A stretch of DNA of 44,834 bases. It comes from an uncultured Anaerolineaceae bacterium (GTDB lineage: Bacteria; Chloroflexota; Anaerolineae; Anaerolineales; Anaerolineaceae). The stretch covers positions 1-44,834 of the forward strand of contig CAKMKJ010000024.1 of NCBI GenBank assembly GCA_927443345.1, given 5' to 3'. The translations under genes were made by a program, and so were the position numbers. Below are positions 1-44,834 of this stretch, in pieces (the stretch's first letter is position 1; every line of letters starts with the position of its first letter). A model generated the notes under the pieces. It did no database searches. It worked only from the letters and a program-made list of their open reading frames with translations, and had not been told where the DNA came from.

Positions 1-71
1 TCAACTTAGGTGTCTGTCCATCTAACTCACTAGGGTCTTTCTTTTTCTGTCTTGTTTAAAGGGGGCAGTTC

Positions 72-92
72 AAAAAACCGGGTTCGTTTTTT
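72..92 (-). terminator. weak terminator-like hairpin
   Basis: A 7-bp A/T-rich stem (aaaaaac at 72-78, gtttttt at 86-92) encloses a 7-base loop at the stop codon of the VOC-family gene. It could end the minus-strand transcript. The stem is almost entirely A-T, so the call is weak. I found no gene in bases 1-90. Confidence 0.3.
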
Positions 93-543
93 ATGCCTTC
101 CACGATTGCAACTCAATTATATTCCCTTCGGGGTCGGTGACATAGCACCAGGTTACTTTGGCGCCGGTGGCGATTTGCACGGTGACAATTTCGCCTACCG
201 CCTTGCCGCCTGCTTCCAATACGGATTGTTGTGCGCTTTCTACATTATCCACACTAAACGCGAGATGCCCAAAACCCGGATGGTTGACAACCGGACTTGG
301 TTTCTCTGCTGGTGGATCGTAGCTGAATATTTCAAGTGTAGGTCCATCTTCGCCGTATCCTGGCAAACGCAGGTGCATTCCGTGAACGTGCATGCCTTTA
401 ATACCGGTTCCAGCATCCATATTTGAACCCGAAAGGTCACGTTCAGGCGGCACAGGTGTGCAGCCAAACAACTTTTGATAAAAATCAGCCAGCTTACGCC
501 AGTCTTTGGCGATCAAGTTTGTATGTACATAACGGGCATTCAT
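91..543 (-). CDS. VOC-family (glyoxalase/bleomycin-resistance fold) protein
   Basis: This is a 150-residue single-domain protein of the vicinal-oxygen-chelate fold. It shows the usual paired beta-alpha-beta-beta-beta modules: an N-terminal HTNLIAKDWRKLADFYQ helix entry and a second module with HPGFGHLAFSVDNVESA and a C-terminal YVTDPEGNIIELQSW. His7, the His of GFGHLAF and the Glu of NIIELQ are candidate metal ligands. The substrate cannot be told from sequence; family members include lyases, dioxygenases and resistance proteins. The frame extends upstream to 645, but that part only overlaps the neighbouring gene, and the family fold starts at the ATG at 541-543. It lies 5 bases after the TudS-like gene and is probably translated with it. 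The specific function is unknown. Confidence 0.85.
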   Translation of the reverse strand: MNARYVHTNLIAKDWRKLADFYQKLFGCTPVPPERDLSGSNMDAGTGIKGMHVHGMHLRLPGYGEDGPTLEIFSYDPPAEKPSPVVNHPGFGHLAFSVDNVESAQQSVLEAGGKAVGEIVTVQIATGAKVTWCYVTDPEGNIIELQSWKA

Positions 544-548
544 CGTGT

Positions 549-1097
549 TCACGAGTTTAACAATTCTTTCAATGTGTCCAGGGCTGCCTGGGGATCTTGC
601 GCCTTGATCCCGCGGATGGGGATCTTGACGCCCTGGTCGGCGCATTCTTCTTTAAATATCTTGATGAAGATTCCACTGCCGTCCGTTTCTTTTCCGTTTT
701 CCCAGGTGGTTTCAACACCGCAGGTCGGTGACCCATTGATTCCCAGCATGCCAACCACGGTAAATCCGTTAAGTTGATATTGTTTGATCTGATAAATAAG
801 ATCGTATGAGATTTTTCCACAAAGCACTTTGGGTACAGTTTTGTTCATCAATACGCCAACACGGTCGTCTTCTGATTCAACCATGGTTTCTTTGTCTTTC
901 TCTACTCTCCGATCCAGACCAAGAAAAAGCAGTTCCGGGCAGGGTATTTGGATAATCCCCACACCGGCATCTAACAATGCTTGAGTCACTTCACGCATGG
1001 CGCCAGGGTAGGAAGCGCAGCGGTCAATTTTGGCATTTTGGTTTAAGATGCAGTGTGATACCAAGATAACTTTTTTACTGCGTGCGTCTGTGAACAT
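549..1097 (-). CDS. TudS/DUF523-related putative desulfidase
   Basis: The 182-residue product resembles the DUF523/TudS family, whose characterised member removes sulfur from thiouracil with a [4Fe-4S] cluster held by three cysteines. The three expected positions are visible: C16 in VSHCILNQ, C53 in IPCPELLFLG and C126 in GSPTCGVETTW. The variant SHCILNQN start matches the CD3072-type subgroup rather than classical TudS, so the true substrate is open. The ATG at 1095-1097 is preferred to an upstream TTG at 1109 because a clear GGAGGT lies about 5 bases before it. The gene leads a two-gene minus-strand unit with the VOC protein. Confidence 0.75.
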   Translation of the reverse strand: MFTDARSKKVILVSHCILNQNAKIDRCASYPGAMREVTQALLDAGVGIIQIPCPELLFLGLDRRVEKDKETMVESEDDRVGVLMNKTVPKVLCGKISYDLIYQIKQYQLNGFTVVGMLGINGSPTCGVETTWENGKETDGSGIFIKIFKEECADQGVKIPIRGIKAQDPQAALDTLKELLNS

Positions 1098-1195
1098 GGC
1101 TACCTCCAAAGTAAGGGGTTAGTGTCTATATTATAAATGATGCCCCGAACTGCCAGGGCATCATCCTATTTGTTATCTGTAATTAAGATTTCTCA

Positions 1196-2095
1196 CTAGA
1201 CCAGGGGCAGAATATTTTGATCGATTTCTGCATCGGTCACAGCGGGTTTAATATCTTTGTGCAGAGACCATTCTTCAATGTGTTCAGTTTTCTTGCCTGG
1301 TTGTATCTCTACCATTGGGCCGAGTGTTTCAACTTCGAGCATGTTCTGATCAGTGTAGGTTTCAAAATTACAATTCATATCCGGATAGGTCAGTGACGGG
1401 TTATAGCCGAATCGCTTAATGAAAACTTGATCGCCAAGTTGGTAGGCAGCCCAACCATAGGTATTGGTTGAACCAATTTTCTGGCAGTAATCCAATGAAC
1501 TGTCTTGTTTGAGCGAATAATACTTGTCGCCCCAAATCCAGCGGGGATCATCCATCTTGGTAAATCCCCATAAGGTTAGGGTGTGCGTTGGAAGTAAATT
1601 ATCGTCGTGACTGAATTTGGGAGGATGAGGAACGATCACCTTGCCGCCGGCTTTCATCACTGTCAGCGCCCACATGGCTAATGGAATAGGCCATACGCTG
1701 TGATTGATCATCGTGTGGTTGACTTTTACCCTGGCTTCAGATTCTGAAAGATGAACCTCAACAATCTTTTGAATGCCGTTGGCTTCAATGGGGGCTGAGA
1801 ACCTGGCGCCGTCTTTTAAAAGTTTCACTTGAACTGGAAAGTTATCAGGTACATAAGTGCGTACGATGTCTTCTGGCGCATGCCAGAGGCGGTGTCCGCC
1901 GTATGTGCGCCATTTGTTTCCACCGGTTTGGCCTGCATCTTCTTCATTTTCATAGAGCAGATTTTCTCCGCCTTTGAATGCCAGGTGGATAATCCTGGGG
2001 CCGACATCAGAGAGAACTATTAGTTCTATAAGTTCATTGCTTATTTTTACGCAATTTGGCCAGCCCTTGTATGAAACTTTATCTAATTCCACCAT
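1196..2095 (-). CDS. DUF4380-like galactose-mutarotase-fold protein
   Basis: The 299-residue protein is all-beta in appearance and resembles the DUF4380 / aldose-1-epimerase-like superfamily. Visible motifs are VGPRIIHLAFKGGENLLYE near the N-terminus, GGHRLWHAPED (a typical His-containing sugar-site segment) and a C-terminal VEIQPGKKTEHIEEWSL, which matches the closing strand of mutarotase-fold proteins. It probably binds or processes a sugar, but no substrate can be assigned. No signal peptide is seen, so it is probably cytoplasmic. The ATG at 2093-2095 is chosen over the upstream ATG at 2140 because AGGTGA lies just before it and the longer version has no ribosome site. It stands alone between the TudS/VOC pair and the divergent signalling operon. 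Confidence 0.7.
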   Translation of the reverse strand: MVELDKVSYKGWPNCVKISNELIELIVLSDVGPRIIHLAFKGGENLLYENEEDAGQTGGNKWRTYGGHRLWHAPEDIVRTYVPDNFPVQVKLLKDGARFSAPIEANGIQKIVEVHLSESEARVKVNHTMINHSVWPIPLAMWALTVMKAGGKVIVPHPPKFSHDDNLLPTHTLTLWGFTKMDDPRWIWGDKYYSLKQDSSLDYCQKIGSTNTYGWAAYQLGDQVFIKRFGYNPSLTYPDMNCNFETYTDQNMLEVETLGPMVEIQPGKKTEHIEEWSLHKDIKPAVTDAEIDQNILPLV

Positions 2096-2327
2096 TCTGT
2101 CACCTGCCTTTATTTTGCACGAATTGTCCAATTTTATCATTTATTACAAATTCAATTTTACGCGATAAGTACATTCTTGAATTTAAGGCCATCTTTATTC
2201 AGTTATTAGTGCAATTGTGTTAAAACTTAGATGTAGATACAGATTTTTACCGTAGATTTCAAAGCGCTCACATCAACTCTATTAACCATAATTTGCCTCT
2301 TTTTGATATATTGTTATATAGTATTAA

Positions 2328-2352
2328 GTAATATTACACATTAACTGTTAAT
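2328..2352. promoter_or_regulatory. two adjacent palindromes upstream of the signalling operon
   Basis: The intergenic stretch 2096-2386 is very A/T rich. It holds a perfect 10-base palindrome (gtaatattac, 2328-2337) followed two bases later by attaac-t-gttaat (2340-2352). The pair lies 35-60 bases before the ATG of the binding lipoprotein and could be an operator. I did not find a convincing -35/-10 pair at normal spacing. Confidence 0.35.
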
Positions 2353-2386
2353 CTGAATTTTTATTGGTTTATTGGGTTGAGGGATT

Positions 2387-3532
2387 ATGGCAAAAATGAC
2401 TCAGAAATTCCACTTGGCAATTGTTTGCTTAATGGTTTTATTGGTTTGCCTTTCAAGTTGCATGAAAAAACCCCCAATACATATTGGATTAGCAGCTCAA
2501 CTAACAGGTAAACAAGCAGACTTGGGTATTCAACTGCGCAATGGTGTGCAATTGGCAGTTGACGAGATCAACGCCTCTGGGGGAATTAATGGCCGGAATC
2601 TGGAGTTATTGGTTGAGGATGATTTGGGTACTCCGCAAGGGGCAAAAGACGCACAAAACAAGTTAATTGATAAAGGTGTGGTCGCAATTATTGGCCATTT
2701 TACCAGTGCCCAAACATTGGCTGGTTATGAGGTGGCTCACGAACGCGGTGTTTTGTTATTTAGTGCAACTGCATCCACATCGCTTATGACGGGGATCGAA
2801 GATTTGTTTTATCGTACAGTCTCTTCGACTGACGCATTGGGAAGCGGGTTGGCAACTTATATCATTGAAGACAGAAATATTAATACCATCGCTATCATCT
2901 ACGATGAAGACAACAATTCCTATTCTGAACCATTAGCAAATTCATTTACCGATACTTATCGAAAATCAGGTGGAATCATCACTCATGTAGAAAAATTTTC
3001 TTCATCGCAAGACGCTGATTTTTCTCAATCAGTTGCAAAGATGAAAAATTCTTTGGCTGATGCTGTTCTCATTATTGCATCACCCTATGATACAGCTTTA
3101 ATTGCACAAACCATATTTTTGCAAGATTGGGCACCTGCATTATTTACCTCGTCTTGGGCTCAAAGTGAAACTCTTTTTGAGACTGGCGGCAAAACCCTTG
3201 AGGGGATGGAAACCATTGCTGGTTTTGACGTAAACGACCAAAACCCTGAACTGGATGAATTTAAACAAAAATATGAACAAGTTTTTGGTAATCATCCAAT
3301 CTTCTCTGCCATGGAAGGTTATGAAACCATGCACATGCTTGCCATTGCTTTGCAAAAGACCAATGGCAGTGCAGAGAACTTGGGCGAAGAATTGATCAGT
3401 GTTCAAGATTACATCGGTTTAAACGGACCAGTTAAATTGGATGCTTATGGTGATGCTGTGAGAAATTTGGCAATTCAAAAAGTTATAAATAGAACATTTG
3501 TGACCATTAAGAAGTTGGAGATTGCTCAATGA
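2387..3532 (+). CDS. LivK-like periplasmic binding lipoprotein (Peripla_BP_6), sensor-linked
   Basis: This 381-residue protein is an extracytoplasmic solute-binding protein of the branched-chain amino acid/amide type I fold. A lipoprotein signal ends in the lipobox LSSC with Cys25. The mature part begins IHIGLAAQLTGKQADLG, followed by GVQLAVDEINASGGINGR, the classical family signature. No permease or ATPase gene follows. Instead its stop overlaps the start of a membrane PAS sensor (shared ATGA at 3529-3532). The context therefore suggests a ligand-capturing protein that feeds a sensor rather than a transporter. The ligand could be an amino acid, an amide or a related small polar molecule. The start is supported by a GAGGG four bases upstream of the ATG. 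It opens the 2.4-14.1 kb operon. Confidence 0.85.
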   Translation: MAKMTQKFHLAIVCLMVLLVCLSSCMKKPPIHIGLAAQLTGKQADLGIQLRNGVQLAVDEINASGGINGRNLELLVEDDLGTPQGAKDAQNKLIDKGVVAIIGHFTSAQTLAGYEVAHERGVLLFSATASTSLMTGIEDLFYRTVSSTDALGSGLATYIIEDRNINTIAIIYDEDNNSYSEPLANSFTDTYRKSGGIITHVEKFSSSQDADFSQSVAKMKNSLADAVLIIASPYDTALIAQTIFLQDWAPALFTSSWAQSETLFETGGKTLEGMETIAGFDVNDQNPELDEFKQKYEQVFGNHPIFSAMEGYETMHMLAIALQKTNGSAENLGEELISVQDYIGLNGPVKLDAYGDAVRNLAIQKVINRTFVTIKKLEIAQ

Positions 3533-6500
3533 AGCTAAAGGCAACTTCATCACCGGTGCCATTAAAGAAAGTTATTTCAAGATTATTAAAATATCAGTGG
3601 TTGTTGGTTTCAATTACGGTAACCCTGATCATCATACTGGCATCCTTTTTCAGTGGAAAAAATCAAATTAAAAGCCAACAGCAATCTACACTGTTATTAG
3701 CGAACAGTGCTGGCCAATACTTTATCAACGCAGCTAATGCAGTGCAAGCTTTGGCGACAAATTCACCAAACCAGGTAAATCTTGAAGTAATCCAGGAATC
3801 GAACGCGTTTTTTGATTCTCTCTATGTCATCAATGCAAATGGTCAATTAGCTGCCATAGCTCCCAAAAGCAGTCAATTTAAAATTGGCATGGATATGACC
3901 GGACATCCAGGTTTTATAAATGGGATTGAAGGAATTCCCTATTCAAAACCATTTATCTCTCAACGCACTGGCAAGCCTACTGTCTACATCAGCTATCCGA
4001 TTTTAAATGATGAAGGAATGGTAATTGGAGAGTTTAATTTAAACGGTTTGGAAGAAAACCTTGCGGTCATGAGTTTGAGTCAAGAGATTGATTTTTATAT
4101 AACAGATTCATCTGGCGTATTCTTGTTTCATCCGAGTTATGAGATGGTTGAGCAGCAGCAAAAAATTGGTTATGTGGATTCTTTTTCACACTACCAAGAT
4201 GGAATAGAAGTGCGATTAATTAGAGAACATGGAAAATTGCATATTTCTGAGATTGCAGAAATCTCACAGACCGGTTGGTGGGCGATTACCGAAACTTCAA
4301 TTCTGTCAGTTTATGGCGTGATTGTTTATCCTGCCATAATTGGCTTGTTGCTAATTGGTCTGCTTTATTGGGTGATTGTACGCCGTGAACGCGAAGTGAT
4401 CATTAATCAGGTGATTAATCCAATTAGCGAGTTGGACAGGATCGCATTGGCAATTTCACAGGGGAATTTTGCAGAAACCCCAAAAACCGCTTATCCCACA
4501 CTTTATACCGAGATTGCTACATTAATTTCAACTTTTGAATATATGCAGCACGAAATCCAAAAGCATACCGAAGAACTGCGGATAAGTGAAGAAAAATATC
4601 GCACAGTCGCCGACTTTACCTATGATTGGGAGGCCTGGCGTTTGCCAAATGGAAATTATAGTTATGTTTCACCTTCCTGTGAACGAATTTCTGGCTATAA
4701 AGCTGTAGAATTTTTAAACAATCCAAATTTCCTTGTCAACATTGTCATTCCTGAAGATAAATCGATTCTTGAAGAGCACTATAGTATTCAAAATAATAAA
4801 GAAATCTGTCATGTTGATTTTCGATTGCTTGATATACATGGAAATATTCACTGGATTAGCCATTGGTGCTCACCAGTGTATGGTGATAACGGCGAATTCA
4901 TCGGTCGCCGCGAAAGCAACCGGGATATTACAGATCGCAAGGCCAAAGAAATAGAGCTTGAAAAATGGGGTCAAATTTTTGAGCATGCCGAATGGGGCAT
5001 TGCCATCGGAAGTGCAGATGGGAAATCTATTGAACTTTTTAATCCTTCCTATGCAAGAATGCATGGTTATGAACCAGATGAATTAACAGGCCTAAAGATA
5101 CCTGATTTGTTTGCACCGGAATGTCGGGCAGATATTGCTGAAAATATACAATTAGCGCACCAAAAAGGGCACCACGTTTGGGAGTGCCTCCACATTCATA
5201 AAGATGGACATACTTTTCCAGCGGTGATGGATGTGACTGCTGTAAAAGACGAAAAAGGTGAAGTGAAATATCGGGTGGTGAACCTCCAGGATGTAAGTGA
5301 AAAACGAAAAATTGAAAATGAACTGCGTTTATCTGAAGCAAAATTCTCAACCGCTTTCAAAACTTCTCCAGACTCAATCAATATTAATCGACTTACAGAT
5401 GGGTTATATATCGAAATTAACGAAGGATATACTCAATTAACCGGTTATACACGTGACGATGTAATTGGGAAAACTTCGCTTGAAATAAATGTTTGGGTAA
5501 ATCCAGAAGATCGGAAAAAATTAGTATTAGGATTGCGCGAAAACGGCATTGTCAATAACCTCGAAGCTCAATTTCGTACAAAAACGGGAGTTATTAAAAA
5601 TTGCCTAATGTCTGCAAGAGTGATTGAGATTGAAGGCGAGCCATGCATCTTGTCAATTACACGTGATCTTACTGAGAGGCTCCTGGCTGAAAGCAAGCTC
5701 AAAGAAAGCGAAGAGAAATTTGCCAAGATTTTTCATGAAGCACCAGTCTGGATTTCGATCACGGATTTTGATACGGCCAAGTATTTGGATGTTAATGAAG
5801 AGGCACTTAGAGCAACCGGTTTCACCAGGGATGAAGTCATTGGTCATACAGCAGAAGAAATAGGATTTTTTGAAAAAGGGGAAAGGAAAAAAATCATAAA
5901 TGAAATCAACGAAAAAGGACGAGTGATTGATTGTGAAATGACTTTTCATGCCAAAAATGGATCATTGATGTGGGGAATTCTAAACGCAGAACAACTGGTT
6001 GTTAATGGAAATAAATGCATACTTACTATTATCAATGACATCACAGAACGCAAACAAGCTGAAGAATCAAAGCGAGAAAGTGACGAATATTTTAAAGCAT
6101 CCTTTGAAAATGCCAATATTGGTGCTTGCCAGGTTGATGACAACGGCATGTTCCTCAATGTTAATGACGAATATTGCAGAATTGTTGGTTTTTCGCGTAG
6201 TGAACTTTTGCAGCTTACTTTTAATGACATAACACACCCTGAAGATAGAGCTATCGGTTTATCTGTTCACAGAAAAATGCAAACCAATGAAACAAATCAG
6301 GACATATTTGAAAAACGTTATATTCACAAATCAGGAAAGGTTGTTTGGGTCAGAATATCCAATGCAAGTGTGCACGATGCAAAGGGCGATCTTAAGTACG
6401 TGGTTGCTTATGTTCAAGATATCACAGAAGAAAAGTTGGCAGAAGAAAAAGTTAAAGAATCAGAATTGAATTTGAAAAATGCCCAAAAATATGCCCGCAT

Positions 6501-7380
6501 TGGCAGTTGGGTCTGGAATATCAAAACTGACCAACTGGATTGGTCTGACGAGATGTTTAGAATTTTTGCAATCGAAAAAGATTCCTTCTCCGGGCGCCTT
6601 CAGGATGTCATTTCCAGAGCTATCCATCCAGATGATTTGCCAAAAGTAAACGAATCTACTGAGTCAGTAATTAAAAACAGCAAACCAATTCCTGTGGAAT
6701 ATCGCATTATTTGGCCTGATGGTTCCATTCGTACAGTCTGGGCTGAAGCGGGAGAACTGGTTCTTGGTGAAGATGGACGTCCCTCCCTATTAAAAGGGAC
6801 CGTTCAGGACATTACCGAGCGCAAACACCTGGAAGAGGAGATTCTAAAAAGCGAACAAAAGAACCGCTTATTGATCTCTCAAATGCATCAGGGTTTGGCA
6901 GTTCATGAAATCATTTTGGATGAAAACGGAAAGCCAGTAGATTATCGTTTCCTGGATATTAATGAAAGTTTTGAACGATTGACGGGATTAAAGGCAGCCG
7001 ATCTCATCGGTAAAAGAGTTTTAGAGGTCTTGCCAGGTACAGAGAAATCCTGGATAGAAAAATATGGCCGCGTGGCACTAACCGGTGAGCCCATTGAATT
7101 TGAAGATTTACACAGCGAATTGGGCAAATATTACGGCGTTGTGGCTTATTCACCCCAACCCAACCAGTTTGCGGTCATTATTTCAGATATTTCAGATCGT
7201 AAACAAAAAGAAATGCAATTGGCTGAACAGATGAACGAACTTCAACGCTGGCATAATGTCACCCTTGGCCGTGAAGACAGAATTCGTGAGTTGAAAATTG
7301 AGGTGAATAAGTTGTTGTCAGAACAAGGATCTTCCATCCGTTATCCAAGTGTGGCAGATAATGCCGATACTAATCAATGA
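3529..7380 (+). CDS. membrane sensor with Cache-like domain, HAMP and seven PAS domains, no kinase
   Basis: The 1283-residue protein has a first membrane helix at about residues 19-41, an extracytoplasmic Cache-like region at about 42-260 (with typical PSYEMVEQQQKIGYVDSF and WWAITETSI segments), a second membrane helix at about 264-286 and a HAMP linker to about 345. Seven PAS/PAC units follow, each closing with a DITERK-like sequence (near residues 475, 595, 720, 845, 970, 1100 and 1220). The C-terminus ends with a coiled-coil tail, LQRWHNVTLGREDRIREL, a segment that often closes PAS arrays. No HisKA, HATPase, GGDEF or EAL domain is present, so it has no output of its own and probably acts on the kinase encoded next. 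It overlaps the binding lipoprotein by four bases, which points to coupled translation and a joint sensory complex. Confidence 0.85.
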   Translation: MKLKATSSPVPLKKVISRLLKYQWLLVSITVTLIIILASFFSGKNQIKSQQQSTLLLANSAGQYFINAANAVQALATNSPNQVNLEVIQESNAFFDSLYVINANGQLAAIAPKSSQFKIGMDMTGHPGFINGIEGIPYSKPFISQRTGKPTVYISYPILNDEGMVIGEFNLNGLEENLAVMSLSQEIDFYITDSSGVFLFHPSYEMVEQQQKIGYVDSFSHYQDGIEVRLIREHGKLHISEIAEISQTGWWAITETSILSVYGVIVYPAIIGLLLIGLLYWVIVRREREVIINQVINPISELDRIALAISQGNFAETPKTAYPTLYTEIATLISTFEYMQHEIQKHTEELRISEEKYRTVADFTYDWEAWRLPNGNYSYVSPSCERISGYKAVEFLNNPNFLVNIVIPEDKSILEEHYSIQNNKEICHVDFRLLDIHGNIHWISHWCSPVYGDNGEFIGRRESNRDITDRKAKEIELEKWGQIFEHAEWGIAIGSADGKSIELFNPSYARMHGYEPDELTGLKIPDLFAPECRADIAENIQLAHQKGHHVWECLHIHKDGHTFPAVMDVTAVKDEKGEVKYRVVNLQDVSEKRKIENELRLSEAKFSTAFKTSPDSININRLTDGLYIEINEGYTQLTGYTRDDVIGKTSLEINVWVNPEDRKKLVLGLRENGIVNNLEAQFRTKTGVIKNCLMSARVIEIEGEPCILSITRDLTERLLAESKLKESEEKFAKIFHEAPVWISITDFDTAKYLDVNEEALRATGFTRDEVIGHTAEEIGFFEKGERKKIINEINEKGRVIDCEMTFHAKNGSLMWGILNAEQLVVNGNKCILTIINDITERKQAEESKRESDEYFKASFENANIGACQVDDNGMFLNVNDEYCRIVGFSRSELLQLTFNDITHPEDRAIGLSVHRKMQTNETNQDIFEKRYIHKSGKVVWVRISNASVHDAKGDLKYVVAYVQDITEEKLAEEKVKESELNLKNAQKYARIGSWVWNIKTDQLDWSDEMFRIFAIEKDSFSGRLQDVISRAIHPDDLPKVNESTESVIKNSKPIPVEYRIIWPDGSIRTVWAEAGELVLGEDGRPSLLKGTVQDITERKHLEEEILKSEQKNRLLISQMHQGLAVHEIILDENGKPVDYRFLDINESFERLTGLKAADLIGKRVLEVLPGTEKSWIEKYGRVALTGEPIEFEDLHSELGKYYGVVAYSPQPNQFAVIISDISDRKQKEMQLAEQMNELQRWHNVTLGREDRIRELKIEVNKLLSEQGSSIRYPSVADNADTNQ

Positions 7381-7434
7381 ACTGCATCTTGAATAACCCT
7401 TTCAATAAACACGTTCTTTTTATGGATAATTCGT

Positions 7435-10400
7435 ATGAAATATAAATTACAAGACCTGATTGATTTACAACAATTTCAAGAGTTGCAGGACAGGTTAAAC
7501 GAAATCTATTCGTTTCCTGCTGCAATTATCGATCTGGATGGCAATGTGCTAACTGCTACTGCGTGGCAGGATGTTTGCACCAAATTCCATCGTGTGAATC
7601 AGCAGTGTGAAATTGACTGCAAAAAAAGCGACCTTTATATTCTGGAACATTTATCCGAGGCCAACCCCGCGGTGAGCTATGAATGTCCGCGTGGGTTGAT
7701 TGACAATGCCACCCCCATCATCATTGACGGCATCCACTATGGCAATTACTTCACCGGGCAATTCTTTCTAAAAAAACCAAATCTTGAGGTCTTTAGGCAG
7801 CAGGCTAAGGAATTTGGGTTTGATGAATCAGCCTACATTGAAGCGGTCAAGAAAGTGCCCGTCTGGTCAAAAAAACAACTTAATGATTACCTTTTCTTTA
7901 TCAAAGGGTTGATTGAAGTTATTTCTGAAAGCGGTTTAAAGAGACTAAGAGAGAATGAAGCCAGAAGCCGGGAATCAGCTATCGAAAATAAATACCAGAA
8001 TCTTTCAAAAGATTTACCCCTTTTTGTTTCCACTTTTTTGCCCGATGGCACAATTACATATGTTGATAAAATGTTGGCAGATCTAGTGCACCAAAAACCT
8101 GAAGAGCTGATTGGCAAGGTGTTTTTTGATTTTTTACTACCTGACGATCGTGAATTGATAAAAAATAATATCAACCAGTTATCTCTTCAAAATCCAGTTG
8201 AAACCCATGACCAAAAATTCATTGCCCAAAATGGAGAGGTCAGATGGCATCTATGGATTAACCGGGCATTTTTCGATGATAATGGCGACCCGGTTCTTTA
8301 TCAGGCAGTCGGCCAGGATATTACTGAACGAAAAATTCTTGAGCAGCAAAAAGACCAACAAAATCTGGAGCTGAGCATCGTTTTTGAGGCGGGAAAAAAA
8401 TTAAGTCAATCACTTGATTTGCTAGAAATTTACAAAACCTTTTATCTTCAGATTAAACGCATCATGAAATGCGAGAATCTATATATATCCGAATTTAATC
8501 ACGAAACAGAAATGAACACAGCTTTATTCGCAGTAAATGAAGGAATTTTCCTTGATGTGTCTGAATTTCCGCAAATCCCTTTGGAACCTGAAGGAAAGGG
8601 CATTCAAAGCCCGGTGATTCGATCAGGAATTGCCCAAAATATTAGCGATTATCCTGCAGCATTGAAAAACACAAATACAAATTACTATATCAACGATGAA
8701 GGAAAACCAGTTCCAGATGAAGTTATTGAAGATGACACGCCTTATACAAAATCGGCGCTGGTCATTCCAATTTTGTTAAATAATCACGTGCAGGGTGTGG
8801 TGCAAATCCAATCCAGTGAATATAACGCATACACTGAAAGTGATCTGCGCCTGGCTGAGCTGCTTGTCTCTCAGATTGCAGTGGCTTCAAACAATGCCAA
8901 ACTATATCAAAAATCTCAACAAGATATTGCAGAACGTAATCAAGCGATAGATGACTTAAAAATTACCGAAGAAAGATATCGCAAGCTTTTTGAAAATTCT
9001 CCAGTAGGTTATCAATCTTTAGACATTGATGGCAAATTTATTGAAGTTAACCAGACCTGGCTTGATATTTTGGGATATCAACGAGAAAATGTCATCGGTC
9101 ATTGGTTTGGTGATTTTTTGGTGCCTGAAATGGTAGCTGCATTTAGAGAACGGTTTCCAAAATTCAAAGAAGCAGGCGAAGTCCACAATCAATTTAAAAT
9201 GCTTCATAAAGACGGCCATATTGTTGAAGTTTCTTTTGATGGAAAAATTGGCTATGATCAAAAAGGAAAATTCAAACAAACCCATTGTATTTTAAATGAT
9301 ATTACGCTTCGCAATCAAATCATGAAAGACCTGCAAGAGAGCGAGAATCGTTTTAGGCTTAGCATATTGAACTCTCCCCTTCCCATCATGTTGGAAGCAG
9401 ACAATGGTGAAATCTTGGTCATCAGCCGCTCGTGGGAGGAATTAACTGGTTATACTCATGAAGAAATTCCAACCATTGATTTGTGGGTTAAAAAAGCTTA
9501 TGGTGAAAAATCTGATTCTGTCCGTGCCAAAATCAGAAACGTTTTTGAAATGGAGAAAACAATCAATGAGGGAGAATTTGAAATTACAACCAGGAGCGGG
9601 CAAAAATTGATTTGGGATTTCAGTTCATCCTACTTGGGCAAGTTGAACGATGGTCGAAAACTGGTTGTTTCTATGGCTAAAGATGTTACAGATCGAAAGA
9701 AAATAGAAAATGACAATCAGCGTATCCAAAAAGAGCTGGAGAAATTACTTGATGAGGCAAATCGTTCTCGCTTGAGTTTGTTGAGTGTGATCGAAGATCA
9801 AAAAGAGGCACAAGAAAAAATTCGACAGCTTAATGCTGAACTTGAAAAACGGGTAGAAGAGAGAACGGCTCAGCTCGTGGCTGCCAACAAAGAATTGGAA
9901 GCTTTTTCATATTCAGTCTCTCACGACCTGAGGGCTCCGCTTAGGGGCATTGATGGGTGGAGCCTTGCGCTGCAAGAAGATTATGCCGATAAACTTGATG
10001 AGAATGGACGCAAGTATGTTGATCGCGTGCGTTCTGAAATCCAGCGCATGGGGCAATTGATTGATGGATTGCTCTTGCTTTCACGCGTTACGCGGATGGA
10101 ATCCAGGCAAACATCCATAGATCTTTCTGAAATGGCGAAGACCGTTGTCTCGCGTTATACAGAACAAAACACCCAAAAACAGTTTAATATCAAAATTGAA
10201 CAAGATCTCTTTGATATTGGCGATGCTGATTTACTTCAGATCGTATTCAATAATCTTTTGGAAAACGCGGTTAAATTTACCAGCAAGGTTGCTTCACCAG
10301 AAATAGAATTTGGAAGAAAAATGATTGATGAAAGACCAATTTATTTCATAAAGGACAACGGGGCTGGCTTCGACATGAATTATGCAAAAAACCTGTTCGG

Positions 10401-10560
10401 AGCATTTCAACGCATGCATAAACAAACTGATTTCCCGGGCACGGGGGTTGGGCTGGCCACAGTTCAACGGATTATTAACAGACATAACGGCCGGGTTTGG
10501 GCTGACGCAAGGGTGAATGAAGGCGCCACCTTCTTTTTCACTTTATGGGAGGGTAAATGA
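7435..10560 (+). CDS. PocR-PAS-GAF-PAS-PAS sensor histidine kinase
   Basis: The 1041-residue cytoplasmic kinase begins with a PocR ligand-binding domain (about 1-170: LQDLIDLQQFQELQDRLNEI, a Cys-rich patch and an NYFTGQFF strand). PocR domains are thought to bind small hydrocarbon-type ligands. Then come PAS (about 187-305), GAF (about 310-495), PAS (505-625), PAS (640-765), a coiled coil, a HisKA domain with phosphoacceptor His830 (SVSHDLRAPLRGIDGW) and a HATPase domain with N box NNLLENAVKF, G1 DNGAGFD and G2 GTGVGLA. No membrane helix is evident. Its last four bases overlap the start of the next response regulator, so that regulator is its likely partner. It sits 54 bases after the seven-PAS sensor. 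Confidence 0.9.
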   Translation: MKYKLQDLIDLQQFQELQDRLNEIYSFPAAIIDLDGNVLTATAWQDVCTKFHRVNQQCEIDCKKSDLYILEHLSEANPAVSYECPRGLIDNATPIIIDGIHYGNYFTGQFFLKKPNLEVFRQQAKEFGFDESAYIEAVKKVPVWSKKQLNDYLFFIKGLIEVISESGLKRLRENEARSRESAIENKYQNLSKDLPLFVSTFLPDGTITYVDKMLADLVHQKPEELIGKVFFDFLLPDDRELIKNNINQLSLQNPVETHDQKFIAQNGEVRWHLWINRAFFDDNGDPVLYQAVGQDITERKILEQQKDQQNLELSIVFEAGKKLSQSLDLLEIYKTFYLQIKRIMKCENLYISEFNHETEMNTALFAVNEGIFLDVSEFPQIPLEPEGKGIQSPVIRSGIAQNISDYPAALKNTNTNYYINDEGKPVPDEVIEDDTPYTKSALVIPILLNNHVQGVVQIQSSEYNAYTESDLRLAELLVSQIAVASNNAKLYQKSQQDIAERNQAIDDLKITEERYRKLFENSPVGYQSLDIDGKFIEVNQTWLDILGYQRENVIGHWFGDFLVPEMVAAFRERFPKFKEAGEVHNQFKMLHKDGHIVEVSFDGKIGYDQKGKFKQTHCILNDITLRNQIMKDLQESENRFRLSILNSPLPIMLEADNGEILVISRSWEELTGYTHEEIPTIDLWVKKAYGEKSDSVRAKIRNVFEMEKTINEGEFEITTRSGQKLIWDFSSSYLGKLNDGRKLVVSMAKDVTDRKKIENDNQRIQKELEKLLDEANRSRLSLLSVIEDQKEAQEKIRQLNAELEKRVEERTAQLVAANKELEAFSYSVSHDLRAPLRGIDGWSLALQEDYADKLDENGRKYVDRVRSEIQRMGQLIDGLLLLSRVTRMESRQTSIDLSEMAKTVVSRYTEQNTQKQFNIKIEQDLFDIGDADLLQIVFNNLLENAVKFTSKVASPEIEFGRKMIDERPIYFIKDNGAGFDMNYAKNLFGAFQRMHKQTDFPGTGVGLATVQRIINRHNGRVWADARVNEGATFFFTLWEGK

Positions 10561-10988
10561 GTTTAAAAACCATCCTTTTGGTTGAAGATAACGCCAGTGA
10601 TGTTGATTTGACCATCAGGGCATTTGAAAGAGCGAAAATTCAGGCTAAATTGATTGTTGCTGAAGATGGCCAGCAAGCCCTGGATATACTCTTGGGTAAC
10701 GTGCAACAAAATGGTGGCAGAGACTTGCCTGCACTGGTTTTGATGGATGTCAATCTTCCGAAAATAGATGGATTTGAGGTTCTAAAAGCAATCAGGGGTA
10801 ATGTATTTACACACAACCTGCCTGTGGTATTTTTGACCTCATCCACTGAAGAGAAAGATATGAAACAAGCTTACGATCTTGGGGCTAATAGCTACATTCG
10901 CAAGCCAGTCGATTTTCATCAATTCTCATTAGTCATTCAGGGTTTGGGCAACTATTGGTTGTCTATAAATGAAATCCCACCCGTATAA
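10557..10988 (+). CDS. Rcp1-type single-domain response regulator
   Basis: The 143-residue protein is one receiver domain of the cyanobacterial Rcp1-like class. That class has a longer beta3-alpha3 region and usually partners phytochrome-like or PAS/GAF kinases. The acid pocket is at E10-D11, the phosphoacceptor is Asp64 in VLMDVNLP, the switch Thr/Ser is in FLTSS and the conserved Lys is in YIRKPVDF. There is no output domain, so it either acts by protein contact or relays phosphate, possibly to the receiver of the hybrid kinase encoded next. Its start overlaps the upstream kinase (ATGA), so the pair should be made in step. Confidence 0.93.
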   Translation: MSLKTILLVEDNASDVDLTIRAFERAKIQAKLIVAEDGQQALDILLGNVQQNGGRDLPALVLMDVNLPKIDGFEVLKAIRGNVFTHNLPVVFLTSSTEEKDMKQAYDLGANSYIRKPVDFHQFSLVIQGLGNYWLSINEIPPV

Positions 10989-10995
10989 TTTTTTT

Positions 10996-13446
10996 ATGAT
11001 ACCTTTACGCGTACTTATCATTGAGGATTCTGAATTAGATGCCGGTTTGATTTTGCGTCATCTCGAAAGGGCTGGATATGCGGTTGAAATGGTGCGCATC
11101 GAAACCGAATCAGAATTAATTGAGGCATTAAACGCCTCCTGGCAAATTATTATCGCGGATTTTCAACTCCCACAGTTTAGTGCCATTGGCGCATTAGAAA
11201 TACTTCAAGATTCTGGCAAGGATATTCCATTCATTGTTGTGTCGGGGGCGATTGGTGAAGAAACCGCTGTAGCCATAATGAAATCTGGCGCTCGCGATTA
11301 TGTGATGAAAGACAATCTCTCAAAATTGCCAGCAGTGGTTGAACGTGAACTGTTAGAAGCAAATATTAGGCAATCGCAAAATGAATCTCATGAAGCGCTG
11401 CTTGAGAGTGAGCGCAACCTAAAAAATTCGCAGCAAGTGGCCCATATTGGTCATTGGGTCAATGATCTGATCACAAATCAAGAAACATGGTCAGATGAAA
11501 TGTATCGGATTTTTGCAGTAGACCCTCTCAAAGTTAGTGTCAATTATCACTACGTCTGGGAGAATTCTATTCACCCGGATGATAAAGAAATGATTCATCA
11601 ATATGCTCAAAAACTAAATAAGAATCTTCCTGTAAGCGAAATTGAATGCCGCATTGTTCGACCTGATAAATCAATTCGTTATATTCTAATCCGATCAGGT
11701 GAGTCTGAAGTTGATCAAAGCGGCGCTGTAATTCGAACTTCAGGGGTTGTGCATGATATTACTGATCGTAAATTGATAGAATTGAATTTACGCGTAAAAA
11801 TTATTGAAAGTCAAAATCGCGCACAACAACTTGAAACCATTACTTTTATTTCATCCAGAATGCGGCAGGCTAATTCTCGTCAAGAATTGGTTCAGATAGT
11901 GCTTGAGGAGATGTCGAAGATATTAAAGGCTGATCATGCAGCCATCGCATATTTGCAAGGTGATTTTCTGGTAACTGACCTCATAATGACTGGACAAAAA
12001 TTCGAGCAAATTAACGAAAAAACTATAATCGGTAAACAATTACAAAAAATCCTTAAGGAACAGCGGGTTGGCTTTCATGAAAAGATTCACCCTCATGCCT
12101 TTCATGAAATTCCATCTTGGCTTTATGGCAATGGGCCACGTCCGGTTTCCATGATTTCATATCCTATTATTAATAAAGAAAAAATCATGGGTCTATTCTA
12201 TATGGATTTTTATTCTCCTCAAGTGTTTACCAGTGAACAGCGGATTCTGGTAAATACCATTGCTGAAATGGCTGGTAATGCATTTAATCGTATGGCCGCC
12301 ACCCACGATCTCGAAGCCATGGTGAAATTGCGTGAGCTTGAACTTGAAAGTATTTATAAAGTTACTTCTTCTGCAAGTGCAACATTGGATATAAACCATG
12401 CACTTTGTCAGGCTCTCAAATTAACCATTGAAGCAGTTCATACCAGCAACGGCGCAGTTTTTCTTGTTGATGAGGTTACTTCAAAGCTAAACACTGTTTC
12501 TTGCCAATTAGATGAGGATCTTTCTGATAACTTCCTTTCACAATCCGCAATAGAAAAAATCCTTGATAAAGTGGTTAATACAAAAAAATCATTATTGGTT
12601 CCAAATATTAACTATTTTGACAGTAAAGCTAATAAAAATTACGCATCGTCAGACAGCTCATTGATAGCGTTACCCATGAGGGCTCAAGACCGGGTGGTTG
12701 GTGTTTTATTGGTCATTCATAAAAATGGAGATCAAATCATTCTCGAAGAAATGACTTTGCTATCTTTTATCGCAGACCATTTAGCCCTGGTGGTCGAAAA
12801 TTCCCGCTTTTACAAACGGGCAGAAAGAGTGGCTGTCCTTGAAGAACGTTCAAGGCTTGCCCGCGAACTTCATGACTCGGTGACACAGTCACTTTATAGT
12901 GCGAGTTTATACTCCGCGGGAGCTCGACGATTTTTTGGGCTCAAGAAATATTCTGAAGTTGATCAGTATCTTACCCAGATTGGCGATTTAACCCAACACG
13001 CACTAAAAGAAATGCGCTTGTTAGTCTTTGAGTTAAGATCACCTGAACTTAAGCAAAACGGATTATTAGGGTCCTTGCAAAATCGGCTTGATGCAGTTGA
13101 AAGACGCTCAAATATCGAAGCAGAAATTAACTTTGAAAGTATAGGTGGACTACCTGAAGTTTTTGAAGAAAACTTATACCGTATAGCAATTGAAGCACTC
13201 AATAATTCGTTAAAATATGCTCAAGCAACAAAAATTAGTGTTGAAATGAAATTGGATAATAGGGATGTGTTGTTTACTATCCAAGATAACGGGATTGGCT
13301 TTTTGGTTGAAGAGGGATTGCATAACGGCGGCGTTGGTCTGGCCACCATGCGTGAGCGTGCTGAACGAATAAATGGTACATACGAGATTTATTCATCCAT
13401 GGGGGAAGGAACCAAAATTGAAATCAAGTTTTTGTTAAAAAAATGA
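10996..13446 (+). CDS. REC-PAS-GAF-GAF histidine kinase of the NarX/LiaS (HisKA_3) type
   Basis: This soluble kinase has an N-terminal receiver (residues 1-125, acceptor Asp55 in IIIADFQLP), a PAS domain (about 155-265), two GAF domains (about 280-430 and 450-600), and a HisKA_3 dimerisation domain with the signature LARELHDSVTQSLYS (His626). It ends in a short HATPase with the box FTIQDNGIGF and GVGLATMRERA. Having the receiver at the front means another kinase, such as the PocR kinase, could control it. I use the ATG at 10996, which gives a standard receiver start. An in-frame ATG at 10969 overlaps the previous gene by 20 bases; neither has a good Shine-Dalgarno. A NarL-type regulator follows 15 bases later. 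Confidence 0.88.
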   Translation: MIPLRVLIIEDSELDAGLILRHLERAGYAVEMVRIETESELIEALNASWQIIIADFQLPQFSAIGALEILQDSGKDIPFIVVSGAIGEETAVAIMKSGARDYVMKDNLSKLPAVVERELLEANIRQSQNESHEALLESERNLKNSQQVAHIGHWVNDLITNQETWSDEMYRIFAVDPLKVSVNYHYVWENSIHPDDKEMIHQYAQKLNKNLPVSEIECRIVRPDKSIRYILIRSGESEVDQSGAVIRTSGVVHDITDRKLIELNLRVKIIESQNRAQQLETITFISSRMRQANSRQELVQIVLEEMSKILKADHAAIAYLQGDFLVTDLIMTGQKFEQINEKTIIGKQLQKILKEQRVGFHEKIHPHAFHEIPSWLYGNGPRPVSMISYPIINKEKIMGLFYMDFYSPQVFTSEQRILVNTIAEMAGNAFNRMAATHDLEAMVKLRELELESIYKVTSSASATLDINHALCQALKLTIEAVHTSNGAVFLVDEVTSKLNTVSCQLDEDLSDNFLSQSAIEKILDKVVNTKKSLLVPNINYFDSKANKNYASSDSSLIALPMRAQDRVVGVLLVIHKNGDQIILEEMTLLSFIADHLALVVENSRFYKRAERVAVLEERSRLARELHDSVTQSLYSASLYSAGARRFFGLKKYSEVDQYLTQIGDLTQHALKEMRLLVFELRSPELKQNGLLGSLQNRLDAVERRSNIEAEINFESIGGLPEVFEENLYRIAIEALNNSLKYAQATKISVEMKLDNRDVLFTIQDNGIGFLVEEGLHNGGVGLATMRERAERINGTYEIYSSMGEGTKIEIKFLLKK

Positions 13447-13461
13447 AAAAGAGGGAATGGT

Positions 13462-14109
13462 ATGAAAAAAATTAGATTGTTACTGGCAGATGATCATAAA
13501 ATGGTGAGAGAGGGCTTAAAAGCTTTCTTTGCACCAACAGATGATTTTGAAGTCGTTGCAGAGGCAGAAGATGGTCTTGAGGCTGTTGAAAACGCAATTA
13601 ACACAAGACCTGATGTCATCTTGCTTGATTTAGTCATGCCAAATATGGATGGAATTGAAGCAGCCAAAAGCATTAAACAGAAAATGCCTGATGCAAAAAT
13701 TATTATCATTACCAGTTCACTTGAAGAATCAAAAGTGATTGCATCCATTAAGGCCGGTGCAGCCGGTTACCTGTTGAAAGACACTTCGCCTTTTGAAATT
13801 GAAGAAGCTATAAAAAAAGTTAATCGCGGTGAGACAGCTTTTCCATCGCGCATCACCAATATCATGGTTAAAGAATTGAATAAGCCTTCAAAACCAGTTT
13901 CAAAATGCACAACGCTTACAGAGCGCGAAACAGAGATTCTTAAGCTGATCGCCAATGGAATGTCTAACCAGGATATTGCGGATCAGTTGTTCCTAAGTGT
14001 GTGGACGGTGCGAACCTATGTGACTGGAATATTGGATAAACTGGAAGTCGATAATCGCACCCAGGCCACTTTGTATGCGCTTCGTGAAGGGTTGGTAAAA
14101 CTGGATTGA
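13462..14109 (+). CDS. NarL/FixJ-family DNA-binding response regulator
   Basis: The 215-residue protein has a receiver domain (about 1-120: D10-D11 pocket, phosphoacceptor Asp56 in ILLDLVMP, IITSS switch, Lys in YLLKDTSP) and a C-terminal LuxR-type HTH (about 147-210: LTERETEILKLIANGMSNQDIA). It is the natural partner of the HisKA_3 kinase just upstream, the classical NarX/NarL-type pairing. A GAGGG lies before the ATG. It is the only DNA-binding output in this operon, so the whole sensor set may converge on it. A strong terminator follows. Confidence 0.95.
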   Translation: MKKIRLLLADDHKMVREGLKAFFAPTDDFEVVAEAEDGLEAVENAINTRPDVILLDLVMPNMDGIEAAKSIKQKMPDAKIIIITSSLEESKVIASIKAGAAGYLLKDTSPFEIEEAIKKVNRGETAFPSRITNIMVKELNKPSKPVSKCTTLTERETEILKLIANGMSNQDIADQLFLSVWTVRTYVTGILDKLEVDNRTQATLYALREGLVKLD

Positions 14110-14142
14110 ACCTTTAAAAACCACAAATACTATTAAGTTGAT

Positions 14143-14170
14143 AAAAAGACCGCAAAATGTGGTCTTTTTT
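14143..14170 (+). terminator. rho-independent terminator of the signalling operon
   Basis: An 11-bp stem (14143-14153 with 14159-14169, one G-U pair) closes a five-base A/T loop and runs into a T tract. It lies 34 bases after the NarL-type gene and separates the two-component operon from the chemosensory genes. Confidence 0.85.
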
Positions 14171-14275
14171 GTTGGACATATATCCCAATAAATAAGGGGA
14201 CAATCGTCTTTAAATTCTTTATGATTTATTTGTGATTATTGACTTGAATTGTATTGATATTAGTCAGGTGGAAAA

Positions 14276-14671
14276 ATGGAAATAGTGATTGTCAGCCCGG
14301 AAAGCAGACGGCGCGATAACCTGCTCTCAATGCTTGAATCCATCGCCTTTCCTGAATCCATCAAAATGGTTGAGGTCTGCAATGACGTTGTCAAGATTGC
14401 CAATCCTGCAGATCCAGCGATCGTGTTTGTTGATTATCGCGAGCCAGAAAGGATTAATGACAAATCCATCAGCCAACTCATTATGAACCAGGCAGTTCAC
14501 TATATCGTTTTGCTGGTTTCACATAATGGTCCGAACTCCCATTTCACACATTTCTCAAGCACCGAATTGATCTACGATGAAATCAATGTCGATATATTGA
14601 AGAACTTGCTTCTAAATATTCAATTGAGTCAAAAAAAACTATTTTGGAGGGAACATGAAAGCATTAAATAA
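14276..14671 (+). CDS. receiver-like small protein with degenerate pocket (copy 1)
   Basis: The 131-residue protein looks like a receiver fold: [20 protein letters not shown] resembles beta1-alpha1 and [10 protein letters not shown] resembles beta3 with an Asp at 53. However, the acidic pair after beta1 is replaced by SPES and the conserved switch Thr and Lys are not recognisable. It is probably a non-canonical receiver or protein-interaction module rather than a phosphorylated regulator. A near twin at 20210-20572 also precedes a chemoreceptor. The last 17 bases overlap the chemoreceptor start, so the two are probably co-translated. The C-terminal tail after residue 118 differs from the twin and may be only a consequence of that overlap. 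AGGTGG precedes the ATG. The function is unknown. Confidence 0.8.
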
Positions 14672-16679
14672 CTTGAAAACCAGTGTCAAATTGATCGGAG
14701 CATTTGTAATTGTGGCTCTTATTGCTGGTGTCGTAGGCATATTGGGGATTATTTTCATTCGGCAGATAGATGCCGCCGACACCCGGCTTTACGAGAACTT
14801 TACTGTTCCTATTTCACAACTGGAAGAAGTGGGTATTTCTTTTCAACGAATGCGGGTCAACATTCGCGACGCAATCCTTGCTGAAGATTTAGCGACCGCA
14901 ACCAAGAAATTTGAAACAATCGCTGAACTTCGCACAACCATGGAGACTGTGAGCGCTGAATATGAAGCCCTAATTGAAACCGATGCCATGCGAGATTTAT
15001 TTGCTTTGTATAGTGAAGGGTATCATGCTTTTTATCCCTATATGGATCAAATGATCAATTTGGTGAAAGCAGGAGATAAAGAACAAGCACTAGTTATATT
15101 AAATGGCGATGCTTTTGCAAGCGCGAGAGCGATTCAAGATAACCTGGACGCCATGATGACAATGAAAGTGGATCAGGCTCATCAAATAGCCAACGAGAAT
15201 ACTGAAACGGCAAACAGCGCCACCACCACCATGATCATCATTATTGTGGTCGGTTTACTTTTGGCAATTGGCCTTGGAATAATAATCAGTACTTCAATTG
15301 CAAACCCATTAAATCAATTGGTGAAAATCGCCACTTCTGTTTCAGTAGGTGATCTCGTTCGTGATTTGGATCAAAAGGTAAAAGATGCACTAACTGTACG
15401 GAAAGATGAAGTGGGTGACATCGCTAAATCCTTCGACCAGGTGATCCTTTATATGCAGGGTATGGGTGATGCCGCTACTACAATCTCTAATAATGACTTG
15501 ACCGTTACGGTAACCCCCAAGAGCGAGAAAGATGAACTTGCCAATGCATTTGCAAAAATGATTGATAGCCTTAGAGAATCCGTTGGCCAGATCGGACAAA
15601 GCGCAATAGATTTGAGCGCAGCCTCTGGACAATTAGCCACAGCCGCCAATCAAGCAGGTCAGGCAACAAGCCAGATTGCCGCCACAGTACAGCAGGTGGC
15701 AAAAGGAACTGCTGAGCAAGCTGCCGCAGTGACTAAAACTGCATCATCAGTAGAGCAGATGTCTCAGGCGATTGAAGGTGTTGCCAAGGGTGCACAGGAA
15801 CAAAGCGCATCGGTCAGTAAAGTGTCAAATGCCACAGATATGATCAATACTGCCATTCAGCAAGTTTCAGGCAACGCAGCAGCAGTCATGAGTGATTCTG
15901 CAGCCGCTGCCGAAGCCGCCCGCAAGGGAACAAAGACAGTTGAAGAAACCCTGAGCGGTATGCAAAGTATCAAGGCTAAAGTAGGTGTTTCGGCAGAAAA
16001 AGTGCAAGAAATGGGCAGGCGTTCTGAAGAAATCGGCAAGATCGTTGAGACCATTGAAGATATAGCCTCACAGACGAACCTGTTGGCGTTGAACGCGGCC
16101 ATTGAGGCTGCAAGAGCAGGAGAGCACGGCAAGGGCTTCGCAGTGGTAGCAGATGAAGTTAGAAAGCTGGCAGAGAGATCATCCCTTGCGACTAAAGAGA
16201 TTGGCGGCCTGATCAGTGGAATTTTATCGACGGTCAGTGAAGCTGTGAAAGCCATGGAAGAAGGATCGAAGGAAGTGGAATTGGGTGTGGCTACCGCGAA
16301 TCAAGCAGGTACGGCACTCTCAGAAATTCTGACAGCAGCCGAAGCGGTTAACAAGCAAGCGACACTAGCTTCTGAAGCAAGCGGCAGAATGAAAATAGCG
16401 TCAGAAGATCTGGTGTCTGCAGTAGACTCTGTATCCGCGATTGTGGAAGAGAATACAGCGTCAACAGAAGAGATGGCAGCTAATTCGACCGAAGTAACAC
16501 AAGCCATTGAAAGTATCGCGAGTGTAAGTGAGGAGAACAGTGCTGCCATAGAGCAGGTGAGCGCAAGCACTGAAGAGATGAGTGCTCAAGTAGAAGAAGT
16601 GACTGCTTCAGCTTCTTCTCTGGCAGATATGGCGAAGACTTTGCAAGAAGTCGTGGCTCAATTCAAATTGACAGCATGA
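14655..16679 (+). CDS. methyl-accepting chemotaxis protein (4-helix-bundle sensor)
   Basis: The 674-residue chemoreceptor has membrane helices at about 12-36 and 192-212 with a helical four-helix-bundle-type sensor between them. A HAMP domain (about 213-265) and a second HAMP-like segment (to about 315) follow, then a long cytoplasmic signalling coiled coil. The hairpin tip that contacts CheA and CheW is intact: [20 protein letters not shown] followed by [19 protein letters not shown]. Ala/Glu/Ser/Thr-rich helices on both sides are likely methylation regions. The ligand is unknown. GGAGGG precedes the ATG. It sits between a receiver-like protein and a CheW, the first copy of a duplicated cassette. 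Confidence 0.95.
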
Positions 16680-16740
16680 TTCATTGGTTTCAAGGCAGGT
16701 GAAATAGAACGCCTGCCTTGAACCTTTTTAGGAGAAAGAC

Positions 16741-17199
16741 ATGGAAAAACAATTAGTCATCTTTGAGTTGGGTGCTGAAAACTTTGGCATTGAAATCGCC
16801 ACAGTGGAAGGAATTGTTAAACTACAAGAAATCACTAAGATACCGCAAGCGCCAATGTATATGGAGGGTATCACCAATTTGCGCGGCAGCGTGCTGCCAG
16901 TGATTGATCTGCAAAAACGCTTCGGAATGGTATTGCAGGAGCGGACCAACGAGACGCGTATTATGGTAGCCAATGTTGATGGCGTAAAAATTGGCATGAT
17001 CGTTTCTGCTGTGTCTGAGGTTCTTACCATTGAAGACAGCGTCATTGAACCGCCGCCACCAATGGTGAGTAATATTAATTCTGAGTTTATCGTGGGTGTG
17101 GCTAAGATCGACAAGCGGCTGGTGATCCTGCTTGATTTGGCAAAAGTACTCTCCGTAGAAGAAAAGCTGCAGGTTGCCAAAGTAGTCGAAAGCAAATAA
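16741..17199 (+). CDS. cheW: CheW coupling protein (copy 1)
   Basis: The 152-residue protein is a single CheW domain that links chemoreceptors to the CheA kinase. It keeps the family core ITNLRGSVLPVIDL with Arg48, equivalent to the conserved arginine needed for receptor/CheA coupling, and the later RIMVANVDGVKIGMIVSAV and VAKIDKRLVILLDL strands. A Pro-rich PPPPMVSN loop is shared with the copies at 23024 and 23651. AGGAGA precedes the ATG. It lies 61 bases after the chemoreceptor and is closed by a strong terminator, so receptor and CheW are probably co-transcribed. Confidence 0.95.
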   Translation: MEKQLVIFELGAENFGIEIATVEGIVKLQEITKIPQAPMYMEGITNLRGSVLPVIDLQKRFGMVLQERTNETRIMVANVDGVKIGMIVSAVSEVLTIEDSVIEPPPPMVSNINSEFIVGVAKIDKRLVILLDLAKVLSVEEKLQVAKVVESK

Positions 17200-17248
17200 C
17201 AATTTTGATTCTGCCAATTTTATTGGTATGGTTTATTGGTAGACTAGA

Positions 17249-17282
17249 CTTAAAAAACCTTCCAATCGGAAGGTTTTTTAAG
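17249..17282 (+). terminator. rho-independent terminator after cheW copy 1
   Basis: A perfect 15-bp inverted repeat (17249-17263 with 17268-17282) closes a four-base loop and ends in a run of six T. The rest of the 261-base gap before the next gene shows nothing I can support apart from the ribosome site at its end. Confidence 0.88.
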
Positions 17283-17460
17283 TAAGGATTCTATTTTGGA
17301 TTATTTCAAAGTGCGAATAAACAAAAAGATCTTTAAAACCAGTTTTGTTGTTTAGTTTCGCTTAGGTTGGATTGAAGAAGAAAGATGTGTTTAGTGCATC
17401 GAAATAAATTTAACGGTTTATAAAATTTTTCTTGGCTAATAAATCCACCAGGAGCTTCTT

Positions 17461-17931
17461 ATGGAAAAACAACTTGTCTTGTTCGATCTAGGAACCAGAA
17501 ATTTTGGAGTTGAAGTTTCTTCGGTAATAAGAATTGGGCTAATTCCAGAAACCCTCAAAAAACCAAAATCTCCTCGTTTCATTGAGGGTCAATTTAATCA
17601 TATTGGGTGCACAATGCCTATTGTAGATCTCCATCGGTGGTTTGGAATTAATGGGCAAAAACGGACTGAAGATTCACGAGTTATGGTTGTGAATCTTAAT
17701 GGAATTAAAGTCGGCATGATTGTGTCTGCTGTAACCGATGTTGTTTACGTAGATGAAAAATCAATCGCATCGCCCACAAAGAAAATGAAAAACAAGAACT
17801 CAGAATATGTTTTTGGGGTAACAAAAATCAATGAGCAATTGGTTACCCTGGTTGATCTTTGTATGGTCTTAACTAATGAAGAAAAAAATCAATTAAAATT
17901 ATTTAATTGCGAAACCCAAGAATCTATTTAA
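17461..17931 (+). CDS. divergent CheW-like protein lacking the conserved arginine
   Basis: The 156-residue protein starts like the other three CheW proteins (MEKQLVLFDLGTRNFGVEV) and shares their length and order of strands, but it has drifted. The NLRG motif has become NHIG, so the conserved Arg48 is Ile48. VEGI has become VIRI, and the Pro-rich loop is replaced by a Lys-rich PTKKMKNKN. The PIVDLHRWF, VMVVNLNGIKVGMIVSAV and VTLVDLCMVL strands are kept, so the fold should be intact. It may have lost normal CheA/receptor coupling or taken another partner. AGGAG precedes the ATG. It has its own gap on the left and lies 46 bases before a REC-PAS protein, a possible partner. Confidence 0.85.
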   Translation: MEKQLVLFDLGTRNFGVEVSSVIRIGLIPETLKKPKSPRFIEGQFNHIGCTMPIVDLHRWFGINGQKRTEDSRVMVVNLNGIKVGMIVSAVTDVVYVDEKSIASPTKKMKNKNSEYVFGVTKINEQLVTLVDLCMVLTNEEKNQLKLFNCETQESI

Positions 17932-17977
17932 TAGTTTTTTGCATCACAAATTCACCTTAGAATAGTAAGGAAGAATA

Positions 17978-19912
17978 ATGAATAAACCTTTGCATATATT
18001 AATGGTTGAAGATCATGAAAGCGATATTTTATTATTGCACCGTGTTTTGGAAAAGGGTGGATATAAAGTAGCTTGTGAGGTGGTCGATACGCCTGGAGCA
18101 ATGCGCACGGCTCTGAAAAGGAAAAAGAATTGGGATGTTATCACATCTGACCATTCAATGCCTAATTTCAATTCGACTGAATCTTTAGCGCTGGCAAAAG
18201 AAGTGCGTCCTGACATCCCTTTTATTATTTTGTCAGGTGAAATTGACATCAATTTAGCCGTTACTTTGATGAAGAGTGGAGCGTATGATTACATCCAGAA
18301 GAAAGAAATGCCGCTTATTCTTCCAGCCATTGAACGGGCTCTAGAAGAGGTGAAATTACGGCAAGAGCAAAAAAGAACAAGTCATGCTCTGAATGAAAGC
18401 GAAAATCGATTCAAAGAAGTTTTAGAAAACTCGCAAGTAGCATCATACAAAAGAAATCTTCTTACCAGTGCTTATGATTATATTAGTCCTGTCATTGCCC
18501 AAATTATTGGGTATACGCCTGACGAAATGAATGATTTCTCCCTTGATACCCTTAAAACCTTGGTCCATCCAGATGATTTCGCAGAAGTATACCGAATAAA
18601 TAGTGAATCCTTAACCAAAAAAAATGGATCCGCGATCACATTAGATTATCGTTTCAAGCACAAAAACGGACATTACGTGTGGGTGGAAGATAGATACACT
18701 GTAATGCGAGATGCCGATGGAGCCCCCATAGCGCTTATCGGTAGTGTGAGTGACATTTCTGAACGCAAAAAGTTGGAAAAAGCCATACAAGCAGAAAAAA
18801 CGACCCTTGAACAAGCCCAACATATAGCACAACTTGGAAGTTGGGAATGGGATATGGTTGTAAATAAATTTATTTTGTCAAACGAGATGTATCGAATATA
18901 TGGTCTTGATCCTAACACCTACGATGGCAAACCTGATTCACTATTGAAGATAATTCACCCTGATGATCTGGATGTTTTTACAAAAAGCATGGCAGACAAT
19001 CTATCGTCGGGCAACTCGCCTTCTCTCGATTATCGGGTGGTACTCAAAGATGGTTCAATCCACACTATTCATGCTGAAGGCAAGATAGAGTTAGATACAA
19101 ATGGTAAACCGATCCGCATGATCGGAACCGTTCAAGATATTACTGAACAAAAAAAAGCTGAAGAAGCACTTCGTGAAAGCGAAGAGAAATTTAAAAAATT
19201 ACATGAATCTGCTGGAGTTGGAATTGGCTATTATTCACCTGACGGCGTGGTAATTTCATACAATAATAAGGCAGCGCAACATATGGATGGAAACCCGGAA
19301 GATTTTTCCGAAAAATCAATCCATGACTTATTTCCTAAAGCTGAAGCAGATATATATATGGACAGGATTCAAAAAGCGGTTTACTCAGAAATTAATCAGG
19401 AGTATGAAGACAAAGTAGAGTTGCCGGGTGAGCAAAAATGGTTTTTAAGTACATTTACCCGGATTTTGAGTTCCTCTGGCAAAGTTCTTGGAATTCAAAT
19501 CATATCTTCGGATATATCAAATCATAAACGCGAAGAGGAAACGCTTCGTGAAAGTGAAGAGTTATTCCGAACGATGTTTGAAAGTTCCAACGTCGGCATT
19601 AGCATGGTTGGCCTGGATGGTAAATTTATCAAGGTAAATAATACACTTTGTAGCATCCTTGGGTATTCAAATGAAGAATTAGTAAAGCAAAGCTTTGACG
19701 ATATTACATTTGATGTAGATAGGGGGATTAGTGAAGTTGTTAATTCACAGCTAATTTCTGGTAAATCAAAAGTGGTTAGTGTAGAAAAAAGGTATGTGAG
19801 AAAAGACGGTCAAGTAGTTTGGGGATTATCATCAATTTCGGCGATTCACAATAATGAAGGAAAGATACAATATTTTGTCGCCTATACACTAGATATTTCT
19901 GAAAAAAAATAA
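17978..19912 (+). CDS. REC-PASx4 protein, probably a histidine kinase that lost its catalytic half
   Basis: The 644-residue protein has an N-terminal receiver (about 1-130: E11-D12 pocket, acceptor Asp58 in VITSDHSMP, Lys in YIQKKEMP) and four PAS/PAC units, each closing with a DIS/DIT-type sequence near residues 265, 390, 515 and 642. The protein stops exactly at the end of the last PAS (DISEKK then TAA), where a kinase domain normally begins. The same frame continues after the stop with a remnant of an HATPase domain (19913-20074). The surviving protein may still sense and dimerise, but it cannot phosphorylate. AAGGA precedes the ATG. The divergent CheW lies 46 bases upstream. Confidence 0.85.
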   Translation: MNKPLHILMVEDHESDILLLHRVLEKGGYKVACEVVDTPGAMRTALKRKKNWDVITSDHSMPNFNSTESLALAKEVRPDIPFIILSGEIDINLAVTLMKSGAYDYIQKKEMPLILPAIERALEEVKLRQEQKRTSHALNESENRFKEVLENSQVASYKRNLLTSAYDYISPVIAQIIGYTPDEMNDFSLDTLKTLVHPDDFAEVYRINSESLTKKNGSAITLDYRFKHKNGHYVWVEDRYTVMRDADGAPIALIGSVSDISERKKLEKAIQAEKTTLEQAQHIAQLGSWEWDMVVNKFILSNEMYRIYGLDPNTYDGKPDSLLKIIHPDDLDVFTKSMADNLSSGNSPSLDYRVVLKDGSIHTIHAEGKIELDTNGKPIRMIGTVQDITEQKKAEEALRESEEKFKKLHESAGVGIGYYSPDGVVISYNNKAAQHMDGNPEDFSEKSIHDLFPKAEADIYMDRIQKAVYSEINQEYEDKVELPGEQKWFLSTFTRILSSSGKVLGIQIISSDISNHKREEETLRESEELFRTMFESSNVGISMVGLDGKFIKVNNTLCSILGYSNEELVKQSFDDITFDVDRGISEVVNSQLISGKSKVVSVEKRYVRKDGQVVWGLSSISAIHNNEGKIQYFVAYTLDISEKK

Positions 19913-20074
19913 GCAGAAATGTCCCTTGTACTTTTTGTGCATGATGATGGTGTTGGCTTGGCAACAGTCAAGCAAATTATCAATAAACATAACGGCAAGA
20001 TTTGGGCGGATGCAAAAGTGAACCAGGGAGCAACGTTTTACTTTACTTTGCCATTATTAAATACTATTAAGTAG
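19913..20074 (+). pseudogene. remnant of a histidine kinase HATPase domain
   Basis: After the TAA of the REC-PAS gene the same frame stays open for 53 codons to a TAG at 20072-20074. The translation begins AEMS, which completes the usual EKKxAE linker after a PAS domain. It then passes straight to [20 protein letters not shown] and ends [16 protein letters not shown] plus a short tail. This matches the end of the kinase at 7435-10560 (GVGLATVQRIINRHNG, WADARVNEGATFFFTL). The HisKA domain and the N and G1 boxes are missing. The simplest reading is a full-length REC-PAS-kinase hit by an in-frame internal deletion and a CAA-to-TAA (or similar) nonsense change. It is not expected to be translated. 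Confidence 0.8.
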
Positions 20075-20167
20075 TAACAATTATCCCAAATAATTAGTCA
20101 TTATTGCTAGCAAAGTATCCAATCTATAGAGGAGAAAATCAATCCAAACTCCTTTATGCTGAATATG

Positions 20168-20189
20168 TGAAAAACGCTCCGGTTTTTCA
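20168..20189 (+). terminator. A/T-rich terminator-like hairpin
   Basis: An 8-bp stem (20168-20175 with 20182-20189) closes a six-base loop and contains five consecutive A-T pairs. It lies after the kinase remnant and about 20 bases before the second receiver-like gene. The T run is inside the stem, so this is a weak call. Confidence 0.35.
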
Positions 20190-20209
20190 TAATTCAAAAT
20201 GGTGGAAAT

Positions 20210-20572
20210 ATGGAAATTGTGATTGTCAGTCCAGAAAGCCGTCGGCGCGATAATCTGATTTCGATGCTTGAATCAATCGTGCCGCCGTCATCCATCAAAA
20301 TGGTTGAGCTGTGTGGCGATGTTGAAAAAATCGCCAATCCTGCAAATCCCGCAGTGGTATTTATTGATTACCGTGATCCTGAAAAATGTATTGATAAGAG
20401 CATAAGCAACCTGATAATGAATCATGCCATTCATTATATTGTTCTATTGGTTTCTCGAAACGGACCCAGTGCGCACTTCACCCATTATTCAAGTTGTGAG
20501 TTGATTTACGATGAAATCAACATTGAAATGTTAAAACACCTATTAAGAAATGTGCAACTTAAATCAAACTAA
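20210..20572 (+). CDS. receiver-like small protein with degenerate pocket (copy 2)
   Basis: The 120-residue protein is a close paralogue of the protein at 14276-14671. The first 13 residues are identical and the rest is alike up to about residue 117. It shares the SPES replacement of the acidic pair, Asp53 (VFIDYRDPE), the HYIVLLVS strand and the ELIYDEIN motif. Unlike copy 1 it ends 41 bases before the chemoreceptor instead of overlapping it, which shows that the extra C-terminus of copy 1 is not needed. GGTGG precedes the ATG. Conservation in both cassettes argues for a real role beside the receptor, but the function is unknown. Confidence 0.8.
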   Translation: MEIVIVSPESRRRDNLISMLESIVPPSSIKMVELCGDVEKIANPANPAVVFIDYRDPEKCIDKSISNLIMNHAIHYIVLLVSRNGPSAHFTHYSSCELIYDEINIEMLKHLLRNVQLKSN

Positions 20573-20613
20573 CATTTAAAAATAAGATTTGAGCATTTGT
20601 TTTAGGAGGAAAC

Positions 20614-22989
20614 ATGAACGCATTAAACAATCTAAAAATCGGCGTTAAATTAATTGGAAGTTTTCTAATTGTAGCTTTGTTTCTTGTGGGTATTGTTGTT
20701 TACAACTATTTTGAATTGGTGTCTTTAGGTGAAATGCAAGATGCCGGAGCCAAACGTGCTTCAGATCTTTCAATTGCTGAAAACACTGAAATTGCGTCAT
20801 TGGCGATGTACCAGGTCATTGCCGATGCACAAATTAATCTCAATTTCGACGCTGTACATGCAGATTGGGATGCAGTAAAAGAATCAGCTCAAAATGACCT
20901 TGAAGCATTAAAAAATGCAGTTGACACTCCTGAAGAAACTGCCTGGGCAAATGATGCTGAGACCGCATACTCCAAAATCGTTGTGTTGTTTGAAGACAAA
21001 ATGTTGCCTGCATTGGTTGCAGCCCAAAGCATAACTGCTGAAACCAAGCAATATGATGCTGAAATCGACGCTTTAATAACCGAAATGAATGAACCACTAG
21101 AAAATATTGTACATTCGCTCATGGAAGAAAACATTCAAGGCGATGTTGACTATGATACAACCAGTCAAGAAACAATTCAGCTTTCCATCATTATTGGAGT
21201 GATAGCTCTTATTTTTGCAGTTCTATTAGGAGTTATTGTTACCAACTCACTGAGTAAGCCAATTGGTATTTTGGTGGGTATTGCAACTCGTGTTTCGCAA
21301 GGCGACCTGGTGCGTGATCTTGATCAAAAAACGAAACTGGCATTAACCAGTCGCAAAGATGAAGTAGGCGATATTGCCAAATCTTTTGACGAAGTAATCG
21401 GATATATGCAAGCGGGGGCAAAGGTAGCTGATACGATTGCGAATAACGACCTTTCGATCAAAGTTACTCCGTTGTCTGAAAAAGATGAGTTGGGCATCTC
21501 GTTTAAAAAGATGACAGAGACTTTGTTAGATACGGTTAACAAGATTAAAGAGAATATCACCAGCCTGGGAGCCGCTTCAGCCCAATTGGCTGTGGCTGCT
21601 ACTCAAGCCGGCCAGGCAACAACGCAAATTGCTCTGACTGTGCAGCAGGTTGCCAAAGGCACTGCTGATCAAGCTGGCGCGGTCACTAAAACCGCTTCAT
21701 CTGTGGAACAAATGTCAATGGCCATCGAAGGTGTCGCCAAAGGCGCACAGGAGCAGAGCAGCTCGGTGCTCAAAGTATCAAATGCAACCGAACAAATTAA
21801 TGCGGCCATTCAACAAGTTGCAGGCAACGCCGCTGCGGTAACCACAGATTCTGCAACTGCTGCTGAAGCCGCCAGAAAAGGCACCATAACGGTTGAGCAA
21901 ACCTTAAGCGGCATGCAAAATATTAAGTCTAAAGTTGGCGCATCCGCTGATAAAGTAGAAGAGATGGGAAGGCGCTCTGAAGAAATCGGCAAGATTGTTG
22001 AAACCATCGAAGATATCGCTTCACAAACCAATTTGTTGGCCCTAAATGCAGCCATTGAAGCCGCACGAGCTGGTGAACATGGCAAGGGTTTTGCAGTTGT
22101 GGCTGATGAAGTACGAAAACTTGCCGAGAGATCATCCCTCGCGACTAAAGAGATTGGCAGTTTGATCGGCGGAATATTAACCACTGTCAACGAAGCCGTA
22201 AAGGCCATGGAAGAGGGCTCAAAGGAAGTTGAATTGGGTGTGGTTACCGCCAGTCAGGCGGGCGAAGCATTGAATGAGATTCTTACTGCAGCTGAAGCAG
22301 TGAACAGACAGGCTGTCATGGCTGGTGAGGCGAGTAATAGAATGAAATCGGCATCAGAAGAGTTGATCTCAGCGGTGGATTCTGTTTCTGCCATTGTTGA
22401 AGAAAATACAGCCTCTACGGAACAGATGGCTGCTAACTCCAGCGAGGTCTCTCAGGCTATTGAAAGTATTGCCAGTGTCAGTGAAGAGAATAGTGCTGCC
22501 ATTGAAGAAGTCAGCGCCAGCACAGAAGAAATGAGTGCCCAGGTTGAAGAAGTGACCGCATCAGCTCAATCTCTGGCCGAGATGGCGCAATTCCTTACAG
22601 AAGTGTGCAGCGTTTTTAAGCTCAAAGAGGCATCCAGAGAAGACATCCTTGTTGAAATTGACACGTTCAAACAAGCGCATACCAATTGGGTCACCAAAAT
22701 GGAAGCCATGCAAAATGGAAGCGGCACGATTCGATTACAAGATATTCCCACTCACACGACTTGTTCGCTGGGTCGATGGTATTACGGAATTGGCAAGCAG
22801 GAATTTGGTGACAACCATGAATTTTTGGCCATTGAAGCGCAACACGAAAAGTTCCATCATTTACTAGTTGAATTTGTAAATGCATTCACAAATCAGGGTA
22901 ATTTAAAATCACAGGGAATTTTAGATCAACTGCATGTTGTTTCAACAAATGTAGCCAACAGTCTTGAACAGCTGAAAAAGGTAGTTTAG
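20614..22989 (+). CDS. methyl-accepting chemotaxis protein with C-terminal CZB zinc-binding domain
   Basis: The 791-residue chemoreceptor has membrane helices at about 12-34 and 190-212, a four-helix-bundle-type sensor between them (MCP_1-like), HAMP, and a signalling coiled coil whose tip is nearly identical in protein sequence to that of the receptor at 14655. It carries an extra C-terminal CZB (chemoreceptor zinc-binding) domain at about 675-790. The 3-His/1-Cys ligand set is visible as His689 (AHTNW), Cys717 ([10 protein letters not shown]), His744 and His748 (HEKFH). CZB domains respond to zinc and, in some species, to hypochlorite oxidation of the Cys. AGGAGG precedes the ATG. Two cheW genes follow. 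Confidence 0.95.
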
Positions 22990-23023
22990 TCAAGCGGGAG
23001 ACAACAAAAATAAGGAGATTGAT

Positions 23024-23479
23024 ATGGAAAAACAACTGGTGATCTTTGAACTTGGTGCTGAATACTTTGGTATCGATATTGCTTCAGTCGAAGGAATCAA
23101 CAAAATGCTGGATATTACCAAGATTCCTCAATCGCCAGCATATTTGGAAGGTATCACCAATTTACGCGGGAGTGTACTTCCTGTAATTGACTTGCATGTG
23201 AGATTTGGAATGCCTTCACAAGAACGGACAAATGAAACCCGCATCATGGTTGCCAATTTGGATGGGGTCAAAGTGGGCATGGTGGTTTCGGCTGTATCCG
23301 AGGTGTTGACCATTGACGATAGTGTTATTGAACCTCCTCCTCCGATGGTGAGTAATATCAACTCGGAATTCATTACTGGAGTGGCCAAGATCGATAAACG
23401 GCTGGTAATTTTATTGGATTTAGCAAAGGTTTTGACTGTAGAAGAAAAGATTCAAACTGCTAATGCGGCTAGCAGTTAA
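23024..23479 (+). CDS. cheW: CheW coupling protein (copy 3)
   Basis: The 151-residue CheW domain protein keeps ITNLRGSVLPVIDL with Arg48, RIMVANLDGVKVGMVVSAV and the Pro-rich PPPPMVSN loop. It lies 34 bases after the CZB chemoreceptor with a strong AAGGAG site and is the equivalent, in the second cassette, of the cheW at 16741. A terminator follows, so receptor and CheW form a unit. It differs from copy 1 mainly in the helix after VEGI (NKMLDI against VKLQEI). Confidence 0.95.
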   Translation: MEKQLVIFELGAEYFGIDIASVEGINKMLDITKIPQSPAYLEGITNLRGSVLPVIDLHVRFGMPSQERTNETRIMVANLDGVKVGMVVSAVSEVLTIDDSVIEPPPPMVSNINSEFITGVAKIDKRLVILLDLAKVLTVEEKIQTANAASS

Positions 23480-23525
23480 AGTAGTCTACCCCGATTATTG
23501 GTACCCATTATTGGTAAGTTAGCAA

Positions 23526-23560
23526 ATAATAAAACCCTCAAAAAATGAGGGTTTTATTAT
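23526..23560 (+). terminator. rho-independent terminator after cheW copy 3
   Basis: A perfect 15-bp stem (23526-23540 with 23546-23560) closes an AAAAA loop, with CCCTCA/TGAGGG at its core, and runs into T-rich sequence. It separates the cassette from the last cheW. Confidence 0.88.
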
Positions 23561-23568
23561 CTTTATTA

Positions 23569-23628
23569 AATATTGAGTATAAATTTATATTCGTTTTACG
23601 TGAGAGTTAGTGAATATTGAGTATAAAT
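23569..23628. repeat. two 16-bp direct repeats upstream of the last cheW
   Basis: The 16-mer aatattgagtataaat occurs at 23569-23584 and again at 23613-23628, 44 bases apart (about four helical turns). Both lie in the gap between the terminator and the cheW at 23651. The second copy ends 12 bases before the AGGAG site. They could be a paired regulator site or a duplicated promoter segment. Confidence 0.55.
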
Positions 23629-23650
23629 AATACACATACAGGAGACGAAT

Positions 23651-24097
23651 ATGGAAAAACAATTAGTCATTTTTGAGCTCGGCAGCGAAAATTTTGGTAT
23701 TGATATTGCTTCAGTAGAAGGTATTGTTAAGCTTCAGGAAATAACAAAAATTCCACAAGCGCCTTCATATATGGAAGGAATTACAAACCATCGAGGCAGT
23801 GTTTTGCCCGTGATAGACCTTCACAAGCGATTTGGCATTACCGGACAGGAACAAACAAACGAAACACGTATCGTGGTTGCAAATGTTGGTGCGCTTAAGA
23901 TTGGTATGATCGTCTCTGCTGTATCAGAAGTTTTAACCATTGATGACAGTGTGATTGAACCTCCGCCCCCGATGATTAGTAACGTAAATTCTGAATTCAT
24001 TGTGGGTGTCGCCAAAATTGATAAACGATTGGTCATTTTGCTTGATTTGGTGAAAGTGCTCACCACAGAAGAAAAAACCCAAGTCGCAAAAATGTAA
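23651..24097 (+). CDS. cheW: CheW coupling protein (copy 4)
   Basis: The 148-residue CheW domain protein is closest to copy 1 in its first 40 residues (MEKQLVIFELGSENFGIDI, VEGIVKLQEITKIPQAP). The core is ITNHRGSVLPVIDL, so Arg48 is kept although Leu47 has become His. The IVVANVGALKIGMIVSAV strand and PPPPMISN loop follow. It stands on its own after a terminator, with AGGAG before its ATG and the 16-bp direct repeats upstream. It may therefore be expressed separately from the receptors. Confidence 0.94.
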   Translation: MEKQLVIFELGSENFGIDIASVEGIVKLQEITKIPQAPSYMEGITNHRGSVLPVIDLHKRFGITGQEQTNETRIVVANVGALKIGMIVSAVSEVLTIDDSVIEPPPPMISNVNSEFIVGVAKIDKRLVILLDLVKVLTTEEKTQVAKM

Positions 24098-24124
24098 TTC
24101 TCTGATCAAAAAGCAGGAAATTAT

Positions 24125-24145
24125 AAACCCCTCGAAGAGGGGTTT
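24125..24145. terminator. hairpin between convergent cheW and purA
   Basis: A 9-bp stem (24125-24133 with 24137-24145) with a GAA loop and a CCCC/GGGG core lies between the ends of cheW copy 4 and purA. It has short A/T flanks on both sides and could stop transcription from either direction. Confidence 0.6.
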
Positions 24146-24174
24146 AGTTGTTTAAATCTTGTTAGCAGTTTTGC

Positions 24175-25470
24175 TTAACGCTTGATTACCGCGTTTCTTT
24201 CTGAACCCACAGAAACCTGGGTGACAGGCACGCCACAGAAATCTTCAATAATTTTGATATAGTCGAGCACTACATTCGGCAGGTCGCTCCACTTGCGGAT
24301 CAATCGTAGATCGTCTTTCCAACCTGGTGTGGATTGATAAACCGGCAGACAGCGTTCCATTTCGGTTGCACTGCCGCTGAAATCTAACTCACAGATGGTT
24401 TTGCCGTCTTTCTGATAGGCTGAGCAATACTTGATCGTTTCCAACCCTGAAAGAATATCCATCTTGGTCAGAAATAATTCTGTCACGCCGTTTACTTCAA
24501 TGGCGTATTTGAGCAAAACCAGATCTATCCACCCCACGCGACGTGGACGGCCAGTGGTGGTTCCAAATTCATCCCACGGGTTTGAGCCGCTGCCGCGCAG
24601 AAAAGTGGCGGTGGCGTCAAACAACTCGGTAGGGAAGGGACCGGAACCCACACGGGTTTGAAATGCCTTCGTGATACCGATCACACGCTCCACAGGTTGA
24701 ATGCCGATTCCCAGGCCGCTAAAAATGCCGGCAGAGGTGGTGCATGAACTGGTAACAAAGGGGTAGGTTCCCTGGTCAAGATCAAGCAGAGTGCCCTGGG
24801 CTGCTTCTGCTAAAATATTCTTACCTGATTTCAAAGCGGCTCTGACGAGCGTGCCAACGGGTTTGATATAGGCTGCAAGCTGGCTGGCAAGTGCCGTGAA
24901 CTCTTCGGTCATGGTTTGAATGTCAATGGCAGGTTGATGGTAGTAAACGGTTAGCATCTCATTGGCATCTATAAAATGCTGCCTGACTTTTTTCTTGAAT
25001 TCTTCAGACTGCAGTAACTCACCGGTGCGCAAGCCCCGCCTCGAAGATTTATCCATATAAGCTGGGCCGATGCCGCGGCCGGTGGTGCCGATGGAGGATT
25101 TTCCGAGTGCAGCTTCCTGGGCTTGATCCAACAATCGATGGGCAGGGGTGATCAGGTGAGCGGCATCCGAAATCCACAGCCGCTTTGGTGAGATCTCAAT
25201 GCCTGCTTCTTGCAGCGTTTTGATTTCTTGCAGCAACGTACCTGGATAAAGTACCAGACCGTTGCCTAATACACCGATGGTGTGAGCATGAATGATGCCT
25301 GAGGGAATGACGTGGAGTTTGAAAATTTTGTCACCAACAGTAACCGTATGACCGGCGTTATCGCCGCCATTAAAGCGGGCTACAATCTCAACATTCTCTG
25401 AAAGCAGGTCAACCGCACGACCCTTGCCTTCATCTCCCCATTGCATTCCAACAGCCACACTGATCGGCAT
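24175..25470 (-). CDS. purA: adenylosuccinate synthetase
   Basis: The 431-residue enzyme joins aspartate to IMP using GTP, the first committed step to AMP. The N-terminal GTP-binding/catalytic signature is intact (WGDEGKGRAVDLL, with Asp13 and Lys16), followed by RFNGGDNAGHTV with the catalytic His. Further conserved parts are STIGTTGRGIGPAYMDKSS-type sequence (here KSSIGTTGRGIGPAYMDKSS), GTYPFVTSSCTTSAG, GPFPTEL and GRPRRVGWIDL. The length is normal. AGGAG lies before the ATG. It starts 10 bases after the end of hpt, so the two purine genes form an operon for IMP use and purine salvage. Confidence 0.97.
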   Translation of the reverse strand: MPISVAVGMQWGDEGKGRAVDLLSENVEIVARFNGGDNAGHTVTVGDKIFKLHVIPSGIIHAHTIGVLGNGLVLYPGTLLQEIKTLQEAGIEISPKRLWISDAAHLITPAHRLLDQAQEAALGKSSIGTTGRGIGPAYMDKSSRRGLRTGELLQSEEFKKKVRQHFIDANEMLTVYYHQPAIDIQTMTEEFTALASQLAAYIKPVGTLVRAALKSGKNILAEAAQGTLLDLDQGTYPFVTSSCTTSAGIFSGLGIGIQPVERVIGITKAFQTRVGSGPFPTELFDATATFLRGSGSNPWDEFGTTTGRPRRVGWIDLVLLKYAIEVNGVTELFLTKMDILSGLETIKYCSAYQKDGKTICELDFSGSATEMERCLPVYQSTPGWKDDLRLIRKWSDLPNVVLDYIKIIEDFCGVPVTQVSVGSERNAVIKR

Positions 25471-25480
25471 GGTTATACTC

Positions 25481-26041
25481 CTATTTCTGGTATCTTTTTA
25501 GATCAACTGAAGCGATGTAGGGCAAATTGCGGCCTTTTTCATCAATATCCAAGCCGTACCCCACCACAAAATAATCAGGGATCTTGAATCCGTAATAATC
25601 AATCTCTAACCCTACCTTGTGGCTTTCTTCTTTATCCAACAAGGCGCAAACTTTTAAACTGTTGGGTTTGCGATCCAGCAGCAATTTCTTAACCGTTGAA
25701 ATGGTATATCCAGAGTCAACAATGTCATCAACAAGAATAACATCCCAGCCTTCGATGTTGGTCTTGTGGTCTGAGTCGATCCTGACAAATCCGCTTGATG
25801 AAGATCCGTTGTATGAAGAAACAGACATAAAATCCAAAGTCATCGGAAGGTGCACATTGCGCATAAGGTCGGTCATAAAAACCACACTGCCGCGCAGCAA
25901 TCCCAATAGCAGCAGATTTTTTGAGTCTTTGTAATCAGTACCGATTTGATTCCCCAGCTCAACAACTCTGGTTTTAATCTCTTCTTCAGAAACGATTATT
26001 TGATCTATGAAATCATAGGGAAACCTTGGAGCTTGATCCAT
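25481..26041 (-). CDS. hpt: hypoxanthine phosphoribosyltransferase
   Basis: The 186-residue enzyme salvages hypoxanthine or guanine with PRPP. It begins PYDFIDQIIVSEEEIKTRV and contains LLLGLLRGSVVFMTDLMR, the PRPP loop motif VILVDDIVDSGYTI and the C-terminal PDYFVVGYGLDIDEKGRNLPY. The frame allows an ATG at 26101, but the ATG at 26039-26041 has AGAGGA seven bases upstream and gives the usual family length, so I prefer it. It is the first gene of the hpt-purA unit. The 295 bases between it and greA form a divergent regulatory region. Confidence 0.95.
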   Translation of the reverse strand: MDQAPRFPYDFIDQIIVSEEEIKTRVVELGNQIGTDYKDSKNLLLLGLLRGSVVFMTDLMRNVHLPMTLDFMSVSSYNGSSSSGFVRIDSDHKTNIEGWDVILVDDIVDSGYTISTVKKLLLDRKPNSLKVCALLDKEESHKVGLEIDYYGFKIPDYFVVGYGLDIDEKGRNLPYIASVDLKRYQK

Positions 26042-26262
26042 GCGCCATCCTCTAAATTCTGAATTGAGTCTCTTTTGGAATTCCTCAAAAGCACACCTCA
26101 TTGTACCAATAGTTTTATTGATTGCAGATTAATAAATGATGAAAATGCTTAACCTCCTATTATTTTTCCATATCAGGTACTTGCAATCGCATTTTTTTTA
26201 TGTTATAGTAATCAAACTATTGAGAGAGAACCTGTTTTCACTCTCAACTTAATTTAAATCGC

Positions 26263-26297
26263 TCCCCGAGGAGTGGTTTTTATTTATTGGTCGGGGA
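26263..26297 (+). promoter_or_regulatory. possible structured leader of greA
   Basis: A 7-bp perfect inverted repeat (tccccga at 26263-26269, tcgggga at 26291-26297) lies 40-75 bases before the greA ATG. A run of seven T at 26310-26316 comes shortly before the AAGGA ribosome site. This is compatible with a folded 5' leader or attenuator, but the hairpin does not abut the T run. I saw nothing else in 26042-26336 beyond A/T-rich promoter-like sequence. Confidence 0.3.
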
Positions 26298-26336
26298 AAC
26301 ACTGATCACTTTTTTTCATATAAGGAAAATAACACA

Positions 26337-26804
26337 ATGCCTACCTCATTTTTAACTCGAGAAGGGTTCGACAAATTGCAAGAAGAGTTGGATTTCTTGC
26401 GCTCTGACAAGCGAGAACAAATAGCCGTTCGTCTGCATGAAGCGATCGAAGGCGGTGAACTGCTTGACAATGCTGAACTTGAGGCAGCGAAAAACGAACA
26501 AGCCTTTGTAGAAGGTCGGATCAAAGAATTAGAAATCTTGCTGGCAACTGCGCGAGTTATTGACGATAACGCCATTCAACCTGGCTGTGTTCAGGTTGGT
26601 TCGCGCGTGACCATACAAGAAGAAGGCAGCAAAGAAAAAGAAGACTATACTGTGGTTGGCGCGGCTGAAGCTGATCCTGCTAACGGCAAAATTTCAAATG
26701 AATCTCCTCTCGGAAAAGCCATTATGAACCATGAGGAAGGTGATAAAGTGCAAGTTGATGCGCCTGCTGGTCCTTTTAATGTTAAGATTCTCAAGGTAAG
26801 CTAA
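26337..26804 (+). CDS. greA: transcription elongation factor GreA
   Basis: The 155-residue protein has the standard two parts. The N-terminal antiparallel coiled coil (about 1-75: LTREGFDKLQEELDFLRSDK, GGELLDNAELEAAKNEQAF) has acidic residues at its tip that enter the RNA polymerase secondary channel and stimulate transcript cleavage. The C-terminal FKBP-like domain (about 80-155) contains SPLGKAIMNHEEGDKV. GreA rescues backtracked polymerase. AAGGA precedes the ATG. It lies upstream of lysS but is separated from it by a strong terminator, so the two may be only partly co-expressed. Confidence 0.97.
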   Translation: MPTSFLTREGFDKLQEELDFLRSDKREQIAVRLHEAIEGGELLDNAELEAAKNEQAFVEGRIKELEILLATARVIDDNAIQPGCVQVGSRVTIQEEGSKEKEDYTVVGAAEADPANGKISNESPLGKAIMNHEEGDKVQVDAPAGPFNVKILKVS

Positions 26805-26864
26805 TCCATAGGTCGGGGATCGCTTGACCGTGAGTGCCGGTAAGACGCACTATACGAAAATCTG

Positions 26865-26901
26865 AAAGCCTGCTCCCCTCTGCAATCGGGGCAGGCTTTT
26901 T
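26865..26901 (+). terminator. rho-independent terminator between greA and lysS
   Basis: A GC-rich hairpin (AAAGCCTG pairs with CAGGCTTT, then CCCC with GGGG across a two-base bulge; arms 26865-26878 and 26888-26899) runs into a T tract. It ends 17 bases before the lysS ATG, with the AAGGA site in between, so lysS translation starts right after a terminator. Confidence 0.8.
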
Positions 26902-26918
26902 ACTGAAAGAAGGATGAT

Positions 26919-28436
26919 ATGGAATTATCTGATCTTGAAAAAATCCGCTTTGACAAAATCGCCGAGATGCGAGCTAATGGGCTTGAACCGTTTCCAACCC
27001 GCACTGAAGTAAACCAATCCATCGGTGAAGCGATTGCCAGCTTTGAAAAAGCCGAAGCAGACGGAAAAACCGCTGTGTCTGGCGTGATCCTTGGCGGACG
27101 TTTGCGCGCTTCTCGCATCATGGGGAAACTGGCCTTTGCGCACATTGAAGACCGCAGCGGACGTATTCAACTTTTTTTTAGAATTAATGAACTGGGTGAA
27201 GCAGCCCTGGCTCAATTTAAAGATTACTTTGATCTCGGTGATTACATCCAGGCCAGCGGAGATGTTGTTCGCACTCGCACCGGCGAGATCAGTTTGCAGG
27301 TTTTAGAATTCAAAATGCTGGCGAAAGCCATCACGCCCTTGCCAGCTGCCAAAGATGAACTTGTGGATGGCGTGCTTGTCAGACACGCCACTCTGGCAGA
27401 CCCTGAAACCCGATTTCGGCAGCGATATGCTGACCTGGCAGTCAATGAAGAGGTACGCAAAGTTTTCCGCACACGCGCCAGTATCGTAAAAGCCATCCGC
27501 AATTTCTTCGACGATCATGATTTTATTGAAGTCGAAACGCCCATTTTGCAACCCATCTATGGTGGTGCAGCAGCAAAACCCTTCGTTACGCACCATAATC
27601 AATTAAAACAAGACCTCTTTTTGCGTATTTCGTTTGAACTTTATCTCAAACGACTTGTTGTCGGTGGATTGGACCGCGTTTACGAAATTGGACGAGACTT
27701 TCGCAATGAGGGTGTCTCTTACAAACACAACCCTGAATTCACCCAATTGGAATTCTACTGGGCTTATGCCGATTATTTACAGGTAATGGAGCTTACTGAA
27801 CAATTTATTGCGCATGTTTGTGACCAGGTCTTGGGCACTCGCAAGGTGATCTATGATGGGCACGAAATTGATTTTAATCCTCCATGGAAGCGTGTTGACC
27901 TGCGCCAGGGGTTGATAGACGCTTGCGGCATTGACATCAACCAATATCCCACCGCAGAAACCCTGGCAGAAATCATGCAGCAAAAAGGGATGAAATTTAA
28001 ACCTGGCGAAGCTCGCGGCAAGTTGATTGACTTTTTGTTGGGCGAATATCTTGAACCCACCTTTATTCAGCCCACCTTCCTTTATGACTATCCGCGTGAC
28101 ATTTCGCCACTGGCTAAAAACCGACCAGGTGACCCATCAACTGTAGAGCGCTTCGAAGGTTTTGTTGGCGGCATGGAATTGTGCAATGCCTTCACTGAAT
28201 TGAACGATCCTCTAGAACAAGAAGCCCGCTTCCTTGAGATGGGCCGTGAATATAAAGCTGAAGACGAAGAACGCCACCCGATGGATGAAGATTATCTGCG
28301 CGCCATGTCTTATGGCATGCCGCCTCAAGGCGGTTTTGGTATGGGTATTGATCGTTTGTGCATGCTATTGACCGATCGCCGCACCATCCGCGAAGTACTG
28401 CTCTTTCCGCATTTGCGCGAACGCGACCAAGACTAA
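26919..28436 (+). CDS. lysS: lysyl-tRNA synthetase, class II
   Basis: The 505-residue enzyme charges tRNA-Lys. It has an N-terminal OB-fold anticodon-binding domain (about 55-150, with [20 protein letters not shown]) and a class II catalytic domain with motif 1 ([12 protein letters not shown]), motif 2 ([20 protein letters not shown]) and motif 3 ([20 protein letters not shown]). The [12 protein letters not shown] segment is typical for lysine recognition. The length is normal. AAGGA precedes the ATG. A strong terminator follows. Confidence 0.98.
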
Positions 28437-28456
28437 AAATATTTGTTCGTAATTAT

Positions 28457-28495
28457 CAAAAACACAAAATCTGGTACCCAGATTTTGTGTTTTTG
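28457..28495 (+). terminator. rho-independent terminator of lysS
   Basis: A perfect 18-bp stem (28457-28474 with 28478-28495) and a TAC loop, with T runs in and after the right arm, lie 20 bases after the lysS stop. The remaining bases up to 28679 show no gene. Confidence 0.88.
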
Positions 28496-28679
28496 TTTCC
28501 GATACGACCATTTATTGTAGAAAAAGCACACGAAATTTCAACTCTAGTGCAAAATTATGCGAAGTCAGAAATTTTAATGTAGGATGAAAAAGCATAGTTA
28601 TAATTAAATCCCAAAGATCGAAGTTGATTGGTCTAGACAACGCTTATAAGTTGAAAGGAATTTAGGCAAGGAGGATAAA

Positions 28680-29420
28680 ATGTTTACCAGCGATTGTGTT
28701 ACAACGATCGCACTTGATAGAGCCTCAGACGAACTCACATCCATCATCCAAAAAGAACGGGTTGTGGATGTTGAGATTCCAATAAAAGGGCTGATGCTGA
28801 GAGAAAGTGTGGTGGTGTGCGATTGTTCTTCAGATCAAGTAGAAGCGCAAAGTTCAAATATTAGTCATTTCTGCACGGGTAACTTTAATTACCCCTTGTT
28901 TATCAAACTGAACCGCTCCAATCAGGCGCTTTCTTGCCGATTGAGCGACTTATTGGTTTATTCAGGCAAGCTTATCTTAAATGAATTTCGATTAATGGAT
29001 CAAACCTGGATTGACCGTCAATCAGACCGGGTACAACCCCGGCTGCCCATTTTTGTGTCTGTTGTAAATGGTAAACAGACAATCAAAGCAAATTTGTTTG
29101 ATATTTCAACTACCGGTATTTGTATCTTGTTTGACAAGAAGAATGTTGAAGACCCCGATAAATTGCTTGATTCAAAACAACAAATCTTGTTGACACTTCC
29201 TAATTGTAAATCTGCATGCAAAATCACTGGTCATGTTGTGCAGTGCAGACAAATTGGCAATAATCTACTGCGTCTGGGTTTGAATATCACCATGGGCAAT
29301 AAAGACCGGGCCATTGTTGCGCATTATCTTACTGAGCGCAAGCGCGAGATTCTGGATGAACTCTTTATCAACTTCACCGGTTTATTGAATTATCGTGAAA
29401 CCAAAGATCAATACTTTTAA
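28680..29420 (+). CDS. PilZ-domain c-di-GMP-binding protein
   Basis: The 246-residue protein has an N-terminal beta-rich half (about 1-110) without a clear family match; YcgR-like proteins have a similar layout. A C-terminal PilZ domain follows (about 115-235). The c-di-GMP-binding elements are visible: an Arg-rich stretch RQSDRVQPRLPIFV, then NLFDISTTGICILF, which fits the D/N-x-S-x-x-G motif. No membrane helix or signal peptide is present. It probably reads c-di-GMP, possibly that made by the two GGDEF proteins at 39.4-41.7 kb, and acts on surface behaviour or motility. A strong AGGAGG lies before the ATG. It is a single gene flanked by terminators. Confidence 0.85.
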   Translation: MFTSDCVTTIALDRASDELTSIIQKERVVDVEIPIKGLMLRESVVVCDCSSDQVEAQSSNISHFCTGNFNYPLFIKLNRSNQALSCRLSDLLVYSGKLILNEFRLMDQTWIDRQSDRVQPRLPIFVSVVNGKQTIKANLFDISTTGICILFDKKNVEDPDKLLDSKQQILLTLPNCKSACKITGHVVQCRQIGNNLLRLGLNITMGNKDRAIVAHYLTERKREILDELFINFTGLLNYRETKDQYF

Positions 29421-29444
29421 ACTGGATAATTAATGACACTACCA

Positions 29445-29495
29445 TATAAACAAAAACAATCCCGTTTTCAACTGGCGGGATTGTTCTTGTTTATA
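29445..29495. terminator. bidirectional terminator
   Basis: A long inverted repeat (29445-29464 with 29476-29495, one A-C mismatch) with a CCCG/CGGG core and A/T-rich arms lies between the convergent PilZ and UPF0316 genes. It can stop transcription from both. Confidence 0.8.
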
Positions 29496-29505
29496 TATAA
29501 GTGAC

Positions 29506-30033
29506 TTATGCTCGCCAAAAACCGCGTCTGACAGGTCTGACGTCTTCAGCCGTTACGAAAGCATGCGGATCAGATTCAAGCACGATTGTTTCAACCTGGC
29601 TGACATCTTTTCTAAGTACACTGGCATGCAGCACAAACACTGTGCCGTTCATGCCTCGACCGGCGATTTCAGTTACTGCATATCCGCTGGCGCGCAATCT
29701 TTCAGCTATAAAAGTTCCGCGGTTGGAGCTGATGACGGTAACCAGCACATGACCAATGGCCAGTCTGTTTTCAATTACCATGCCAATCAAATTGCCAGTG
29801 GCAAAGCCAGTGGCATATCCGATGACATTTAGAATGTTATCCAACTGTGAGAGCACTGAGCTGATGGCGACCACAAAGATCAGCGACTGGAAAAGACCAA
29901 GGATCCAAACCAACAATCTCTTTCCACGCACCACAAACAGCACGCGAATCGTATCAAGAGCCATATCACCGACACGCAACACAAAGATCAGTAAGGCAAA
30001 TAACCAGGCGTGTGGATCACTAAAATATTCCAT
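29506..30033 (-). CDS. UPF0316-family membrane protein (DUF5698/DUF2179)
   Basis: The 175-residue protein has three membrane helices in its first half (about 10-30, 39-60 and 65-90: LFALLIFVLRVGDMALDTIR, VWILGLFQSLIFVVAIS and an NVIGYATGFATGNLIGM segment). A soluble C-terminal DUF2179-like alpha/beta domain follows (about 95-170: GHVLVTVISSNRG, GMNGTVFVLHASVLR). This order matches the UPF0316 family. The function is not known; DUF2179 domains bear a remote similarity to PII-like sensor folds. A GAGG lies before the ATG. It lies just after the glucan phosphorylase gene, with a 14-base gap and the same direction, so the two may share a transcript. Confidence 0.8.
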   Translation of the reverse strand: MEYFSDPHAWLFALLIFVLRVGDMALDTIRVLFVVRGKRLLVWILGLFQSLIFVVAISSVLSQLDNILNVIGYATGFATGNLIGMVIENRLAIGHVLVTVISSNRGTFIAERLRASGYAVTEIAGRGMNGTVFVLHASVLRKDVSQVETIVLESDPHAFVTAEDVRPVRRGFWRA

Positions 30034-30047
30034 CGAACCTCAACTTT

Positions 30048-32207
30048 TTACTGATTACGTTTTTTACCTTCAATGGAAGGTAAATAATAATCGGTGACAT
30101 ATTCTTTTAACATTCTTCTCAGACTGAATTGCGGTGTTAGCGTACGCATGTTTTCTTTGACCATCTTCAGCCATTCAGCGGGAATGCTTTCGGCATTGCG
30201 CTCATAGTATAAAGGAATGATCTGGTTTTCAAGTGTTTCATAAACACTCTGGGCGTCAGCCGCGTCTTGTTCTTCAGGATTGGTGTACTCATTATCTGAG
30301 CCTATTGACCAGCCATTGCTGTTGTTAAAACCTTCACGCCACCAGCCATCCAAGATCGAGAAATTGAGTCCGCCGTTAAGCGCTGCTTTCATACCCGAGG
30401 TGCCTGAGGCTTCATTGGGCCGGCGCGGCGTATTCATCCACACATCTACACCCTGCACAAGATAGCGTGCCAGGTTGATATCATAATCTTCTAAAAAGAT
30501 CAGTCGTCCACCCGAGCGGGATTCTTTGACCGCGCGGTAAACTTGCTGGATGATCAGTTTTCCGGGTTCATCAGCGGGGTGCGCCTTGCCTGCGAAGATT
30601 ATTTGCACGGGCATATGCGGATGGTTGATTAACTTCATCAAACGATCAAAATCACGGAACATCAAATTAGCGCGTTTATAAGTAGCAAACCTTCTGGCAA
30701 AACCGATGGTTAGTGAATAGGGTTCGAGAAAAACGCCGCCAGCCACTACTTGTGATGCAGTCAGCGTGCCATTGCGCCATTGCATGCGGGTGCGTTCGTT
30801 GGCGAAATTGACCAGTTTGTTTTTTAAATGACGGCGTACTTCCCACAATTCCTGATCGGGGATGTTAACCACGTTTTCCCACATCGCGGGGTCATCGAGA
30901 CGATCTACCCAATCGCTGCCAAGATATTTTGAGAAGAGCAATCCCATGCGCCGGGCCAACCAGGTTCCAGTGTGAACGCCGTTGGTCACGTAGCCGATGG
31001 GCACGTTTTCCACTTTTTCATTCGGCCAAAGGAAGCTCCACATTTTTCTTGAAACCTGACCATGTAATTCAGAAACAGCATTTGCGCGTTCTGAAAGCTT
31101 GAGCGCCAGCACGGGCATCACAAAGGTTTCTCCCCAAGGCTGTGCCTGGCGGCCGAGGTCAATAAATTGGTCACGGGTCATGCCTAGTTCAGTCCAGATT
31201 TGGGCGAAATACTTGTCAATCAACCATAGCGGAAATTGGTCATTGCCGGCCGGGACGGGGGTATGGGTGGTGAAAACATCACTAATTCTAACTTTGGCAA
31301 TGGCATCATCCATAGACATTCCGCTTTTAACCAAGCCGCGTAGTCTTTCTACTGATAGGAAGGCTGAGTGGCCTTCGTTCATATGCCAGACATCCGGGTT
31401 AATTCCAAGCAGTTGCAGCACGCGTACGCCGCCAATGCCTAATAAAATCTCTTGTGATATTCTGATTTCAGGATCACTATTGTAAAGTCTTTCAGTCAAT
31501 TGTCGGTCAGCCGGGCTATTTTGCTCCAGGTTGGTGTCCAGCATATAGAGATGGACGCGCCCTACTTCCAACTCCCAGATGCGGGCAGTGACATCCCGAC
31601 CAGGAAGATCCACATGTATGGTTAATGGCTGCCTGTTTTCATCCAATAATGAAATCAGGGGTAGTTCGTTGTAATCGATCAAGGCGCTGCGGGTTTCTTG
31701 CCAGCCGTCTTCGGTGAGATGCTGAACGAAATAACCCTGGTTATACACAAAACCAACAGCCGTTAAAGGCAGACCAAGATCTGAGGCCTCTTTGAGATGA
31801 TCTCCAGATAAGATACCCAGACCACCGGCATACACCGGTAGAGATTCATGAAGACCAAATTCAAAAGAGAAATATGCAATATGTTTGTCTTTTTGTTTGG
31901 GGTACTGGGTGGTAAACCAGGTATCTTTACGTGCCACGTAGGCATCCAGATCTGCAATGACCTTGTCATACCTTGTTAGGAATGTGGGTTGATTGAGTGC
32001 AGCGTTGATGCGAGTGCGGTCTACCCGGCGTAAAAAGGCAATCGGATTATGATTGACAGCGTTCCACAACAGCGGATCAATATGGCTGTAAATCCTTTGT
32101 CCATCCGGATTCCATGCCCACCACAAGTTATGTGCCAATCTGGCCAGCCCTTCAATGCGTTTAGGCAGGTTGAAGGAATTTGGATATTCTCTAATAATTT
32201 TGGTCAT
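30048..32207 (-). CDS. glgP: alpha-glucan (glycogen/maltodextrin) phosphorylase, short type
   Basis: The 719-residue GT35 enzyme releases glucose-1-phosphate from alpha-1,4-glucans with PLP. It begins with the DUF3417 segment found in the short, thermophile-type phosphorylases (IEGLARLAHNLWWAWNPDGQ). It contains YFSFEFGLHESLPVYAGGLG, GDHLKEASDLGLPLTAVGFVY, HMNEGHSAFLSVERL and the PLP site EASGTSGMKAALNGG with Lys607. The C-terminus is complete. Such enzymes usually serve storage glycogen or imported maltodextrin. The ribosome site is weak (GTGAG). A GH1 glycosidase lies upstream in the same direction, but a terminator-like hairpin separates them. Confidence 0.95.
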   Translation of the reverse strand: MTKIIREYPNSFNLPKRIEGLARLAHNLWWAWNPDGQRIYSHIDPLLWNAVNHNPIAFLRRVDRTRINAALNQPTFLTRYDKVIADLDAYVARKDTWFTTQYPKQKDKHIAYFSFEFGLHESLPVYAGGLGILSGDHLKEASDLGLPLTAVGFVYNQGYFVQHLTEDGWQETRSALIDYNELPLISLLDENRQPLTIHVDLPGRDVTARIWELEVGRVHLYMLDTNLEQNSPADRQLTERLYNSDPEIRISQEILLGIGGVRVLQLLGINPDVWHMNEGHSAFLSVERLRGLVKSGMSMDDAIAKVRISDVFTTHTPVPAGNDQFPLWLIDKYFAQIWTELGMTRDQFIDLGRQAQPWGETFVMPVLALKLSERANAVSELHGQVSRKMWSFLWPNEKVENVPIGYVTNGVHTGTWLARRMGLLFSKYLGSDWVDRLDDPAMWENVVNIPDQELWEVRRHLKNKLVNFANERTRMQWRNGTLTASQVVAGGVFLEPYSLTIGFARRFATYKRANLMFRDFDRLMKLINHPHMPVQIIFAGKAHPADEPGKLIIQQVYRAVKESRSGGRLIFLEDYDINLARYLVQGVDVWMNTPRRPNEASGTSGMKAALNGGLNFSILDGWWREGFNNSNGWSIGSDNEYTNPEEQDAADAQSVYETLENQIIPLYYERNAESIPAEWLKMVKENMRTLTPQFSLRRMLKEYVTDYYLPSIEGKKRNQ

Positions 32208-32380
32208 ATTTACTCACAATGTCAAAAGTTGATGTTTGGCAACAATTTTCATCCTTGCCTGGAATATTTTGAATTCTATTGAGCAGCAAGGGGATTGTTA
32301 AAAAATTATACCAGAAAGCAATGTAAGAAACATTGTAAGCGTGAGCGGTAACGGAAAATCTGAAAAAATTCTTAGTTTGA

Positions 32381-32415
32381 ACACTAGAGGCCGATTAAGG
32401 CCTCTAGTGTTTTTC
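32381..32415. terminator. strong hairpin between GH1 and glgP
   Basis: A perfect 12-bp stem (32381-32392 with 32399-32410) and a six-base loop lie just after the GH1 stop. The T run (32410-32415) is on the plus-strand side, while the GH1 and glgP transcripts run on the minus strand and leave the hairpin into a mixed sequence. It can still act as an end for GH1, but its best orientation faces plus-strand transcription. The rest of 32208-32380 shows no gene. Confidence 0.6.
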
Positions 32416-32417
32416 TA

Positions 32418-33746
32418 TCATGAAGGAAACAGCTTGTCGAATATTTCTGGCGCGTATTTTTCTACCATCTGGCTTGAGATGCCGTTTTCTTTGCAAATAT
32501 CCTCATAAAGATCCACACTTTTGCGGCGGATGCGTTCTTGAGTCTTCAAATCAAGACCCCACAGACCAAAGCGCTGGCTCCAGCCGCGTTCCCATTCAAA
32601 ATTATCTACCAACGACCAGTGGAAGTAGCCCTTGATACGCCAATTGTAATTGGCGGCCTTCCAGACCTGGTGCAGATGTTCAATGGTATAGCGCGAACGC
32701 AAGGTGTCGTCTTTATCTTCAACCCCGTTTTCGGTGATGATGATGGGCAGGTCAAAACGGTGCGCCCACTTTAAGCCATCCCACATTCCTTCAGGAATGT
32801 TAGCGATAAAGCCAGTGCTGCTCAAATCAGCATCTTTTGGATATTCCAGCCTACCGAACATATTTCCTGGTTTGGTAATGTCAAAATGCACGATATCACG
32901 AGAATAGTAATTCAAACCGATGAAATCCTGAGTGTTGGCTGCTTCAGGAATTTTTACCTTTTTCAGTACCATGTCTAATTCACCATTTTTCAGACATTCA
33001 AGGAAGGCGTTATTGAAAATTTGATTTTGAATCGAAGCAGGCAGTCTGTCTAATGGGCTCCAACTGTGGGCAGGTTTCAGACTGCGGTAATTGATGGCTA
33101 CGCCTACCTGCGCGTTGGGCTGCAGCTCATGAATGATCTTATAAGCGGCGGCGTGCCCCCTAACCAGGTTCTCATATACCTTGGCGGCCAATCCAAGGTT
33201 ATTCTTGCCTGGTGGAAATACCCCCAAGAGCCAGCCACACATCACATAAACATTGGGTTCATTGATGGTGATCCATAAATTCACATAGTCTTTGAGTGCA
33301 TCCACAGTTTTGCGGCAAAAGCGTGCAAAATGGACGGGAGTGCTAGGGTTTTCCCAACCCTCCTGATCCACCAGCCAAAGCGGGTCGCTGAAGTGATGCA
33401 GGGTCACCATGGGGGTCATCTCATGATTGACCATCCACCGCGCAATTTCTACATATTTTTGAAGCGCACCCTCATCCCAACTATCCTCAGTGGGTTGGAT
33501 GCGGCTCCACTCGATTGAAAGGCGGTGGGCATTTTGACCGCTTTCTTTGGCGCGGGATAAATCTTCTTTCCAGCGTCCGCCCCACCAATCGCAGGCCAGG
33601 CCGGATCTTTCATTTTTGTGGATCTTGCCGGGGGTCATTTCCCAACGGTACCAGTTGTTGTTGGTGTTGTTGCCTTCTACTTGATGAGCGGCGGTAGCTG
33701 AACCCCATAAAAATCCGCGCGGAAAATGAAAGGTGCCTTCTGGCAT
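32418..33746 (-). CDS. glycoside hydrolase family 1 beta-glucosidase/galactosidase
   Basis: The 442-residue enzyme is a complete GH1 barrel with an N-terminal FPRGFLWGSATAAHQVEGN signature. The acid/base Glu163 is in TINEPNVY and the nucleophile Glu339 is in IIITENGVEDKDD. The conserved WSLVDNFEWERGWSQRFGL near the end binds the substrate. No signal peptide is present, so it cleaves imported beta-linked disaccharides or oligosaccharides in the cytoplasm. GH1 specificity (glucose, galactose or mannose) cannot be read with confidence. GAGGAG precedes the ATG. It is a single gene, with a terminator of degV just upstream. Confidence 0.95.
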   Translation of the reverse strand: MPEGTFHFPRGFLWGSATAAHQVEGNNTNNNWYRWEMTPGKIHKNERSGLACDWWGGRWKEDLSRAKESGQNAHRLSIEWSRIQPTEDSWDEGALQKYVEIARWMVNHEMTPMVTLHHFSDPLWLVDQEGWENPSTPVHFARFCRKTVDALKDYVNLWITINEPNVYVMCGWLLGVFPPGKNNLGLAAKVYENLVRGHAAAYKIIHELQPNAQVGVAINYRSLKPAHSWSPLDRLPASIQNQIFNNAFLECLKNGELDMVLKKVKIPEAANTQDFIGLNYYSRDIVHFDITKPGNMFGRLEYPKDADLSSTGFIANIPEGMWDGLKWAHRFDLPIIITENGVEDKDDTLRSRYTIEHLHQVWKAANYNWRIKGYFHWSLVDNFEWERGWSQRFGLWGLDLKTQERIRRKSVDLYEDICKENGISSQMVEKYAPEIFDKLFPS

Positions 33747-33800
33747 AGTGTCTCTCCTCTGTAAAAATACGTGTAATAATTATACGCTGATTAAAAATAA

Positions 33801-33828
33801 AGAGGTTTTGGAGTCATCCAAAACCTCT
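33801..33828 (-). terminator. rho-independent terminator of degV
   Basis: A 12-bp stem (33801-33812 with 33817-33828) with a four-base loop is followed on the minus strand by a T-rich run. It lies 18 bases after the degV stop. Confidence 0.85.
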
Positions 33829-33845
33829 CATGAAATCTTTTTTTG

Positions 33846-34694
33846 TTACATTCCAGCCATGTAGGCAATGCTGATGGTGCCAGGGCCAACATGGCTGCCG
33901 ACCACAGGGCTGACATAACTCAAAATGCCTTCTTCAGCGTTGAAGTGTTTGACCGTTCGATCAAGCAGTGTTTGTGCGGCTTCATCAGCCAGCGCGTGGA
34001 AAACCGAAATGCGAACGGGAGTGCGGCCATTCACATCCTGCTCGACAAGTCTGATCATTTCATCCAGCGCTTTACTAAAGGTGTAAACACTCTTAACCGC
34101 TTCAATTTTGCCGTCGCGAATTTCAAGCACGGGTTTAATCTTAAGTGCAGTTCCAACCCAGCGTTTTGCCCCGCCGATACGTCCGCCGGCGTGCAGGTAT
34201 TTCAAGGTGTCAACCACAAAATAAACACCAATATGATCATAGGCCTTTGTGGCTATTGCTTTTACTTCTTGAAGGCTTGCACCGTCTTTGGCTGCACGTG
34301 CAGCAGCTAAAACCTGAAATCCAAGCGCCATCGATACCAATTTTGTATCAATAATTTCGATAGATGCCTTAGGGAACATTTTTTGGGCTTGATAAGCAGA
34401 ATTTATGGTGCCTGAAATGCCCGAGCTAATTGGCAGGGTTAGGATGTCGTAATCTTCAGCCACTAGTTTTTCATAGATATCACTAAAATCTTTTACAGTG
34501 GCCTGGCTCGTGGTCGGCATGGTGGAACTTTTTGAAAGTCGTGTGTAAAACTCATTCGGTTTTATATCGATGCCATCACGATATGTTTTTCCATCCCAAT
34601 TAACAGTTAAAGGAATAACATTGATGGGCAGACTGTCTACATACTCTTGTGGGAGATATGCAGTTGAATCGGTTACGATAGCGACTTTTTTCAT
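33846..34694 (-). CDS. DegV-family fatty-acid-binding protein
   Basis: The 282-residue protein matches DegV throughout: KVAIVTDSTAYLP at the start, then DGIDIKPNEFYTRL, PTTSQATVKDF, LPISSGISGTINSA, DTLKYLHAGGRIGG and a C-terminal VVGSHVGPGTISIAYM. Members bind a fatty acid between two domains, and the FakB group delivers it to the FakA kinase for phospholipid synthesis. No fakA is nearby, so that role is inferred only from the family. AGGAG precedes the ATG. It is divergent from the small lipoprotein at 34855. Confidence 0.93.
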   Translation of the reverse strand: MKKVAIVTDSTAYLPQEYVDSLPINVIPLTVNWDGKTYRDGIDIKPNEFYTRLSKSSTMPTTSQATVKDFSDIYEKLVAEDYDILTLPISSGISGTINSAYQAQKMFPKASIEIIDTKLVSMALGFQVLAAARAAKDGASLQEVKAIATKAYDHIGVYFVVDTLKYLHAGGRIGGAKRWVGTALKIKPVLEIRDGKIEAVKSVYTFSKALDEMIRLVEQDVNGRTPVRISVFHALADEAAQTLLDRTVKHFNAEEGILSYVSPVVGSHVGPGTISIAYMAGM

Positions 34695-34854
34695 TGATCC
34701 ACTCCTAATGGGATATTAATTATAAAGTATATCAATTTGCCAACCTAAATAAATAGGAATTTGGTCATATTTTCTCGACTTGTTTACGGCTTTTTCAAGG
34801 CTTGTCATCTTTGCCATGAATGAGTAAACTTGTTGTGAAGTGTGAGGAATAAAA

Positions 34855-35190
34855 ATGACTGTAATAAAATCTACTTTAACTAGAACCCTGCTGGTGCTGT
34901 TTTGTTTCGTTATTCTGACAGCCTGCAGCGAAGACGATCCTTTGATCGGCACCTGGCAGGAACCTGATTCAGGCATTACCATGCAGTTTAAGGATGATGG
35001 TAATGTGGTCATGAGCAACGACAAGACATCCATCTCTTTGCCTTTTACGACACAAGAGCCAAATACCATCCTGGTCAAAGCCAGTACAGATGGCACCATC
35101 CCTGATCAAACCATTGTATATCGGGTTGAAGAAAATAAACTCATCCTCACTGTGGATGGTGTGGATAGCGTTTTTTCACTGGTGAAATAA
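34855..35190 (+). CDS. small lipoprotein of unknown function
   Basis: The 111-residue protein has a lipoprotein signal ending in LTAC (Cys24). A short beta-rich domain begins DPLIGTWQEPDSGITMQF and ends LTVDGVDSVFSLVK. The LIGTW start and alternating strands resemble small lipocalin-like or DUF5640-type lipoproteins. The mature part is about 88 residues, and no ligand can be named. GAGGA precedes the ATG. Convergent with the EamA transporter gene, with only 7 bases between the two stops. Confidence 0.8.
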   Translation: MTVIKSTLTRTLLVLFCFVILTACSEDDPLIGTWQEPDSGITMQFKDDGNVVMSNDKTSISLPFTTQEPNTILVKASTDGTIPDQTIVYRVEENKLILTVDGVDSVFSLVK

Positions 35191-35197
35191 AAGTGGA

Positions 35198-36115
35198 TTA
35201 ACCGGCCAAAAAGATCAAGGCAACACCAGCAATTGAAATCAAAACGCCAAGCACTGAACGCAGACTGAGTTTTTCTTTTTGCAGGGCAGATACCGGCAAT
35301 ATGAAGAGGGGGCTGGTAGCCAGAAGTGTTTGTGCAATACCCACATTTGTAAACTTAAAAGCAAGCTGCTGCAACCAGATGGCGATGTATGTGCCAAAAA
35401 GGATCACAGCAGCCAGAACACCCCAAATTTGTTTTTTGGGTACTGGTTTCAACCAAAGGCCAACCTTCTCACGACGGATCAAGATCCAGAGCAAAAGAAC
35501 CGCCGTACCCGCCAACAACCGAATCAATGCACTTTGTAACGCGCTGACTGAACTTTCTGTTAATGCCCAACGCGACAGTACAGCTCCGCCCGCCTGAGTG
35601 AGGGCTGCCAAAAAACCAAAGAAAACACCCAACCAGGTAAATTTATTTTCTACTTGCTCGTTATTGTTCTTTTCGGTGATTACCCAGGCCACGCCCAAAA
35701 TGGTGATCAAAATTCCGATCCAGACAGCCAGGCTCAATGATTCACGTAAAAAGATCCAGGCAAAGATGACCGTCATGGGCGGTGCAAGAATGGTAATCAA
35801 GAGAGCGCGCCTGGCTCCCAATCGGTTGATGGCTTCAAAGAACATGGTGTCGCCAAAGCCAATGCCCACAGCCCCGCTGACCGCCAGGGCAAAAACTGCC
35901 GCCGGTGGGATCGTTGTAAAGACTTCGCCGATCACCAAACTGGTAATCGCAAAAAGAATGAAACCTGAAATGCCTTTGATCAGATTTAATTCAAGCGGAC
36001 GGATGGTTTTTCCAAGTGTTTTAAATAGAATGGAAGAAAGTGCCCATAAAAAGGCTGCACCCAGGGCAAACAATTCTCCCTGGAAATCGCTGATACTCTT
36101 GATTAAATCTGTCAT
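35198..36115 (-). CDS. EamA/DMT-family transporter
   Basis: The 305-residue protein is hydrophobic throughout, with about ten membrane helices arranged as two EamA repeats (about 10-145 and 160-303). Conserved pieces are LGAAFLWALSSILFKTLG in the first repeat and GVFFGFLAALTQAGGAVLSR in the second. A KNNNEQVENKF loop joins them. The family exports amino acids, sugars or metabolites, and specificity cannot be predicted. The ribosome site is weak (AAAGGA, 12 bases away). It is divergent from the NBR1-type lipoprotein gene. Confidence 0.92.
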   Translation of the reverse strand: MTDLIKSISDFQGELFALGAAFLWALSSILFKTLGKTIRPLELNLIKGISGFILFAITSLVIGEVFTTIPPAAVFALAVSGAVGIGFGDTMFFEAINRLGARRALLITILAPPMTVIFAWIFLRESLSLAVWIGILITILGVAWVITEKNNNEQVENKFTWLGVFFGFLAALTQAGGAVLSRWALTESSVSALQSALIRLLAGTAVLLLWILIRREKVGLWLKPVPKKQIWGVLAAVILFGTYIAIWLQQLAFKFTNVGIAQTLLATSPLFILPVSALQKEKLSLRSVLGVLISIAGVALIFLAG

Positions 36116-36219
36116 AATAGTGTTATAAATCCTTTAAAATAGATGATGCATTTTACCTTATTTGACAGGAACATTTTTATAGATATTTTCGTCTAAGAAT
36201 GGACAATGAGGAGTTTTTC

Positions 36220-37467
36220 ATGAAGGCAGCATTATCAAAACTATTTACTCTAGTGTTGGTGTCAAGTCTCTTGCTGACCGCCTGCAATGTTTCGATGACA
36301 TCGACTGAAGAAGTCAAACCTGAACAAGTGGCGACAATCATGTGGGCAACGGTTTCAACACGACTGACACAAATTGCTGTTGGTACACTCATTGCTGAAG
36401 CCACAAAGATTGCCTTGTATACCGCAACACCTACCATTACCGAGACGCCCACCATAACAGTGACGCCTACAGTTACTTCCACCCCTACATCAACTTTTAC
36501 TTTAGTACCGACCGCGACGTTTACACCTCTTTATACTTCTACGCCAGTAACGCCTACCGTTACAAAAACAAACACACCCAATCCAATCCCATGCAACCAG
36601 GCAGCTTTTGTGGCTGATGTGACCATGCCTGACAACTCAACTGTTTATGCTGGCCAAAGCTTTATTAAAACCTGGCGGATTAAGAACACTGGCTCATGCA
36701 ACTGGACTACTGCATATTCACTTGGTTTCCAAAGCGGCAACGCATTCAGCGCCCCTGCTTCAGTGCCTTTTACAAATACAGTAAAACCCGGAGATACTGT
36801 TGACCTTACAGTCAACATGATCTCGCCCAGCACTACCGGAGATTTTACTTCCAACTGGATGATTACAGGACCAAATTCCAGCACATTTGGCGTCGGAACA
36901 GCACCAGGCACTGCTTTATCTGTGAAAATTAAAGTAACCAGCATCCCACCCAACCGCGATCCTAACACGGTCTACGACTTTGTGGCGAATTATTGTGACG
37001 GGCAGTGGCGCACCAATGCGTCGTTTATTACATGTCCTACCGCTGGATATGATTATAAAAACGGCACCGTCACACGTAATTTCGCACCAATTCTTGAAAA
37101 TGGTGTCATGGATGATGAAGGCGCATTAATTACCATCCCAGCCATTGGTGGAGATGGATTTATCCAGGGACAATTCCCTCAATTTCTGGTTCATTCTGGT
37201 GATCACTTCAAAGCCACTCTATTATGCACGGTAAATAAACCTAAATGTTCCGTTACCTTTGAGCTTCTATACAGGATAAATGGCACGAATACTGTAACGT
37301 CATTAGGATCATGGGATAAGGTTTCTGATAACACCTTCATCCCGGTTGATGTTGATCTTTCAGCATTGGATGGGCAGAGTGTCATCTTCTTCTTGAAGGT
37401 TTCAAGTAAATCTGATTCAACAGATGACTTTGCCCAGTGGATGGCAGCGCGTATCACCCATCCTTAA
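36220..37467 (+). CDS. lipoprotein with NBR1-type Ig-like domain
   Basis: The 415-residue protein has a lipoprotein signal ending LLTAC (Cys22). A short helical segment and a Thr/Pro-rich stalk (about 75-130, repeating TPT/TxTP units) follow, then an Ig-like domain of the next-to-BRCA1 type (about 135-245: PDNSTVYAGQSFIKTWRIKN, then SCNWTTAYSLGF and VKPGDTVDLTVNM). A C-terminal beta-rich domain fills about 255-415. Thr/Pro stalks with this Ig domain are common in surface proteins of Anaerolineae. It is probably displayed outside the cell; its partner is unknown. The ATG at 36220 has GAGGAG upstream, while the in-frame ATG at 36199 has no site. It is the first of three consecutive secreted-protein genes. 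Confidence 0.85.
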   Translation: MKAALSKLFTLVLVSSLLLTACNVSMTSTEEVKPEQVATIMWATVSTRLTQIAVGTLIAEATKIALYTATPTITETPTITVTPTVTSTPTSTFTLVPTATFTPLYTSTPVTPTVTKTNTPNPIPCNQAAFVADVTMPDNSTVYAGQSFIKTWRIKNTGSCNWTTAYSLGFQSGNAFSAPASVPFTNTVKPGDTVDLTVNMISPSTTGDFTSNWMITGPNSSTFGVGTAPGTALSVKIKVTSIPPNRDPNTVYDFVANYCDGQWRTNASFITCPTAGYDYKNGTVTRNFAPILENGVMDDEGALITIPAIGGDGFIQGQFPQFLVHSGDHFKATLLCTVNKPKCSVTFELLYRINGTNTVTSLGSWDKVSDNTFIPVDVDLSALDGQSVIFFLKVSSKSDSTDDFAQWMAARITHP

Positions 37468-37517
37468 CCTTTCTGGATTGAAAACTAAGTTATTGCGCAT
37501 AATTATGAATTTCGCGC

Positions 37518-37539
37518 TATACTAGAATTTCACTAGTAT
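37518..37539. promoter_or_regulatory. -10-like element overlapping an inverted repeat
   Basis: A TATACT element (37518-37523) overlaps a 7-bp inverted repeat (atactag 37519-37525, ctagtat 37533-37539), 40-60 bases before the start of the three-repeat secreted protein. A -35-like TTGCGC lies 19 bases upstream of the -10, which is longer than usual. It could be a repressible promoter. Confidence 0.35.
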
Positions 37540-37578
37540 TTAGTAATGGTCTTTTAAAAGACGAACAGGAGTGGAAAA

Positions 37579-38766
37579 ATGGCACTTACAAACTTTAAGA
37601 ATTTTATTTTTCAAAAAAAAGCGATCAGAACACTCGTGATAGTATTTATGGTTTTGGTCATGCTCCTGGCAGGCTTTACCCCTGGCGCTGCTGCAGGTAA
37701 CCCAAACACATCCATTGTTTCTGTTATCAAAGATGTTAGCGTTACTATCTCAGGAACTAATTTCCCTACTGACATGACTTTCACAGTGCGCATGGGACCT
37801 TTCGGAACCCTTGGGGTAGGTGGAACGGTTGTCGGTACCAAAGAACCTTCCTCCAGCACTTCATTTACCGCGACTTATAATATTCCAGCTTCATTGGCTG
37901 GTGCTTCAAAAATCGCCATCCGTTTTGATAGCCCGCAAGGTTATTATGCATATGACTTCTTTGTCAATGACGCATCGGCTGCTGTTGCAACAGCCGGCCC
38001 AACAAAAACACCTGGTCCAACCAATACCCCAGGCCCCAGCCCCACCCCCAAACCGACTTCAACATATAAGGGTGTCATCCCTACTATTAACATTGTTGGT
38101 GTGCAGCAGGGCGTCAGTGTATCTGTCGTGACCAAGGATTACCCGGCTGGTCAAACCTTCACCGTTCGCATTGGCGAATATGGCACCCTTGGTATCGGCG
38201 GAACTGTTGTCGGCACATTGAACTCAGGGACCGGCGGTTCAGTTGCCCAGATATTTAACATCCCGGCTGCCTTGGCTGGCCGCGAGAAACTCTCAATTCG
38301 TCTCGACAGTCCCCTTGGCTACTACAGCTATGACTGGTTCAACAACAATGCATCTTTCGGAACCAGTGCAACCACACCCACCATGACTGTCACACCGGCT
38401 CCAACTGCCACACCTGGCGGCCCCACAGTGACTCCTTCAGCCACGCCTACGGCTGGTCCAACCACAACTGGGCCTGTTGCAGGTTATGTTGGCATCCCTA
38501 CCTTCTCGATCTCATCAGTCGTAAAAGATCAGAGCGTGACCATCTCTGCTGTAAACTTCCCACCCGGACAGACCTTCACCGTGCGAATGGGAGCATTTGG
38601 CACCATGGGAATCGGTGGAACAACCATTACCACCTTTAATTCAGGTAATGGAGGTAGTTTTACCGCCACTTATCCCATCCCCGCTGCAATTGCTGGGAGC
38701 GCCCAGTTAGCCATCCGCCTCGAAACTGGATATTATTACGCCTATAACTGGTTCTGGAACAATTAG
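37579..38766 (+). CDS. secreted protein with three homologous beta repeats and Thr/Pro linkers
   Basis: The 395-residue protein has a long signal peptide (hydrophobic core at about 18-36, cleavage likely near GAAAG). Three copies of an about 88-residue beta domain follow, at about 44-131, 168-255 and 305-395. Each copy has a SVTIS/NFP entry, the core FTVRMGxFGTxGxGGT, a TYxIPAxxAG turn and a closing GYYAYxWFxNN. The copies are joined by two Thr/Pro-rich linkers. It has no catalytic motif that I recognise. I infer a surface or extracellular adhesion or structural role. I believe similar repeats are frequent in Anaerolineae secretomes, but I cannot verify that here. AGGAG precedes the ATG. It lies between two lipoproteins. 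Confidence 0.85.
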   Translation: MALTNFKNFIFQKKAIRTLVIVFMVLVMLLAGFTPGAAAGNPNTSIVSVIKDVSVTISGTNFPTDMTFTVRMGPFGTLGVGGTVVGTKEPSSSTSFTATYNIPASLAGASKIAIRFDSPQGYYAYDFFVNDASAAVATAGPTKTPGPTNTPGPSPTPKPTSTYKGVIPTINIVGVQQGVSVSVVTKDYPAGQTFTVRIGEYGTLGIGGTVVGTLNSGTGGSVAQIFNIPAALAGREKLSIRLDSPLGYYSYDWFNNNASFGTSATTPTMTVTPAPTATPGGPTVTPSATPTAGPTTTGPVAGYVGIPTFSISSVVKDQSVTISAVNFPPGQTFTVRMGAFGTMGIGGTTITTFNSGNGGSFTATYPIPAAIAGSAQLAIRLETGYYYAYNWFWNN

Positions 38767-38771
38767 TCATC

Positions 38772-39236
38772 TTGAAAAACTCTTATCAACGCAATTTCAT
38801 TAATACCTTAATTCTCCTGTTGGGGTTGGTTGCGCTGACCGCCTGTCAGCAAAACAACACCCCACAGGAGAGTGTGGTGACCAACGCTCCCGAAATTCAA
38901 ACCGCTACATCGACAATGATTGCCAATCATTACCCCTCAACACCTGAAGAAGTCATCCGTGCTTTTTTGATTGTCTATCCTTCCGATCCAGTTTATGCGG
39001 TTCAATACCTCTCTCCTACATTGGTGAGCAATCTTGATGCCGCATCAGCGTCAAAATTGCTACCTGCCTCTGGTGAAATATCCGGTTTTATTATCGTCAA
39101 GGGCGACACCAGTGCTGAGTCTGAAAAGAGTGAAATCCTGACCAATATCGCTTTTCAAAACACGAGCAGCGAGGTCCAATTTAGCCTTGAAATCGTAGAT
39201 GGGCGTTGGGTTATTAATCAGATTATTACTAATTGA
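38772..39236 (+). CDS. small lipoprotein, TTG start, unknown function
   Basis: The 154-residue protein has a lipoprotein signal ending ALTAC (Cys25), a Thr/Asn-rich spacer (about 26-55), and a soluble domain of about 100 residues that begins STPEEVIRAFLIVYPSDP and closes EIVDGRWVINQI. That layout is typical of NTF2-like or DUF4878-type small lipoproteins. The start codon is TTG, because no ATG or GTG precedes the signal peptide in frame. It lies 5 bases after the preceding stop, and no clear Shine-Dalgarno is seen, so translation is probably coupled to the three-repeat protein. Confidence 0.75.
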   Translation: MKNSYQRNFINTLILLLGLVALTACQQNNTPQESVVTNAPEIQTATSTMIANHYPSTPEEVIRAFLIVYPSDPVYAVQYLSPTLVSNLDAASASKLLPASGEISGFIIVKGDTSAESEKSEILTNIAFQNTSSEVQFSLEIVDGRWVINQIITN

Positions 39237-39408
39237 GAACAAGATTACCGGGGGAACTTGCTTTTGGTAAAGTTAATGTATATAATAATTCGAGTAATTG
39301 TAATATTTTTTCCACCTTTTTCTTTGTTTGCAGACTACAGATCCGAAAAAAATGGCTTCAGCATGTTATTGAAGTCTGGGGTGGATTATCTAACTTTTCA
39401 AAGGCCTA

Positions 39409-40503
39409 ATGGATAAGTCGCAATTGTTGCTTGAAAAGATGGATTTGCCTCGAACGAAAAACTATCGCTTTTCGGTCGTTATGAAAAATTTCTCCCTGAT
39501 CAGTTTGATTTGTATATTCTTATATGCCGTTTTGTTTGCCGCGCTTTCGGTTTGGCAGATGGTGCTGGTTTGTGGTGTTTGTGCCCTATTGTGGGTCGGT
39601 ATTCTTGTCATCAACCGGCAGGGCTTTTATCAGATCGCATTTCTCATCGGTGCAATAAACTCGACAGTTTTTGCTTTGTTGACGACCTGGTTGTTAGGTT
39701 GGTCTTCAGGGTTTTTCTTGATGGCCTTGATTATCATTCCAATAATTTTTCATAATTCTTATTGGGGTCAGATTGTAAAAGTTACGCTTGCTTTCGCTAT
39801 TCTGGCTGTGATTATTGGCTTATTCATCCTTTCATGGCAAAATGCTTCTTTTTGGGCGCTGGATGAGAAAATACTGAGAACGCTGTCAGCAATCAATCTG
39901 GCAATCACCGTGGTAGTTCTGGCAATCACGGGTCATTATTTTGAAACTTCCGCTGCGGATGCTGAGAAAGCTTTAATCCAGGCTAATAAAAAATTGGCCG
40001 GTTTGGCGACCACAGACCCGGTCACAAACCTGGTCAATCGACGCATTATATTGAGCCGCATCGAACAAGAAAAAAACCGCATGGAGAGAGGTAGTAAACC
40101 TTTCACCTTGATCATGGTGGATGTCGATAATTTTAAACACATCAATGATGAATACGGCCATTCTGGCGGAGACACTGTTTTAGTCAACTTGGCCGAAGCT
40201 ATCAGTTTTACCTTGCGCAAACAGGATGAAGTCGCCAGGTGGGGTGGCGATGAGTTTTTGATCATGCTGCCCGAAACAGATGTTGAGGGCGGTGTGATCG
40301 TGGCTGAAAAGATTCGCACAAGAATTGTTGAAACACCCTTCCTTTATCGAGAATTAGAAATTCCGGTAACCATTACGCTAGGTGTCAGCGCATGCGAACC
40401 AGGTAATGGTGTTGGAAGTTGCATCCGCAAGGCAGATCAGGCACTTTATGCTGGCAAACAAGCCGGTAAAAACAGGGTGGGAATTATTCAGACAGGTAAT
40501 TAG
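39409..40503 (+). CDS. membrane diguanylate cyclase (GGDEF)
   Basis: The 364-residue protein has six predicted membrane helices (about 25-180), a short coiled coil (ADAEKALIQANKKLAGLA) and a GGDEF domain (about 195-360). The active site is Gly279-Gly280-Asp281-Glu282-Phe283 in ARWGGDEFLIMLPETD. A product-inhibition I-site RKQD lies five residues before it, so the enzyme should make c-di-GMP and be feedback-limited. The membrane part has no recognisable sensor family. It has a weak AAGG site and is followed after 24 bases by a paralogue. Confidence 0.93.
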   Translation: MDKSQLLLEKMDLPRTKNYRFSVVMKNFSLISLICIFLYAVLFAALSVWQMVLVCGVCALLWVGILVINRQGFYQIAFLIGAINSTVFALLTTWLLGWSSGFFLMALIIIPIIFHNSYWGQIVKVTLAFAILAVIIGLFILSWQNASFWALDEKILRTLSAINLAITVVVLAITGHYFETSAADAEKALIQANKKLAGLATTDPVTNLVNRRIILSRIEQEKNRMERGSKPFTLIMVDVDNFKHINDEYGHSGGDTVLVNLAEAISFTLRKQDEVARWGGDEFLIMLPETDVEGGVIVAEKIRTRIVETPFLYRELEIPVTITLGVSACEPGNGVGSCIRKADQALYAGKQAGKNRVGIIQTGN

Positions 40504-40527
40504 TTACTAATAATCATAAGGAAGTTT

Positions 40528-41667
40528 ATGGTCGAAATAGAAGAAGCAGTTCCTGATCAGAGAGAAATAGATTTTCAAAAACAAAACTACTCTCGGTTGA
40601 TGCAATTGCTATTATTGGCTTTGGCTGCAATATCTACGCTCATGGTTCTTGTTTTGATGTTTATGCGCGCCAGAATGGATCTTATTATTTATGTAATTTC
40701 TACGATCATTGTTCTTTTTGTTCTCTATTTAGTGTACCGAACACGTCATGACACGGCTGGTTTTTATGGATTGATTTATTTGACCAGTCTAAATTGTCTC
40801 ATTGGCAACACAGCGATTGGCTGGCGCAGTGGAATCTACATTTTACTTTTGATACTCATTCCTATAATCCTTTACAATCCATCGATTAGAAAGGGTCACT
40901 TATTGGTTTTGAGTATTGGTTTTGGGCTAATATTCACCTCAACGCTTGTTTTAAGTTTTCTTCTCGTTCCAATTTTGCGGTTTACCCTCTTCCAGATGCA
41001 GGTCATGAATAGCATCAATGTCATAGTTACTTTTGTGGTGCTTGCCGGGATCTCTTTAATAGAAATCCGCAATAAAAACAAGGTTTCTGTGCGTTTGATT
41101 GAAGTCAACAACAAACTTGCCTATTATGCCAGCCGGGATTCCTTAACCAATCTATTAAACCGCAGAACCATGAGCCAGTTTATTCAAATGGAATATACAC
41201 GCTCAAAACGCTCTGTCAAACCTTTTGGTTTGATTATGGCGGATGTAGATGATTTCAAGCGGGTGAATGATACCTACGGTCATGCGGCAGGAGATCTGGT
41301 ATTAATCGAACTTGCAGGGCTGCTCTCTGCCACACTGAGATCACAGGATTTAATCGCCAGGTGGGGCGGAGAAGAATTCTTGATCTTGCTGCCAGAAACG
41401 GATTTTGAGGGTGTTCAAATTGCCGCAGAAAAAGTGAGGGATTTGATTGCTCATAGCAGTGTGCCATATCAAGGACATGATATTCAAATTACCCTGTCTA
41501 TTGGCGGTGTGGTGTGTGAGCGTGAAGCTCACTGGGATGATTGTATAAAAATCGCTGATCGAGCCTTGTATTACGGTAAAGCTCACGGTAAGAACCTGGC
41601 TGTTTTTGCCAAGGGAGATCAGTATTGTGTGTTGGGGTACTCTGACTCAGCTTTTATTGATAATTAA
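40528..41667 (+). CDS. membrane diguanylate cyclase (GGEEF), paralogue
   Basis: The 379-residue protein has the same layout as its upstream neighbour: six membrane helices (about 28-190), a short linker and a GGDEF-family domain (about 205-370). The site is Gly280-Gly281-Glu282-Glu283-Phe284 in ARWGGEEFLILLPETD, an active variant, with an RSQD I-site five residues before it. The metal-binding FGLIMADVDDFKRVND motif is intact. It probably arose by tandem duplication; the membrane parts have diverged more than the catalytic domains, which suggests different inputs. AAGGA precedes the ATG. It is convergent with elp3, with a 20-base gap. Confidence 0.93.
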   Translation: MVEIEEAVPDQREIDFQKQNYSRLMQLLLLALAAISTLMVLVLMFMRARMDLIIYVISTIIVLFVLYLVYRTRHDTAGFYGLIYLTSLNCLIGNTAIGWRSGIYILLLILIPIILYNPSIRKGHLLVLSIGFGLIFTSTLVLSFLLVPILRFTLFQMQVMNSINVIVTFVVLAGISLIEIRNKNKVSVRLIEVNNKLAYYASRDSLTNLLNRRTMSQFIQMEYTRSKRSVKPFGLIMADVDDFKRVNDTYGHAAGDLVLIELAGLLSATLRSQDLIARWGGEEFLILLPETDFEGVQIAAEKVRDLIAHSSVPYQGHDIQITLSIGGVVCEREAHWDDCIKIADRALYYGKAHGKNLAVFAKGDQYCVLGYSDSAFIDN

Positions 41668-41687
41668 AAATTCTTGACTGTCAAGTA

Positions 41688-43361
41688 TTACAAATCTTTG
41701 ATCATGTAAATTTCTCCGCGATTGAATCCGCGGCCTTCATAATAAAGCCGGGTTCCGATAGCTGCGATGACTGCCATTTTCGAGAAACCTTTTGAGCGTG
41801 CAATTCTTTCCGCTTCGAGCAGCAGGGCTGTACCCAGGCCAATGTGCTGTGCTGCACCTGTTTTTTCTGCCCCTACTGCCAATGACTGACCATAGACGTG
41901 CACTTCACGGATCAAAGCTGCACCATTCAAATCAGACCATCCCAATTGCGGAGATTCAGACGTAGGCAGCGAAAGCCGCAGATAACCCGCCAGTTTATCT
42001 TCTGGTGTGTTGAAAGAGATGAAATGTTCTTCGGCTTCAGAAGGGGTGTAAACCAGGTCTTTGAGGGTCAGGGTTGCAACATCCACCTGTTGGGTTTTTA
42101 CTTCACGGCAGCGGATGCAATGGCAGACCTGCCCGCGTTTTTTGAGTTCGGCGCTAACGTCTTGCCTCAGGCTGGTGCGCTTGTTGCCTTCTACCACATG
42201 CGTAGACGGAATATCGCGAATGATGCGATTGACGCGGCAATACTCCGGAATGCTTGGTTTAATATCCGCAATCAGTTGAATCAATTCTTCCTGGGTATAC
42301 GGGTGGTATTCTCCGCGCTGCCAATAATGATAGAGTTCGGCAGATTCAAGCAGTTGGGTGGGATAAATTTTAAGTTCGTCTGGCGCATAGCCATCTTGCC
42401 ATAGTTTTTCAAAATCGCGCCGGTCAGATTCCAGCGTTGCCCCATGCAGGTTGGGCATCCAATGCAGCACGATCTTGAACCCTGCAGCCCTCAACAGGGA
42501 GGTGGCTTTCAGTGTGTCAGCGGCGGTGTGTCCGCGTAGATTCATGGCCAGCACGCGGTCATCCAGGCTTTGCGCGCCCATCTGCACCTTTGTGACACCC
42601 AGATGGCGCAGCCATTTTAGTTCATCTGTGTTTATCTCATTCGGTCGGGTTTCAATCACCAGACCCACGTTGCGGTGGTTAGCGGTTTCGTTGTTTTCAT
42701 GCACTATTTTGAGCAGCGACAAATCAATAAATTCTAAAGAGCGATGTTCATCAGGTTGTTCTGGCTGCTGGATTTCTTCACTGGAATTGAGTGCATCCAT
42801 ATTCATAGCGTTAAAACAGCGCCGCACGAACCACTCCTGGTAGTTGCGTTTATAAGAGCTCCAGGTGCCGCCGAGGATCAGCAGCTCAATCTTGTCGTTG
42901 GGGTGCCCCACGGTTTGGTATTCCTTGATGCGTGATTGCACCTGGTTGTAGGGGTCAAATTTATTCTGGAAGGCTCGCGCTGCACCCGGTTCGTCGGCCA
43001 GGTAACTTTTGGGCATGTAGTTTTCTGTTGGGCAGAAGATGCATTTGCCTGGGCATGGATACTCCTTGGTCAGCACAGTGACTGTAGTGACCCCTGAGAG
43101 CGTCCGTACGGGTTTCATGCGGATGCGACTGAGGAATTCTGCATCTTCCTTCCATGCGCCGCTGGCTACCAATTCGCGATAGGCAGCCACCAGAACATGC
43201 TTGGCGAGCAAACGACCGTTTTGCAGTGGGTGTGAACGTAGAGCACGATCAAGCTTGCGCCCTTCGCGCATTTCCTCCAACACAACCTTCGCCATTTGCA
43301 GGTCTTCAGGGGTGTACTGCCTGGCTTTGTGCCAGTTTTCGATGTACTCCTGATTATGCAT
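41688..43361 (-). CDS. elp3: Elp3: radical SAM/GNAT tRNA U34 carboxymethyltransferase
   Basis: The 557-residue enzyme is a complete stand-alone Elp3. An N-terminal tRNA-binding region (1-90) is followed by a radical SAM domain with the cluster cysteines Cys103, Cys107 and Cys110 (YPCPGKCIFCPTE), then LILGGTWSSYKRNYQEWF and VGLVIETRPNEI. A zinc-type Cys-rich segment (VCHCIRCREV) comes next, and a C-terminal GNAT domain (about 450-557: HIGLGTALLLEAERIA, LYYEGRGFNRGEIYM). Elp3 uses SAM and acetyl-CoA to make cm5U at wobble uridines. The ATG has no Shine-Dalgarno, and a -10-like TATACC lies about 6 bases upstream, so a leaderless mRNA is possible. It is divergent, across 20 bp, from a Trm9-like methyltransferase. 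Confidence 0.93.
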   Translation of the reverse strand: MHNQEYIENWHKARQYTPEDLQMAKVVLEEMREGRKLDRALRSHPLQNGRLLAKHVLVAAYRELVASGAWKEDAEFLSRIRMKPVRTLSGVTTVTVLTKEYPCPGKCIFCPTENYMPKSYLADEPGAARAFQNKFDPYNQVQSRIKEYQTVGHPNDKIELLILGGTWSSYKRNYQEWFVRRCFNAMNMDALNSSEEIQQPEQPDEHRSLEFIDLSLLKIVHENNETANHRNVGLVIETRPNEINTDELKWLRHLGVTKVQMGAQSLDDRVLAMNLRGHTAADTLKATSLLRAAGFKIVLHWMPNLHGATLESDRRDFEKLWQDGYAPDELKIYPTQLLESAELYHYWQRGEYHPYTQEELIQLIADIKPSIPEYCRVNRIIRDIPSTHVVEGNKRTSLRQDVSAELKKRGQVCHCIRCREVKTQQVDVATLTLKDLVYTPSEAEEHFISFNTPEDKLAGYLRLSLPTSESPQLGWSDLNGAALIREVHVYGQSLAVGAEKTGAAQHIGLGTALLLEAERIARSKGFSKMAVIAAIGTRLYYEGRGFNRGEIYMIKDL

Positions 43362-43381
43362 TGATCGGTATAATTGGGAAT
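43362..43381. promoter_or_regulatory. 20-bp divergent promoter of elp3 and the Trm9-like gene
   Basis: The two ATG codons face each other over 20 bp. A consensus TATAAT (43369-43374) lies 7 bases before the methyltransferase ATG. On the opposite strand TTATAC/TATACC overlaps the same bases and lies 5-6 bases before the elp3 ATG. Neither gene has a Shine-Dalgarno. Both mRNAs would start at or within a base or two of their ATG. No good -35 is seen for either. Confidence 0.5.
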
Positions 43382-44140
43382 ATGGATGAATCAGTAAGTA
43401 AAAAATTATTAGACATTAACGACAAATTTTACCAGAGTTTCGGTGCTGCGTTTGCCGAGACGCGTCATCGCATCCAACCCGGTGTTCAGCGCATCGTGGA
43501 TGAGTGGATTAAACCTGGCGACTGGCTGGATATTGGCTGCGGCAGCGGTGTTTTGGGTCAGCGCCTGGCGCAAAGCGGATTGCAGGGGTCGTACCTTGGT
43601 TTGGATTTCAGCGAGCCTCTGCTGGCTGAAGCGCGTCAAGGTGTTGAAGCTCTGCCTGCCCATGACGGGTTTGAATTGGCTTATCGGTCAGCCAATTTAA
43701 TGCATCCAAACTGGTCAGATGGCTTGCAGTCAAATACTTTTGATGGCATTCTGGCTTTTGCCGTCTTTCACCACCTGCCGGGTGCAGAAAAACGCAGGCG
43801 GTTGCTTTCACAAATTTACAACTTGCTCAAACCAGGCGGTGTGTTTATCCATTCTGAATGGCAGTTTGATCGCAATCCCAAGTTGGCAGCGCGTGTGCAG
43901 CCCTGGTCTATCGCAGGTCTCTCCGCGGATGAAGTGGAACCGGGTGATTTTTTGTTGGATTGGCGCCACTACACTGCCGGGCAAACCGACGAACCGGGCT
44001 TGCGCTATGTACATTTGTTTACTGAGTCTGAATTGAAAGAATTGGCGGCGTCAACAGGTTATACCATTCTCGAGCAGTTTGACTCAGACGGCAAAACCGG
44101 CAACCTGGGGCTTTACCAGGTCTGGCAGAAAACAGCTTAA
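43382..44140 (+). CDS. Trm9/ALKBH8-like SAM-dependent methyltransferase
   Basis: The 252-residue class I methyltransferase has motif I WLDIGCGSG (about 48-56), an acidic motif II (YLGLDFSEPLL) and post-I LAFAVFHHLPGAEKRRRLL with LKPGG. Several features recall the eukaryotic tRNA methyltransferases Trm9 and ALKBH8: FAETRHRI before motif I (Trm9-type FSxTRY/H), AVFHHL with a following Arg-rich helix (AVxHH...ERR), a VQPW segment (V-x-PW) and the C-terminal LRYVHLFTESELKEL (LRYYHVF-x-E-x-EL). In eukaryotes these enzymes methylate the cm5U made by Elp3. Position opposite elp3 fits that role. The frame is open upstream to 43154, but that part is antisense to elp3 and lacks family similarity. A general methyltransferase remains possible. 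Confidence 0.8.
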   Translation: MDESVSKKLLDINDKFYQSFGAAFAETRHRIQPGVQRIVDEWIKPGDWLDIGCGSGVLGQRLAQSGLQGSYLGLDFSEPLLAEARQGVEALPAHDGFELAYRSANLMHPNWSDGLQSNTFDGILAFAVFHHLPGAEKRRRLLSQIYNLLKPGGVFIHSEWQFDRNPKLAARVQPWSIAGLSADEVEPGDFLLDWRHYTAGQTDEPGLRYVHLFTESELKELAASTGYTILEQFDSDGKTGNLGLYQVWQKTA

Positions 44141-44556
44141 TCTTCCGTGCTTGAAAATGACATAGGGAACAACGCTGCCTGGGGGATCTCGCCCAGGTGC
44201 ATGCGGTTTTTGACCTGGTTGAGATGATAGTTCACCGTACGCCTTGAAAGGTTCAGCAATAAAGCAATTTCTCCGCTCGACAATCCGCGGATGGAGAGTT
44301 CGTGCACCTGTTTCTGACGGCGCGAGAGAGATGCTGGGGTGTGAGTTCGTTTGGGGGGTGTGGCCCTTTGTGCTGCGGGTGCCACCACCACCGTACCGCC
44401 CATTTCGCTGGCGGTTAGTCTGTCTGGCGGCGCACTGCGCAGCACCGCCAGCGGACGAATGCCGGCATTGACCGCTGCACACAGTTGGGCGGCGGGCATA
44501 TCGACTTCAAGTTGGATGACCGTAACGTCATCTGGCAGGTAGAGCAGGCGAGTCAT
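44137..44556 (-). CDS. orphan LuxR-type HTH protein without a receiver
   Basis: The 139-residue protein has a C-terminal LuxR/NarL-type DNA-binding domain (about 80-125: LSRRQKQVHELSIRGLSSGE, then LNLSRRTVNYHLNQVKNRM). The N-terminal 70 residues do not form a receiver: there is no acidic pocket or acceptor Asp, though the segment DDVTVIQLEVDMPAAQL could be a small ligand- or protein-binding fold. An Arg/Pro-rich linker joins the parts. GGAGA lies before the ATG. Its last four bases overlap the end of the convergent methyltransferase gene, so the two transcripts overlap. Target genes are unknown. Confidence 0.8.
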   Translation of the reverse strand: MTRLLYLPDDVTVIQLEVDMPAAQLCAAVNAGIRPLAVLRSAPPDRLTASEMGGTVVVAPAAQRATPPKRTHTPASLSRRQKQVHELSIRGLSSGEIALLLNLSRRTVNYHLNQVKNRMHLGEIPQAALFPMSFSSTED

Positions 44557-44568
44557 CTTATCTCCAAA

Positions 44569-44584
44569 AAATTGAAACCAATTT
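44569..44584. promoter_or_regulatory. inverted repeat upstream of the LuxR-type gene
   Basis: A perfect 6-bp inverted repeat (aaattg 44569-44574, caattt 44579-44584) with a four-base spacer lies 12-28 bases before the ATG, next to the ribosome site. It could be an autoregulatory operator or a leader hairpin. The rest of 44557-44721 is A/T rich and shows no gene. Confidence 0.3.
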
Positions 44585-44721
44585 CACGCGCCCCTAATAA
44601 TAGAACAAATATACTAATATTATGACACTGCCAGAAAAGTTTGTCAAGGAAATTTAAGTAAACTGTTATTTAAACTTGAAAAGTGGACAATATAAAGCTC
44701 AATAGTGGACTGACTGTTTTC

Positions 44722-44834
44722 TTAAGGTTGGTAGCAATCTTCTTCTTTTGCTCTCTTGATGATAGTAGGTACTGATACGGTTATTCCCTTTTGTTGTAAT
44801 CGATCTCGCAATGCAGAGTAGTTATAACTTGAAA
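44722..44834 (-). pseudogene. transposase-like fragment running off the window
   Basis: On the minus strand one frame is open from the window edge to a TAA at 44722-44724. The last 36 codons read YNYSALRDRLQQKGITVSVP, then TIIKRAKEEDCYQP. This resembles the helix-turn-helix region of integrase-type transposases, where a DDE catalytic part should follow, but the frame stops there. It is either a degraded element or an N-terminal fragment; most of it lies outside the window. The downstream sequence has two copies of AGTGGAC (within 44684-44711), which may belong to the element end. Confidence 0.4.

Follow-up and report, generated by a model that had tools for sequence, protein, structure and literature searches.

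A divergently paired elp3 and Trm9-like methyltransferase gene in Chloroflexota: a candidate two-step pathway to mcm5U at the tRNA wobble uridine

The location of an elp3 gene next to a class I methyltransferase gene in an uncultured Anaerolineaceae bacterium raises the question of whether certain bacteria modify the wobble uridine of tRNA (U34) by a route resembling that of eukaryotes. MnmE and MnmG are the usual bacterial U34 modification enzymes, while the MnmL–MnmM pair also provides C5 side-chain formation at U34 with later methylation, and CmoM methylates a carboxylate in the side chain of a wobble uridine, converting cmo5U into mcmo5U. The locus is considered here within its window, i.e., the whole stretch of 44,834 nucleotides that was analysed, and in related genomes. 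The preferred reading, to which a probability of roughly 0.7 is given, is that elp3 and the Trm9-like methyltransferase would constitute a two-step U34 pathway leading to mcm5U and taking the place of MnmE–MnmG in Elp3-bearing Chloroflexota. It draws on features found at the sequence level, namely an intact Elp3, conserved pairing and co-occurrence of both genes, matches over cut-off to MnmA but not to MnmE or MnmG, and an active-site signature of Trm9.

The elp3 gene (41688..43361, minus strand) encodes a protein of 557 residues with radical SAM, radical SAM C-terminal and acetyltransferase parts, which is predicted to make cm5U at tRNA U34. This protein matches TIGR01211 at 472.6 bits, exceeding the curated cut-off of 350, and the solved Elp3 structure PDB 5l7j with an E value of 2.5e-104. 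Its residues up to 556–557 align to the ends of the solved proteins 5l7j and 6iaz, confirming that Elp3 is complete, as the preliminary description had claimed. The CPGKCIFC codons (43032..43055, minus strand) align to CPGKCIYC of 5l7j and contain C103-x3-C107-x2-C110, the radical SAM iron–sulfur cysteines. The acetyltransferase (GNAT) part, approximately residues 446–557 (41691..42026, minus strand), is assigned by the alignment with the C-terminal ends of 5l7j and 6iaz and by PF00583, which reaches 17.2 bits, under its cut-off of 20.7.

The methyltransferase, P0001 (252 residues; 43382..44140, plus strand), is transcribed divergently from elp3, and the two start codons are separated by an intergenic gap of 20 bp (43362..43381), so that the arrangement is exactly as first described in coordinates, orientation and gap. 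This gap recurs in L002–L005, near relatives that alone would display such a pair if unrelated genes had been kept together passively by inheritance. Nevertheless, elp3 lies divergently beside the methyltransferase in 33 of the 37 genome-contig loci found with P0001, within 400 bp in 29 of these 33 (distances counted up to the aligned portion of elp3), and the arrangement is kept down to 36% methyltransferase identity (L060). A second group with the same pairing has methyltransferases only 23–27% identical to P0001. The suggested survey of synteny across the phylum, carried out on a sample of 251 Chloroflexota genomes of which 45 contain Elp3, found pairing to be conserved, with a divergent methyltransferase within about 2.2 kb of elp3 in 40 of the 45 (20/25 in the window's class and 20/20 elsewhere in the phylum); these two sets possibly have species in common and are non-independent. 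Chance adjacency is thus unlikely and was rejected, since the pair is conserved across both surveys. Moreover, Elp3 occurs in every one of the 24 genomes that have the window-type methyltransferase, and the six members of the class without Elp3 are also without this methyltransferase. The single exception to this joint presence or absence is G192, with Elp3 and neither a window-type nor an adjacent methyltransferase, while both genes are present but apart in G176, G096, G144 and G240. Passive inheritance could be favoured by the intervention of other genes in L012, L014, L017 and L141, but the pairing survives such insertions and persists at low identity, making this explanation scarcely credible. 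A link of the methyltransferase to Elp3 is well supported.

The genes found between pair members, named from sequence and not by profile, are ABC transporter genes in L012 and L014, a PAPS-reductase-like gene in L017 and a site-2-protease-like gene in L141. No constant third gene was found between the genes of five pairs or beside the lone elp3 of G192.

The distribution of the usual bacterial system also bears on the pathway. MnmG, searched for in all 251 genomes, exceeds its curated cut-off in 95 and MnmE in 97, whereas either of them does so in 0/45 Elp3 genomes as opposed to 103 of the 206 others (Fisher p ~5e-11 for MnmG and ~2e-11 for MnmE, uncorrected for kinship). Neither the Elp3 nor the MnmE/MnmG system occurs in 103 of the 251 genomes. 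The thiolation enzyme MnmA, whose search covered 51 of the 251 genomes, is over cut-off in 44 of the 45 that contain Elp3. As regards the mcm5U-like pathway of Chloroflexota proposed in the preliminary description, the exclusion of MnmE/MnmG agrees with it, and mcm5U itself would be the predicted product. The survey for a Trm112-like partner, which covered 61 of the 251 genomes, gave a divided answer: a match was obtained in 35/45 Elp3 genomes, in some of them within long frames, and none in the remaining 10. In the window genome, the match corresponds to a frame of 78 residues (C17:6442-6561; 29.5 bits, cut-off 22).

P0001 has a class I SAM methyltransferase fold with a DxGCG motif. Its relatives were compared in an alignment (A1) of 49 of the 61 ortholog rows, P0001 standing for L039, from which the near-copies L003–L005, the rows L012, L024, L027, L029, L034, L040 and L050, and the partial L036 and L038 were left out. 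In the SAM-binding motif I, DIGCG (residues 50–54; 43529..43543, plus strand), D50, G52, C53 and G54 are invariant. Five residues of yeast Trm9, namely R29, H115, R241, Y243 and N271, are defined by mutagenesis (PMC5372719), and their numbers were placed on the alignment with the Trm9 structure 5cm2 by position and by reference to the yeast sequence. On this basis, R28 in FAETRH (codon at 43463..43465, plus strand) corresponds to R29; H131, whose codon pair with H130 (43769..43774, plus strand) aligns to the HH of 5cm2, is taken as H115; and R208 in LRYVHLF (44003..44005, plus strand) is taken as R241, the motif being RYYHLY in 5cm2. All three are kept in 49/49 window-type sequences, as is W194 in GDFLLDW (43961..43963, plus strand), which corresponds to the Trp in DVMVPW of Trm9; T27 is found in 48 and H211 in 46. 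The motifs first noticed in P0001 are present and conserved, with the correction that the V-x-PW (VQPW, residues 173–176) does not correspond to the PW of Trm9; both HMMER and MAFFT align GDFLLDW with DVMVPW instead. The counterpart of Y243 is replaced (position 210 is V in 40, A in 7, T in 1 and C in 1 of the 49), and a conserved Asn equivalent to N271 was not found in the last strand (239–245) of the 49 window-type sequences.

The combination of R28, H131, W194 and R208 is present in 49/49 window-type enzymes and 17/18 Dehalococcoides-like enzymes (see below) and in none of 40 other methyltransferases. These controls were picked from high-scoring search matches, and L104 and L106 are identical while others are close relatives. 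Taken one by one, the signature residues are frequent among them (R28 in 16, H131 in 22, W194 in 9, R208 in 8), and R28 occurs together with R208 in three. In comparisons of the window-type profile with solved structures, Trm9 5cm2 ranks third of 298 (8.6e-13, positions 25–220; 2.8e-13 for the first). A search with Yarrowia Trm9 yields P0001 as the second match in the window genome (3.6e-5 vs 1.4e-6 for the top match) and the window-type enzyme as the top match in 12 of 24 genomes. In structure searches, many class I methyltransferases score equal to or better than Trm9. For the window model, 5cm2 has Foldseek rank 19 and is not among the best 50 rows of the VIA list, and all 1000 aligned chains reach Z of at least 8 for this model and the Dehalococcoides-like one, so that structure comparison does not tell the candidate families apart. 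Finally, a tree of 16 of the 49 window-type sequences, all 18 Dehalococcoides-like ones, Trm9 and the 40 controls leaves the kinship of the first three unsettled at its base, with Trm9 on a long branch.

Curated families give P0001 no name, none of 25 NCBIfam models listed out of 40 being over its cut-off. The highest are CpaM, BioC and UbiG, with UbiE further down, all far under their cut-offs. CpaM (NF043040) reaches 57.4 bits for a cut-off of 180 and CmoM (NF008264) 17.5 bits for one of 366, and the four NCBIfam UbiE/MenG models among the matches listed reach 18–29 bits for cut-offs of 158–420. CpaM, UbiG, BioC and others match all 49 relatives (cut-offs being given for P0001 only), and the result for the first Dehalococcoides-like member agrees with this. 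Two Pfam models are passed narrowly, those of UbiE/COQ5 (PF01209; 22.0 bits, cut-off 20.1) and PrmA (22.3 bits, cut-off 22). The proposed comparison with Trm9 and UbiE/COQ5 did not fall to one side, with 5cm2 third by profile on the one hand and Foldseek rank 19 and the passing of PF01209 on the other. P0001 might act on a quinone or another small molecule, or on a protein such as Elp3 itself, and be tied to elp3 by shared regulation only. The order of the curated models, the slight excess over PF01209 and the fact that METTL6 and several small-molecule enzymes match or beat the Trm9 structure scores point in that direction. However, such a substrate appears quite improbable against the strict co-occurrence with Elp3 (24/24), the likewise arranged partner elsewhere in the phylum (20/20) and the absence of the signature from the 40 controls.

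The term Dehalococcoides-like is used here for the Elp3 genomes that do not belong to the window's class, 20 in number, only one of which (G007) is tied to Dehalococcoides, via its Elp3. The alignment of their partner enzymes (A2) contains 18 of the 20, the two omitted being L078, which closely resembles L077, and L085, which has a run-on frame. By position, these enzymes keep all five residues defined by mutagenesis in Trm9, with Y175 in at least 90% and N212 invariant (n = 18). Their profile finds Trm9 5cm2 first among solved structures (6.7e-22; next 4.5e-20), and 5cm2 has Foldseek rank 2 for their model and aligns to it with Z 21.3 and an rmsd of 1.9 over 174 residues (row 17), the lowest rmsd among the matches listed. 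In the search with Yarrowia Trm9, the elp3-adjacent enzyme is the top match in 20/20 of these genomes. In 19 of the 20, the window-type profile detects the gene beside elp3 with an E value no worse than 7.2e-10, and it does so as the top match in 12; in the remaining one, G082, this gene is absent from the seven matches, yet it scores 43.4 bits when the locus is checked. Conversely, when 31 genomes from the class of the window are searched with the Dehalococcoides-like profile, the window-type gene does not stand out among the methyltransferases.

Judged by sequence, the window-type enzyme is more divergent from Trm9 than the Dehalococcoides-like form, for which being a Trm9 is the better shown. 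The Trm9/ALKBH8-like identity initially suggested for P0001 has partial support: it is favoured by pairing, co-occurrence and a signature absent from the 40 controls, and disfavoured by the replacement of two of the five mutagenesis residues. A Trm9-like enzyme working with Elp3 stands, while the statement that it is a Trm9 is weaker. The window-type lid differs from that of Trm9 by an insert of about 20 residues ahead of GDFLLDW, V/A in place of Tyr and a family-specific SDG motif. This remodelling would suit a methyltransferase of the same U34 pathway with a product other than mcm5U, acting on the 2'-O or a ring nitrogen or needing a cm5U derivative, particularly as the pairing and the MnmE–MnmG exclusion point to U34 and not to one atom. 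Nevertheless, another product seems unlikely, given that R28, H131, W194 and R208 agree with Trm9 and that the Dehalococcoides-like partner, in the same place, retains all five residues by position.

In the mcm5U pathway that we prefer, Elp3 would use SAM radical chemistry and acetyl-CoA to place a carboxymethyl group on U34 (cm5U), and P0001, predicted to methylate the cm5U34 carboxylate, would transfer a methyl group from SAM to form mcm5U. The addition of thiolation by MnmA would generate mcm5s2U in tRNA Lys, Glu and Gln. We infer the methyltransferase substrate, the methyl ester product, this tRNA set and independence from Trm112. On balance, we also favour the broader view that a large part of Chloroflexota would possess a complete mcm5(s2)U34 pathway replacing MnmE–MnmG, with a single-subunit Elp3 and two divergent methyltransferase forms (Anaerolineales and Dehalococcoides-like) in the same place beside elp3, Trm112-free in some lineages at least.

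This scheme resembles the yeast Trm9–Trm112 and human ALKBH8–TRMT112 systems, where Elp3 makes cm5U and a class I methyltransferase makes the ester, and the likeness extends to the N-terminal Arg, the HH, the PW-type Trp and the RY-x-H lid residues, with MnmA in the position that Ncs6/Ctu1 thiolation has there. Unlike them, the systems studied here are bacterial, have an Elp3 of one subunit, lack AlkB and RRM parts, yield no Trm112-like match in 10 of the 45 Elp3 genomes and show a remodelled window-type lid. Archaeal Elp3 and Trm9 homologues (Sulfolobus, Haloferax), compared by description only, share the single Elp3. In Sulfolobus solfataricus, elp3 and trm9 are clustered according to PMC2584109 and PMC5372719, a cluster that in the former also shows sulfur-transfer genes, whereas the Chloroflexota pair is divergent. 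MnmE–MnmG with MnmC likewise involves a bacterial C5 side chain on U34 and later methylation, although the chemistry differs. CmoM has a carboxylate target similar to that predicted here, while its model is far under cut-off for P0001. Dehalococcoides mccartyi Elp3 (5l7j) belongs to the same family as the Elp3 of the window, and the Elp3 of G007, a genome with a divergent Trm9-like gene, scores 985 bits against it across 458 residues. The available parts of papers on the D. mccartyi protein describe it with no mention of a partner methyltransferase, and a 2020 review among them (PMC7663514) says that xcm5U34 derivatives from bacterial Elp3 lack direct evidence.

Among the literature matches listed, the titles and opening lines of abstracts mention neither a bacterial elp3–methyltransferase pair nor an exclusion between Elp3 and MnmE–MnmG, and the available part of a 2020 catalogue (PMC7694415) gives no bacterial assignment for either mcm5U or mcm5s2U. 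The conserved Trm9-like partner tells which enzyme would act after bacterial Elp3 and, if the pathway is true, bacteria can exchange their own U34 pathway for one of the eukaryotic type. The question thereby becomes a simple test in an isolate such as Bellilinea caldifistulae GOMI-1 (L013), in which the members of the pair lie about 0.1 kb apart.

The elp3 gene of the window and its neighbouring methyltransferase gene are most fittingly described as a bacterial version of the Elp3–Trm9 pathway whose product is predicted from sequence comparisons. In this pathway, Elp3 would form cm5U34, the Trm9-like enzyme would then esterify its carboxylate to give mcm5U34, and MnmA would add sulfur in some tRNAs. 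The cm5U34 step is assigned from family knowledge of Elp3 and from archaeal Elp3 activity cited in the literature, and the methyl ester step from the gene pairing, the exclusion of MnmE–MnmG, and the active-site signature. According to a review on Trm112, elp3 and trm9 are clustered in Sulfolobus, and no significantly similar counterparts of the eukaryotic methyltransferases that depend on Trm112 were detected in bacterial genomes (PMC5372719). The modifications listed for Bacteria in a catalogue from 2020 include cmnm5U, mnm5U, and nm5U, and not mcm5U (PMC7694415). Among the matches listed in full-text literature searches, no paper on a bacterial elp3–methyltransferase pair was found.

The elp3 gene (41688-43361, minus strand) encodes a protein of 557 aa that scores 472.6 bits with TIGR01211 (cut-off 350) and can be aligned with Elp3 proteins of known structure from bacteria and archaea, including the C-terminal acetyltransferase part and the cluster cysteines C103, C107, and C110. 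The class I methyltransferase P0001 (43382-44140, plus strand; 252 aa) has an AlphaFold2 model with a mean pLDDT of 95.2, and none of the 25 NCBIfam models listed among 40 matches passed its cut-off. As the preliminary description had stated, both genes are divergent, with 20 bp between their start codons.

The synteny that it had suggested checking proved to be conserved, and the pairing extends more widely than the sequence alone could show. A genome contig search with P0001 as the query retrieved 37 loci. Their records all carry Chloroflexi, Anaerolineae, or a member genus in the title and include the isolate Bellilinea caldifistulae GOMI-1. A divergent elp3 lies beside the methyltransferase gene in 33 of these loci (less than 400 bp away in 29), and it was not seen in the other four (L010, L011, L019, and L036, the last with a contig edge on the elp3 side). 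Among 251 evenly sampled Chloroflexota genomes, of which one is the window's own, Elp3 passes its cut-off in 45, and the 24 genomes with a window-type methyltransferase (E of 1e-30 or lower) all belong to these 45. Whereas a section of a 2020 review confines bacterial Elp3 to one specific clade, Dehalococcoides, for which direct evidence of xcm5U34 derivatives was lacking as of that year (PMC7663514), Elp3 is also present in 25 of the 31 genomes of the window's class. The window-type enzyme accompanies it in 24 of these, and the six genomes without Elp3 also lack the methyltransferase. Of the 25, 20 have the two genes divergent and no more than approximately 2.2 kb apart. Both genes are present but apart in G176, G096, G144, and G240, on separate contigs in three of them. 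In the remaining genome, G192 (L087, L151), no window-type methyltransferase was found and none adjoins elp3; L113, the best relative there, matches W194 and R208 at their alignment columns and lacks R28. The other 20 Elp3 genomes, outside this class and here called Dehalococcoides-like, all have a different methyltransferase gene, divergent from and adjoining elp3, and the Elp3 of one of them (G007) matches the crystallised D. mccartyi protein with 985 bits over 458 residues. Overall, the divergent arrangement occurs in 40/45 Elp3 genomes. At loci L012, L014, L017, and L141, various genes have been inserted between elp3 and the methyltransferase gene, namely ABC transporter genes, a PAPS-reductase-like gene, and a site-2-protease-like gene, as named by reading the sequence.

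A function of the pair at U34 has strong genomic support. Of the 251 genomes, 95 have MnmG and 97 have MnmE over the respective cut-offs (one or both in 103), and none of the 45 Elp3 genomes has either (Fisher tests, ~5e-11 for MnmG and ~2e-11 for MnmE, kinship not corrected for). Elp3, MnmE, and MnmG all fall below cut-off in another 103 genomes, some of them incomplete assemblies. In the window-class Elp3 genomes, the weak MnmG matches are mostly frames of ~450-550 aa that look like TrmFO, and the MnmE matches listed fall in its GTPase part. Since MnmA is over its cut-off in 44/45 Elp3 genomes, 2-thiolation should be available. Trm112-like matches occur in 35 of the 45, some within long proteins, and are absent from 10; therefore, Trm112 is unlikely to be required in every Elp3 genome.

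The kinship proposed in the preliminary description stands in part. With Yarrowia Trm9 (structure 5cm2) as the query against 51 genomes, the elp3-adjacent gene ranks top in all 20 Dehalococcoides-like genomes (in G154 with 1.1e-17, the next match being 0.038), and the window-type gene in 12 of the 24 genomes holding it; in the window's own genome P0001 is second. Against solved structures, a profile of 18 Dehalococcoides-like enzymes places 5cm2 first (6.7e-22) and one of 49 window-type enzymes places it third (8.6e-13, positions 25-220 aligned). Both profiles align to each other, lid regions included, with a probability of 99.6, although such values are common among class I methyltransferases. 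Moreover, searching the window-class genomes with the Dehalococcoides-like profile did not single out the window-type gene, and a tree did not settle whether both groups are sisters. Thus, the window enzyme is considered Trm9-like and is not filed as Trm9.

Mutagenesis of yeast Trm9, as summarised in part of a review, points to R29, H115, R241, Y243, and N271 (PMC5372719). By position, the Dehalococcoides-like enzymes keep counterparts of all five, while the 49 window-type enzymes aligned all keep the first three and do not keep those of Y243 and N271. It is W194 in GDFLLDW, and not the VQPW originally proposed, that matches the Trp of the PW motif in Trm9. R28, H131, W194, and R208 occur together in 49/49 window-type enzymes, 17/18 Dehalococcoides-like enzymes, and none of 40 other methyltransferases picked from high-scoring relatives in Chloroflexota genomes, in a reference alignment made from the two families and thus biased in their favour. 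Single residues are not rare among these controls (R28 in 16, R208 in 8, both in 3). The correspondence with Trm9 residues was also seen independently in a HMMER alignment.

As judged by eye, the stretch just downstream of elp3 (39409-41667) encodes a tandem pair of likely diguanylate cyclases bearing motifs of the GGDEF type (WGGDEF and WGGEEF), and there are two proteins of secreted appearance with Thr/Pro-rich linkers at 36199-38766. A gene for a 139-aa protein with a LuxR-type helix-turn-helix look, likewise judged by eye (44137-44556, minus strand), is convergent with the methyltransferase gene, their ends overlapping by 4 bases.
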